This document shows positions 1-64,000 of a stretch of 64,000 nucleotides of DNA, in pieces. The notes beneath the pieces are model-generated. The model searched no databases and was not told the DNA's origin. It saw nothing but the letters and a program-made list of their open reading frames with translations. Location of the stretch: positions 33,136,329-33,200,328 of the forward strand of contig OZ024880.1 in NCBI GenBank assembly GCA_964017185.1, given 5' to 3'. A program made the position numbers and the translations under genes. This DNA is from Rugalucina vietnamica. Lineage: Eukaryota > Mollusca > Bivalvia > Lucinida > Lucinidae. Each line of letters opens with the position of its first letter. Positions within the stretch are counted from its first letter, which is position 1.

Positions 1-400
1 TTTCAGCCATCATTAGGAAAATAGCCGCTCACTCAGCTTACAATAGTGCCTGATTTTCACTTTGGGTTTCCCCACTTCAAATTTTATGGTGAGGATTTGG
101 ATTCTTATTGCATCAGTTTCTGGTCATTTCTTCAACTTTTACCCTTTCATACCAGAGTCCCAGTGTTTTTAGCGTGTGGAAGCCTAAAAAGTCTCCACGC
201 AAATTACTTTAATGAGATTGCATGCAATCAGTTTTCATTTCCCTATCCATAACTACCTTAACTGAGTGGCCGCCTTTAGGGAAATAGCTGCTCATTTCGC
301 TTTCGATACGTTCCCTTTGTATCAGCACCTGACTGCCAATTCGATTTCCCTCTTCAGGTTTAGAGTGGTACTTTCCAACAGTTCCTGTTCTTTGCGAACT
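1..400 (-). repeat. R1 dispersed repeat, two diverged fragments
   Basis: Reverse-orientation matches to R1: atagccgctcactcagctta near 26 and actgagtggccgccttta near 258. Truncated by the window edge and diverged. Confidence 0.6.
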
Positions 401-443
401 TTTTATTTATCCGTGACTATAAAAACCTGTTAGTGTCGGATTT

Positions 444-448
<5 letters not shown>

Positions 449-476
<28 letters not shown>
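449..476. repeat. A homopolymer
   Basis: About 28 A residues downstream of the R1 fragments. A retroposed tail cannot be shown. Confidence 0.9.
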
Positions 477-479
<3 letters not shown>

Positions 480-868
480 AAATGTGTTTGTGTGACGCAG
501 CTCATATGCAATAAATATTTTTTTTATATATTCCATAAAATTTTATCTGATGTCAGTGTTAAATTTAAGCTGATATGTTCCTGTGATAATGATTCTAAAA
601 CCTTTCTCATTTTTTTTCTTAAAACAGCATTACAACGTTTCAAAATATACATAGATATACATATGATCTAAGTAAATAATTGGAAAATGATATTTCTATA
701 GTAAAACAAATTTCAACCTGTCAATATAAAGGGTTGACAGATGTTGGCAAAACGATGAACAAAGTGCTGCATTATATGTTTAAATTTAATGCAATGTAAA
801 CGAAATAAATCTTTGTCTTCAATTTCGTCCATTCAGTAGAAAAATTTATAATGTCCTTCTTCAATAAA
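477..868. other. AT-rich interval, nothing recognised
   Basis: No convincing open frame, splice-bounded exon or inverted repeat seen. Confidence 0.6.
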
Positions 869-1080
869 TGACCGCTGCATGGGAAAATAAACAATAGGCT
901 GGGCAAAAACAAAGGCGCAGATCAGTAACTGTGAAGCTCATCAGCGCCTTTGTTTTCGCTATACGGATAGTACATAAATCCAAAATTTCCAGCCTCTAGC
1001 CATCTTCTGCGACGGTACAGCCCGATTTGTGTCGGATCTGGTCAGAACCCAAATTGTTTGTTTTCTCACGCACAGGCTCA
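869..1080 (+). mobile_element. M1 MITE copy
   Basis: Core gcgcagatcag...ctcatcagcgcc plus cctttgttttcgctata and gtttgtgtcggatctggtc, ending in the TIR ctcacgcacaggctca. The left TIR (tgaccgctgcatggg) is decayed. Confidence 0.85.
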
Positions 1081-1414
1081 AATGATTAATGACCGCAAGG
1101 CTGTTTTTTTACACCAGCACTTCAACTTAGTGACATTTCACGCATACAAGCATCTATATCATATGTATCGAACCTGTTCAGTAATTCTTGTCGTCAATGG
1201 AAAATCATCAGGAATAATATGACTGTTAACACATTTCATGTTTTTCTTAATTCTGCTGAACATTCACGAAAACTTCGTCATGACAATACTTATACAATCT
1301 TTCTTTCTCCTAGAAGTTCCGCTGGTTCAAGAAGAGCACATCTATCAGTAAGTGGTGAAAGTGATGTGCAATAAGTAGTAACTTTTCATGGAACGGTGTA
1401 GATAGAATAATCGT

Positions 1415-1480
1415 CCGTCCCGACATGACCTTGGCTGTTGACTGTGGACGTAATGCACGTATTCAAACAAACCTAAATGC
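1415..1480 (+). repeat. SINE-tail-like fragment
   Basis: cgtcccgacatgacc...gctgttgactg, then gacgtaatgc and a caaac-rich end. The same string occurs at 51,457-51,515. It resembles the 3' part of invertebrate SINEs; the head is not seen. Confidence 0.5.
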
Positions 1481-1959
1481 ATGTAAACCTCAACTAAGCA
1501 GGTTTAAAGGTTATGTATATAAGATTAGTACAAGAACAAATTATCAAATAGGTACCAGTCCTTTCTAACTCTGATGTCGTCGTATGGAGCGAACTGTTGA
1601 GAACGAAAGCAACCAAAATACCCTGGGCGAAGAAGTCATTACATGCGACGGGGTTCAACTGACCACTGTTTCATATTTGTGTCCTTCGAGGTCTTTGTGT
1701 CATAATTATGTACGTCTTTTATTTTCGTTGCACATTCATATATCATGGATGGAAGTCAAAGTTGTGCAATTTTGGCATTGAATATGTAAAAGGTCATTAC
1801 CATTTTGGGCTTCTCTGTTTCGTTGCTCGTTTTTGTAATCTACGTTTACCATCTGATGACTATTATTTTAATAACTTTGTTTTTCTTTTTATACATTTAC
1901 TAGCATTCTGTTATTACTCAGTTCATTGTTTGACCTCTTTTTTCACTCAGTTTGTAGTA

Positions 1960-2400
1960 TGTTCTCATCATCCAGTAACTACTACATTGACTAACATTGA
2001 GTTCGCCGTTAACGAGGTGGTCCATTACTTCTGGTTATGTTGAATCACCAAATATAGACCATGTGTACCATGTGTTGACTATCATTTTTCATAACTTGGT
2101 TTCTTTCCGCGTTGATTGTTTTTATCTTTTCCCACTTAGTTAAATCGATCTAGTGTGTTGTTCTCGTCATAATGCAACCATGTCAACAATGTGTACACCA
2201 TGAACGAGGTGGTCCATTACTTCCGGTAAAATTAAGTATAAACCACGTGTTATCATTTTTCATAATTGTCTTTTCATTCAGCGGCCAGTGTTATTGAGTT
2301 TCGGATTACTATTCTCGCCAGCAGGTAACCACCATATCAACAATGAGTACACCCTGATAGAGATGGTCTATTTCTTGTATTGCTTAACCGTTTTCATTAG
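1960..2400 (+). repeat. Degenerate tandem repeat, about 190-bp unit
   Basis: Three diverged units share gaggtggtccattacttc (2,013 and 2,206; variant near 2,360), atcatttttcataa and tctcgtcat/ctcatcatcc. An open frame of 111 codons here overlaps the units and has no recognisable domain. Confidence 0.6.
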
Positions 2401-2429
2401 TACATGGTATGTTATGACTTGAAATTAAC

Positions 2430-2880
2430 ATGCTTTAACTTCCACCAATACGTTCTTTATATCCAAATAGACTGGGGCTAGTGGTATCCCGCCGTCTTCA
2501 ACTTTCGCCAATACGTTCTTTATATCCAAATAAATTGGGGCTAGTGGTATCCTGCCGTCTTCAACTTTCACCAATACATTCTTTATATCCATATAAACTG
2601 GAGCTAGTGGTATCCTGCCGTCTTCAACTTTCGCCAATACGTCCATTATATATAAATAAACTGAGGCTAGTGGTATCCTGCCGTCTTCAACTTTCGCCAA
2701 TACGTCCAATATATCCAAATAAACTGGAGCTAGTGGTATTCTGCCGTCTTCAACTTCCGCCAATACGTCCATTATATCCAAATAAACCTGGGCTAGTGGT
2801 ATCCTGCCGTCTTCAACTTTCGCCAATACGTCCATTATATCCAAATAAACTGGGGTTAGTGGTAACCCGCCGTCACCCCA
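2430..2880. repeat. 63-bp minisatellite, about seven units
   Basis: Unit carries cttcaactttcgccaatac, ttatatccaaataaac and gctagtggtatcctgccgt; spacing 63 bp between gccgtc at 2,491 and 2,554. Because 63 is a multiple of three, long frames stay open on both strands (160 codons on minus, 136 on plus). The minus frame reads a 21-residue repeat around LDIMDVLAKVEDGRIPLA. Confidence 0.9.
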
Positions 2881-2899
2881 TAACAATTTAGTCTCAATG

Positions 2900-4490
2900 T
2901 ATTTCAATGTTTAGGCAATTTTTAATGTTCCTCTATATTGTCGTGAAGTTACCAAAGTTACCAAAGTTACCAAATGGTCGTGAAGTTATCCAATGTTTTG
3001 TCGTCAACCATCCGTGTCTCCTGTCCATACGAAAAGTCTTTGACATTAAAAGGGACAAGAGTTATCCCGCCACCAACACATAGGAATTCGGTTAAACGTG
3101 GAGTTCTAAGTTGGTGTTGTGACAATGTTTTTTATGTTATGTGCGGATTTCTTTCCATAATTTGAACAGATGTATAGTTTGATATCCTCAGCTGTTGCTT
3201 TCGTTGAATCAGTAACAGTTTTTTTTTATCAACGTCTTGTGAGTGGACAGTTTCTCCCCATCGCACATGAAGATTGGTTACTTGATTGTCCCACAGCAAG
3301 ATTGGTTACTTGATTGTCCCACAGCGTTGTTACTGTAGATTGTAGCTGATGTTGTCTTTCGCAAGTTTACATGTTATTTCAATACTTTCAATAAATGTTT
3401 CCAAATGATGAAATGAGCAGATAGAGATGATTTGATAGGAAGTTTCAAAAAATCTATGACGGGGTTGAGGCCGAGACCAGGAAATGTCAGGTAAGTTTTC
3501 AGTTGATTAAGGTTTCATCCGAGGCTACCCGAATAATCAGATTTCCTTGTTGAGGCCTCAACACCATCATTGATTGTTTTCCTCACCCATCTCTATAAAC
3601 ATTTTATCCTAAATTGGTTTCAGCTGTTGGTTAGGCAGCCATTGTGTTTTCACATGAAACAAAATGCCATTTCACAGAAGTGAGAAAATAAAAAAAAAAT
3701 GTATTTACACTCACCTTGCAAAAATATGAAACCAGCAATTTATTTTGCGCATAAAATTCTCAGCAAAATCAAATTTGGATATTTTCATCAAAGCAGCAGA
3801 CCTAAATTACTCTATATCACTTCCTGAAATCATCACCTCTAAGGTTATTTTTGTTTCTGACAGTTGACAAACAACATGCCATTTTTATCTGTTCATAGTA
3901 TTCATTTCTAATAACTAAATATAGAAATAATTGTCATTTTGAAACAGCTGAATGTACTAGTACTTCTATAGAAAAACATCTCTAACAGTCACACAAAGGG
4001 ATACTCGTATGATGCGTGTCTTATGGGTGAGAAGATGATATACTTTATATATATATTTTTCTTGACAAGTGGATTTTACCTAAGTATCCATACATATACA
4101 TTTATCAAAGATACAATAATATTATTCTTCAGTTGACATACAAATACATTTTCTGTTCCAAATATATTTTGTACATTATTTATAGCAAAACAGCATACCC
4201 GTTTGTATTACGTTGATTTTTTACATACATGTACATGTACATAGCTTTACATGGAACACAAACAATATGTTTTTCATGACATTCATCAAATAACATTCAA
4301 ATACCTTTTATGTGATATTTTAACAGTATAATTTTGAAACAAGACTAGCAATGCCACTCTCGCTGTTTTGGAGAGGGGTTAGGATACTTGTGCTGTACAA
4401 CACTAGAGCGATCTCCCGAAAGCAGACACTTTTAATTTCACACTAATTTTAGAAATGAGAACTACCCGAGTTGCCTCGTTCAAAACGTAA
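2900..4490. other. Intergenic sequence with minor short duplications
   Basis: Contains small direct repeats (gttaccaaa three times near 2,950; agattggttacttgattg twice at 3,272 and 3,300). No gene recognised. Confidence 0.6.
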
Positions 4491-4498
4491 GATTAAAA

Positions 4499-5010
4499 TA
4501 CAAGTAGGCAATGATCAAGAAAAGGCACAATAAGAAAGAAATTCCCACTCAAAAACCGAGGTGGGAAAAACCTAAATAGATAATTAGGTACTTATGCTTA
4601 GAAAACATAACAAGCCGAGTGAGCAGCTGTTTCCCAATAGGCGGCCACTCAGTTATTCGAACTTAACTAAAACTATGAAAACGTACATAAGGTTCAAACA
4701 CCACAAAAATCGACTCAAAAACACAAAACAAATTGAACCACAACAGAAGTGTCGTATTGGAACGATCAGTAATATAAAACTTCTTGGCCGGGGGGGGGGA
4801 GCTTTAATCGATTTTACAGGACCCTAACCTCGCCCTCATCTTCTGCAGTGGTTCACGACATTAAGTTGTTCCATCCTCGTGGTAAATCTCTAACTAGTCA
4901 ATGAATTGTCAAGCACAAACAAATAAATCACGATAACCACCATGATGAATCAAAAACGAGGACTCACATATTCAGTAAGCAGCCCGACGATGGAGATCCC
5001 TGGTCGCGGA
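4499..5010 (+). repeat. R1 dispersed repeat, near full-length copy
   Basis: Runs from acaagtaggcaatgatcaag through gagtgagcagctgtttccc, ggcggccactcagtta, cttctgcagtggttcac and gaggactcaca to cagcccgacgatgg. The same order of blocks recurs at 13,462 and, in part, 32,020. Confidence 0.85.
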
Positions 5011-5159
5011 ATAACTTGCTGAAATCCTGAGCAAAAGAAAAACACCAGTTGAACCCCGGTGGGCCAAGTAACAGACAAAAAGTTCCGGCTCCAACCAACT
5101 AAAATGAATAGCTTTATGTCCGGGCCATCTTAGAGTCATAAATATCTTTACACATTAAC

Positions 5160-5205
5160 AAGGTACAAGTAGGCAATGAACAGGAAAAGGCATTTATTAA
5201 TATTC
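5160..5205 (+). repeat. R1 left-end fragment
   Basis: Contains gtacaagtaggcaatgaaca and aaaaggca, then diverges. Confidence 0.6.
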
Positions 5206-5423
5206 AAAACGTGAAACGAACCCAAGTCACAAATTTAAGCAAAAAAACCCTTAAGTGTATGAAAGTAAGTTCAAAATTATAACATTTTTAATATGTGACC
5301 CTCCCGTTAGTTCAATGTGCATATTACCATTTCTTGTTTCTGTGATTATTTTCTGTATGTTGTTGTTTTTTGTTATGCATCTATATGTTTTCTATATATA
5401 TGCTCAAGGTAAACCCAATCCAG

Positions 5424-5469
<46 letters not shown>
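5424..5469. repeat. A homopolymer
   Basis: About 46 A residues; an open frame of 130 codons on minus that crosses it encodes poly-Phe and is an artefact. Confidence 0.9.
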
Positions 5470-5470
<1 letters not shown>

Positions 5471-6121
5471 GAAAACAAATATCCATGGACCCATAAGACA
5501 GGGTACATAACGTATTCCCAGTAATATGGCGATCCGACAAGCATCAATCAAAGGGAAAGATAGTGAGTTCAACATATAGACAAACGCCAGAACTGCTTTT
5601 GAACAACATTTTGAACAGCAAACCTCGTTCTTAGTTTGCTGCAATAAAACAACAAACGTTTGTTCGTTTCCGATAAAATCTTCCGTGGAAGTTAATGAAT
5701 TAATAAAAAGCATTGTGAAGAAACTCAAAAGTAACACAGACTCTCTGAAAACCAAAATAAAGTTAATGTCCAAACCCTAGTGGACCGAATGAGAGACAGC
5801 AGTTTAGACCGTTATCTAAACTCATACTCAAACGCTTTCCATTTGTTATCCAGTTTAAAGTCGGTGCCGTCATTGAATCAGAGGACAATGCCTAAACATC
5901 GATCGCTGATATTGTTCACAGCTACGCCGACGTCGTCCAGGATCTGAAACATACTGAAATATAAAGAGAAAAGACATTTCTAATTTACAAAATAAAGATT
6001 TAAAAGAATAAAAATGTTGACATGTTTTAAAATAGCCTCAGTTATATCATTTCTTCTCTCCGATATCGTCCTTTGATTGTAATGAAGTATATCATGAACT
6101 GATTCCAAAAGCTACAAGACC

Positions 6122-6366
6122 TGGGCCCAGAATTACAGTGCTTCCTTAAAGTTAATAGGTGGCAAATTTCGACTCAATATTTTACCGTTAAAATCAATAA
6201 CTGATTTATCGAAAGTGAATAGATTTGTAAAGTAAAATTTCCTTCACACAATAAAAACAGACGTATGATTTCAGTATGTTTTAAATGTCTGTTTTGGTTG
6301 TTGAAACCAGTTGTCATCTTAACTAAAGGACATCCTTAACTATAGAGAGGCATTGTAATTCTGGGC
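6122..6366. mobile_element. Small TIR element
   Basis: Ends ggcccagaattacagtgc and gcattgtaattctgggcc are inverted repeats about 245 bp apart, with no coding frame. Confidence 0.75.
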
Positions 6367-6617
6367 CATGGACTTTCTACATATTAACTACTTCAGATAC
6401 ATATAAACCTTTGCAGACATTTAACAGTGAATACCATTTCCTTTTCTAAGCATATAATATATCTTAAAAAGGTCAAAATGTTGCCGAGTAGGGTTCTGTT
6501 TTAAAACAACCTACAATTCAGCCGGGATTAAGGGAGCTTTGGCATAGCAACCGGCCTGTGTATTCATATTTGAATGTCTGTAATTGTTAATCAGTAGTTT
6601 TAGCAATCATTTCATCA

Positions 6618-6822
6618 TGAAATATATACCTCCTTAAACCCTACTTTTGTATAGTAAAACTGGGGTTTACAGGGGTATGCCTAATTTTCTTATTTTTGAT
6701 CCAAAATAGATTGTGAGTACTCGTTAGAACCGCCTCGCCGCCGTCAAAAATTGTCTTCCGAAAATTTCAATTTTCACAACGTAAGAAAAATCTGTATATT
6801 ACACGGGCATGTTTTCGTAATG
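6618..6822 (+). mobile_element. M2 foldback MITE, degenerate copy
   Basis: Has aaactggggtttacagggg, tagattgtgagtactcg, gaaccgcctcgccg and the end gcatgttttcgtaatg. The right hairpin arm is mostly deleted. Confidence 0.8.
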
Positions 6823-7117
6823 TTACAAAAGAAAAATCCTCCTTGAGCAACAGCCAATCAGAATGAGATGCATTGGAAAACTCCCCAGAGTTTAGAACTA
6901 TGCTTCAGAAATATTGGGGTTGCCAAAACAACGCATAATGAACGAGTCCACCTTCAATTTGTAAGAAATTATCATGCGTTAAACAATGTAAAAATGATTT
7001 ATCTATTATGGTGAATCAGAAAATTTCTCCTTTTTCTTTAAAATATAATTAAGTACTTGGACAAATATTGCATGTTCATAAAACTATTTACATGTATATG
7101 GAAGTTGTCTAAAATGA

Positions 7118-7400
7118 TATAAAAGTAACAGTAGGCAATGATCAGCCAATGGCGCAATCGGAAACAAATTTCCACTCCAACAACCGAGATGGGAAAAACT
7201 AATTGACAATAAGGAACATGTACTTATACATGTTCTAAGGGAATATATCGTAAGCCGAGTGAGTAGCTATTTCCCAAAAGGCGGCAACACAGTTACCCGA
7301 AGTTAACTAAATATATGAAAACGAACATCAGGTGCAAACAGCATAAAAATTCGACACCAAAACATAACACAATTAGAACAACGATCAGTTTATGAATAAA
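7118..7400 (+). repeat. R1 dispersed repeat, 3'-truncated
   Basis: Has aacagtaggcaatgatcagc, caaccgagatgggaaaaact, cgtaagccgagtgagtagc and acaattagaacaacgatcag. Confidence 0.8.
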
Positions 7401-7613
7401 CTTAAATTAACCTTAAATTTCCGAAACAAACTGTTCAATTCTTCATGACAACCTTGGATTTATTTATTCTTTTGTTATGTATGTAATGTATGCAAGTGTG
7501 TGGTAAGCATTTGTAGTATGTGCACGTTTATGTTATGTGGTAACAGATGGGCCGTTTCATAGTTTAATCTTTATTTCATTTGTTAATTATACATCATAGG
7601 CATTAGTACAAAA

Positions 7614-8092
7614 TATTTACATTGTTATTGCAATCGCCCTAGATGAAAGTATCTTTCTTGATGTTCTTCATTTTCCAATGAAAAACATTATGTCACGTGG
7701 TCTAGAGGCCACGCCTATGGGCGGGCTGACGTCAAAACTCATCCAGTGACGTTGTTTGTTTACTCTTGTTGACGTGACGTTGGCCGCGTATCGCCATGAC
7801 GTAAGGCGCGAAAAGTTGACGTTTTGGCTGTTCCAAAATTACGTTAAGTCGGATTTAATGTCAAGTAACATGAAAATGAACGGTGATATGCGCAATTAAA
7901 AATCTAATACTTGACTGATAATATAAAATGTAAATATAAGTATTGAAATTCAGATTTTAGCTTTCACTGGATGATGAAAAACATTAGCTGTTTTAATGTC
8001 TCCGAGAAGCCCTTCGGGCTTCACAGACATTAAAACAGCCTAATGTTTTTCATCATCCAGTGAAAGCTAAAAATCTGAACTTCAATCCTTAA
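7614..8092 (+). mobile_element. M3 foldback element copy 1
   Basis: Starts tatttacattgttattgc and ends ttcaatccttaa. A left part of about 330 bp is rich in TGACGT, followed by a terminal hairpin with arms of roughly 70 bp around tttaatgtctccgag. No open frame, so non-autonomous. Confidence 0.85.
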
Positions 8093-8456
8093 TTACAAAT
8101 ACTTATATTTCGTAACAAAGTCTAATAGATAATACTTTTATCGTTATCTCAGAGAAGCCGCCATATTTTACTCATCAGTCAATGAGTAAAGACATGCGCA
8201 TTCAAATATATGATTCCATAATCTTCTTAGTTTGCATGAAACGTTGTTTTGAATCACAATTTGAAATGCATTAAAATTAAACATTTTTTCCCCAGACAAA
8301 TTTGGTTTCAAAATTGCTAGTTATACAATCAGAACAAAATAATTGGAAGTTGCTTAAAGTTAAGTTTCCAAACAGGTAAAAGGTCTACTAGGTTTTTAGA
8401 TTTCTAAAGAAATTGATGTCAGATTGAAAATCTGTGAGCTCTTCATTAGTGTTATA

Positions 8457-8880
8457 TTTACATTTTTCTAAAACCTCCTTAGATGAACCATTAGATGTTC
8501 ATATGTGTTCATACTTCCATGAACAACATTGTGTCACGCGACGTGACGTAATCCAAAGTTGACGTCAAAAACATGAATCTCGCTAATCTGATTGGACGTT
8601 GTAAACGTCGACGCCGTTCCGCTGTTTGAACACACACTGTGTGTAGATTCTCTGTTTGCTGGTAAATGTGACCGCCTTAGTGATTTTTCAACAAGCGATA
8701 GAGAGAAATGAATGTAAATATAAGCAATGAGTTTAATTTTTCTGTTGTTCATGGAGCTATGAACCGCAGTGGGTCGCTAGCAAAGCTTACATGAACCCCT
8801 TCGGGGTTCATTCACTTTGCACGCGACCCACTGCGGTTCATAGCTCCATGAACACCAGAAAAATGAAATTCATTTCTTAA
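8457..8880 (+). mobile_element. M4 foldback element copy 1 (sister of M3)
   Basis: Same plan as M3: start tttacatttttc, a gatgaa...tgttcat motif, a TGACGT stretch, then a near-perfect hairpin (8,743-8,860) with arms gttcatggagctatgaac and loop ccccttcgggg, ending aattcatttcttaa. The uninterrupted copy defines the empty site for the LINE insertion at 25.7 kb. Confidence 0.85.
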
Positions 8881-9274
8881 ATACTAGTCTGAAGAATTTC
8901 ACAAAGATAGTATGTACTGATCTTTTTCGTGTTAGATTTCAAAAGTGCCAGTTATACAATCAGAAGAAAATAGTTTGGAGGCTGTCGAAACGAAATGTTA
9001 AGAAATACAAATTACATTTTAAATAAAAATGAAAAATGACAAAAAAAAAATAAAATAAAAAAAAATAAAAAATCTCCGATTCGGACTGACAAGACAGTGT
9101 CACAAAAATGAATATAAAATATTAGCATTTCCAAAAGGTGACATTTAGAAATAAGCATTTGATACTGTTTTCTGTTTCCATTCAATGGAAGGGATTCACA
9201 TGGTCAAACTCCCATTTAAAGGAACAAAACCTTAAATATTATAGTGTTGCAGTGCTATACGAGGGATTGACTGA

Positions 9275-9278
<4 letters not shown>

Positions 9279-9322
<44 letters not shown>

Positions 9323-9326
9323 TTGG
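9279..9326. repeat. (ATTT)n microsatellite
   Basis: About 48 bp of tttatttatt within unit 1 of the tandem array; shorter runs sit in the equivalent place of the later units. Confidence 0.9.
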
Positions 9327-9664
9327 GACACCAGCTCATTATAAGAATAGTGCCAGTAGCAGCTTCACATGTTTGGTCGAAAATCTAGAAATGACCCAGG
9401 GAAAGGTTTCACGGTGGAATAGTGGAGTTTTTAGTATCAATGGTATTCTAGATTTCAGCGAGAACAAGAAAACATACAGGACGCTGCTCTTGGACTCGGA
9501 TTCGAGTAGGCGGACTGTGAACCGTAGACGACGGTACACTGTGACAATAGGATTAATCGGATCAATTGAACTGATATCTTGACGACGACAAACTTTCGGA
9601 AAACGAGCGGAATCCTCAAATTACATTTAAAAAATGAAAAATAACAGAAAGGAGGGAAAAAAAG

Positions 9665-9668
<4 letters not shown>

Positions 9669-9698
<30 letters not shown>
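9669..9698. repeat. A homopolymer
   Basis: About 30 A at the junction of the first two tandem units. Confidence 0.9.
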
Positions 9699-9703
<5 letters not shown>

Positions 9704-11944
9704 TCCGACTCGGACTGACAAGACAATGTCACAAAAATGAATATAAAATATTAGCATTTCCTAAAGGTGACTTTTAGAAATAAGCATTTGATACTGTTTT
9801 CTGTTTCCATTCATTGATAGGGATTCACATGGCCAAACTCCCATTTAAAGGACCAAAACCTTAATGTAAATATGTTGCAATGCTATACGAGGGATTGTCA
9901 TAGATTGTGTGAGGGATTTATTTATTTATTTATTTATTTATTTATTGGGACAACAGCTCAATATAAGGATAGTGCGAGTAGCAGCTTCACATGCTTGGTC
10001 GAAAATCTAGAAATGACCCAGGGAAAGGTTGCACGGTGGAATAGTGGAGTTTTTAGTATCAATGGTATTCTAGATTTCAGCGAGAACAAGAAAGCATACA
10101 GGACGCTGCTCTTGGACTCAAATTCGAGTATGTGGACTGCGACATTAGACGACGTACTGCGGTACTGCAATATTATTAATCGGATATATTAAACTGATAT
10201 CTTGACGACGACAAACTTTCGGAAAACGGAATCCTCAAATTACATATAAAAATGAAAAATCACAAAAAGGAGGGGAAAAAAGTAAATAGAGCCACAAAAC
10301 ATTCCGATTCGGACTGACAAGGCAATGTCACAAAATGAATATAAAATGTTAGCATTTCCAAAAGGTGACATTTAAAAATAAGCATTTGGTATTTTTTGGT
10401 ACTTTTTTCTGTTTCCATTCATTGGAAAGGATTTACATGGCCAAACTCCCATTTAAAGAAACAAAACCTTAATATTAATATGTTGCAGTGCTATACGAGG
10501 GATTGTAATAGATTGTCTGAGGGATTTATTTATTTATTGGGACAACAGCTCAATATAAGGATAGTGCGAGTAGCAGCTTCACATGTTTGGTCGAAAATCT
10601 AGAAATGACCCAGGGAAATGTTACACGGTGGAATATTGGAGTTTGTAGTATCAGTGGTATTCTAGATTTCAGCGAGAACAAAAAGAATACAGGGCGCTGC
10701 TCTTGGGACTCGGATTCGAGTATGTGGACTGTGACTTTAGAAAACGTACTGTGGCAATATTATTAGTCGGATCGATTGAGCTGATATCTTGACGACGACA
10801 AACTTTCGGAAAACGAGCGGAATCCTCAAATTACATTTTAAAATAATAAAAAAATGACAAAAAAAACCCTCCAATTCGGATTGGCAAGACAATGAGACAA
10901 TGTCACAAAATGAATATAGTTATATTAGGATTTTCAAAAGATGACATTTAGAAATGAGCATTTGATAATGTTTTCTGTTTCCATTCATTGGAAGGGATTC
11001 ACATGGTCAAACTCCCATATAAAGGAACAAAACCTTAATATTATAGTGTTGCAGTGCTACACGAGGGATTGTCTGAGTGATTTATTTATTTATTTATTTT
11101 ACTTATTTATTTATTTATCTATTTATTTATTTATTGGGACAACAGCTAACTATACGGATAGTGCGAGTAGCAGCTTCACATGTTTGGTCGAAAATCTAGA
11201 AATGACCCAGGAAAAGGTTACATTGTGGAATATATGAGTTTGCAGAATCTAATCTATGGTATTCGACATTTCAGCGAGAACAAGAAAGCTTACAGGGCGC
11301 TGCTCTTGGATTCGGATTCGAGTATGTGGACTGTGACCTTAGAAAACGTACTGCGGCAAAATTATTTAAAAAAAAACTCCGATTCGGACTGACAAGATAA
11401 TGTCACAAAAATGAATTTAAGATATTGACACTTAGAAAAAGGTGACATTTAGAAATAAGCATTTGATAGCATTTGATACTGTTTTCTGTTTCCAGATTCA
11501 CCTGGTCAACTCCCCTGATTTAGAGGAACAAACCCTCAATATTGTAGTGTTGCAGTGCCATGCGAGGGATTGTCTTAGATTGTCTGAGGGATTTATTTAT
11601 TTATTTATTTATTTATTCATTTATTTATTTATTTATAAAGACTGTGCTGTAAAATAAATAATTGTATAGAATGCAACACTCAGGGGTGAAAGAGATATCC
11701 CATTTACACTCTAACAGTAATAAGCCTTTTGAGACAGACTTGGGCGTCGGTTTTATTTGGGAAGTCAAGCCCTAAAAGTCCAAGTGAAAAATTGGATAAT
11801 GAAAATTATCCTGAGCCTATGGAGACAAAACTGTGATTAAAGGTCCTGATAAAAGATCATTGGAACTATGGATTAATTTACAAAACACTGCCCTTGAAGC
11901 AAAAATCAGGTGATTTTCTATAACTAAGGCACTAATCCTAAAAT

Positions 11945-12135
11945 AACACAAGGAATATCGAGTAAGCAGCTATTTCCCTAAAGGTGGGCACTCGGTTACA
12001 CGAGCTTAACTTAACATATGAATGTTCACATACATGTATATAAAAAGCACAAACGACACAAGAAACGACAATTTAACCAAAACCACAGCGGAAGTTACAC
12101 CTTTGGACGTTCAGTTATATAGTATTACTAGGGTC
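11945..12135 (+). repeat. R1 partial copy
   Basis: Matches aatatcgagtaagcagct, tttccctaaaggtgggcac, and accacagcggaagttacacc to cagttatatagta. Confidence 0.7.
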
Positions 12136-12247
12136 TTAGTCAACATATATCGAATTACAGCATGAAAATATCTTGATTTGAAGGGGAAAAATTAATCTTA
12201 CCACCTGTTTCAAAACGTCTTAATATCCATACATTGGAACTACAGGT

Positions 12248-12492
12248 ATTATCCTCTAGGGGTCTCTTTTTACCCCCTGCAGAGATGTGATAATCACCTC
12301 ATTATGACAGTCCTTTGATCTAAGGATAATACATTTAAAGGGAGAAGTTCTGAAAGCGCTAAAGTATTGCCAATGTTCATTCAGTTCATTCTTCTGTAGC
12401 AATATTATCCAGAAAACAAAGGACTGTCATAATGCGGCGATTATCTCATCTCTGCAGGGTGTTGGGTAATAAAGATGCCCAAAAAGGATAAT
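12248..12492. mobile_element. Small TIR element with about 60-bp arms
   Basis: Left arm attatcct...ccctgcagagatg, taatcac and attatgacagtcctttg is mirrored on the right by aaaggactgtcataat, gattatctcatctctgcag and aaaggataat. Confidence 0.75.
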
Positions 12493-12779
12493 GCGTGTGG
12501 TACCACTGTTTATTGGTTTTATAGTCCCTGATAATATGTCCGGCCAAACTGTCTCCGTCTGCAATCAATATGATTTCATTTTGCTTTTCGGAGCCCCTAC
12601 CTGGAGTCAAAGTCATTGTCAGGCCACCAGGTTTTCTAGTGTCATGACCCTTATCAGTGGTCACTTTGCAAGGCCCTACGTTGCCAAACAGCGTGCTTAA
12701 TGTCACGATTACGTAGAAAGACAGCTTAAATACTGAGTACAATGTTCATTACTGAATTGTAGAATCTATACGCTAAAAG

Positions 12780-12990
12780 AATAAAACGCTATAGACATGC
12801 ATGCCCATCCGTTATATTACTTTTTAATAGATTTGCACTTTTAGAGTAGAAATTGCACTGCGCAGTCCTTGAAACTGCATTTAATATGTGCAACAGCTGA
12901 ACTATACAATAATAGAATATGGAAATTTGAAGCGAATTAAACTTTACTTTAATGCATAATGAAATAATGTCGGGAAACAAACTTTAAGTT
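12780..12990. repeat. R2 dispersed repeat, copy without M2 insertion
   Basis: Shares gcatttaatatgtgcaac, tagaatatggaaatttga and aatgcataatga with 24,780-25,230 and with 29,990-30,070. Here no M2 element separates the two halves. Confidence 0.65.
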
Positions 12991-13088
12991 TTCATTTGTG
13001 TACAGGTGACAGGTAATTTAAAGACACTTTTTTTCTGCATCCATACTTGAAGTGACCTGTCATGACCACCCCTAACACAGTCCAGGTA

Positions 13089-13129
13089 GAATACCATACA
13101 TCAAAGACTAGAATTGATGTATGGTATTC
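13089..13129. repeat. Perfect short hairpin
   Basis: Stem gaataccatacatcaa / ttgatgtatggtattc, 16 bp, with a short loop. No terminator context is implied in this genome. Confidence 0.85.
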
Positions 13130-13138
13130 CTCAGTAAT

Positions 13139-13441
13139 TTTATATTACTGATCGTTCCTAGGCGATACTTCTGTTTTGGTTCTTATTGTTTTGTGTTTTG
13201 GAGTCGAATTTTTGTGCTGTTTGAGCCTTATGTACGTTTTCATATTTTTAATTAAGCTTGGATAACTGAGTGGCCGCCTACTTGGGAATAGCTGCTCACT
13301 CGGTTTACGGTATGTTTACTTGGTATAAGTACCGTAACCTAAATGTCATCTTGGTTTTTTCCCACCCCTCGGTTTTTGGAGTGGGAATTTCTCTCTGTTT
13401 GCTCCATCTCCTGATCATTGTTTACTTTTACCTTTGTATCT
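13139..13441 (-). repeat. R1 reverse copy
   Basis: Inverted R1 blocks: gatcgttcctaggcgatac, aactgagtggccgcct, agctgctcactcgg, ttttggagtgggaattt. Confidence 0.85.
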
Positions 13442-13461
13442 GATCTAAGTTATCATAAAAA

Positions 13462-13952
13462 TGTACAAGTAGGCAATGATCAGGAAATAGCACAATCAGA
13501 AAGAAATTCCCACTCCAAAAACCGAGGTGGAAAAAACTAAATTGACACTTAGGTACTTCTACTAAAAAAAAGTATCGTAAGCCGATTGAGCAGCTATTTC
13601 CCAATAGTCGGCCACTCAGTTACCTGAACTTAACTAAAATGAGAAAACGTACATAATGTTCAAACAGCACAAAAATTCGACTAAAAAACATAAAACAATT
13701 AGAACCACAACAAAAGTATCGCCTGGGAATTTTCAGTAATATAAAATTACTGGGGGGGCTAATCCCGGTTTTACAGTGCCCTAACCTCACCCTCATCTTC
13801 TGCAGTGGTTCACAACATTTAGTTAGTTGTTCGGTTCTCATGGTGAATCGCTAACTTGTCAATGAATCATCATGGGCAAACAAAGTAATCATGATAACCA
13901 CCATGATGAATCAAAAACGAGGACTCACAGATTCAGTAAGCTGCCCGACGAT
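13462..13952 (+). repeat. R1 near full-length copy, head to head with the previous one
   Basis: Only about 20 bp separate it from the inverted copy, making a roughly 800-bp imperfect inverted pair. Contains all R1 blocks to cagattcagtaagctgccc. Confidence 0.85.
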
Positions 13953-13986
13953 CGGGTCATTTAGGTGTAACGTGAGCCGAACCAGC

Positions 13987-14137
13987 ACCCAGCGGGCACA
14001 TGACGTCATTATGACGTCATATCAACGTCGATGCGACGTCATGACGTCGCATCGACGCCGATCTGACGTCATTATGGCGTCATGACGTCGCATCGACGTC
14101 TATCTGACGTCATTATGACGTCATGTGCCTGCTGGGC
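13987..14137. mobile_element. Palindromic element packed with TGACGTCA
   Basis: Ends cccagcgggcacatgacgtc and gacgtcatgtgcctgctggg are inverted. I count five TGACGTCA (CRE/ATF-type) octamers plus several near matches. A second, cleaner member lies at 40,700. Confidence 0.85.
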
Positions 14138-14221
14138 AACAGCTAAATCTCGTCGGTGAAAAAGCATGTTGATCCACCAAGGATGGTTTTCTGTGCTATA
14201 CTGTATATGCGACACTTACTA

Positions 14222-14305
14222 ACTTCTCCAAATTTGCATATCTATTTATAGCACACCGTTACACTACTTGGGAATTTGCATATTTATTTACAGCACACCG
14301 TCACA
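14222..14305 (+). repeat. Direct duplication of about 50 bp
   Basis: Two tandem versions of tttgcatat...tttatagcacaccgt/tttacagcacaccgt followed by acac/acat. Confidence 0.7.
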
Positions 14306-14309
14306 TAGA

Positions 14310-15180
14310 CTTAGGTATAGAATCAACCTTGGTGAGGTGATATTGGCATAGGGGATAATAATCAATATCAATATGTAGTGGAATTTTGGGCTACTACCTA
14401 CGGCATCGGTCACACCAGCAGTTAGTCGTGGATGATTTTTTTAAACTTTTTGCGCGGGGAATGTGAAAATGGAAAAAAGTATAAACATTGGATTTTACAA
14501 AAGGTTTTGTAGCCTGTGATTTGAAAGTTGGTAGATATAGTAAACTTATTGAGTTAATTAAGCTATGTAATAAAAATCAAAACTGAGACCCTTTAAGAGC
14601 AGTGAACATATTAATGAGAATGGGGAGTATTCAAGATCAAGTGCATTTCTTTACCTTTTCCAGAGGTTATTTACATATTAAAATTAAAACTTGATTTTAT
14701 CAGATACCGCTTGGCCAACCAAAGCATTTTTTTTTTCCTATAAACTCCTTGGAAAGGGGGTGATAATGTTTTTTAATACTTGAAACAAGTCGCATAAAAA
14801 AGGGTGGCCGCCCTGTCTATAATACGGTAAAATCACTTATACCTACTATTCCGGAACCGGTAGACCGATTACAATGAAAGTTGGTATGTATCAATTGTGA
14901 CTCTGGTCCACCATAATTTTAGAAATTATGACCTTTGGTTGACTTGACCTGTTTTACAGTAAGGTCGAATTTGGCCACATACGAGCGTAGGCGTTTCAGC
15001 GGAAACGCGTGAAAACGTTTTATTTTTCAGAAAGTTAAGTAGCCTGTGACGTGAAAGTGGAAAAGTAAAGACACCTTATTGAGCGAATGAAGTTATGTGA
15101 GTATGTAAGATAAACGTCATTTTTTGACCTTGGCCAAAGGTCAATTTTCAAATGAACGTTCTCAGGACGATTGGTCCTCT
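14310..15180. other. Intergenic sequence, nothing recognised
   Basis: No exon, inverted repeat or tandem repeat recognised before the (ATTT)n blocks. Confidence 0.55.
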
Positions 15181-15183
15181 GGT

Positions 15184-15240
<57 letters not shown>

Positions 15241-15282
15241 TTTATTTATTTATTAATTTATTTATTTATTTATTTATTTATT
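15181..15282. repeat. (ATTT)n microsatellite, about 100 bp
   Basis: Nearly uninterrupted tttatttatt; encodes an artefactual Phe-Ile-Tyr-Leu frame. Confidence 0.95.
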
Positions 15283-15487
15283 TTAGAGTAACAGAAATAC
15301 TTTTGAAAAATAGGGTGAAGAAGGTCGGCAATAAAATTAGAAAATACCGATAACTTATTGTTTGTTTATTTATTAATTTCAGAGTAACACAAACATTGAT
15401 GAAAGATGGCTTGAAGAAACATGGTAAGAATTTTCGAATTTTGGAAATTTGAAAGACGTTTCTTATTTTACCTTAATAGAGGTTGGT

Positions 15488-15492
15488 CGTAT

Positions 15493-15559
<67 letters not shown>

Positions 15560-15561
15560 TT
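15488..15561. repeat. (ATTT)n microsatellite, about 74 bp
   Basis: Uninterrupted ATTT repeat. It and the block at 15,181 precede matching phrases (agtaac...gaaat/aatat and ttgatgaa or ttgataaaa), suggesting a diverged repeat unit. Confidence 0.95.
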
Positions 15562-15719
15562 AAAGTAACAAAATATTGATAAAATGTGCGTTGAGAAACG
15601 TGACAAGAAAATCGAAAACGTTTCAGATTTTACATTAAAAGTAAGACGCATAACTGTTTGTCTGTCACGTGACCGTTAAGATTGATAAGCGTGTTGGTAA
15701 GTAGAGTATCGAAGCGTTC

Positions 15720-15999
15720 ACATTACGAAAACTTGCCCATGCAAAATTCAGAGATTTTTTTCATCTGTAAAAATCGAAAATATTGAGTAGAAAAATTGTG
15801 ATATTTTTCTTATTTTTGCTCAAAACATAGATTGTGTGTACACGTTAGAACCGCCTCGGCGAGGCGGTTCTAACGAGTACCCACAATCTATGTTTTGGAG
15901 CAAAAATAAGAAAAATAGGTATACCCCTGCATACCCCACTTTTACTATATAAAAGTGGGGTTTAAGGGGGTATTCATTGCACGGACATGTTTTCCTGAT
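15720..15999 (+). mobile_element. M2 foldback MITE
   Basis: Starts cattacgaaaacttgccc, carries the hairpin around acgttagaaccgcctcggcg, and ends cacggacatgttttcctgatg. Non-coding. Confidence 0.88.
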
Positions 16000-16239
16000 G
16001 AAAAAGAGTACTGTACCCATATTTATTTATTTATTCAAAGACAACGTTGATATGGAACAACAACTTATACGGAGGCTTCCATACTGGCATACTAGACTGG
16101 CTCCCGTCGTCAAACTTTTGTATTATCAGAAACTTCTGATGGCTGAGTTTGTTCTGAGCCTAAGAAGAGGGGTAACTCATACAAGAACATATTTATGGAG
16201 GTTATAGAACATGCTATGATAGGATGATAGTGAACATAG

Positions 16240-16560
16240 GACGGGGGCCAGTCTAACTGGCATACGAGTAGAAGATTTACAAACATCTGGAAATGACCCA
16301 GGGACGGTTACACAGGGGAGTTCTGGAGCTATGTATGCCATTCTAGGTTTCATCGCAAACACGAAAGGCGACACTAAAGAATTCAGCATTTGATAATGCT
16401 GTTTTCTGATTCCATTTTGAGGGGATACACATGACATTTCAATTTCTTAAAGGAATAAATTTATATTGTAGTCTTGAAGTGAGACGACACTTTGTCAAAA
16501 TGAGACTGACCGAGTAATTTATCTATTTATTTATTTATCTATTTATTTATTTAGTCAGTT
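16240..16560 (+). repeat. Diverged single unit of the 9.1-11.7 kb tandem family
   Basis: Shares ctggaaatgacccaggga, attctaggtttcatcg, agcatttgata...ctgttttctg and a following (ATTT)n run, showing that the unit also exists outside the array. Confidence 0.75.
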
Positions 16561-17652
16561 AGTTAGCCATTCATACTAAAACTGGGCTGGAAATATAGCT
16601 TATAGACTTAATACACTGATAGATGTGTAATACTCAGATGGATGGAAATATAGCTTATAGACTTAATCACTGCTGGGAATCATGTGACCTCAAATGTTTC
16701 CATATACACCAAAATGTAAACAAATGACGTCATCAGTTTTGTTTTCTTTCCAAATAACTTCAAGATACGCTTGTTGATTTTTATGCCACCTAGTGCATTC
16801 CATGGACAACCCTATTTGGAAGAATTTGAGCCATTGTTTGTGGCATTTCACCTGGCCAGTGTTTCAAACACTTCAAAAATTCGCTTAAAATACGCTGTTA
16901 CCCTACACACATAAGCTTTATTTCCTTCAATATCTTAAATATTAAATGTTAATCATGACATTGAAATTCATTACATACTGCTGTGGTATTATAAAAACGT
17001 GGGAAGTTGTTTCATAACGGATAAAACCAAATTCTGCAATTTTACGAGCAGATTACTTTGCTAGATACCATGTACACAGCAAACCAAATTGATTCCTTCC
17101 ACACAAACAAATTGTGTTCTTATTTTCTGTCAGTTTAATATTTTAAGTAGATGAATTTTGGCTCTCTAAAATTGATTAGGTCCAATACAATGACGGACAA
17201 AGCCCTGTTTTTCGCTAGTTCAGAAAGTACTAGATCATACAAACTGTTTGACTCTTTACCACTCATATCCATCAATGGTCTTTTAAATGTTTCATGTTGA
17301 ATACCTTTTTCTTTCTTCATTTTTTCATTAACTATACCCGACAAAATTAGAAACGTAATGATGCCATTAACCAATTTTCCATAAAGCTCATAAGAATTAA
17401 CAACATTTTATGGATTCCATTTCATAGATATGCTATTCGATCACACTTTTGAACAAGGGGCAAAAACTGTGCTTCAAAAATTAGCCATCAACCAGGTGGG
17501 GGTCATATGTTAAGTCACTTTAAAATTGCACCTTTTTTCAACCTCACTTTGGTATTTGCTTTAGATGTTTAGAATCTTTTGAGTACACTTCAACGACCCC
17601 AGACACACACTCTTTGCATCTTTTATTCTCATTTTGTTCAAACATGGACTCT

Positions 17653-18155
17653 TAAAGGGAAAGGCAATGTTAAAACACAATGCATCTTAAATGAAAGTAG
17701 GTGCCTCTTTTAACAATTTGGTACAGGTTTTATTAAAATCAGATGGATATTGAGAATGTTGTGTTGGTTTGAATATACATTAATTTCTGTTAAAAGAGGC
17801 GGCAATCTTGGATATTCATTAGGCTTAATGCCGTCATAAAGTTCTACTTAAATATGCATAATTAATAATAATGAAACCGTATTAATATTTTTCTGTTAAT
17901 TTTTGTTACTCTGTTTTGTACTATTGATTTACTATCAATTTTGGACATATACCTCCATAAAAGCTTTGAAATATAGAATTTATTCATTGTTTATGGGTTT
18001 ACAGTTTTCTAATTAAGTATTCATTTCGTTCCAAAACTTCAAATCACAATATCTCACTTAATCCTTGACCGATTTGAACAAAATTTGCACCAAAATGTTT
18101 CTTAGATCAGACCTTGAGTTTAAAAGGTATTGTCGTTGAACGTTCTCCTTTAAGG
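17653..18155. mobile_element. Possible TTAA-bounded inverted-repeat element
   Basis: cttaaagggaaaggcaatgt and gaacgttctcctttaagg are weakly inverted. Support is limited to the ends. Confidence 0.35.
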
Positions 18156-18236
18156 CTTGGTAGCTCTTGTTTTAACCCTAATTTAAACAAAAATGCTTAC
18201 TGGAGCTAAACCGTATAAACCATGAAATGTTTTAGG

Positions 18237-19280
18237 CTAAAACGAGGTGGGAAAAACAAATTGACAATTAGGTTCTTATACTTATAGAACATTACTATTG
18301 TTTATGATAACACTGTTTGCGCAATGTCGGCGTTTAGTGTATGCATGTTACGCGTAGCTTTTAGCGTCGTTTTGTTTTGATTTTCCAATTACGTTGCAAG
18401 CTGTAGAATCTTATTTGTTTGTTTCTGCATAATTAAGTCCTAAAGCGGGTAAACATATTGTTCGTTTTTATTTTAAATTAGTTATGCGACAATTGATATA
18501 CCCTTATTCGTGTATAAGGTTAATTACATGTGAAAACGGTTATTTCGCTGTTGATGACGTCGCATTAATATACGCGACGTCAGTGCAACGTTTGACATTA
18601 TAACGAAACAGGCGGGAATATTGAACGGGTTTTCTCTAAATCTTCCAACGCAATTCGATGACCCCCATTTTTTATTTCAACTTTTGAATGGTTACAGCGT
18701 TTCATATCTATTGTTTTAATTTAATTAAAATCATATGCGTAGTTTAGGAGATATCGCAAAAATACATATTTTTTCCAGTTTTGAAAACATGGCGGGAAAG
18801 TTAAGTTTGCTTGTAATCTCCTCAGTTTAAAAGCAAATAGTATCAAAATTTAAGAAAATAACACTGATCGTATGTTTAAGTTGTTTATGCAAAAATAACA
18901 CATATATTAAAACACATGTCCGCTACGAACGCGTTTTTCTGAAATGCACGAGAAACAATCAAAAAGTTCTGATACCATGGAAACGAGGCCGGTGACATCC
19001 CACTTTTATTTCGATTTTAGTCCAAGGATACAATTATCTTGAAGCATTTGAAGTTTCATGAAAATCATATGCGGGAATTTAATAATTATGTTACCCTTTA
19101 AGCCGAATGAGCAGCTATTTCCCAATAAGTGCCAAACAGTAACCCGAACTTAACAAAAACTCAAACAGCACAAAAAATCGACTCCAAAACATGAAACAAA
19201 TAGAACCACAACAGAAGTATCGCCTTGGAACAATCAGTAATACAAAAAAATGCTGGGGGCCTTAAACCATTTTTAGAGTC
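18237..19280 (+). repeat. R1 copy split by about 0.8 kb of other sequence
   Basis: R1 text runs to ttatacttatagaacat (near 18,290) and resumes at aagccgaatgagcagctatt (19,100). In intact copies these two parts are only a few bases apart, so 18,291-19,098 looks inserted; its ends show no clear inverted repeat. Confidence 0.6.
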
Positions 19281-19924
19281 TCTCAAAGACAAGTTCACAC
19301 GCTTCTAAATTAATGCAAAAAGTATCAGTTAGCTTTTTACACATATCAAAAATTTCTCCTTACCTTTTTATACTCACTTTTGACATATAAAAGCACAGAC
19401 TTTTCTACCGTCAAGAGCGCCATGTGCCTCAGAAAATGAACATACGCTCAGTTTAATTCAACAGTTCTTGACAGAAAGTTTGCAGAATACGTACCAATTC
19501 TTCACACGTCAAAAATACACACGTGACTCTTGGTACCGTTTTTATATATTAAAAAATGTTCTTCACAGATGTGATGAATACGTACAAATTCTTCACACGA
19601 CAATGATAAAAACATATTAAATTGGAGCATACATGATACCCAAAAATTTATCGAAACTGGCATACGCAAAATTAAAGTATCATTTTCAAAATTAATGTGG
19701 TGTACATGGGTGTACAATTTGCGATATGTTAAATGTGCGTGTCCGACAAACCTGCATTTTATCTGTCGCAGTGCATCTAGTTTGAAAGTAGCTTGTCTGT
19801 TTCAGGTCATGCTTAATTTGCATGTTACGCGCATGAAACTTATTCGAAACGTATCAGACACACACCCGGGACACACCGAACTTCTAGAAAGTTTTTAAGC
19901 ATGTTTGATTTTTTTCTTTTTTTT

Positions 19925-20345
19925 GGGGGGGGGGGGGGGGCAAACGCGCCTACAGCGCGCAGCGACTTACAGCGACGTATATTGGCGTGCAACAAGCGCA
20001 CACCAAGCGTAAAAAAACGCGCGTTTAACGCGCTTCTAACGTGTCTCCAATTGCTCCTGGCGTTTTTTGAATTTTACATTTTTGGCGACACGCCCGGCGC
20101 GCGTTTGGATTAAACGCTAGTGTGTGACTGCTGTTTACAATAGCAGAATAAGCCAACGCGCGCCGGGCGTGTTGACAAAAAAGTAAACTTTGAATGATTC
20201 AACCTACGTCAGGAGCACGTCGGAGACACATTAGAAACGCGCTACATGTGCGTTTTTGGTGTACGCTTGGTGTATGCTGGGTGTACGTTGATATACGTCG
20301 CTAAAGGTCGGTGCGCGCTCAAGGCACGTTTGTGTATAATCATGC
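19925..20345. repeat. CpG-rich foldback after a G homopolymer
   Basis: A run of about 17 G is followed by an arm rich in CGCG, whose inverse begins aacgcgcgccgggcgtgt (20,154) and continues through gagacaca, aaacgcgc, tacgcttggtgta and atacgtcgct. Arms are about 190 bp. CpG density contrasts strongly with the flanks. Confidence 0.75.
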
Positions 20346-20745
20346 TTAAAATTTTTCCAGAAGCTGGGCGTGTCTTGTGCGAATGTCTTTTACGTTTCGA
20401 ATAAATTCCATGCGCGTTACAGGCGCGTTGAATACGATATGAACGCATTTGGCGTACGAATTATGCACGTTAGTGTACGCCGTATGCGTTTTCAGATTTT
20501 ATGAGATATTGCTTCCGTAGCGTGCCCTAAGCGTTTGTGAGACGCGCGTTGAACGTTTGCTTAGCGCGTCTGGGAAGTAACATAAACGTACTTCAACACT
20601 TTGAGATTTTTGTACGTCCGGCACACGTCTCAGTCAGGCGCTAATGTGTGACTGCTGGGGCAAATTATTTTTATACGTCATGTTGAGAGTATTCATACGC
20701 CAGACGCGCGTTTGGGTTATACGCTAATGTGTGACTGCTGATACA
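20346..20745. repeat. Continuation with repeated gctaatgtgtgactgctg
   Basis: cgctagtgtgtgactgctg near 20,110 recurs as cgctaatgtgtgactgctg near 20,640 and 20,722. The ctagtgtga motif also ends the large element at 38.5 kb. Confidence 0.6.
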
Positions 20746-20843
20746 TAATAAAGCCAGGAAAGCATTCAAAGATTCGTTCTCAATATTGAACAAAACCGAG
20801 AATGGCTATTTTTTTCTTTTTTTGATCATATTTAGCTGCAATT

Positions 20844-21164
20844 GTGCACAAGTCATTTGTAACCACTGCTCATCCACCTACGGGGAAGGGCGGTGATTGT
20901 GGCATTTCTGCTTTCAGTGCCCTGCTATAAGCCTCACACACAGGGGGGCAAACTAGGGGGTCAAAACTTTGCTCTTTGGCCTCACCTTAGAAATAGAAAT
21001 TGCCCTGGAGTAAGGATCCTAATACATAAAAAACCTCGTCATTCCCCCTGCACCGCGGATACACTCGACAAGTAATTGCTCTGCACTTAAGCCCGGCTAT
21101 CCCCCACCCTTCACCGTAGGTATGTGTGAGGAGGGGGGGCAATGGTTACAAAGGACTGGTGCAT
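20844..21164. mobile_element. Small TIR element
   Basis: gtgcacaagtcatttgtaac and ggttacaaaggactggtgca are inverted ends about 320 bp apart; inner arms cacctacggggaaggg / cccttcaccgtaggta extend the pairing. Confidence 0.75.
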
Positions 21165-21169
21165 TAGCA

Positions 21170-22627
21170 ATCAATACATTTATCGACGAAAGAATAGAAA
21201 CATGATGACTATTGTTTTAGTGTGGAGGGTATCAATCCACATTGCATGTGTATAGGGATGCAATGTCAATGATGTTGATTATCTTTTTTCATGTGGCACT
21301 TAGCATATTTCTGTAAAATGGGGGTAATTGTCCTTTGAAAAAAATGTTATATTACCTCTAAGAAAGGACGCATTGTTGCTGGAAGAATGAATAAGGCCCA
21401 AAATAAATATTTGGTGTACATGGCAACAAACAATTTTGATGATGGGAATGAAGTGTTTACACAAACAAAACACTTTGAAACATTAGCTCGCACATGGTTA
21501 AATAAATCTGATGTATCTGCATGGACTGGGCATATTCATCCATCATTATCCCTCAGCATTTGAAAGAAAACTCGATAGACTTACCTAGACCCGTTGGAAA
21601 ATGGCGGCTTCTTGTTTACAATTTGCACATATCATAAACATTGCGTATCACGTGATTCCCAGCAGTGTAATACACAGATGGATGAATGGGATAACCCATT
21701 AACACTAATGGACTTCGTGAGACTGAGACTTTGCTTTGTTTGTCAGTTCTATTTGGACAAGGAATTCGTGTACATATATTTATCGTAGTATATAGGGTGT
21801 ACCAAAAAGTACCCGCTACAATCTGAGCATGGCTTTTAAAATCAAAATATAACCATGATATTAATTAAACACAGTAGTAGTGCTAGATATTATTAATGAG
21901 TTTCAATCTGACACCAATTTTGCTGGGTGGTGCTTCAACAGGAAGTAGTGTCATAACAAATCTGCAATTTCACTTCCTGTGTTGCCTGCTGCATTTTGTA
22001 TTCCTTGGAATGATAAGCAATAAACAAAATGCTATTCCCAAGAGTTTTCAAGCCATTATTCTCCTTTAAGGACATACAGACGTCACTGACACTATTTTTT
22101 GCTCTTTTTTCAAAACTTATAATTTATAAATGCATTAAGTATATTCTAAATCATGCGCAAAAATGAAAATTATATCTTTGTCAGAAATGCTAGAATTTGA
22201 TAAAATTTCCAAAGTAACTGTAAAATGTGGATAAGTTTGTTCTATCAATTTACCCTGATTGCCAATGGCCAATTGATTTCACACACTATAAAGATTTTTC
22301 TGTACCAGCTAGCTGAAGGGCCAGTAGGCTATTAATCAACTTAGACAGACAAGAACTGTATTGCCTCGAGAAAGCCTGTGTTAGTTTTTGCACAAGACAT
22401 AAACAAATAAAAAAAATAAAATAAAATAAAGATGATCTGTGTATCTGCTGCAAAGTTTAGGTCTTTGTTTTAGGAATTTAAACAACCCTATAATTCGAAA
22501 CTGGTTAGTTTCAATGTGTATCTGTTGAATGGCCTAGAGACCTTCTTTTCTCACAGTGGGGCATTGTTCTTGTTATTTTTACAAAGCGACAAGACAAAGC
22601 AACATTCAACTTTCATGATATTATAAT
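21170..22627. other. Intergenic; possible mariner-like end near 21,793
   Basis: tagggtgtaccaaaaagtac resembles the end of some Tc1/mariner elements, but no partner end was found. Otherwise nothing recognised. Confidence 0.4.
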
Positions 22628-22845
22628 TGAGCCACATGATGAGAAAACTGGACTTTTGCCTATATGTACGAAAACAAAGGCGGAGATCATCTGTGCAGGA
22701 ACTGTACAGCTGATCAGAGTCTTTGTTTTCGCTATACAGATAGTACAATTCCTCTTCTTCCTAGATCCGAAAGTTCAAGCTTCTAACCATGTCCTGTAGC
22801 TGTAAAGGCCGGTTTGTGTCGGACCTGGTCGGAATTTTAAATTTC
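22628..22845 (+). mobile_element. M1 MITE, right end lost
   Basis: Has tgagccacatgatgagaaaa, cctttgttttcgc-like core and ggtttgtgtcggacctggtc, then stops before the right TIR. Confidence 0.8.
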
Positions 22846-22849
22846 AATG

Positions 22850-24520
22850 TAAAAAGTGTAAAGTAAACTATGAAACTCCAAGTCATGGTTTGCATCCAAC
22901 CTCTCTGGTTTGGGTGTGCATAGGTTTTCCCAAGACAAAGGCCAACATCAGACATACTGAAGACAGTATAAACTTGGCAATAAACTTGCCCCAATCCATT
23001 CATTTCCTGTAACAGTTGGTTTTCCACATCCATCATTAAGTGATAGCAGATTATGCCTCCCTTTTGAAGATTTCCTGGAGAATGTTCCACTACTTAGGGC
23101 AGGTCATTAACTAATGACCGTGAAATGTATTCATGACTGGAAATCAGGCTATTGGTTAAAAATAAACAATATTTTCATAATTTTGGCATTCTATGATAAA
23201 GCAGACCAGCCCAAAAGGTGTGTAGCAAAGTCTCCTAGAGTGCTGATTGGATGTGTGTAGATGCCATGTTCTAGAATCTACCTATCCAAGAGGATTACAG
23301 ACATTTTGTATCATCAAACAGTTTTAAGGTTTATCTGACAATTAGATTTTCAAAAGAACTTCGATTTCAAAGTGGTATAACTCCTTTATTTATGAACGGA
23401 TCTACATAATATTTGGTGGCTGGGTGGTTTGAAGTATGGCAAAGATAAATGTATCACAGATTTGCTAAATTGTGAATGGTTCTTGGTCTATCAAGGATTT
23501 TGTTAGGGGTAACCAATTAATTATGAAATGCATGACAAAATGTGCTGTATTTCTGCTTTGAGGCATTATTTCGAAAATCCCTGATACATTATTGTAGATC
23601 TCTATCAAATGATGGCTGTCACAGAAAAAGGTATCTCTAACTAAAAAACTTAAAAAGAAGATGCAAATAAATTGCAAAAAGACAGTTAAAACTGTCTCAT
23701 TGTGTCAACATAAGGCTATAAAATATTCTCAACACATACATATATCAGTTGAAAGAACATCTTCTCTTCTTTCAGGTGACATGCAGATTATGCTTGTAAC
23801 ATTTTCCTAAGGTAGGCTAAATGCCTTTCAAAGATGACTACTATCAATATTTTAGCAATAGGATTGTATGTCCTTAATTAAAAGAGCTAAAAAGGAGTGG
23901 CAGTTACTGTAATTTTTATCAAGGAATATGTTACAAATAAAGACAAAATGTGAAGTTTAGAATATAATAGCATGTATATACATGTATGCTTATCTGAAAA
24001 TGTTGGTTTGAATCATTATTCTGGTGAGTTGTGTTTTTTTTAAATTCTCTGTAGACATTAAATCAATATCGAACAGATATTGTAGCCGGTACTTTTTTTT
24101 GTTTGTTTGGGGGGGGGGGGGGGGGCAGGGGGCATCCTGTATAAGCTAAATAGAAAGAGCACATATTATGAATAAATTGCAGGATGAAAATAGTTAAAAA
24201 AAAACAACAATAAACAAACAAACACGCAAAAAAACAAACAAAACAACAACTTATCACATGCTTGAAGATGTTTGAGCACTTTTTTGTATTTATGGTAACC
24301 ATATTAACTTCATTTACCATTCCAGTGGTAATGATGGACGGTTAAACTAAGATAAACTGCAAACGACATTTCAAAATGATTATATTTAGGCGTTATATTT
24401 ATATGATAGTGCACCTTTAGCCATGAAAGCTCCAAGTGCATGCACCGTCATGGAAAATCATTAGAAGCATTTTAAAAGGGTCTATGTTGTGTATAAAAGC
24501 AATTATCACGGAGAAGCAGC
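22850..24520. other. Intergenic sequence, nothing recognised
   Basis: Only short frames without domain signatures. A G homopolymer (about 17) lies at 24,109. Confidence 0.55.
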
Positions 24521-24523
24521 CCA

Positions 24524-24767
24524 GGTCCCGAGGTTATAAAACTTTTTTCATGCTCAACTCAGCTGAGACTAAAATTTATCCTGCTCATAAATGTTAAAAT
24601 GCCAACAATTGTTGGCATTTTAACATTTATGAGCAGGATAAATTACTAGTTTTTGAATTTTGAACCTGAATTTTCCACTAATTTTGATTATTTCAACATT
24701 TATGAGCAGTTGAAATTTCATGCTCAGCTGAGCTGAGCTTGAAAAAAAATTTATAACCTCGGGGCCT
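24524..24767. mobile_element. M5 foldback MITE
   Basis: Ends cccgaggttataaaac and ttataacctcggggcc are inverted; inner hairpin taaaatgccaacaattgttg/ggcattttaacatttatg and ctcagctgagc motifs. Copies at 46,842 and 55,061. Confidence 0.85.
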
Positions 24768-24779
24768 GATATCATACCC

Positions 24780-25230
24780 ATTGATTATATTTTAGAATGG
24801 TACAAAGCATGCGCTACTGATAAACTGTGAAGGCGCAGACTGACCCGCGTTATTATTGTATCGTTTGCATACAGACTAGACATTTACATTTTGTTCCCGC
24901 GAACCTGCATTAAATATGTGCAACTGTACTTACCACTACATTACGAAAACATATCCATGTTATATACAGAGAATTTCTTCAGCAGTAAAAATTGAAAATT
25001 TCATCGAAAAAAAAGATATAATTTTAATATTTTTGCATAAAACAACCCACAATCTATTTTTGGAACAAAAATAAGAAAAATAGGTATACCCCTGCAAACC
25101 CAAGTTTTCCCTACATAAAAGTGGGGTTTAAGAGGGTATAGTTTTCATGGACATGTTTTCCTGATGATAGAATATGGAAATTTGATTCGATTGCACTTCA
25201 GTTAAATGCAAAATGAGCCGGGCCTAGCCG
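24780..25230. repeat. R2 dispersed repeat interrupted by M2
   Basis: Left half to gtgcaactgtacttacca, right half from tagaatatggaaatttga to gagccgggcctagc. The M2 element between them is absent from the R2 copy at 12,780. Confidence 0.7.
24938..25167 (+). mobile_element. M2 foldback MITE, inserted in R2
   Basis: Starts cattacgaaaacatatcc and ends catggacatgttttcctgat. The inner hairpin is partly deleted. Confidence 0.8.
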
Positions 25231-25397
25231 AAATTTAACTAAATAGCTACAGCATTGCACTATAGTAAGCATGTAATTGCATTGTAACAGGCTGTCCGTC
25301 TGTTGGGTCCAGTCATGTCAGTTCCAAAATACTGAAAATAGTACCACTACTTTTGAGTTTTGTTATAGCCTTAATAATGAAGGGTTTGAACATAAAT

Positions 25398-25399
25398 AT

Positions 25400-25430
<31 letters not shown>

Positions 25431-25470
25431 TTTGTGTATTTATTTATTTATATTTATTTATTTATTCATT
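25398..25470. repeat. (ATTT)n microsatellite, interrupted
   Basis: tttatttattt runs with a single gtgt interruption, just upstream of the M4/LINE nest. Confidence 0.9.
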
Positions 25471-25718
25471 GGGCCAGAAAAAAGATTTTTAACAACAACA
25501 TTTTTACATGAGCAATGATGTAAAAGATATTTTGTAGAGTCCGAAAATTTAGGGATAAGATACGTGCAGTGTAACATTTTACGTACATTCATTAGATAGG
25601 AACAAAAATGGTTTTGTGGACTCCCAAACGCATGACAGGAAATAACAGGAAAATACTTGTATATTGGTAATCATTTAAGAAATGAATTTCATTTTTCTGG
25701 TGTTCATGGAGCTATAAT

Positions 25719-25980
25719 GCACTGCTATCAATTTATGACAACGTCCGATGTGCCGTGAGAATCAATGGAAAACTCACTGAATGGTTTAACGTAAGCTGTG
25801 GCTTGAAACAGGGATGTTCTCTCTCCAGCATTCTGTTTAATTTATACATCAACGATTTAATTATTATGATAAACTCTCTAGACATTGGCATTGAAATTGA
25901 CGGGGAAAAGGTAGGCATTCTAGCCTATGCGGATGACGTTGTCTTTCTCGCAGAAAATGAACATGAACTGCAACTTTTAA
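25719..25980 (+). pseudogene. LINE reverse transcriptase fragment, palm domain
   Basis: Encodes GLKQGCSLSSILFNLYINDL and the catalytic-type motif AYADDVVFLAENEHELQLL. The frame is broken at 25,981 by the M3 insertion. Without it the frame would continue into the ORF at 26,459, though a few residues normally seen between the two parts seem absent. Annotated as a dead mobile-element gene. Confidence 0.9.
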
Positions 25981-26458
25981 TATTTACATTTTTATTGCAA
26001 TCGCCCTAGATGAAAGTATCTTTCTTGATGTTCTTCATTTCCCAATGAAAAACATTAAGTCACGTGATCTAGAGGCCACGCCTATGGGCGGGGCGACGTC
26101 AAAACCCATCCAGTGACGTTGTTTGTTTACTCTTGCTGTTGTGACGTTGGTCGCGTATCGCCATGACGTTAGGCGCGAAAATTTGACGTTCTGGCTGTTC
26201 CAAAATTACGTTAAGTGGGATTTAATGTCAAATAACATGAAAATGAACGGTGATATGCGCAATTAAAAATCTGATACTTGATTGATAATATAAAATGTAA
26301 ATATAAGTATTGAAATTCAGATTTCAGCTTTCACTGGATGATGAAAAACATTAGCTGTTTTAATGTCTCCGAGAAGCCCTTCGGGCTTCACAGACATTAA
26401 AACAGCCTAATGTTTTTCATCATTCAGTGAAAGCTAAAATCTGAATTTCAATCCTTAA
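25981..26458 (+). mobile_element. M3 foldback element copy 2, inserted in the LINE ORF
   Basis: Nearly matches 7,614-8,092 along its whole length. It ends in a long hairpin (26,310-26,455) whose arms contain ggatgatgaaaaacatta and loop at agcccttcgggct. TTAA is present at both edges, but whether it is the target duplication is unclear. Confidence 0.88.
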
Positions 26459-27622
26459 ATGGATAATAATAAATTGGAGGTAAACGTTAGCAAATCGAAA
26501 ATAATTCACTTTAGAAATCAATCAAAACCAGTAAGCACTGTAGAATTTAGATGCGGGCGTAAAACTCTAGAAACAGTATCTCAATATGTTTATCTCGGTT
26601 TACTTTTAACAGAACACTTAGATTATGAGAAAATGGCAAAGCAGGTCGCAAACTCGGCAAGCAGGGCGCTGGGACTTCTCATTACAAAATTCAAAATGGC
26701 AGGCGGATTTCCCTTTTCGACATTTACAAAGTTATACAACAGTACAGTACTGAGTGTAATTAACTACGGTGCATCAATTTGGGGAAGTAGACGATTTACA
26801 TGCGTTAAAGCAGTACAGAACCGCGCGCTTAGATTCTTTCTAGGTGTCGGAAGATATGCACCAAATGCGGCCGTTAATGGCGATTCAGGTTGGGACTCGA
26901 TATATCTAACACAGTGGCGATGCGTAATGAATCAATGGTGTAGAATAAACCTTATGGATCAAAGCAGGCTTAATCGTAGAATTTACCAATGGTCCGTTAA
27001 CCACGGCAACTTCCGAAGTAAAAATTGGGCATACAGAATTAAACAACTGATGGATGATTGTAATACGGGGGATCTTTTTACTACGGGATCAGAAAACATA
27101 AATAAAAGTTTTATTATAAATAGAATAAGTGAGTATTTAAAAACACAGGATAATCAAACATGGATAAACGACGTAACAAGGCTTGAAGCAAGACGCGGGA
27201 ATGGACGAAATAAACTTAGAACGTATAAACTTTTCAAAACCGCATACGAAGAAGAAAACTATGTTAAAATAATAATGCAGAGAAATCACAGAAGCGCGTT
27301 TGCAAAATTTAGAATGGGAATAGCACCTTTGAGAATCGAAACGGGTAGATATGAGCGTTTAAATGAAGAAGAAAGAACATGCTTTCACTGCACGGATACC
27401 GTAGAATCTGAAGAACATGTTTTGCTAGATTGTCCTTTATACCATCAAATTAGGGAGCCTTGGTTTGCAAAATTGAGAGAGCATGTACCAGACTTTTATA
27501 CAAAAACAAGACAGGATAAATTAATTTGCATTTTTAGCTGTGAAATAATTCCAGTTATAAGGTTAAGTGCCAAAATCTGCAACGACATTTTAACAGAAAG
27601 ACGAAAACAATTTTATAAATGA
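26459..27622 (+). CDS. LINE reverse transcriptase C-terminal part (387 aa open frame)
   Basis: Open frame beginning MDNNKLEVNVSKSKIIHF, the thumb side of a LINE reverse transcriptase (YVYLGLLLTEHLDY; SRALGLLITKFKMAGG; NYGASIWGS; VQNRALRFFLGVGRY). It ends with a C-x2-C...H...C cluster (CFHCTDTVESEEHVLLDC) typical of C-terminal knuckles in several LINE clades. It lacks the endonuclease and palm, so the Met is an artefact of the insertion and the product is unlikely to function alone. Confidence 0.85.
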   Translation: MDNNKLEVNVSKSKIIHFRNQSKPVSTVEFRCGRKTLETVSQYVYLGLLLTEHLDYEKMAKQVANSASRALGLLITKFKMAGGFPFSTFTKLYNSTVLSVINYGASIWGSRRFTCVKAVQNRALRFFLGVGRYAPNAAVNGDSGWDSIYLTQWRCVMNQWCRINLMDQSRLNRRIYQWSVNHGNFRSKNWAYRIKQLMDDCNTGDLFTTGSENINKSFIINRISEYLKTQDNQTWINDVTRLEARRGNGRNKLRTYKLFKTAYEEENYVKIIMQRNHRSAFAKFRMGIAPLRIETGRYERLNEEERTCFHCTDTVESEEHVLLDCPLYHQIREPWFAKLREHVPDFYTKTRQDKLICIFSCEIIPVIRLSAKICNDILTERRKQFYK

Positions 27623-28270
27623 TCACATTACTATTTCAGGTTGTACATATTAGGTTATTACAGTTTCTTTCCTGCAATGCGGACATTCGCTGGCCCCTAT
27701 CTTCAGATACAAATAGCTGCTCGCCTACGGACGGGCGGTGTGCGTTGGGGGCGACCTTTGTAGGACCACTCCCTATAAGACTGTTTCTCGACGCGCACCT
27801 TCTACTCTGTAGTTTCTTTAGCTTCTCATACCAGAATATGTGGGGTTTGGGTCCGCGTGTGTTTGTGGTGCGGGACGGTTCGTTTTATCTATATTCATGT
27901 AAAATGTTGTTATTATTGTATGTAATCATTGCTGTTTTCTTGGGGTGTATGCATCTATATGTTTGTAACGTTTTATGTATAGTTGGGACTTTTGAAAATA
28001 GTAACTCAGGATAAATGAATTTGCATTTTTAGCTGTGAAATAATTCCAGTTATAAGGTTAAATGCCAAAATCTGCAACGACATTTTATCAGAAAGACGCA
28101 AACAACTATATAAATAATCATATTACCATTTCAAAAGGTTGTACACATTAGGATACATGTAAAATTTTGTTTAAATGATTTGTATATAATTATTTGTACT
28201 GTGTTTTGGGGTGTATGCCTTTAGATGTTTGTAACGTTTTATGTAACTAGCTGTAATAGTTCAGGCTTTA
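27511..28270 (+). repeat. Direct duplication at the LINE 3' end
   Basis: About 140 bp covering the last ORF codons and the start of the 3' UTR (27,511-27,650) recurs at 28,008-28,150, and the later UTR (ggtgtatgc...gtttgtaacgttttatg) also recurs. The first unit carries extra GC-rich sequence (about 27,660-27,890). Confidence 0.75.
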
Positions 28271-29327
28271 TGAAATTAGTAACTCAACTGCACGGGCTGT
28301 GCACCTCTGCGGCGGTCGGTGTGGGGGCATGCTGTCTGGGCATTGGTTTCCGCCACATGTTTCTCGCATTCGAGTGGCGTGGTGGTGCGTGGGCCGTTCG
28401 GCTGATATCATTTCCACTGACCGCATCGGCGTTCGCCCGGATTAGTGGCTCTCGTAGGTAGGGAAAACGCCCAGCCACTTGAGCCGCGGGTCTTGGCGGC
28501 GCCATCGTGGGAGGTGGAAGATTCTTGATTGGTGTATATATCATTTGTAGATACTTATATTGTGTAATGCATTCTATTTATTAATTCAAGAAGTCTCTCA
28601 TAATTCTTAATAAGAATGTTTCTATCATATATTGCTGTTTGTACATCTATATATGTGGAAGTGAGACTAAAATAAACTATTGTCTGTCTGTCTGTCTGTC
28701 TATGAACCGCAGTGGGTCGCGTGCAAAGTGAATGAACCCCGAAGGGGTTCATGTAAGCTTTGCTAGCGACCCACTGCGGTTCATAGCTCCATGAATAACA
28801 GAAAAATTAAACTCATTGCTTATATTTACATTCATTTCTCTCTATCGCTTGTTGAAAAATCACCAAGGCGGTCACATTAACCAGCAAACAGAGAATCTAC
28901 ACACGGTGCGTGTTCAAACAGCGGAACGGCGTCGACGTTTACAACGTCCAATCAGATTGGCGAGATTCATGTTTTTTGACGCCAAGTTTGGATTACGTCA
29001 CAATGTTGTTCATGGAAGTATGAATACAGATGAACATCTAATGGTTCATCTAAGGAGGTTTTAGAAAAATGTAAACATTCAACTTTAAATCTAATACCTA
29101 TAACGTATTTTGACAGTGCAGAATTCGACCTCTGTCAACACTATTCAAATTTGATTTTGGCTTCCACTTTACATTTAGAAACTTCTGTTTAAAATATAGA
29201 ACATTTTGCCTAAAAATGTGTGTCTGATTGTTGTGTGAAACCGCATCGTCGAAGCTCGTGAGTGTATGTGTTAGTGCAACAATTAACTAATAGTGCACAT
29301 ATTTACACCTATTCGGGGGTGAAGTCA

Positions 29328-29596
29328 CATCAGGAAAACATGTCCGTGAACTGTGTACCCACTTATATACAGCAAAACTGGGGTATACAGGGGTATACCT
29401 ATTTTTCTTATTTTTGCTCCAAAACATAGATTGTGGGTACACGTTAGAACCGCCTCGGCGAGGCGGTTCTAACGTTTACCCATAATCTATGTTTCAAGCA
29501 AAAATATAAAAAACCTAAAAAAAAAAAATCCAATTAAATTTTCCATTTTTACAGCTGAAAAAATCGCTGTGCGTCGCATGGGTATGTTTTCGTAGG
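29328..29596 (+). mobile_element. M2 foldback MITE
   Basis: caggaaaacatgtccgtg start, hairpin aaccgcctcggcgaggcggt, end ggtatgttttcgtag. Confidence 0.88.
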
Positions 29597-29839
29597 AAAC
29601 AATGCTTCAACTTACCCCCACGTTGATTTAGCAGGAGTTACTCTGGTAACCATAGTAACCTTGTACAAAGATCCAGATTCTATGATAGATTGTTAAACGC
29701 AGAAAAGTCCAAACGGCATAACGAAATGCTTTTATAAATGTCTGTTGTAATGATTTATAAGTGCATGCGCAATTACATAGACGGCCACGGCGTTTCAAAA
29801 AGGTCCCAAGCTACTATACGCATTTCAGCACATCATAAT

Positions 29840-30085
29840 GACGTTAAGTAGCATCCCCACTATCATGTATATTACAAATCTTTTGAAATGGTACACTGAA
29901 TGCATTTAAATTGATAAGACTGTGCAGACACAGGCTGACCTCGTAAACATGATTTGCATGAAGCATAAATATGCATTGCGTGACTCTTAAACTTGCATTA
30001 AACTGTGCAATTTTACTGCACCACAAAAGATTATGGAAATTCGATTCGACCGCGCTTAAATGAGTCGGGCCTAGAATAAACTAGG
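29840..30085. repeat. R2 dispersed repeat, third copy
   Basis: Shares ttgcattaaactgtgcaa, gattatggaaattcgattcg and gagtcgggcctag with the other R2 copies. Confidence 0.6.
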
Positions 30086-30156
30086 CTTTGTACCAAAACG
30101 AATAGCATCAACTTTTTCGAAATAATTTCTAATGAACATAAGCGATACACAAACCA

Positions 30157-30160
<4 letters not shown>

Positions 30161-30198
<38 letters not shown>
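30161..30198. repeat. A homopolymer
   Basis: About 38 A residues; source unknown. Confidence 0.9.
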
Positions 30199-30200
<2 letters not shown>

Positions 30201-30628
30201 AATGGTGCATTAACTTATCATTTTTTTTTTCATAAAGTTCTCATGTGGCATTTATCCTGGCGGCTAAACAGGTTTACAGTGTAAATTGTATTCGGTCGAT
30301 CAATATGTCATTATGTAATCAATTACCCTATTTTTAATATTATCTTTTAACGAAAAAAAATCTTCCTGGTTTGTTTCAGAAGCTTCACTTGAATTGAAGC
30401 TCTTCTGTTGAAAAACAGGCCACAAAGAACGCACGTATATATATTTTTTTTGCATTTGGACAGGTCTGAGCGCTGACCTTTCAAGTCCATAAATATAAAG
30501 ACTTGCCGAATTTATAGACTTTAAATATAAAGACCGTTAAGTCTATAGATTTAAAGATTTATGCAGTATTTCATTCAATTTTGGAATACATGCCAAGAAA
30601 GTATGTTATTGAAAGACAGTATATAAAT

Positions 30629-30677
30629 GGGCCATACTGTACCGCGGTTTCGGCTACTTAAGCCTCTTCAGTAACCC
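30629..30677 (-). ncRNA. Hammerhead ribozyme motif, solo decayed copy (H1)
   Basis: On minus: stem I GGGUUA / UGGCCC (with two G-U pairs), core CUGAAGA (position 7 is variable), stem II GGCU/AGCC, then GAAA. Stem III carries a short insertion (CCGCGGUACAG), so activity is doubtful. Downstream sequence matches 33,375-33,480 of the array. Confidence 0.6.
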
Positions 30678-30796
30678 TACAGATTTGGCAAGCCAAAGCC
30701 AAAGAGAATTACTGTAATTTTGCGATTTTGAACTGGATAGTTGATACAAAGACCAGTATTGAACCAAAATTTGGCCAAACACACAGCTGCGGCGCC

Positions 30797-30965
30797 CAGT
30801 TATTAATATACCCCTGGGATATTCAGAAATAAATTGACAACTCGTCTTGTTTTTTAACAATCGTCACTGACACGAAATGGACAAATGGGGGAATTTATTT
30901 ATATATTTTGTTAAGTATGCGTGTAAATATTTACTCTGCATATAAAACTTGCCTAAATTAATTAC
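30797..30965. repeat. R3 dispersed repeat
   Basis: cagttattaatatacccctg, attcagaaataaattgacaa, caatcgtcactgac and gtaaatatttactct recur at 63,836. Confidence 0.8.
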
Positions 30966-31014
30966 ATAATATATGGAACCCATTGCCTGATATTCGAGTT
31001 TCAAGAGTCCTCAA

Positions 31015-32012
31015 GGAACCCTGGTTAATTGTTTGTAATTTTATTTGTAATTTATGAAAGAATAACCATTTTTGTACTAAGGCTGAAAATTTGGTGTCTT
31101 TATGAGCACTTTTAACAAAGTTACACCCTAATTATCACGCATTGTGCATTTTAGAATTTCATGGTAAAGTGGTTGTTACAATATAAAACTAGGCATGGCA
31201 GTGTTATAGTTTGCAAGAAAACATTCCACAAGGACGGTTGTACGACGAAAGCTGGTAAGTGGGTTCCTTATTGAGCGATAAGCATGTCTTTAAGCACTGT
31301 GGAGTCACCGTTGGTTTTATATTCTGCCAAAAAGTGATTTGGAATAATTTCATCATACAGATTCATGATTTCTTCATCTTCATGATACTATTATATCAAG
31401 GTATGATATGGTATGATAGGGTTTAAATCTAGGGAATCACCAGGACATTCAAACACGGACGTTCCACTTATATCAAGGAAGTGTTTTGCGGTAAAGGACA
31501 TTGCCTTGCATATATATATATATTAATTCTTTTCGCATCCTTTATTGGCATGTTAATTTTCATGACTTTAACCCTATATAAGAGGTTTGGAAAATCAAGA
31601 AGAGGAGATGTGAGTCATTGCCTAACAATAAAAGCCCACTATGGTATTCTATGCGGAGGAACAAATCATCATGTGAAACTGTATGCTGACATGCCAACCC
31701 ACGTTTTGGCCACATACAAAGCCCGAGACTACTCCACAGTGCTTTAAGGCATGCTTACCTCATGAAGGAACCTTCATGGAATCTTTCTTCTTACAACCAT
31801 CCTGGTGGAATATTAGTTTTCTTGCAAAATAATACAGGCATGCTTAGTTTCGCTTTACCATGAAATTTTAAAATACACATCGATTGAAAATCAGGGTGTA
31901 ACTTTGTAAAGAGTGCTCATAGACACCAAATTTTCAGCCTTGGTACAAAATGGTCATTATTTCATTAATAGCAAATAAAATCACAGACCATTATCCATGG
32001 TTCCTTGTGTAA
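31015..32012. mobile_element. 1-kb foldback element with about 270-bp arms
   Basis: Arms 31,015-31,310 and 31,725-32,012 are imperfect inverses: gctgaaaatttggtgtcttt/agacaccaaattttcagcc, aagttacaccct/agggtgtaactttg, ttcatggtaaag/ctttaccatgaaa, actgtggagt/actccacagt. The loop holds an 88-codon frame with a hydrophobic stretch but no recognised domain. Confidence 0.8.
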
Positions 32013-32019
32013 TCTTTGA

Positions 32020-32395
32020 AAAGGTACAAGTATGCAATGATCAGGAAATGGCGCAATCAGAAAAAGATTCCCACTCCATAAACCGAGGGGTGGGAATAAC
32101 TAAAATGACACTTAGGTACTTATACCAAGAAAACATATCGTAAGCCGAGTGAGCAGCTATTCCCCAATAGGCGGCCACTCAGTTACGCAAACTGATCTAA
32201 AATATAAAAACGCACATAATGCTCAAACAGCACAAGAACTCGACCCTAAAACACAAAACAATTAGGACCAAAACAGAAGTATCGCCTTGGAACGATCAGT
32301 AATATAAAATTACTGGGGTCTTAAACCGGTTTTACAGGCGCCTAACCTCACCCTCATCTTCCGCAGTGGTTCACAACATTTAGTTAGTTGTTAGT
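32020..32395 (+). repeat. R1 copy
   Basis: Blocks acaagtatgcaatgatcagg, ccgagtgagcagctattccc, ggcggccactcagttacg, cgccttggaacgatcagtaa and cttccgcagtggttcacaac. Confidence 0.85.
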
Positions 32396-32403
32396 TCAAA
32401 CTA

Positions 32404-32988
32404 CTGAACAAAAAAAGAAACGCAACAATTATATTCAACTAAATTTTGAGCAAACTATGATACAAACAGAAATACTTCTGCATTAGATGTCAGGCTTCCG
32501 AATGCAAGAAATCGATATTCATTTTGATGATTATTTACAGAGTTATGCGATGGCGACCGTGGGCATGCTGAAAGTAGTATAGCACACAGTGTGCATGCGC
32601 AAGCATTAGAATAACGGTACGATTTAAATCCGCCATAAACCCCCATTCAAAATCACAATGTACCACTCAGCAGATAACTCACACGTTAAAGAAATAAAAG
32701 GGGTAAAATTGAAATTATCCCCATTTCAATTAAACATATAGGGATTTTGATGGTTTTAATTACGAGCTTGTGAGTCATGGAACTTTATTTCTTTTTCATG
32801 AATTTTAATGAGGGTGCAGCTGACATTGTTTCTTGATAATTTGGAGATTCAAAAGTGTGCGCATGCGCAGAGCAAATCTTTTCCGATTTGCCTTATTTAA
32901 GACGACGAAAAATTATCATTCAATTTTTATTGAAATGAACAAAAATCCTCGGTGGCCTATTGTTGCGTTTCTTTTTTTTTTGTTCAGT
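32404..32988. mobile_element. TIR element with TA flanks (mariner-like MITE)
   Basis: Ends ctgaacaaaaaaagaaacgc and gcgtttctttttttttt...gttcag are inverted about 585 bp apart and flanked by TA. Internal tgtgcatgcgcaagc/tgcgcatgcgcaga is also inverted. No transposase frame. Confidence 0.8.
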
Positions 32989-33330
32989 ATATATAAATGT
33001 ATAGGCGCATTCTTCCAGTTGTCCATTTCTTGCTGATTGTTCGAAACCAACAAAAGTCGTCAATTTATTTCTAAATATCGCAGGGGTATAGTAATAATTA
33101 AACGCAGCTGTACTGAACGTTGGTTAGAAAACAAAACTTAACCGATAATAAGTTTCTGATTCTCAGAATACCCTCGCTGATCTCAAAGGACCAAAAGGAA
33201 ATATAATCTGCACTATGGATGATGTACGGGGAGACTTTTTAGAGCCACCACATGGCACAACACCAGCTGAAGAAATAGCAAATAAAATAACAACTTTAAG
33301 AGCAGTGAAGATATTAATCAGATAGGAAAT

Positions 33331-33374
33331 GGGCCATACCGCGGTTTTGTCTACTTAAGCCACTTCAGTGACCC
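33331..33374 (-). ncRNA. Hammerhead motif with broken core (H2)
   Basis: Stem I GGGUCA/UGGCCC and palindromic stem III ACCGCGGU are kept, but the core reads CUGAAGU and GAAA has become ACAAAA. Predicted inactive. Confidence 0.55.
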
Positions 33375-33788
33375 TACAGATGTGGCAACATGGAGCTAAA
33401 AAGAGAATTACTGTAATTCTGCGACTTCAACAGGATAGTCGATACAAAGACTAGTATAGTCGAAATTGGCCCAACTATATTAAACGTTGGTTAGAAAATA
33501 AATTTTAACCGATAATAAGTTTCTGGTGTTCCAGAATACCCTCGCTGATCTCAAAGGACCAAAAAGGCAAATATACATGTGTGTAAGCTGCACTATGGAT
33601 GATGTATGGGGAGACTTTTTATGGCCACCACACGGCACAACACCAGCTGAAGAAAAAGCAAATAAAATTACAACTGAGCAGGAAAATATTAATGAGACAG
33701 GGGATGGGCCATATCACGATTTCGCCTTCAGTGAATAAAAATAATTGTTAGATCCTTTGGAAGCAGTAAAATTACAAAGCTAGAAGAT

Positions 33789-33834
33789 GGGCCATATTGT
33801 ACAATTTCGGGTAATGAACCTTCATCAGTGACCC
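33789..33834 (-). ncRNA. Hammerhead ribozyme motif, intact core (H3)
   Basis: 46 nt on minus: stem I GGGUCA with UGGCCC (one wobble pair), CUGAUGA, stem II AGGUU-CAU-UACCC, GAAA, palindromic stem III AUUGUACAAU, cleavage expected after the A that follows it. Only the 10.1/11.1 pair (A with C) departs from the ideal. The very short stem III is the form reported for minimal hammerheads of Penelope-like elements and retrozymes, which may act as dimers. Confidence 0.85.
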
Positions 33835-34161
33835 TTTATAAAACTGGCAGCGAAAGCCAGACATTTTGCTGCAATTTCTAGAATTTACATCTGTGTAGTC
33901 TAAATCAAAGACTCAAATTCCCAAAGGGGCCAAATAATCAAAATATTGTTAAGAAGATGATTCTTAACATATAAAAATTTGAAGTACTTCATATATATTC
34001 ACTGATCCCAAAGGATCAAAAGAAAAATATAATCTGCACTATGGATGATGTACGGAGAGACTTTTTAGGGCCGCCACACGGCACAACACCAGCTGCAGTA
34101 ATAGCAAATAAAAATAATTGTTAGATCCTTTGGAAGCAGTAAAAATACAAAGCTAGAAGAT

Positions 34162-34207
34162 GGGCCATATTGTACAATTTCGGGTAATGAACCTTCATCA
34201 GTGACCC
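34162..34207 (-). ncRNA. Hammerhead ribozyme motif, intact core (H4)
   Basis: Same 46 nt as H3, 373 bp further on in the same orientation, so a transcript through both would carry the two cleavage sites needed to release a monomer. Confidence 0.85.
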
Positions 34208-34635
34208 TTTATAAAACTGGCAGCGAAAGCCAGACATTTTGCTGCAATTTCTAGAATTTACATCTGTGTAGTCTAAATCAAAGACTCAAATTCTCAAAGG
34301 GGCCAAATAATCAAAATATTGTTAAGAAGATGATTCTTAACATATAACAATTATTTTTATTTGCTATTACTGCAGCTGGTGTTGTGCCGTGTGGCGGCCC
34401 TAAAAAGTCTCCCCGTACATCATCCATAGTGCAGATTATATTTTCCTTTTGATCCTTTGGGATCAGTGAATATATTTGGAGTATTTAAAATATTTTGTAC
34501 GTTAAGAATCATCTTCTTAACAGTATTTTGATTATTTGGCCCCTTTGGGAATATGAGTCTTTGATTTAGACTACACAGATGTAAATTCTTGAAATTGCAG
34601 CAATAATGTCTGTCTTTCGCTGCCAGTTTTGTAAA

Positions 34636-34681
34636 GGGTCACTGATGAAGGTTCATTACCCGAAATTGTACAATATGGCCC
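34636..34681 (+). ncRNA. Hammerhead ribozyme motif, intact core, inverted unit (H5)
   Basis: Same motif on the plus strand within the inverted unit at 34,350-34,745; stems and core are identical to H3 and H4. Confidence 0.85.
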
Positions 34682-34747
34682 ATCTTCTTGCTTTAAATGT
34701 TTAACTGCTTCCAAAGGATCTAACAATTATTATTATTTACTGTCTTT

Positions 34748-35212
34748 GTGAGTCCTCATTTTTCATTCATCGTGGTGATTATCATGATTTATTTGTTTGT
34801 CCTTGATGATTAATTGACTAAAGATTCACCACGAGGACCGAACAACTAACTAAATGTTGTGAACCACTGCAGAAGCTGAGGGTGAGGTTATGGCCATGTA
34901 AAACTAGTTTAAGCCCGCCAGTAATATTACATTACTTATCGTTCCAATGCGATAGTTCTGTTGTGAATCTTATTGTTTTATGTCTTGGTGTTGAATTTTG
35001 TGCTGTTTGCACTTAATGTGTGTTTTCATATTTTTAGTTAGGTTTGGCTGAGTGGTCACCTCTTGGGAAATGCCTGCTCATTCAGCTTACGATATGTTTT
35101 CTTAGTATAGGTACCTAATTGTCAATTTAGTTTTTCACCACCCCGGCTTTTGGAGTGGGAATTTCTTTCTGATTGCGCTAATTCCTGGTCATTGCCTACA
35201 TGTACCTTTTTA
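34748..35212 (-). repeat. R1 near full-length reverse copy
   Basis: Inverted blocks: gtgagtcctcat, gaaccactgcagaag, tgctcattcagcttacgata, ttttggagtgggaatttctt, cctggtcattgcctaca. Confidence 0.85.
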
Positions 35213-35461
35213 ATTCAGTCAGAAATCAGTTAATGATAATCTCTTTCCTTGTTTCACCAGCTCTCTGAATATTGGATTATAAAATTTATGTGGATTATAA
35301 AATATTGTGATTAAACATATTGTGCTCATACGAAAGCGGACAAAGAACGCTGGAGAATTAACATATTTTGAGGGACAAGGATTAAATTGGCATTTGTTTT
35401 ATTTATTTACTTATAACTATTTGTATTGATTTCGTTTGTTTGTTTATTTGATGATGAAACT

Positions 35462-35785
35462 ACATTGTAGCTGCTCACTCGGCTTACGATATGTTTTCTT
35501 AGTATACGTACATCATTGTTAATTTACCTTTCTAATTGTTAAATATGTTTTGGCGTTGAATTTTTGTGCTGTTTGCACCCTATGTATGTTTTCATATTTT
35601 AGTTCAGTTTGGGTGACAAAGTGGCCGCATGTTGGGTGGTGGCTGCTCGCTCGGTTTGCAGGGTGTTTTTCTTGGTGTGGGTGCCTGATTGTTAGTTAAG
35701 TTTTTCCCACCTCGTTTTTTGGAGTGGAAGTTTCTTTCAGATTGCGCATTTTCCTGATCATTGCTTGCTTTTACCTTTTCCAAAA
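35462..35785 (-). repeat. R1 partial reverse copies
   Basis: Two overlapping remnants: ctgctcactcggcttacgat (35,470) and gacaaagtggccgcatg to tcctgatcattgcttgc (35,615-35,770). Confidence 0.75.
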
Positions 35786-36455
35786 ACAAATGAGCTGCCG
35801 CAAACAAAGAAACGGGGCCTCTCTGATGCCTAGGTCACACTAGGGCTTACGTACGCTGCGGACGCTGCGGATAGGTGTTCCGTATCTGTCCGTCCTATCC
35901 GTAACGATTCGTATCTCATCCGTAATGTCCGTAACTGTACGTATCGTATCCTCAGGGCGCGGTAGATCCGCGGGCAAATTTTCATAACTGTCAAAAATGC
36001 ATGCGCGGATGGACGATCGGTAATGGTAGGCAATGGTACGTAACTGAAGGCATTTATTCGAATCTGTCCGTATCTAATCGCATCTAAACGTATCATTCCG
36101 CGATCAAGCATTTGTTGCGGATCGATACTGTTACATACGTGTTGTTTCGTTCGGTTGCGGTCTTTGTCGTTTATACACACTTTTCGATACAATTTAATAC
36201 GTTCAGATACGAACACGTAATGTTACGGTTTTCCTAAAGTTTACACAGCATGCCACGCGTATGAAAACGGAATCAAACCAGGATGCAACTTGAACAATGC
36301 TAATAAGCGTGTGGCTGAGCCCTCTAGAGCTGAGTGTTTGGGCATAACATAATCTGTATCCAATGCTTGATTGAATCTTACAAGAACGTTTCTGGAATAT
36401 ATAGTCTTCTTGACAAAAATGTCCGTCATTTTTCTATTATACAGGTGATTTATTT

Positions 36456-36950
36456 ATTTAAGGATATCCATAATTCACTTATGGATATCCATAATTCATT
36501 TATGGATATCCTTAATTCATTTATGGATATCCTAAAATAATTAAAGATATCCATCAATATTTTTGGATATCCTAAAACTGAATTATGGATATCCATAAAT
36601 GAATTATGGATATCCATAAATGAATTATGGATATCCTTAAATGAATTATGGATATCCATAATTGAATTATGGATATCCTGAAATACATTTTTGGATATCC
36701 AAAAATCACGATGAATTATGGATATCCATAATTCGATTTTTGGATATCCAAAAATCGAATTATGGATATCCTTAAATCAGCTCATTTAAGGCTATCCTTC
36801 AATGTGTTTTAGGATATCCAAAAATAAGCTTGAATTTAGGATATCCATAATTCGATTTTTGGATATCCATGATTCTTTTTTTGGATATCCATAATGATCT
36901 GATTTAAGGATATCCATAATTCGATTTTAGGATATCCATAATTCATTTTA
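36456..36950. repeat. GGATATCC array, block 1
   Basis: About 20 exact GGATATCC palindromes, mostly spaced about 22 bp, with AT-rich spacers such as ataattcattta, aaaatcgaatta and their inverses. Confidence 0.95.
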
Positions 36951-37088
36951 AAAAATATTTCTTTTCAATAATGATTTTTTCCGTGTAATACGCATGCGCT
37001 AACTTAAACTGAACGACGTAAATTCAACCACACCGGATGCCTCCATTCTCTGACTAGGGAGAAATCATTATATCCCATAGGCACGTAT

Positions 37089-37505
37089 GGGGTGCCGTTT
37101 TACTATTTATTTCCTATTTATGGATATCCATAATTCATTTTTGGATGTCCAAAATTCATTTTTGGATATCCATAATATATTTTTGGATACCCATAATTCT
37201 TTTTTGGATATCCTAAAATCGATTTATGGATATCCTTAATTTGGCTGAATATTGGATATCCATAAATTGATTTTAGGATATCCTATAATCGAATTATGGA
37301 TATCCTTAAATACAATCCTATTTTTGAATATCCATAATTCGATTTAAGGATATCCTAAAATCGGGCTAATATTGGATATCCATAATTCGATTTATCCTTA
37401 ATTGTTGTAGGATATCCATAAATGAATTAAGGATATCCATAAATACATTATGAATATCCTTAAATAAATTATGGATATCCAAAAATAGGGAATAAATAGT
37501 AAAAC
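37089..37505. repeat. GGATATCC array, block 2, bounded by inverted ends
   Basis: About 12 GGATATCC. Begins ggggtgccgttttactattt and ends aaatagtaaaacggcactcc (inverse). Outside both ends is cataggcacgta, a possible 12-bp duplication. Confidence 0.85.
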
Positions 37506-37534
37506 GGCACTCCATAGGCACGTACATCATTTTT

Positions 37535-37888
37535 TGTGATTTAAGGATATCCTTAAATGAATTATGGATATCCTTAAATACAGTCCTATTAAAGGAAATC
37601 CATAACTCATTTATGGATATCCATAAATCGAATTATGGATATCCAATATTAGCCCGATTTTAGGATATCCTTAAATCGAATTATGGATATCCAAAAATAG
37701 GATTGTATTTTAGGATATCCATAGTTCGATTTTAGGATATCCTAAAATCAATTTATGGATATCCAATATTCAGACGAATTAAGGATATCCATAAATCGAT
37801 TTTAAGTATCCAGAAATGAATTTTGGATATCCAAAATGAATTATGGATATCCATAAATAGGGAATAAATAGTAAAACGGCACCCCATA
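37535..37888. repeat. GGATATCC array, block 3
   Basis: About 12 GGATATCC, ending aaatagtaaaacggcacccc, the same terminal string as block 2. Confidence 0.9.
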
Positions 37889-38670
37889 TGATTGTTGGTT
37901 GATGCGTTCATTTACGGTGTAGATACGTTTGTGTTACGGTTTAGATACGGAAAGATTCGAATCAACGCCTTCATTTACATGTCATTACGTACTATTACTG
38001 ATGTTTCATCCGTGCCCAATTTTTGACTTTTTTCAAAATTTGGGCGCGGATGGAATCGGACTTGCATATACAATACGTTAAGATACGAACATATACGGAA
38101 AAGATACGAATTGTTACGGATATGACGGATAGATACGAAAGGTCAGTCCGCAGCGTCCGCAGCATCTGGATGTGCTAGTGTGACTGTAGTTTGACTAAAA
38201 CCTGCGTTTTCTTGCATCAAATTTCACCGTTATATACGCAAGAAAACGCAACATTACGTATCTGAAGGTGTATGTCTGTATCTAAAAGTAACAGATGGTA
38301 TCGAAAGGTATGTAGTCAAGTATCTTAACCGTATGTATTCGAATTTATCCTTAACTATCTTCGAACGTATCCGTATCTTTCCTGAACTACCCGTATTTAT
38401 TCGTATTTAAAGGTAATAAATTCATTAAGAACCGTTAGCTCCGCCCACAAAATTCTGCGGATCGCTACGTATAGTATTCGCAACTATCCGCGGCATCCGT
38501 AAGCGCTAGTGTGACCTAGGCATGAGTGCATTCATTTTTTTCGTCCATTTAGACATGTCAACAGCTAAATCTATGTTATTATTTATTGCACTAGAACATT
38601 GAATACGCTTCTGAAAAGCTCTCAGGCATACATGTGCTACACCTGAGAAGCCAAATAGGGACATTTACTT

Positions 38671-39250
38671 TTCGAAATAGGGAGAATGATTAAACAAAGA
38701 AGGAAATTCGTGATTTCAAATAGGGAGATCTGAAAATTTTAATTTGAAATAGGGAGATGTATAAGTTATATAGGGAAATTTTATATTTCAAATAGGGAGA
38801 TTTGCTCAAAAATAGGAAGATCCCTCCGAAATATCACATGACGATTGTATGCTCTCAGGTGGGGTTTTTACGAGAAAAAGAGGGTGAAAATTTATGCGTT
38901 TCTTTTGAACACAAATATTAAAAATATTCATTTTTTACATATTTTGTTTTTAATTTTACTGTTGAACAAAAATTGCTCTTCGAAATAGGGAGAATGATTA
39001 AACAAAGAAGGTAATTCTTGATTTCAAATAGGGAGCTCTGAAATTTGAAATAGGGAGATGTATAAGTTAGGGAAATTTGATATTTCAAATAGGGAGATTT
39101 GCTCAAAAATAGGGAGATCCCTCCGAAATAGGGAGATAACACATGTATGCTCTCAAAGCGGGTGAAAAATTATGCGTTTCTTTTGAACACAAATATTAAA
39201 AATATCCATTTTTTCATATTTTGTTTTTAATTTTACTGTTGAAAAAAAAA
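38671..39250 (+). repeat. Tandem duplication, 308-bp unit, with inner AATAGGGAGA repeats
   Basis: ttcgaaatagggagaatgat at 38,671 recurs at 38,979, and similarity continues to tttttaattttactgttga. Within each unit aaatagggaga recurs several times. Confidence 0.9.
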
Positions 39251-39463
39251 TCTGTTTATTGCGTGGACAATTTGTGGTAATGCTGAGAATGCACCGACAG
39301 GAAAAGAGTCATCGGGAGCTTGAAATACAACAAAAGGCACATTTCATAGAAATAATTTACTTTTAAAATAAATATAGATCAGATATCACAATAACAAAAC
39401 ATTGATAGATTCTATGTTGATTTCAAACGGAATATAGAATAAACAGTTTAGATTGGTTTGATA

Positions 39464-39682
39464 TGAGCCGCGCTATAAGAAAACCGGGTTTTGGCCTATG
39501 CGAAAACAAAGGCGCAGATCAGCTTCGCAGTAACTTCGCCTTTGTTTTCGCTACTCGGATAGTGCAATCCCTTTCCTTCCTGAATCCGAATTTTCAAGCT
39601 TCTAACCTTTTTCTGGCTGTACAGGCCGGTTTGTGTCAGACCTGGTCGGAAACATGAAGACCGGTTTTCTCGCGTCGCGGCT
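39464..39682 (+). mobile_element. M1 MITE
   Basis: TIRs tgagccgcgctataagaaaa and gttttctcgcgtcgcggct; inner gcgcagatcagcttcgcag and gtttgtgtcagacctggtcg. Confidence 0.9.
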
Positions 39683-39689
39683 AATATGA

Positions 39690-40695
39690 CAGACACAGGA
39701 AGAATTATCTATAAAATGCGAATGATCACTGGAATGTGCATTACCAAGTAACATATAAGGGTTCACGAGCCCTTGGCATTAATAAAGACCAATAATAGGA
39801 TCATCGCGGCCCTTTTGGCCGGTATATAATGTTTTATGATGTACATGTTCCTATGCAGACCGAAATTCCTGAATATCATTAAGTATCATGATTTGCAAAG
39901 TCTCTTCTGGGCATTTGTTTCAGTTATATTTAACTGGAATACGTATTACATGTTGCCTAACGGTCCGACAAAACCAGGCGCACGTTAGCCACCCATCCTA
40001 CTGGATCCTATTGCTTTCACTATATTTTTATACATTTTCTGTACGCTGGATGATAAGTCCTATTTTGACCAATTAATTATTGAGGTCTTAGAAGAGAGGG
40101 ACCCAGTATCACGTATTATTGTATTGTTTTGTTTCCCTTATTCTTTTAATGATTTTGCCAATACCCTTATATTCCTAAATACCCTTTCCGGCTCTTCTTA
40201 GCTAGCCTAAAACGGGCTTAGGGAGATGAATTTAGCATTATACATGTAAGAGATGACTAGCATATACGAGATGAATTTAGCATTATCAGAGATGACTCTA
40301 GCTTATAAACGTGTATAAACGAATTCTGTTCACTATCACAACATTTTTATTTTCAGTATACATTGTAAAAGTGGCTGTCGGCCTTGTTCCCCATATATCC
40401 CGTCCACCTCTGTCTGTCGAAGGGCAGAACTGAAGCACATCTTTTCTTTCCATATTGTATAGCTGTTGTGTTTTGACAGGTGCAGGTTAGTCGTACTCTG
40501 AAAAAAAAAAACATCAACCAGTTTGTGATGGATGTACTCTTGATCCTCTTCCATCATTATCATTTTGGCGTGACCACTTTCACTTTTAATGACATCAGGA
40601 GTGATTTTAGTGTTTATTTCGATTAATTAAATTCCCTTAATTAAACAAACAATAGTCTCAGATGGGCGCTGCGTTGTACTGTATCAACTCTGGGA
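39690..40695. other. Intergenic sequence with a minor direct repeat
   Basis: gatgaatttagcattat and agagatgact recur near 40,226 and 40,269. No gene recognised. Confidence 0.5.
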
Positions 40696-40699
40696 CGAT

Positions 40700-40809
40700 A
40701 CCCAGCAGGCACATGACGTCATAATGACGTCATATCAAAGTCGATGCGACGTCATGACGTCGCATCGACTTTGATATGACGTCATTATGTCGTCATGTGC
40801 CCGCTGGGT
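40700..40809. mobile_element. Near-perfect 109-bp palindrome with TGACGTCA motifs
   Basis: Ends acccagcaggcacatgacgt and acgtcatgtgcccgctgggt (close inverses), centre gcgacgtcatgacgtcgc. Three full TGACGTCA octamers. The same family as 13,987. Confidence 0.9.
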
Positions 40810-41225
40810 ACTATCCGACAAAATATGCATGAATGCTAGCTTCATTTTTGAAGAAAACTAACCATGCTTTGAAAGATCACTCTAAGGCGCAAATGTCATG
40901 ACGTGACGCGCAAAGTTCGTACAAATTTCAAATTCTAACACACCTCGCCTATATAGCCAATGGTAAAAAAACGTGTTATATTGTGCAACAATTTCACTGG
41001 GCGAATAAGCGTGACGTTACTTTGCGGCATTTGTGACGTCAGCTATCCCACAAAGCAGCGTTAGACGGTGAAACGTCGTTTTAGCGCACAACAAACGTAA
41101 TAAGTGTGTGTAAACACCAGCATTACAGTCAAATATTTGGCGGGATATCTGCAATGCAATGGCGGAAAGCTGAACCATATCGACGGTTTCAGCAACATTT
41201 ATTCCGTTTATTGTGTGTAAGAATC

Positions 41226-41396
41226 GAAATAGATCAGCTCAAGTGCGTGAATTGTTGAGTAATAATTCACTGTTTGTCGGTCAGTTGTAAGAAGATAAAT
41301 CACTCGCGCTACGCGCTCGTGATTTGATCTTCTTTACAACTGACCTCCAAACAGTGAATTATTACTCAACAATTCACTGCTAGAGCTGATCTATTT
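41226..41396. repeat. Long hairpin, arms about 75 bp
   Basis: aaatagatcagctc...attgttgagtaataattcac pairs with gtgaattattactcaacaat...gagctgatctattt; loop region gaagataaatcactcgcgct/acgcgctcgtgatttgatct also pairs. Confidence 0.85.
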
Positions 41397-41399
41397 CTT

Positions 41400-42590
41400 A
41401 AATAATGCTTGCTGTATCAGTAAAAACGCAATAACAAACTCAATTTTGGCTCAATATCTATGATTTATATATCAAAATAATCCGCTTTGCATGGACAATT
41501 GCATAACAACAATCATGCATGTTTTTTATCGCGCAAATTATAACAAGATACAAATAAAATGCAATTTTTACGCCAAAACAGCGTGTCACGCGTAACAAAA
41601 GCGCATTGCTAAAAAGGTATAAAAACGTATATCTCCGAAGTCTTTAAACCAATTCCCATCAAAATACGGCGGGAGAATGACAATACATGTAGATATTACT
41701 GATATAATTTTAGTTAACTTCGGACCGCATTTCCATTTTTGGCAGATAAAAAACTGTCGGTACCAAAAGTGTCACGCTTTGGGGAAAATCAAGGCTGCAC
41801 TTGAAAATAAAATAAACGATTATTACACAAATTTAAGGAGTAAGACTATTTTTATACCAAATAAATGCTCATAAACAGCTGATTGAAATGTACGCAGAAC
41901 TATTTATAAAACTTTGAAAAGTTAACTTTTATAAATCTTTACTTTTGGCTGAAAAAATGTCACACATGCGATTTTAGCGTTGTTTTTGAGTGGGTTATCT
42001 TCCTTATTGTAAGATAAAGAAAATTTAATGCAAAAAACAAGACATACTATACTATTACTAAAATGCTCATGTTCTAAGCTTTAAAATCAAATGATTTTCA
42101 TTGACGTGCGACAAATAATGCTATTTTTATAAATTATTTACCAAGGCTGAATTTTTGTCACACTTGACGTAAACGCATGTTAATGTACGTCACAGAACGC
42201 CATGATACCGTACTCCAAAAATAACGTGAATTCCTATGTCCCTCTGGTATTTATCACAATATATCACAAAATAAGCAAAATAATTTGAAATTTGCGATGT
42301 GTTTCATTTAACTAATACACATACGTAAATCTAAATATGCTTGTTTTGCAATAGGCAACGTTTTCTAAGAAAGCCACTGACGGAACAACCCCCACATATG
42401 CAAAAACAGCATGTCCCTTTCACAGGTTTTCGGCATGTTTGAGTATTTCTATCAGACAAATTATCAAAATGATGCCGTGTTTTGCCAGTAATTATTAGTT
42501 AAGATGCAATCTAAGCTAAATAACTTCAGTAAATCAATGCTTGCCTTTATATGTGTGATTTATCACATCCGTGACATATGTCCCTCACTT
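41400..42590. other. AT-rich intergenic sequence, nothing recognised
   Basis: No exon-like frame with splice sites, no inverted repeat noticed. Confidence 0.5.
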
Positions 42591-42594
42591 TTAT

Positions 42595-43592
42595 GTCAAC
42601 TCCGTTACGGTCGATATTTTTGGCCATAATTTGGTAATTACCTATTTGTAAACAAAATTGTTGATCAGTATGTGCAGATTCTGTACTGTGGAAATAGGAA
42701 ATCATATGCTAGTGAAGACTCTTACGTAGCTATTAGTGAAAAAAAATGCTTTTAAGTGATTCCTATGTTGCGTATACTAATTTTTGGTCCACTCCGTTCA
42801 TACTGTTTCATACAGATAATATGCAGCAAGTCAAAATCAATGAAACACATAGAATAATGATCATACCCAGGTGTGGTTAATGTTCAGTTTCCACGATAAC
42901 ACTCCCGAATAAAGAAGCTCAGTCATAAAATGTTATTAAATTGTCAACTCCGTTACGGTCAACTCCATTACAAAAAGCCAAAAATGTCAACTCCGTTACG
43001 GTCAACTCCGTTACAATGTGTTTTGTAACGGAGTTGACAGATTTTACTTTTAACAGTCTGCTGACAACCACATGGCAGTTTATGAGAGATGCACATGTGT
43101 TTAACAGTCAAATAAAAGTGAGTAGAGTAAAATAGATAAAAGAAATTAAATGAAACATTTACATCATTTGTTGAAAAGGCCTGTTTAGAATTGTCAACTC
43201 CGTTACAATGTCCACTCCGTTACTAAAATGTCCACTCCGTTACATGGGGTAAAATATTTAAAAAATATAAAATAGCTTACTTAAAGATATAAAAATGCTT
43301 TCATTTCCTTATCTCTACTATGCAATCATTATCAAAATGTCGAAATTCCACTTTAAATTTATTTCTTGTGTGCAGCAATCACCATTTTGGACAACAAAAC
43401 TGACCGAGTTTCCCTAAATATTGATAATCGTGGTTGTAAAAGTGAAAAATTTGCTTCTTAAGTAATCTGGAATTGTTTCTTTTGCATTTGTACATTAAGA
43501 AATTGTAAACTCTTATTTCCTAACAAATTGTTTTATGTATTTCATTAACATGTAGTGATTTATAGACAAGAAAATGTTCGTAACGGAGTTGA
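42595..43592. repeat. Cluster of the motif TGTCAACTCCGTTAC in both orientations
   Basis: Forward at 42,596, 42,942, 42,959 (variant), 42,986, 43,003 and 43,191; tccactccgttac variants at 42,789, 43,209 and 43,229; inverted gtaacggagttgaca at 43,025 and 43,576. Outer forward and inverted copies enclose about 1 kb. Confidence 0.75.
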
Positions 43593-43659
43593 CACTTGAG
43601 GGTCAAGACCATACATAAATTTTTTGATATAGATCAAATCAATCAAGAACAATAAAACA

Positions 43660-43675
43660 TTTGATTTATTTTGGT
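43660..43675 (-). terminator. Candidate polyadenylation signal for the FAM234-like gene
   Basis: AATAAA on the minus strand (TTTATT on plus) about 520 bp past the stop codon. AT-rich context makes chance matches likely. Without transcript ends this is only a candidate. Confidence 0.25.
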
Positions 43676-44192
43676 TTCTGAATGGATGTATCTAATGATA
43701 TGAACCACTAGGGACACAATTAGTTGTCATCACCTTTGATCCATTTTCATTACTCAGAATGCACGTTATTTCTGGAATGATATCAGCTTCTTAAAACAGA
43801 ACTGCGCAGTGGTAAAGAAAAAAAAATAGTTTAGGAGGATCACTTGAAAAAAGAAGAAATATTAAAACTCTCGCAAATACAAACATGGCAGCGCACAATC
43901 AAATAACCTGACACCTACATGCATCGCTCAGCGTAAAATAAATCAAACTGAACGTGAACGTCGTGTTACACAAATTTGTACGAACATCGCGCGTCACGTC
44001 CTTGTCACTTCGCCTACTTTCAGGAAAATGCTTGAGTCAAGATTTCTTCATTTTCATCTCGAAGATATCATGGCTTGCAATTCTTGATCGAGATAGGAAA
44101 AAACGCGGAAAATGTAGGCCTATATGCAAGTTTACCATAGTTATACTTTAAAACTCATTTGGAATACAAAAATTTGTCTAAATTACATGGAC

Positions 44193-44356
44193 TCAGTACC
44201 TGTATACGGTCATTTGTCCCATGTGGACATTGAATGGGTTGTATTTTGTTTGACTTTCATAAGTTCCTTGGTCTGGAAGATTGTGGTCACTTTTCGTCAA
44301 ACACTCGTTGGTAATGGTGTGTTCGTATGCATCGTGGTCCATCCCATAATATTTAT
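44193..44356 (-). CDS. FAM234-like gene exon 10, terminal coding exon
   Basis: Acceptor actttcag then AT plus KYYGMDHDAYEH, TITNECLTKSDHNLPDQ, YESQTKYNPFN, VHMGQMTVYRY and stop TGA. The two leading bases complete the codon left by exon 9, so the phase matches. No homologue is recognised for this tail, so support is splice signals, phase and composition only. Confidence 0.7.
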
Positions 44357-47300
44357 CTGAAAGTGTGATAAATTGCAAGTAACACCGCCAGTTTTCTGTG
44401 AACATTTTAATTAAGAATAGAGGGACCAGGAATCGATGTAATTAATTTTAAAGTCCCAACATAAAGAAAATACTTTAAACACAACAAAACATTTTCCCGA
44501 CAACACACACGAAGAGTAGAATGGCTAGCTCTTTCCCAACAAGGTAGCCATACGGCTAAGTTACAACAGAAACGAAACGCAACGAGCACGACAGAGAGGC
44601 AAGCACAATAAACAGTAGTATACTTTTCATTGGACAGCTTTTAAACTACTTTTAAACTACTTTTAAAACAGCTTCAAAAGCAATTATTTATTGAAATGAT
44701 TATCTTCATGTATTTTAAATTATTCTTTTTTTTTTTAAGTTACTGTAACACTTTGCAATAAGTTCAGTTATTAACACCTAGACGTATAGTATTATTCGAA
44801 CATCATGAAAACATGTCCGTGACTCCGTGTAATGTATACCCCCTTGAACCCCACTTTTAAATAGCAAAACTGGGGTATGCAGGGATATACCTATTTTTCT
44901 TATTTTTGCTCCAAAACATAGATTGTGGGTACTCGTTAAATCCGCCTCGCCTAACGTGTACCCACAATCTATGTTTTGAGCAAAAATAAGAAACATATCA
45001 AAACTTTTCTGCTGAAAAGTTTCAATTTTTACAACTGAAGAAAAATCTTTATATTACATGGGCGTGTTTTTGTTATGAAAACTTACTCTTTGGGTCAAAT
45101 CTTTGCTTTTCCTCTGACATTTTCTTTTCAATACATTTTTGGTCTTGTGGAAGAATGGCCTGAGTTTTTGCCGGAAAGAACCAGTAAGTTGCAAACACAA
45201 AATCAATCGAATTGTTATAGAGAGGATCACTCTTTGAAAGAGACGAGGGTGCTAGACTTCCGGTAGACAGAAGGCGCTGTAATCCGTCTTCGTCATGTGG
45301 TCCAACATGGCGGCGCTTCCGCTTTAAATTTTTTCCAACTTGTTTTCTCTTTCTACTTTTAAACCTCAAATTTGAATGTTCTTTTGTTAATCTTTGAGGT
45401 ATATTTTGTTCAGCATGGAAAGAGAACTTATTTACATCATTTGAAGAAAGAATTGTTTCCACATGTCTTTTTCGTCGTTTGGCTTTCATTCCTGGCACAT
45501 TCTTTTCTCCGCCATTAGGGCCTTTAATCCTATCCGCTCGTCTGCTTGAAGTTGGAAAGCGACCTCTATATTTGTTTCTATTTATAGTATAGCGAGGCGT
45601 GGTAGGATAGTATTGCGGAGAGTCTCTAAAATACGGCATTCTGTCTCTTCCCATTTTATTTTGATAGGCACTGTCGGCAAAGCTACCGAAAGGATCCGAG
45701 TAATAGTCATAATCTGGATAACCCCTATTTTGTCCTTGAAAATTATTTCTGATTGGAGAACGATAGGGATCCACGGGTGGTCCCTTTTTGTAGCTGGTTC
45801 TTTGTACTCCAGACATGCTTGGTGTGTCAAAAAGTGTTTCTTTCTGTGCGCCAAACAATGCCGATTCTTTCTGAGATGGTGGGAAAAATCTTTGGTTATC
45901 CTGAAAATAAGCGGCAATATAATGCAGTGAAATATGTTTAAATTAATTATATATTATTAAATTTGAATAAAATGTGTAGGCTTCCTGTTTTATTCTGTAT
46001 AATCATTGATTGTAATTATCAAGCAACTAAATGAAATAAAAGTATGTTCTGTTTCGATCTTATCATGTTCGAACGAACTGAACTGCCTTATTCTCATGCA
46101 TTTCTTTAATTAACGAGTTACGTTCTCCTTTTTTCCTAAATCCTCGAGCATCAAAGTTTTGAGCAGAAATAAGAAACGAAAATATACAAAAAATGTATCA
46201 ACGGAAAATTATCATTTTTTTATCATTTTTTAAAAAATATTGTGTATCGCACAGACGTGTTTTTGTTATGCATAGCTAGGTTACCTGTTTGACCAAATCA
46301 TCCTTATAGTCATTGTCCGTATCAAAACTCTGGAATTTCTTATACTCTGCAATGTATTCTGGATGTCTACGTACAAACTCTCTACCTTCAGCTGATGTGT
46401 TGACCCAGCTACTATGCTCCTCCTTTAAACGATCCTCTGGAATGTTTAAAGGTATTTGAATTCATTTGTACATCCAAAGAACTCTATAATTATTTTTTTT
46501 TCGAGGTAGATCTACAAACTAACGAAAGTATGAAAATATGAAAATCTGGGCCCAGCTGTTCCAAACTTTGTTAGCTTAACACTGTCGTAAAGCCTATATA
46601 TTGACTTCAAGAGCAAATATACTGTTATTTTTGTTGATAAAAAATGTGAGAATCCTTTGCAGGATTCTCACATTTTTCCAACAAAAAATAACAGTGTATT
46701 TGTAATATTGCCATTTGAAATTTTAACGAATCCTTAACTAACGAGATCGTTAATTTTGAACAACTGGCCCCAGGATTAGGTTCTGAAAATCCCGATCGCT
46801 AGTTCGAATTAAGGCCCGAATTCTCAGTCAGTTTCGCGACCAGGCCCTGAGGTTGTAAAACGTTTTTTTTCATGCTCAACTCGGCTCAGCATGAAATCTC
46901 ATTTGCTAATACGAGATACTGAAAAACCTAATTCAATCACCAAAGGTGTCCAGCTGACAAAATGTTAAAATGCCAACAATAATACATTCTACTGACAAAT
47001 GTTTTGAACATTTATGAGCAGGATAAATTTTTAGTCTCAGATGAGTTGAGCATGAAAAAAAGTTTTATAACCTCGAGGCTAGTTATATAGGCTGTAAAGT
47101 AACGTACCTGAATAGTATACTGTGGCTCCAGGGGGTTGTATATGGGAGCTGATGGCATAAACCTTACTGTAGCCTTTCGTCTTGAAGCGTAGTCGACAAA
47201 AGTCAGACCTGCTCTGCTCATGGACATTGGTGCCTGATAAAATACAAAGTATCAAGAAAATTGAGCCGCCGTATCAGAAAACCAACAATTTGCATATGCG

Positions 47301-49510
47301 AAAACAAAGACGCAGATCAGCTTCGCAGTAACTGCGAAGCCGATCAGCGCCTTTGTTTTCGCTACAGGGGTAGTACATTCCCTCTTCTTCTTAAATCTGA
47401 AACTTCAACTTTCTAGTCTGCTTCTGTGACTGCACAGCTCGATTTGTGTCGGAAACACATTGTTGGTTTTCTCATGTGAATGCTCAATTAAGCATGTATG
47501 ACGATGTAAGAGTAGATATTGTAACCGAAACCACCAGATTGGAAAAAGGACAAAACTTTGACACAGGGGGATAATCGGATAAAATAAAAGCATCATAAAA
47601 AAACGACAAACGTACTGCGACGGCAAATAATGGACAGGAGCTTCAAGGGCTTTAAGATGTTTAAGGGTCTAAATGTTTCCCTCGTTGCAGTGCAAAGGAT
47701 TCTCATATTTTTTCAACAAAAATCAACACTGTATTTGCTTATGTAGTCGGCATTTACTAAATTTAACGATGGCGTTAAGCTAACAAAGTTTTGAACAAAT
47801 GGCACCAGTTGTTTATACGATTTGAAGCCTCAGCCTGGACAATCTCAATTACATATTCCGCGTCAGCTTCACAGCTGATCTGCGCCTTTTGATTTCGCAT
47901 AGGCAAAAATACGGTTTTCTGATGTCGCCGCTCATTTAATGAAAAATTTCAGATTGCATTCACGTCAATTTCATAATTCTTCAAATTTCAAAGAAAGATT
48001 TAAAGTGTTCCAGATTTTCAATCCAAATAAAGCGTTTATTGTCAGAACATAGCGCTTAATCCTTTTCATTCCATTTTAGACATGCGATGAAATTGAAAAG
48101 CAATTCTTTTGTATGTATTTGTGACAAAACCATAGACGATTCATTTATTTTCCACAAAGAATGTTACAGTATTCTCCTTAGCGACTGACACAGAATTCAG
48201 TCACAATCAAATTACCATGCTCGAAATGATTATTTATTGAGAATTTAGGTCACGTTGCCAATTTAGTGGTTCTAACTAGACACAACTACCACCGCCGTCT
48301 AAAAAATTAGGAAAAATAATGACAACAAACCGGGAAAAATCACAAAGCAAAAAATCCAAAGACTGAAAACATGAGCCTGGTTTGGTTTCATTGGGTGTAT
48401 AATTGAAAGATAGTGACTACATCCCTAACGCAGCCTAATTGTTTGAGCATGACACTGATTTCGAAAACAAGGACCCGAGGGTTTTTTTTTTTTTTTTTTT
48501 TTTTGCAACAGGCACAATTTATGAGAAGGCCTTATACTTAAAAAATGTTAATTCATGTTCTTTTACCTTCAACAAAATGATATTCTCCCCCTTCCCCACT
48601 ATGATCTAAGCAGTCTGCAGCCCAGTATAGAAACACGTCGTTTCCCCGACCCTCCATGCTGATAGTGACCCCCGAGGCCTGGGCCCCCACCGTGTCTCTC
48701 ATAGGTGGATCTATTAACGCTTTACCATTCCTGCCGTCCAGCACGGTTGTCTGAAAATTGAACAGTCACATTTTTAGCATACAAGCATACTGTGAGGGGT
48801 TTAATGCCAGGTAGGTGTTTTAGTGTTCGCAAATCATGGGTTTATATTTTGAAACTCTTTTTGCATTGTTGTTGTTATGAGAGATATGACGTACGGCATG
48901 GGGTCTATATATTACTTAGATAAAAAAAAAAAAATGTGCCCGAGAGCGGTCGCGAAACGACACGGACATTTATAATATTTCTCGTACTACAGAACTCAAC
49001 TAATTGAATTCCTGAATAAAATGAACAGAATTAAGAACAAACATAAACACATTATCTGAAAAATCATATTTTCAACAGTCTTCATTTAAAAGCATGAACA
49101 CAGGGGTCTTCGCTTAGTGACAAAGTGCCACTGATCCAAGGGTCCAAACTGACCTTATAATCAACATTTACTAGCCATTCACAGTGGGAATATTCTTATG
49201 TGAAAACTAGACATTTCTCTATGTACAGCATAATACGTACTTTTGGCGGCCCTCGTGGCCGAGTGGTTAAGGTCGCTGACTTCAGTGCTCATCTCACCGA
49301 TGTGGGTTTGCGCCTCGCACGGACACGAATTCATATGTGAGACAAGCCATGTTCTGCTTGCGGGTGTGCCAGGTGGTTTTTCCCCGGGTACTCCGGTTTT
49401 CGCCCCACATACCGATTGATTCGTCTCGATATGAGTGAAAAAGCTTGAAAGGGACGTAAAACTGAATAAAAAAAAAAAACAAAAAAACAAAAAAACAAAA
49501 AAAAAAACAA

Positions 49511-49549
<39 letters not shown>

Positions 49550-52500
49550 AAACAAACAAACAAAAAAAAAACAAACGTACTTTTGCTGGTGGGTAAAACA
49601 ATCACTACCTCATTTTGTCAGAAAACTTCAAGTTAATTTAGCTGTTTGAATCTTTAACAGAAAGAATATCAGCGTCATACATTACGAAAACATGTCCGTG
49701 TAATGTACACCCGCTTGAACCCCACTTTTATATAATAAAACTGGGGTATGCAGGGGTATACCTATTTTTCTTATTTTTGCTCTAAAACATAGATTGTGGG
49801 TACTCGTTAGAACCGCCTCGCCGAGGCGGTTCTAACGAGTACCCACAATCTATGTTTTAGAACAAAAATAAGAAAAATATCAAAACTTTTGCAATGAAAT
49901 TTTCAGTTTTTACAGCTGAAAAAAATCTCTGTATATTGAATGGGAAAGTTTTCGTAATGGATACCGGATACATTACATGCAGCTCAGACGAAATGTGATT
50001 TACTAATGATCAAGGCTTACCACAGAATGATAGTAAACTGGGAACCCAGGTCCGTAGGCGTACTTCACCAGGATATCAGGGATGTTGTCATCGTTATAGT
50101 AACCAGGGGATGGCGTACTGGAAAATGTTCTTATTCATTGTCAAGTCGTATAAAACAAAAGTCTTCTACTGGTGTTCATTACTGCTTAAACATAGAGATA
50201 CTTAGAATGAGAAGTAGATCTAGATGAAAATGTTCTTTTTAAATCTACGGGTTTCATGTTTTTTCAAGATGAACATTAAGGAGTCAATTTTTGCTCTTCA
50301 AACTTTAAGGGTTAAACGCGCAACACTGCTACCCAGAGACTTAAAGCACTTAAAACATAACACCAGGCCTCTGTATTGACAACATTTATGTGCATAGACT
50401 GGGCAATTTTTGTGTTTCTATGGACAACTTTTGCGTTAAGTAATGTAATATAACCATGTATCATTCTTGTGGTTTAGAACAAAAATAAATCTATGGAACT
50501 ATAAAACGAATGAGCCACCGCATGGGAAAACCAATCTGCATAGGCGAAAACAATGGCGCAGATCAGCTTCGCAGTAACTGCGAAGCTGATCAGCGCCTTT
50601 GTTTTCGCTACACGGATAGTACAATTCCTCTACTTTCTAAACCCAAAATTTCCAGCCTCTAGTCATCTTCTGTGGCCTTCCAGCCCAGTTTGTGTCAGAC
50701 CTGGTCGGAACACAAATTGTTGGTTTTCTCACGCACAGGCTCAAATCAGACGGATACCTGTATGACTCTGACATAGGAAACGTATGGTTCCACAATGTCT
50801 TGAAAGTAAGTCCATCTATAGCTAGTAGTGAGGAGTTAAACATGGGAATAACAATGTCCTCGACGCCATCTGACGTCAGATCAACCAGAACTGGCGGCGT
50901 CATGACGCCCTTGTACTTGTCTGTGACGATTGGGACTGCCTATTTAAAACGATAAAATGGTATAATAGATATAAATGATATAAAATTTGACATTAAAGAC
51001 GAATAAAATATATATACATATCTAGAATCGTCTTTTTTCTTTGATTTTAACTATTATTAATTAATATAAATGTACTTGTTCTTGGTATATTTTTCATTTT
51101 CTAACATGCACTAGCCTATGCCATGTATGTTTTAACCGCTTTAAGTATAATTTATGTCATTGTTTTACAGAGTTCCAACTCGGGTAAGGGTGGTCGGGTG
51201 GGAGTATGGACCCCGCCCATTGGGGCCTAAAGAAATGGATGTGCTGCTTGTGCCTCCAGGCAAAGCTTATACACTACTGACTGACCATCTGATTACTGGT
51301 TAACCGCTCAAGTCTGAGCCTTCCCAGGAAAAGTGGTTAAAGTTAAATCCATACATTAGCCTTATTGACTAACGTGGGGGATTATTATTATTTGAAGCAC
51401 TTTTTGGATGTCACGACATCCTTATTTTGGGTAAAGTCCCATAAAATTGAGGCAACGTCCCGACATGACCATAGCTGTTGACTGGGACGTTAAGCATAAA
51501 TTAAAACAAACAAATAAACCCCAGTTGGCTCCAATGTGTCCAGATTCTGCCACCTAAGGGGTGATGGGTGTCAACATGTACTCGATGTAATGTCGTTTTA
51601 TTTAAACGAACAACTACCTTCTTTATATCGCCATTAATGAGGTCATCTAGCGTTATTCTCCACAGTGAACCACCGTGTGTCTCCCCACCGGTGCCAAACA
51701 GCACCATCTGTACACCGTCCGGAAGTGTGTAGAGTTGCGGTGAATAGTAGGATTCCTTGTTGTCCGGTACACCCATCCATTTGATCACCTCGCCGGTCCT
51801 TCCACTGAACAAAATAATCCGCCCTGATAGTCTGAAGGCGCTTCCTGCAGAACCAAGAGATATGAGCCTGTGCGTGAGAAAACCAACAATTTGGGATTCT
51901 GACCAGGTCCGACACAAACCGGCCTGTAAAGTCACAGAAGCAGCATAGAGACCTAAACTTTTGGATTTAAGAGGAAGAAGGATTGTACTATCCGTGTAGC
52001 GAAAACAAAGGCGCTGATCAGCTTCGCGGTTACCGCGAAGCTGATCTGCGGCTTTGTTTTCGCCTATGCAAATTGTTGGTTTTCTCATGCACAGGCTCAT
52101 ATGATATTTAGACCGCATATTTTCTAGGCGTTAATTATTCAAGTAATAAGTATTCATATAATAGATAATTATAAATTATATATTAATTAGTACTATAAAG
52201 GATAAGCATTTTTAAAAAGTCCTAATATTGTATTCAAAACTGATATGTACTTTCCCGTAGTAGGTGGTGTTGTAAAAGGATATACATGACTTTTGTATGT
52301 TTTAAAGTGGATTTGATTAAAGGAAAAAGTTAAAGAAATTATATGGATGCCTTGTACATTTTCACATTGTTTTCAGCATTTATTTGAATGTCAAAGCTTA
52401 CTTGTAGGTTAATAAAATCTTTGTCCTGACAACACTAATATGATAATGGCTGCGTATAATGAGGTCTTGATATAAACAATGGGATGCAATGTAATCGTGC

Positions 52501-55500
52501 ATAACTGGTAATCTTTTCGAACTTTGGAAATAAAATTGAAGGTATCCATTCTAGCCAAAAGAAACCAAGTGAATGATCATACTGCATGTACAGCTCAGTC
52601 GTTGAGTCTTAGACCAGTACACGACTCTTCCTGGATAACATGCCCGTGCAATGTACCCAATCAGTACACTCACTTTTATAATCATGTACATCTATATTGT
52701 AGTACATTTTGGGTGTTCAGAGATAGATATACCAATTGTTCTTATCTTTGGTCCAAAAACAAATAAACACAGATTCTATGTATACCCCACTTTTATATAG
52801 TTAAAGCGGGATGTACAGGGGTATACTTATTTTACCTTATTTTGCTCCAAAACATAGATTGTGGGTACTCGTTACTGAGAACCGCTCGACTTGTAACCGC
52901 AATAAATGTGTTTAGCTAAAATATTAACATTTTCATTTTTTCCTAATGCTATTTTCAATTTTTACAACTGAAAAAAAAATGCACGTTATCCTGGTCGCCT
53001 GAGGGTGATCACGTTCCTTGAAATCTTGTCATGCAATAAATTAATTGTTATTTGAAAGGCGGCTGATAAAAGAAAAGTCAACAAAGGCAACTATATCGTC
53101 ACTGCTTGAAATCAATCGACTTTTCAATAAATGCGAGGAATTTTCTCATAAACCAAGGGCACACTTCGAAAGAAAAGACTTCAGGAAATGTTTGTATGAA
53201 ATTGAAATTTGTATAACAGACTAAGTGAGGTCTTGGCTTTCGTAGAAGTGGGGAAAAACTGCTGACACAGATGAGGCAAAACGATAGGTGTCCTTGTGTA
53301 CACAAGTTCATTCGCACACCGTGCGCAGTTTGTGGTTCACGTGCCAAAAGCCAATATTTTACGCCGCAGCTCAAACGCAAGCCGCAGGTTGTTCAGAGAG
53401 ACTTTTTATGCCTCCTGTCTTTAATTAACTTCACTAAATCAACCACGCAAAAGACATTATATTGCAAGAGATGATGCCATTGTCATCATTATTGACCCCT
53501 GGTGCACAATAAAATCATATCGCATTCTGCGGACGTTTATATACGCCCATGCAATTTACAACTTGTATTCTCGATTCTAGCCCGATTGTCAAGCTGGCAT
53601 TTGCTAATTGATTAATGCGATATTTTTGAATGTGATATAATCAAAATTGCTTTCATAGACATGATATTGAGGCGATGACCGGGAGCGATTATAGTTCTAC
53701 GAACGGAGTTGCCATGAAAACGGATGACTAAGTATAGGCGTATATCTTTAATGATTTGAATGTTTGTTTGAAAACTACAGGAAAAAAAATATACAAATCT
53801 CACGATATGACCTGACTCAGAGATTAGAAAACCTTTTCATGCTAATCTCAAATGAGGCTATAATTTATACTGCGGCTCATAATTGTTGAAAACGTCAAAC
53901 ATAGGTTCTCCCAATGGTAAAATCTGCAAATCTACCAATGGTACAGTTGGTACCATTTTTACCAATGGTAACCAGAAAACCCTGAACGTTTTTCTGCTGC
54001 CAATGTTACCATTGGTACCAATGGTACCATTGGTAGATCACATGGTGGATTTTTTATCATATTGATCAATGCACCTCACTTGTTTTTGTCTTTCTTATTT
54101 ACTTCGTGTACCGTATTCATTCTAATAAGCGCACAGTGCGCTTAACCTTTCAAAACAAAATATCGTTCTAATAAGTGCACACTAGGAACGAAAACAACAC
54201 ATAAACTGCCGATATTTCCGTGTCAATAATACGGAAGATGATGTCATTTAAGTGTTGCAAAATAATGTTTGAACATCAGCTGATGTTAAGTTTTAATGCA
54301 GTTAATACGACATTTATGTGTAAAATTTGTATAAAATACCAATATGTTAGTCGTGCAGTGTGCACGATTTTCAAGAATGACCAGGGTGTGCGCTTTTTGG
54401 AGCATGTGCGCTAATAAGAACGAATACAATATATTGTGTTATTTATAACATTTACATTTGCATGTATGACAAAAGTATTGCTTATTTACGAAATTCATGA
54501 TATTTTTAGGCTCGCCATATTGAATCACGTGACTTTTCCCGCGTTGGTAGAATTATCCACGCTGTATTCTGTCTGCGGCATTTGCTGCCGTATGTTTGGC
54601 ATTATCAATGGTACCATTGGTAAAAACTTTGGACGGAATTTGTCTACCAATGGTATCATTTTTACCATTGGTAAAATCTACGAACGCACGCATAATATAT
54701 ATACAGAGAGTTTATCACAAACAAGTTTCATCACCACATACAATGTAAATGCCCGTTTTACTTAGTGATTCATCTGTCACGATCACAACATCATGTAGTC
54801 TTGCCCACGTAACCCTCCACGAACTTCGAGCGCACCATACCTCTCCACGTGACTTACCCGGTGCCCCTAATGGGTCCCCTCCGTGAATAGCGAGTACATC
54901 AACGGTGCCATCTTGATCGATATCCCGGATTAACTGTGCTGTGTACAGGTTCATTATCTCATTCTTGGCCTCTTGGGAGTCAAACTTCCAAATCAAAGAC
55001 CCGTTTTTACCACTGACAGCCCGGAAAGCCTGCAGAAACAAATGCGTTTAGTTATACACCAGGCCTCGAGGTTATAAAACTTTTTTCAAGCTCAGCTCAG
55101 CTGAGCATCAATTCACAACAGCTCATTAATCTTGAAATAGTCAAAAATTGTGGAAAATTCAGGTTCAAAACTCAAAAACTAGTAATTTATCCTGCTCATA
55201 AATGTTAAAATGCCAAATATTGTTGGCATTTTAACATTTATGAGCAGGATAAATTGTAGTCCCAGCTGAGTTGAGCATGAAAAAAGTTTTATAATCTCGA
55301 GCCCTGAGAAGCACGAAGTCTCATATGCGAACCACGTGCAACTAAGAATCTGCAGGAAAACATTTTACCATACCAGCAAGCGGTCCGTATCATAGTGTCA
55401 TGAATTGGGTGTTAAATTACAGACCTTGTTCTTTTAATTAAGCATGTGAGGTTGCTCTATGAACTTTCTCTACTTTATATTTGCTCAGAAAATGTTGAAG

Positions 55501-55873
55501 CCCTCTGGTTATTTTCATGGTGCAATTCAAGAAATACATGTATTATGAAATCAGGAAACGCACCCCTTCCTATGTTTGAACCCAGAAATCCTCTTTCCGC
55601 CCTTGATATGCAATCTCCTAAGTAGCTTAAATGCCGTCAGTATCTATATTCCAAACAAACTTACCCCAGCACGGCCCCCAACCAGACAGTCTCTCACACC
55701 ATCCTTGTCCAGGTCTGCCTCGCAGTTAATCCCGTACAGCTCATGTTCAGCGTAATGTCGCCACAGTTCCCGACCGGTCTGACCCTCCAGGGCAAGGAGA
55801 CCACCAAAACATGGGAAAACGCCATCAAAGTAGATATCACAGACAATGGATGGTATACTGTACCCGTCAGCTC
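44193..55873 (-). CDS. FAM234/ITFG3-like FG-GAP beta-propeller protein, 5'-partial, ten coding exons
   Basis: Ten exons on the minus strand, in order 55873-55665, 55029-54858, 51844-51618, 50939-50733, 50116-50021, 48750-48567, 47233-47108, 46436-46285, 45900-45087 and 44356-44193. They have GT-AG borders and join into one open frame of about 782 residues ending in TGA. Repeated acidic loops are visible (DLDKDGVRD, DIDQDGTVD, DLTSDGVED, YYNDDNIPD), as are GTGGETHGGSLW and FLYWAADC. These suit an FG-GAP/quinoprotein-like propeller of the FAM234 type, a poorly characterised family of single-pass membrane proteins. Asn-glycosylation sequons (NSS, NHT, NKT) fit a lumenal or extracellular domain. 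The start codon and membrane anchor lie upstream and were not found. Nearly every junction phase agrees; exon 4 to 5 works only with an unusual donor inside a MITE. That this is a gene is near certain; the family name is from recall, moderately sure. Confidence 0.85.
44800..45079 (+). mobile_element. M2 foldback MITE beside exon 9
   Basis: Start catgaaaacatgtccgtg, body aaaactggggtatgcaggga, end gggcgtgtttttgttatg only about 7 bp from the exon 9 donor. Its end supplies the TAA that would stop an unspliced reading of exon 9. Confidence 0.88.
45087..45900 (-). CDS. FAM234-like gene exon 9, long basic low-complexity exon
   Basis: Acceptor ttttcag at 45,901; starts DNQRFFPPSQKESALFG and runs 271 codons plus one base to donor GTAAGT at 45,086. 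It is rich in Arg, Lys, Ser, Tyr and Pro, with clusters KAKRRKRH and KRKRRH that resemble dibasic or furin-type sites, then SIDFVFATYWFFPAKTQ near the end. If the donor were ignored, the frame would stop at a TAA (45,073) inside an M2 MITE. The donor plus a phase-matched next exon argue that this stop is intronic. Confidence 0.85.
46158..46272 (+). mobile_element. M2 right-half fragment beside exon 8
   Basis: gagcagaaataagaaacgaa to cagacgtgtttttgttatgc, matching the 3' half of M2 and ending about 12 bp from the exon 8 donor. Confidence 0.7.
46285..46436 (-). CDS. FAM234-like gene exon 8
   Basis: 152 nt, phase 1 to 0, acceptor attccag, donor GTAACC. Encodes EDRLKEEHSSWVNTSAEG, REFVRRHPEYIAEYKKFQ, FDTDNDYKDDLVKQ; it is charged and probably helical, downstream of the propeller. 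Half an M2 element ends about 12 bp past the donor. Confidence 0.85.
46548..46774. mobile_element. Small TIR element with internal hairpin
   Basis: Ends gggcccagctgttccaaa and ttgaacaactggcccc are inverted; centre aaaatgtgagaatcctttgc/gcaggattctcacatttt is a near-perfect hairpin. Confidence 0.8.
46842..47080. mobile_element. M5 foldback MITE
   Basis: ggccctgaggttgtaaaac and gttttataacctcgaggc; ctcaactcggctcagcatg and gagttgagcatg arms. Confidence 0.8.
47108..47233 (-). CDS. FAM234-like gene exon 7
   Basis: 126 nt, phase 1 to 1. In the phase set by exon 6 it reads TNVHEQSRSDFCRLRF, KTKGYSKVYAISSHIQ, PPGATVYYS. Another open frame across the same bases starts MSMSRAGLTF but is out of phase with both neighbours. 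M5 ends about 27 bp past the donor and M1 starts about 28 bp before the acceptor. Confidence 0.85.
47262..47486 (+). mobile_element. M1 MITE in intron 6
   Basis: tgagccgccgtatcagaaaa start, hairpin gatcagcttcgcagtaactg/cgaagccgatcag, end ttctcatgtgaatgctca. Lies 28 bp from exon 7. Confidence 0.88.
47690..47808. mobile_element. Half copy of the 46,548 TIR element
   Basis: caaaggattctcatattttt, caacactgtatttgc, gttaagctaacaaagttttg match the right half of that element. Confidence 0.7.
47862..47936 (-). mobile_element. M1 fragment
   Basis: cagcttcacagctgatctgc, then catagg and ggttttctgatgtcgccgct; reversed M1 left part. Confidence 0.7.
48483..48504. repeat. T homopolymer
   Basis: About 22 T in intron 6, near exon 6. 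Confidence 0.9.
48567..48750 (-). CDS. FAM234-like gene exon 6
   Basis: Acceptor attttcag, donor GTAAAA after one base of a Gly codon; 184 nt, phase 0 to 1. Encodes TTVLDGRNGKALIDPP, SMEGRGNDVFLYWAADC and GGEYHFVEG. A T-homopolymer lies about 60 bp past the donor. Confidence 0.88.
49246..49574 (+). mobile_element. tRNA-derived SINE with exact target-site duplication
   Basis: tRNA-like head with A box TGGCCGAGTGG (49,256) and a weak B box gggtttgcgcctc; body ccccgggtactccggttttc; long A-rich tail with C interruptions. ACGTACTTTTG occurs directly on both sides (49,235 and 49,575), an 11-bp duplication that indicates LINE-driven insertion. Orientation is opposite to the host gene; it lies in intron 5. 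Confidence 0.9.
49680..49959 (+). mobile_element. M2 foldback MITE, cleanest copy
   Basis: cattacgaaaacatgtccgt start, hairpin gggtactcgttagaaccgcc/ggcggttctaacgagtaccc, end gaaagttttcgtaatg. TIRs match over about 16 bp. Confidence 0.9.
50021..50116 (-). CDS. FAM234-like gene exon 5
   Basis: 96 nt, exactly 32 codons, acceptor ttttccag and donor GTAAGC. Encodes YAIPWYYNDDNIPDILVKY and GPGFPVYYHSV, an FG-GAP-like segment that continues directly into TTVLDGRNGKALI of the next exon. Confidence 0.87.
50511..50743 (+). mobile_element. M1 MITE overlapping the exon 4 end
   Basis: tgagccaccgcatgggaaaa start, gatcagcttcgcagtaactg/cgaagctgatcag hairpin, ggtttt ctcacgcacaggctca end. On the minus strand its terminal repeat contains GTGAGAAAAC, the donor that keeps exons 4 and 5 in frame. 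Confidence 0.9.
50733..50939 (-). CDS. FAM234-like gene exon 4, 3' end probably within an M1 MITE
   Basis: Acceptor aaatag, then AVPIVTDKYKGVMTPP, DLTSDGVEDIVIP, NSSLLAIDG and NHTFPMSESYR. A CAG/GTATCC donor at 50,757 would end the exon in phase 2, which does not fit the phase-0 start of exon 5. A GTGAGAAAAC donor 25 nt further on, inside the terminal repeat of the M1 element, gives 207 nt (69 codons) and restores the frame, adding RYPSDLSLC. Exon body certain; exact 3' end uncertain. Confidence 0.75.
51420..51515 (+). repeat. SINE-tail-like fragment in intron 3
   Basis: cgtcccgacatgaccatagc, gctgttgactgggacg and a final caaacaaataaa. Matches 1,415-1,480. Confidence 0.55.
51618..51844 (-). 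CDS. FAM234-like gene exon 3
   Basis: 227 nt, phase 1 to 0. Encodes SAFRLSGRIILFSGRTGEV, ESYYSPQLYTLPDGVQ, VLFGTGGETHGGSLW and ends NGDIKK before a GTAG donor. An M1 MITE ends only about 19 bp upstream of the acceptor, so part of the acceptor region sits beside MITE sequence. Confidence 0.88.
51863..52099 (-). mobile_element. M1 MITE in intron 2
   Basis: tgagcctgtgcgtgagaaaa and ttttctcatgcacaggctca TIRs with TA-type flanks; hairpin gctgatcagcttcgcggtta/ccgcgaagctgatctgc. Its left end is about 19 bp from exon 3. Confidence 0.9.
52100..52630. other. Intron 2 sequence, nothing recognised
   Basis: AT-rich, no motif noted. Confidence 0.5.
52634..52998 (+). mobile_element. M2, degenerate copy with partial internal duplication
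   Basis: aacatgcccgtgcaatgtac start; accccacttttatatag, aaaacatagattgtgggtac retained. The right hairpin arm is eroded. Confidence 0.7.
53000..53810. other. Intron 2 sequence, nothing recognised
   Basis: Short frames on both strands lack splice support or domains. Confidence 0.5.
53815..53895. mobile_element. M5 left-end fragment
   Basis: aaaccttttcatgctaatct, aatttatactgcggctcata resemble the M5 start; the rest is missing. Confidence 0.5.
53905..54675. repeat. Cluster of the palindrome-like ACCAATGGT / ACCATTGGT
   Basis: About a dozen copies, in two clumps at 53,912-54,036 and 54,605-54,672, with both orientations back to back (attggtaccaatggtaccat). aatggtaaaatct occurs at both outer edges. 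A separate TIR element lies between the clumps. Confidence 0.8.
54113..54427. mobile_element. TIR element between the ACCAATGGT clumps
   Basis: gtattcattctaataagcgc and gcgctaataagaacgaatac are inverted ends; inner gcgcacagtgcgc and gtgcagtgtgcac are also self-complementary. Confidence 0.8.
54858..55029 (-). CDS. FAM234-like gene exon 2
   Basis: Acceptor ctgcag, in-frame start AFRAVSGKNGSLIW, loop DIDQDGTVDVLAIHGGD, and a strong donor GTAAGT after the first base of a Gly codon. 172 nt, phase 0 to 1, matching both neighbours. An M5 foldback starts about 31 bp upstream of the acceptor. Confidence 0.87.
55061..55306. mobile_element. M5 foldback MITE in intron 1
   Basis: gcctcgaggttataaaact / agttttataatctcgagccc ends; hairpin gttaaaatgccaaatattg/ggcattttaacatttatgag. 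Confidence 0.85.
55665..55873 (-). CDS. FAM234-like gene, first exon found
   Basis: Acceptor tttctag on the minus strand at 55,874, then two bases of a split codon, then 69 codons to a GTAAGT donor at 55,664. Contains ADGYSIPSIVCDIYFDG, LLALEGQTGRELW and the calcium-loop-like DLDKDGVRDCLVGGRAG. The exon starts in phase 1, so at least one coding exon must lie upstream. Its acceptor is about 35 bp from a TIR element at 55,908. Confidence 0.85.
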
Positions 55874-55907
55874 CTAGAAAATATTTTATTTCGGCGTAAA
55901 AAGAAAA

Positions 55908-56252
55908 TAGCCGTGTTTCCGCTAACATGCCGAAAAAATCAGGGTCGGTAGGTAGGCAAATCTTTTTATTTTTTCTCCAATTTTTATTTGTTGAAAACAG
56001 GTAAAAATTGATACAATGCAACTTAATTCATCTTAATTACTAGAAAATGACGGACATTGAGGTTTAAAACATAAAGAAAGTGATGTTAAATATTATTTTT
56101 TGCAGTTTTGACTTAAGTCATATGTCCATTTACCTGAAAATTTCAAGGATCGGTAGGAATGAATATCTTTTTATTTTCTTTCAAAATGGCAATAAAAACT
56201 GCAGGGTCGGCACAAAAAATCAGGGTCGGTCAGGTTAACGGAAACACAGCTA
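55908..56252. mobile_element. TIR element just upstream of the first exon found
   Basis: tagccgtgtttccgctaaca and ggttaacggaaacacagcta are inverted; aaatcagggtcggt occurs near both ends. TA flanks. Confidence 0.8.
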
Positions 56253-56521
56253 TATTTTTCGGCCTTTTTAGATTTGCCACGGAACATCCGAACAAAATTA
56301 CAAGTACGAGTACAAAGAGTTAAACCTATTCTATATCAAACGTAAACCTAAATGGCAGACTGGTAGGCCGAGCTTAAAACTCGAAACAGGTATAGATGGT
56401 TCAGGCCGGAAGTCATTTATCTATTGTTTCATGCTCAACGGATTCAGCTGATTCAGAGTTTGTTAACATAGCTCATTATGTCTACCCCCTTCAGGATCGG
56501 GAGACATATTGTTTTTCCCCG

Positions 56522-56523
56522 TG

Positions 56524-56558
<35 letters not shown>

Positions 56559-56570
56559 CTGTCTGTCCGT
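56522..56570. repeat. TGTC/CGTC microsatellite
   Basis: ctgtctgtccgtccgtctgt pattern immediately before the first satellite unit. Confidence 0.9.
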
Positions 56571-56640
56571 CACAAAGCGTGTCCGCTCTATAACTTGAAA
56601 ACCGTTAAAGATTTTTCAATGAAACTTGGTAGACTTGTAA
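56571..56640 (+). repeat. 156-bp satellite, left part
   Basis: gtccgctctataacttgaaa, accgttaaagatttttcaat and gaaacttggtagactt match the units at 61.1-62.2 kb. The rest of the array lies beyond the inserted TTAA elements. Confidence 0.85.
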
Positions 56641-57287
56641 GGTAGCAGTCCACAGTTTTTAGAGCATTTTTCACTTAATTTAGCTAGATCCGCCAAAATT
56701 TATAATAGCTCTGTCCAATCTGGCGAACAATCCGATTTCTCCCATAAAATCATTAAATCAAATGTCTAACAACAAAATGACATCATTTAAATCGCCTAGC
56801 ACTGACTATCACCCTACCTGTATTGGGAATATTTTCCCCTACCCCCTCTTTCAGACCAGTGAATTTTCGTAAAATATGCCTAAAGTCTGGGCCCCCATGC
56901 ATATTCCGTGCAAAAGCACGCCCCATAAATATCATGCGAATACTTAGAGAATCAACCCAGGAACATAATGAGCTGTGCACAAATATGTGCCATCCATCTA
57001 CTTTTTTCGCTATTCGTGAACAAAGATAACCCCTGCAAAGTAGACAGTGAAGAACGTCACCGGCTATGACTGGCGAACGATCCGGGATCCTTCTACAATC
57101 CCGGTTTTTACAAGTCTAAAAATAGAAAATAAGTGTTTTTCACATGTTTGAGGCATAATTGATCCGATTTGGGGGAAGATGTCGGCAAACTATTGAAAGA
57201 GGATAATTTACAGCCCAATTTCATGCCCTACCCCTTAATATTGAAATTTTTGGACCACCTCAAAAGTACGAAACTGTGAACGGAACC
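56641..57287 (+). mobile_element. P1 TTAA element, intact copy
   Basis: 647 bp. Ends ggtagcagtccacagttttt and aaactgtgaacggaacc are imperfect inverses; TTAA directly follows. The two short frames (65 codons on minus, 68 on plus) recur identically in the second copy because the DNA does. Confidence 0.85.
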
Positions 57288-57291
57288 TTAA

Positions 57292-57612
57292 AGCAATACT
57301 TTTTGCACTAGTTTCTGGCAATTTTCGTCTAAAACTACTCTTTACCATAATTTCAATTAAAATCAGGCAAAGAAAGTGGATTTGCATTAAAACTGGCCTT
57401 TCAGGAGGAGTCAGAACGAGTCATATGCTTTCGAGGCATTTTTAGGTCGATTTTTGAGGAATGGAGCCCCAACTAACCGCATCCAGCTTTACCTCACTCT
57501 GTGGTCGTGCGAGTGACCAACAGATCACGAAATAGTTATGTCCATATATTGGGCCACCTGATCAAAGGCAACTGAGACCTTGAAATGGAAATTGAAAAAA
57601 TCGGTTATTGCT
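57292..57612 (+). mobile_element. P3 TTAA element between the two P1 copies
   Basis: Flanked by TTAA on both sides; ends agcaatact and gttattgct are short inverses. Non-coding. Confidence 0.65.
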
Positions 57613-58214
57613 TTAAGGTAGCAGTCCACAGTTTTTAGAGCATTTTTCACTTAATTTAGCTAGATCCGCCAAAATTTATAATAGCTCTGTCCAATCTGGC
57701 GAACAATCCGATTTCTCCCATAAAATCATTAAATCAAATGTCTAACAACAAAATGACATCATTTAAATCGCCTAGCACTGACTATCACCCTACCTGTATT
57801 GGGAATATTTTCCCCTACCCCCTCTTTCAGACCAGTGAATTTTCGTAAAATATGCCTAAAGTCTGGGCCCCCATGCATATTCCGTGCAAAAGCACGCCCC
57901 ATAAATATCATGCGAATACTTAGAGAATCAACCCAGGAACATAATGAGCTGTGCACAAATATGTGCCATCCATCTACTTTTTTCGCTATTCGTGAACAAA
58001 GATAACCCCTGCAAAGTAGACAGTGAAGAACGTCACCGGCTATGACTGGCGAACGATCCGGGATCCTTCTACAATCCCGGTTTTTACAAGTCTAAAAATA
58101 GAAAATAAGTGTTTTTCACATGTTTGAGGCATAATTGATCCGATTTGGGGGAAGATGTCGGCAAACTATTGAAAGAGGATAATTTACAGCCCAATTTCAT
58201 GCCCTACCCCTTAA

Positions 58215-58860
58215 GGTGGCAAGGGATAGTTTCGTATTGGTCCCGGAGGATTTTAAAGATATTTTAGCATAGGGGTTGAAAAAGCCATCATTGTTCCTCT
58301 AAAATGCAATGAATAAATAAGATTGGCCCATTTTCATTTTTAGAACAATTGTTTTTGTCAAAAATGGCTAAATTCTGGATCCAAATGCTAGCTCTGTATG
58401 CATGGTGAAAGGTCAAGGTCATTGCGGCTTTTGAAATCTGCAGTGTGTTCTTCCGGGTTTAAAAAGTGGGTATTTTTCGGAGACGATTACTGAAAAAGTT
58501 TACTGGTTGTGAGGTACTTTGGGATTCATTGTCTTTATTCTATTTGACTGATGAATTAAATCAGACATGCACTGGATGCCTTGTGTTTGCAAGTAATTTG
58601 CTGTACCGTTTGACAGTTCAGAGTTTTCTTGCATTTTTCTATGCAAAAATTAGTGGGTGGGGTAAAAATAAAACTGTAACTGTCAGCCTGAGAACAGTTG
58701 CAGTTGAGTGTTTGTTGTCTAAATCACATTTTAATCCTATGTAGAACACTTTTGAATAGAGAAAGTAATTGCATGCTGGCACATGAGCTTCTTATTAGCA
58801 ATCAAATATTGAAACTGGCCGCGGCCAGCATAGGGACCAAATTTACTATCCCTTGCTACC
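58215..58860 (+). mobile_element. P2 TTAA element, copy 1
   Basis: 646 bp, TTAA on both sides, ends ggtggcaagggatagtttcg and tactatcccttgctacc. A 92-codon frame (MGIFRRRLLKKFTGCE) is identical in copy 2; no homology recognised, likely incidental. Confidence 0.9.
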
Positions 58861-58864
58861 TTAA

Positions 58865-60382
58865 GGGCTCTGTCAATTTTTTATTTTATTGAAAGGGTAA
58901 TGATTGTGTGCTCATTAAGTAGCAACACGTGTCTACATTTGCATTCTGCAGTGTGATTTAATGTAGTGCTTATGAATTTTTTGGCAAAAATGATATACTA
59001 TGAGGCCCGAGCAATTGTCTGCGGTCTGGATTTTGGCCGCTCGACGGACACCGTTTAATATGTTTCTTCATTTTACATGCTTTTGCCACTGTCTTCTGTA
59101 GCGAAAAGTGAATTTCAAGGTTCATATGTGGTGTATTTGCTATAAATTGTAATTTTAGATGTATATAACTCTATTTTATGGTGGTATTTCTTGGGTTTGA
59201 TCTACATTTTTGTTGTTTTTTTAGAAAAATACAGGTAAAAATGTAGTTTAATCAAGGTATCATCAAATTTATGCTATTTATTTTACCAGCTAAGCATACA
59301 GGCCATCACTTTCTTTCAAAAAGCATTAATAAACTGGACAGCACAGGAAGTCAATAATTCTACATTCAAAGCTGCTCAACAAATATGTACGTGTTGAAAA
59401 TGGCTGTCATACACAAGCGGAGGCGGACAGGTGTGGTTATGGTAGGCTTCGCGTAACATTTCGGGATACTCTCAGTCGATTGAAGACTCACCGCGTAATG
59501 TTTGCTATGGTCCACCATAACAACACCTTGTCTTTCTCCATGGATGTATCACCTCTATGCCACAGCAAGGGGTTTGTTGACCCAGAATATCTGTCATACG
59601 AGCCATACTCAGTTGATTGATAATAATAGAATGACATTAAAGATGAATGAAAGTGGTAATAATGGTCATCCTTGGTATGTGAACATATCAAAACTGTTGG
59701 CATCAGTTTTGTTTCCACCACATTTGTTTTAACCCTTTTCATTCTTTTACAGGTCTGAGTCTGTAGTTCATCACCCCTGGTTGATTAGTTTCAGAATTTG
59801 TACTTGTGCCTGTTACTGATATCCTGAAGTTCAACAGATTTCAACCTATCTGTAGCAGTGAGTGTGTTTGTATCTCTCTGTATTTTCATCGGGTAATGTC
59901 ACTTCTGCTGCAAAAGTGGGGGATGATTTGGCTGATAAGAAAGAAATCAAATAAGATTGCTGTGTTTTGTAGACCCTTGTCAGATATGAAGATGGCATAC
60001 AGGACATTCTGTTGTGTTTTGGCCTTTTTAAGCTAAATATGGGGGGTATATGAAGTTTTGATCTGTACTTTTAAATGGCTGTCATCAGAAATCAATGGAA
60101 GTGGACCCTGATGGTACAGTAAATACCTCTCCATAATTTGCTAATAATACAAACATTACAAAGCAGAAAGTGACATTCCACGACAAAAGATTATGTGTCA
60201 ACATTTTTTCGGCTTTCACCATTTTGCATGTTGCTGGCTCGGAAGAACAAACATATTCTAGAACAAATATAACAACCACCGGATACTTTCTAAGCAGCTT
60301 TATTCAGTATATTTTTATTGCAAATACACCAAATTACAAATAAACCTCGAGTTTTGGTCACTTCTAACCAAAACCTGTTGAC
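58865..60382. other. 1.5-kb single-copy spacer between the two P2 elements
   Basis: Not repeated elsewhere in the window by eye. Contains short frames on both strands (for example minus 60,279-60,085 with a hydrophobic stretch, CFVMFVLLANYG) but no clear gene. Its ends are not inverted repeats. Confidence 0.6.
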
Positions 60383-60386
60383 TTAA

Positions 60387-61032
60387 GGTGGCAAGGGATA
60401 GTTTCGTATTGGTCCCGGAGGATTTTAAAGATATTTTAGCATAGGGGTTGAAAAAGCCATCATTGTTCCTCTAAAATGCAATGAATAAATAAGATTGGCC
60501 CATTTTCATTTTTAGAACAATTGTTTTTGTCAAAAATGGCTAAATTCTGGATCCAAATGCTAGCTCTGTATGCATGGTGAAAGGTCAAGGTCATTGCGGC
60601 TTTTGAAATCTGCAGTGTGTTCTTCCGGGTTTAAAAAGTGGGTATTTTTCGGAGACGATTACTGAAAAAGTTTACTGGTTGTGAGGTACTTTGGGATTCA
60701 TTGTCTTTATTCTATTTGACTGATGAATTAAATCAGACATGCACTGGATGCCTTGTGTTTGCAAGTAATTTGCTGTACCGTTTGACAGTTCAGAGTTTTC
60801 TTGCATTTTTCTATGCAAAAATTAGTGGGTGGGGTAAAAATAAAACTGTAACTGTCAGCCTGAGAACAGTTGCAGTTGAGTGTTTGTTGTCTAAATCACA
60901 TTTTAATCCTATGTAGAACACTTTTGAATAGAGAAAGTAATTGCATGCTGGCACATGAGCTTCTTATTAGCAATCAAATATTGAAACTGGCCGCGGCCAG
61001 CATAGGGACCAAATTTACTATCCCTTGCTACC
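60387..61032 (+). mobile_element. P2 TTAA element, copy 2
   Basis: 646 bp, same orientation as copy 1 and apparently identical over the stretches compared. Left TTAA; right side reads CTAA, where P1 sequence resumes. Confidence 0.9.
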
Positions 61033-61084
61033 TAATATTGAAATTTTTGGACCACCTCAAAAGTACGAAACTGTGAACGGAACC

Positions 61085-62248
61085 TAAACCACGACGAGAC
61101 GATGTGTCATGCACAAGAACCATAACTCTAGCTTGAGTATTTTTGGAGTTATTTCCCATTGATTATTTTCGATGCAATTTCGTGTCCGCTGTATAACTTG
61201 AAAACCGTTTAAGATTTTTCAATAAAACTTGGTACACTTATTAAGCATGATCAGACGATGTGTCATGGACAAGAACCATAACTCTGGCTTGAGGATTTTA
61301 TGAGTTATTTCCCTTTGATTATTTTCCATACAATTTCGTGTCCGCTCTATAACTCGAATACCGTAAGAGATATTTCAATGATACTTGGTACACGATTATA
61401 AAGCACGATGAGATGATGTGTCGTGCTAAAGAACCATAACTCTTGCTTGCATATATTTGGAGTAATTTCCCTTTGATTATTTTCTATACAATTTCGTGTG
61501 CACTCTATAAATTGAAAACCGTTAGAGAAATTTCAGTGAAACTTGGTACACTTATAAAACACGATGAGACGATGTGTCATGCACAAGAATAATTATTATA
61601 ACTCTTGCTTTCATATCTTTGGAGTTATTTCCCTTTGATTATTTTCCATACAATTTCATGCCCGCTCTATAACTTGAAAACTATATGAAATATTTCAATG
61701 AAACTTGGTACACTTATAAAGCACGATGAGATGATGTGTCATGCTAAAGAACCATAACTCTTGCTTTCATATCTTTGGAGTTATTTCCCTTTGATTATTT
61801 TCCATACAATTTCATGCCCGCTCTATAACTTGAAAACTATATGAAATATTTCAATGAAACTTGGTACACTTATAAAGCACGATGAGATGATGTGTCATGC
61901 TAAAGAACCATAACTCTTGCTTGCATATCTTTGGAGTTATTTCCCTTTGATTATTTTTCATACAATTTTGTGTCTGCTCTATAATTCAAAAACCATTGGA
62001 GATTTTTCAATGAAACACGGTACACTTATAAAGCATGATGAGACGATGTGCCATGCACAAGAATCATTACTCTTGCTTTCATATCTTTGGAGTTATTTCC
62101 CTTTTATTATTTTCCATACAATTTCGTGCCCGCTCTATAACTTGAAAACCGCAAGAGATATTTCAATGAAACTTGGTACACTTATTAAACAGAATGACAG
62201 GATATGTGATGCACAAGAACTATAACTCTTGCTTGCATATTTTGGACA
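61085..62248 (+). repeat. 156-bp satellite, about seven units
   Basis: gagttatttccc (one gagtaatttccc) recurs at 61,146, 61,302, 61,460, 61,622, 61,778, 61,934 and 62,090. Unit has cgatgagacgatgtgtcatg, aagaaccataactcttgct, ctctataacttgaaaacc and caatgaaacttggtacac. The 102-codon frame at 61,917 is the repeat. Confidence 0.92.
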
Positions 62249-62412
62249 TGCACGTAGAAAGGGGGGGAGACATCAGTTTTCACATAGAAAACAAATTCTA
62301 GTTAATTCTTTGAAGAAGGCAAACAAAATGTATATCCTCCAAAGCAGACTGGGTTGTTGAGCCGTGCGTCAGATAATGACCGACCCTTCTGATTAAATGC
62401 TACGGTGGTTTA

Positions 62413-62644
62413 TGAGCCGCGTCATGCAAAAACAGGATTTTTGCTCATGCGAAAACAAAGGCGCAGGTCAGCTTCGCAGTATTAAACTGATCATCGCCTT
62501 TGATTTCGCGATACACGGATAGTACAATTCCTTTACTTTATAAATAATTCCTAGCCTCTAGCCATCTTCTGTGTCTGTACAGCTCGGTTTGTGTCAGACC
62601 TGGTCAGAAACCCCCGAATACCTGTTTTCTCGCGTCGCGGCTCA
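62413..62644 (+). mobile_element. M1 MITE
   Basis: tgagccgcgtcatgcaaaaa and tgttttctcgcgtcgcggct TIRs, full length. Confidence 0.9.
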
Positions 62645-62699
62645 ATCAAATGTCTCTGCGTTTCTTGATGTTGAATCGTACTTTAATCATGTTAATATT

Positions 62700-62869
62700 T
62701 GAGCCGCGCCATGACAAAACTAAAAATCTGCATATGCGAAAACAAAGACACAGATCAGCTGTGCAGTAATTGCACAGCCGATCAGCGCCCTTGTTTTCGC
62801 TATACGGATAGTAGAATACTTCTTCTTCTTAAATCCAAAATGTCAAGTTTCTAGCCTGCTTCTATAATT
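62700..62869 (+). mobile_element. M1 MITE, truncated, first of a tandem pair
   Basis: Starts tgagccgcgccatgacaaaa and stops after ctagcctgcttctata, where the next copy begins. Confidence 0.88.
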
Positions 62870-63104
62870 TGAGCCGCGCCATGACAAAACTAAAAATCTG
62901 CATATGCGAAAACAAAGACACAGATCAGCTGTGCAGTAATTGCACAGCCGAGCAGCGCCTTTGCTTTCGCTACACGGATAGTACAATTCCTCTTCTACTT
63001 AAATCCGAAATTTCAAGCTTCTAGCTCTTTTCTGTGCTTGTACAGGCCGGTTTGTGTCGGACCTGGTCGGAAACCACATTGTTGGTTACCCATCGGGCGG
63101 CTCA
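62870..63104 (+). mobile_element. M1 MITE, second of a tandem pair
   Basis: First 85 bp or so are the same as the preceding copy; full length to gttacccatcgggcggctca. Confidence 0.9.
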
Positions 63105-63180
63105 TTTCTTGGTGGTTCCTGTATGCTTCAGTTGTACATTTTATGAGCAGATCTGGGGTTCAAAATTTTCGATCAACCTA

Positions 63181-63456
63181 TCACGAAAACATGTCCGTGT
63201 GGTGTATACCCCCTTGAACCCCACTTTTATATAGCAAAACTGGGGTATTCAGGGGTATACCTTTTTTTCTTATTTTTCTCCAAAATATAGATTGTGGGTA
63301 CTCGTTAGAACCGCCTCGGCAAGGCGGTTCTAACGAGTACCCACAATCTATGTTTTGAGCAAAAATAAGAAACATATTAAAAAAAAATCAGCTGAAAATT
63401 TTCAATTTTTAAAGCTCAAAAATGTCTGTTTATTGCATGGGCAAGTTCATGTAATG
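63181..63456 (+). mobile_element. M2 foldback MITE
   Basis: cacgaaaacatgtccgtgtg start, hairpin gaaccgcctcggcaaggcgg, end gggcaagttcatgtaatg. Confidence 0.88.
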
Positions 63457-63835
63457 CTATCAGTCAATCAATTCCAAGAACTTTGTAATTATAATGCAGA
63501 CTTTATTTACGCTGTATTGTCTAAAAGTGTTCTAAACGATTTCGTAAATGTGATTCAAAACCATGTAACTGACAATAAATATTTGAATATGTCTGTGAAC
63601 TGACAGTTATCCAATTCCCTTGGTACCTACAGCTAATAGTTGTCGATCGAGAGTCGCTCTCTTTTGCATATTAATGTTCTAGTAAACTACAACACGCGAG
63701 AATAACCACTGAAAGACATTCGGTTGTCATAGGTGTATGTATACGGGAGGGGGGGGGTATCTATGGTCGGTGTAAATGTTTCTTGGTGACTTTACTTTAC
63801 TGGTACTTGATTCATGTATACAGCTGGGTCAGCTG
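63457..63835. other. Intergenic sequence, nothing recognised
   Basis: An 82-codon plus-strand frame (63,355-63,603) begins in M2 and continues outside, without recognisable domain. Confidence 0.5.
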
Positions 63836-63990
63836 CGTTCAGTTATTAATATACCCCTGCAATATTCAGAAATAAATTGACAACTCTTCTTGTTTTTGAA
63901 CAATCGTCACTGGCAAGAAATGTTTGCTCATATACATCAAGTATGAGGGTAAATATTTACTCTATATATAAAACTTCTAGATCCTGTGAT
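63836..63990. repeat. R3 dispersed repeat, second copy
   Basis: Matches 30,797-30,965 (cagttattaatatacccctg, caatcgtcactggc, gtaaatatttactcta). Confidence 0.8.
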
Positions 63991-64000
63991 GTTGTATGCC

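What the first reader, a model, noticed from the sequence alone, without database searches (positions are those of the whole stretch)
36456..37888. About 44 copies of the palindrome GGATATCC in 1.4 kb
An 8-bp perfect dyad recurs at spacings often near 22 bp (about two helical turns), with spacers that are themselves often mutual inverses. Such phasing suggests a multimeric protein binding array, a nucleosome-positioning or cruciform-prone array, or a satellite grown by slippage inside a transposon. I know of no described element with this core.
Basis: partly seen in the sequence, partly recalled or inferred. Interest (0 to 1): 0.85.

Follow-up and report, generated by a model that had tools for sequence, protein, structure and literature searches.

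The report
Nested foldback-type transposons with palindrome arrays
The 44 palindromes are the repetitive arms of two small, non-coding jumping-gene copies, one inserted inside the other, and the palindromes look like preserved protein-docking sites; this appears to be a new family of a known kind of mobile element rather than a new kind of system.

Summary
GGATATCC occurs 44 times in the window, all in 36462-37852, against 0.55 expected. Spacing is 20-22 bp in 35 of 50 neighbouring pairs and 25-28 bp in 11. The array is not one satellite. It holds a complete 427-bp mobile element, Y (37088-37514), with 32-bp terminal inverted repeats (30 of 32 alike) and an exact 10-bp target-site duplication, TAGGCACGTA. 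Y sits inside an older relative, X (inferred), whose right end (37886) has the same terminal repeat. X lies in an unrelated repeat-armed element, O (35829-38520). This is the anatomy of a non-autonomous foldback element; the 10-bp duplication points to the Mutator/MULE superfamily. The unit is a 20-bp dyad, AWTTWWGGATATCCWWAAWT. Its core is nearly invariant among units (401 of 408 bases), while W positions swap A and T freely. Between Y and X's right arm, core and spacer differ equally (3 of 79; 7 of 185). That pattern suggests selection for a dimeric protein, most likely the transposase. Hairpin upkeep is not supported, and no common helical phase was found. Other copies in the host genome could not be searched. 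New member of a known kind.

The parts
35829..38520 (.). Outer element O: terminal repeats CCTAGGTCACACTAG at both ends, arms rich in CGTATC/CCGTA-type motifs. A second right-end-like sequence ends near 38184
   Evidence: Exact terminal repeats at 35829-35843 (+) and 38506-38520 (-); left arm aligns inverted with the right arm inward of about 38184, 286 columns at 74.5%; the only ORF of 120 aa or more inside it has 130 aa and no Pfam match
36455..36949 (.). Array A: 22 dyad units (20 exact cores), inferred outer arm of element X; its outer terminal repeat is missing. It holds an inverted pair of its own (36452-36542 / 36598-36688, 91 nt, 90%)
   Evidence: only three terminal-repeat matches in the window with up to 3 mismatches, none near 36440
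36950..37077 (.). Non-array loop of element X (continues as 37525-37540 after Y)
   Evidence: inferred by removing Y and one duplication in thought
37078..37087 (+). Left target-site duplication of Y, TAGGCACGTA
   Evidence: exact; the 10-mer occurs only at 37078 and 37515 in the window, both strands
37088..37514 (.). Element Y, 427 bp, complete non-coding foldback-type element with 16 dyad units (12 exact cores)
   Evidence: as single-stranded DNA, 37089-37514 folds at -121.5 kcal/mol against -39.4 for 100 shuffles, z -19.0
37088..37119 (+). Left terminal inverted repeat of Y
37483..37514 (-). Right terminal inverted repeat of Y (30 of 32 alike to the left one)
37515..37524 (+). Right target-site duplication of Y, TAGGCACGTA
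37541..37854 (.). Array C: 13 dyad units (12 exact cores), right arm of element X
   Evidence: inverted match 37214-37395 / 37623-37804, 182 nt at 97%
37855..37886 (-). Right terminal inverted repeat of X

Best explanation
The palindromes form the arms of a family of small non-autonomous foldback-type DNA transposons, most likely Mutator-like (MULE). Shown: Y is a complete element with terminal inverted repeats and a 10-bp target-site duplication, lying among arrays of the same unit that end in the same terminal repeat. Inferred: these arrays are an older element X; each dyad AWTTWWGGATATCCWWAAWT is a binding site for a dimeric protein, most likely the family's transposase supplied in trans; many sites per end raise binding and specificity of end recognition. 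Inferred: tandem copying, unequal exchange, inverted duplication and short deletions change the unit number. Because the consensus unit reads the same on both strands, any array supplies two inverted arms, so internally deleted copies such as Y can keep usable ends. Y looks like such a derivative, inserted in inverted orientation into X's loop.
For: Y ends and exact 10-bp duplication (chance about 2e-6 per placement). Same 32-bp terminal repeat at three places. Y's left 308 bp matches the inverted right arm of X at 96% over 264 aligned bases, and Y's right end matches the inverted left end of A at 89% over 102 aligned bases, as an internally deleted copy would. Within arrays, core bases match in 401 of 408, position -4 is T in 51 of 51 and +11 is A in 50 of 51, while six W positions hold 303 A/T of 306 in near-equal shares. 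Between Y and X's right arm, core and non-core differ equally (3 of 79; 7 of 185; Fisher p 1.0) with 7 of 10 transitions, so the core's constancy seems to predate insertion. Muta1 of Aedes has 9 subterminal 12-bp repeats per end, and Galileo's transposase domain binds sites in its arm repeats (PMC5225508, PMC3688188).
Against: No transposase for this family was found; six ORFs of the window were scanned with Pfam and the host genome could not be searched. X has only one recognisable terminal repeat and no duplication. The arms of X cannot be shown to be inverted rather than direct: A against C scores 272 direct and 264 inverted. No binding data. Cores were picked by allowing at most one mismatch, which favours constancy; counting the two junction units (3 mismatches each) as decayed cores gives 13 of 424 changed, still far below the W positions. 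In the smaller comparison, Y's right end with A, core differs less than the rest (2 of 37 against 9 of 65, p 0.32), so even decay rests on few changes (pooled 5 of 116 against 16 of 250, p 0.48). A matches Y less well (89%) than C does (96%), so X may be a mosaic or Y's source another copy.
Confidence: 0.67

Rival explanations
1. Neutral satellite: the array grew by slippage or unequal exchange inside a dead transposon; the palindrome has no function and its constancy is recent copying.
For: Tandem structure at about 21-22 bp and a 119-120 bp higher order; deletion junctions at 37390 and 37804; Tetris shows satellite growth from foldback arms (PMC4079207, abstract and first part of the discussion).
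Against: Copying homogenises whole units, but adjacent bases differ sharply: 0-2 of 51 changed per core base against 16-22 of 51 at the W bases, and W positions hold almost only A or T (303 of 306), whereas 7 of 10 changes between Y and array C are transitions.
Confidence: 0.2
2. Host-factor array: the dyads bind a host DNA-binding protein (transcription, chromatin or silencing), and the transposon merely carries them.
For: A long dyad with tolerated A/T-only positions is what a dimeric factor would select. In plants the related P1BS site is bound by PHR proteins (recalled; a PHR2 paper appears in the listing but was not read).
Against: Repeats fill both arms of Y up to the terminal repeats, as repeats do in other foldback elements; the window has no exact core outside the elements.
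Confidence: 0.25
3. Cruciform- or hairpin-forming array kept for its secondary structure.
For: Y folds far better than shuffles (z -19.0), which follows from inverted arms; exact inverse spacer pairs (8) outnumber identical ones (3) and column-shuffled expectation (1.72); one of 11 core-flank distances shows weak co-variation (distance 8, 220 of 5000).
Against: No clear compensatory change next to the cores (distance 1: 29 of 51 against 28.4; distance 2: 32 against 26.8, 381 of 5000); pairing across single spacers is at or below shuffle level at six of seven distances and barely above at the seventh (17 against 16.5).
Confidence: 0.05
4. Nucleosome-positioning or helically phased scaffold array.
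For: Local pitch of 20-22 bp is near two helical turns, and positions are more coherent than random 15-30 bp spacings in each sub-array (13, 4 and 4 of 1000).
Against: The best period differs between sub-arrays (10.4, 10.3, 10.0 bp), the resultant at 10.5 bp is low in two of three (0.02, 0.14), and permuting the array's own intervals does as well in A and Y (786 and 170 of 1000), though not in C (7 of 1000).
Confidence: 0.05

Closest known systems
Muta1 and other Aedes aegypti MULEs with subterminal tandem repeats (PMC5225508, passages read)
   Same: Long terminal repeats made of a terminal motif plus short tandem repeats; short non-autonomous derivatives with varying repeat number; 8-9 bp duplications
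   Different: 12-bp tandem repeats with 3-4 bp spacers there, 20-bp dyads at 20-28 bp pitch here; transposase known there, not here; 10-bp duplication here
Tm1, Mutator/Foldback (Phantom) of root-knot nematodes (PMC3169594: abstract, section on terminal motifs, first part of the discussion read)
   Same: Composite terminal repeats with 1-9 units of a ~14-bp motif, mostly MITE-like members, missing ends in some copies
   Different: Motif and terminal sequence differ; 9-bp duplications; units are not described as dyads in the parts read
Tetris of Drosophila virilis (PMC4079207: abstract and first part of the discussion read)
   Same: Non-autonomous foldback element with tandem repeats in the arms, 8-10 bp duplications, no transposase found
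   Different: About 220-bp repeats, some expanded to satellites
Galileo (P superfamily) (PMC3688188: abstract and discussion read)
   Same: Foldback-like arms with several transposase-domain binding sites
   Different: P-type transposase (THAP) and arms of more than 1 kb; its duplications are recalled to be shorter than 10 bp
Tandem-repeat MITEs of bivalves (pearl/CvA, DTC84; PMC5139131 and PMC11136912, passages read)
   Same: Non-coding mobile elements with internal tandem repeats, some with a conserved palindrome
   Different: Satellite-like repeats related to BIV160/Cg170, placed with Helitrons/Helentrons in part; arms of short dyads not mentioned in the passages read

Membership tests
Foldback-type non-autonomous DNA transposon (structural class) | Terminal inverted repeats with a target-site duplication | tested here: met
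   Y: 30 of 32 bp, exact 10-bp duplication
Foldback-type non-autonomous DNA transposon (structural class) | Arms made of tandem short repeats, able to fold back | tested here: met
   16 units in Y; fold z -19.0
Foldback-type non-autonomous DNA transposon (structural class) | Several copies in the genome with the same ends | tested here: inconclusive
   Y and X share an end; the genome search did not complete
Mutator/MULE superfamily | 8-11 bp target-site duplication (PMC6446971, passages read) | tested here: met
   10 bp for Y, one insertion only
Mutator/MULE superfamily | MULE transposase with the same ends | not testable with these tools
   Host genome not available; no recognised coding in the elements
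Rehavkus | Transposase with PHD finger, 9-bp duplication, minisatellite before one terminal repeat (PMC6446971, passages read) | tested here: inconclusive
   Duplication is 10 bp in the one case; transposase unknown
Prokaryotic GGATATCC arrays (Bacteroidaceae MAG RGIG4776 and others) | Same extended dyad TTWWGGATATCCWWAA | tested here: not met
   0 of 119 fetched loci hold it; shared core and pitch were imposed by the search pattern

The most novel reading that the evidence does not exclude
A foldback family whose ends are built wholly of units that are self-inverse by consensus, so that orientation carries no information inside the arms: any fragment of array plus a 32-bp cap can serve as either end, and a dimeric transposase assembles along a lattice of dyads. 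That would be a distinct end-recognition design, testable by footprinting.
Probability: 0.2. Interest if true: 0.5.

Novelty: new member of a known kind. Interest (0 to 1): 0.33.

Why it matters
Whether the tandem repeats of Foldback and Phantom arms bind transposase was called untested in the Galileo paper (PMC3688188, 2013, discussion). The base-by-base conservation pattern here, a near-invariant dyad among freely drifting spacers, is sequence evidence in favour and names the bases to test. It also shows how a striking palindrome array can arise from ordinary nested transposons.

Tried and rejected
One common helical phase: not found. Cruciform upkeep by compensatory change: not seen beside the cores. 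One large element 37088-37886: rejected, because its two flanks (TAGGCACGTA and TATGATTGTT) share no duplication, whereas 37088-37514 has an exact one. A duplication for X: only an 8-mer with one mismatch at 36331 and its 10-mer extension with two, not next to the array, rejected. Inverted against direct arms of X: undecidable. RNA families at gathering threshold and tRNAs: none in the window. Pfam on six ORFs: nothing above a curated cut-off. Relatives in viral contigs: the three-core pattern gave one contig; the terminal repeats of Y/X and of O gave 0 each. Relatives in genome contigs: 118 prokaryotic stretches, 87 in one MAG, none with the extended motif. Paper searches for strings: GGATATCC, 458 papers of which 15 titles were seen, none on a transposon; O's terminal repeat, 38 papers of which 8 titles were seen, none on a DNA transposon. 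The host was not identified; an animal, perhaps a mollusc, is a guess from recall.

Full report
What is there. GGATATCC occurs 44 times in the 64-kb window, all between 36462 and 37852; 100 shuffles give 0.55 on average and never more than 3. With one mismatch allowed there are 70 in the window, 51 of them in 36440-37900. Neighbours lie 20-22 bp apart in 35 of 50 intervals and 25-28 bp apart in 11; the other four intervals (36, 42, 72, 192 bp) cross junctions, terminal repeats or the loop. Tandem Repeats Finder reports the basic period of 21 and a higher order of 119-120 bp, matching runs of spacings such as 22, 22, 26, 22, 27.

Anatomy. A 21-bp probe from the terminal sequence hits the window three times with up to 3 mismatches: 37091 (+), 37491 (-) and 37863 (-). 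The first two bound element Y, 37088-37514, 427 bp, flanked on both sides by the exact 10-mer TAGGCACGTA, which occurs nowhere else in the window. By base composition such a match has a chance of about 2e-6 per placement. Y's two terminal repeats agree in 30 of 32 bases, read from the ends printed. The third terminal repeat ends at 37886 and closes array C. Taking Y and one duplication away in thought leaves array A, a non-array loop of about 154 bp (36950-37087 and 37525-37540) and array C; I call this older element X. X lacks a recognisable left terminal repeat and a duplication, so X as a whole is inferred.

Relation of Y to X. Y's left part (37088-37395) matches the inverted array C at 96% over 264 aligned bases (10 differences, three blocks, gaps of 1 and 43 bp), and Y's right part matches the inverted left end of array A at 89% over 102 aligned bases (11 differences) (also the 182-nt, 97% pair). 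This is what an internally deleted member of X's family, inserted in the opposite sense, would give. The odd cores at 37390 and 37804 (3 mismatches each) fall at the deletion junctions of these alignments. Against a simple story: A is less like Y than C is, so Y's source may be another copy, or X a mosaic; A also holds an inverted pair of its own, 36452-36542 with 36598-36688 at 90%. Whether X's arms are inverted cannot be told: A against C scores 272 direct and 264 inverted.

The surrounding element. X and Y lie in an unrelated element O with terminal repeats CCTAGGTCACACTAG at 35829 and 38520, arms rich in CGTATC-type motifs, and a second right-end-like sequence near 38184. The only ORF of 120 aa or more inside O has 130 aa and no Pfam match. 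O's target-site duplication is unresolved.

The unit. Over 51 cores the 30-base majority sequence is its own reverse complement. Conserved positions: the 8-bp core (401 of 408 bases), T at -4 (51 of 51), T at -3 (47), A at +10 (45), A at +11 (50), A at -6 (46) and T at +13 (47). Between them lie six positions (-5, -2, -1, +8, +9, +12) that hold A or T in 303 of 306 cases in near-equal shares (157 T, 146 A). The exact full motif AWTTWWGGATATCCWWAAWT occurs 28 times. The contrast between neighbouring bases is not an alignment effect, since no gap lies between them. Picking cores by at most one mismatch favours constancy; adding the two junction units as decayed cores gives 13 changed of 424, still low.

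Why selection is the better reading. If units were only copied, core and spacer would diverge alike. Between Y and array C they do: 3 of 79 core bases and 7 of 185 others differ, 7 of 10 by transition. In the smaller comparison, Y with the left end of A, it is 2 of 37 against 9 of 65; pooled, 5 of 116 against 16 of 250, p 0.48. Numbers are small, so this step is suggestive. Within the arrays core and W positions differ sharply, and the tolerated changes are A/T swaps. So the core was probably held constant while the family was active and has decayed evenly since.

Structure and phase. Bases flanking the cores show no clear hairpin co-variation: 29 of 51 against 28.4 at distance 1, 32 against 26.8 at distance 2 (381 of 5000 shuffles reach it); one of 11 distances, 8, falls under 5% (25 against 19.2, 220 of 5000). 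Phasing is local only: each sub-array is more coherent than random 15-30 bp spacings (13, 4, 4 of 1000), but at different periods (10.4, 10.3, 10.0 bp), and order matters only in C (7 of 1000 permutations of its own intervals reach the observed value; 786 in A, 170 in Y). The strong fold of Y (z -19.0) follows from its inverted arms and says nothing more.

Mechanism, with what is shown. Shown: insertion of Y (ends and duplication) and the conservation pattern. Inferred: the dyads are docking sites of a transposase supplied from elsewhere. Known parallels: Muta1, an active mosquito MULE, has nine 12-bp subterminal repeats in its 145-bp terminal repeats, and 10 of 12 long-repeat families there have such repeats (PMC5225508, passages); the Galileo THAP domain binds several sites in its arms, and that paper calls the question untested for Foldback and Phantom (PMC3688188, abstract and discussion). 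MULE duplications are 8-11 bp (PMC6446971, passages).

Controls from other genomes. The three-core pattern found one viral contig and 118 stretches in prokaryotic genomes, 87 of these in one Bacteroidaceae MAG. Over the 119 loci the median spacer G+C is 0.57 (above 0.5 in 91, below 0.3 in 3), against 0.14 in the window, and none holds TTWWGGATATCCWWAA. So core and pitch, which the search imposed, very likely arose independently. The host's own genome could not be searched.

Verdict. A real and tidy array, explained by nested foldback-type transposons, probably MULE-like; a new member of a known kind with an informative conservation pattern. That no published element carries this core rests on two sequence-string paper searches and five topic searches in an open-access library, of which only the listings shown were seen; transposon libraries such as Repbase were not available.

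Noticed in passing
87 of the loci L002-L119, records JAFUSD01 (Bacteroidaceae bacterium RGIG4776): One roe-deer reticulum MAG holds at least 87 stretches with short arrays (3-7 exact cores per locus) of a GAGGATATCCTC-like dyad at mostly 22-bp pitch. They resemble the window array in core and pitch only and may be a bacterial dispersed repeat family.
   Followed up: partly
38653-39133: 11 copies of AAATAGGG on the + strand next to the elements, 19-43 bp apart with one gap of 193 bp; the same octamer stands at the inner edge of Y's right and X's right terminal repeat.
   Followed up: no
14001-14123 and 40714-40784: Two clusters of the palindrome TGACGTCA (5 and 3 copies, both beginning with steps of 11 and 52 bp), perhaps copies of another palindrome-rich short element.
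   Followed up: no
38150-38520: O has two right-end-like sequences, near 38184 and at 38520, as if one O-type element had inserted in or recombined with another.
   Followed up: partly
61085-62246 and 62697-63025: Tandem repeats of 156 bp (7.4 copies) and 170 bp (1.9 copies).
   Followed up: no
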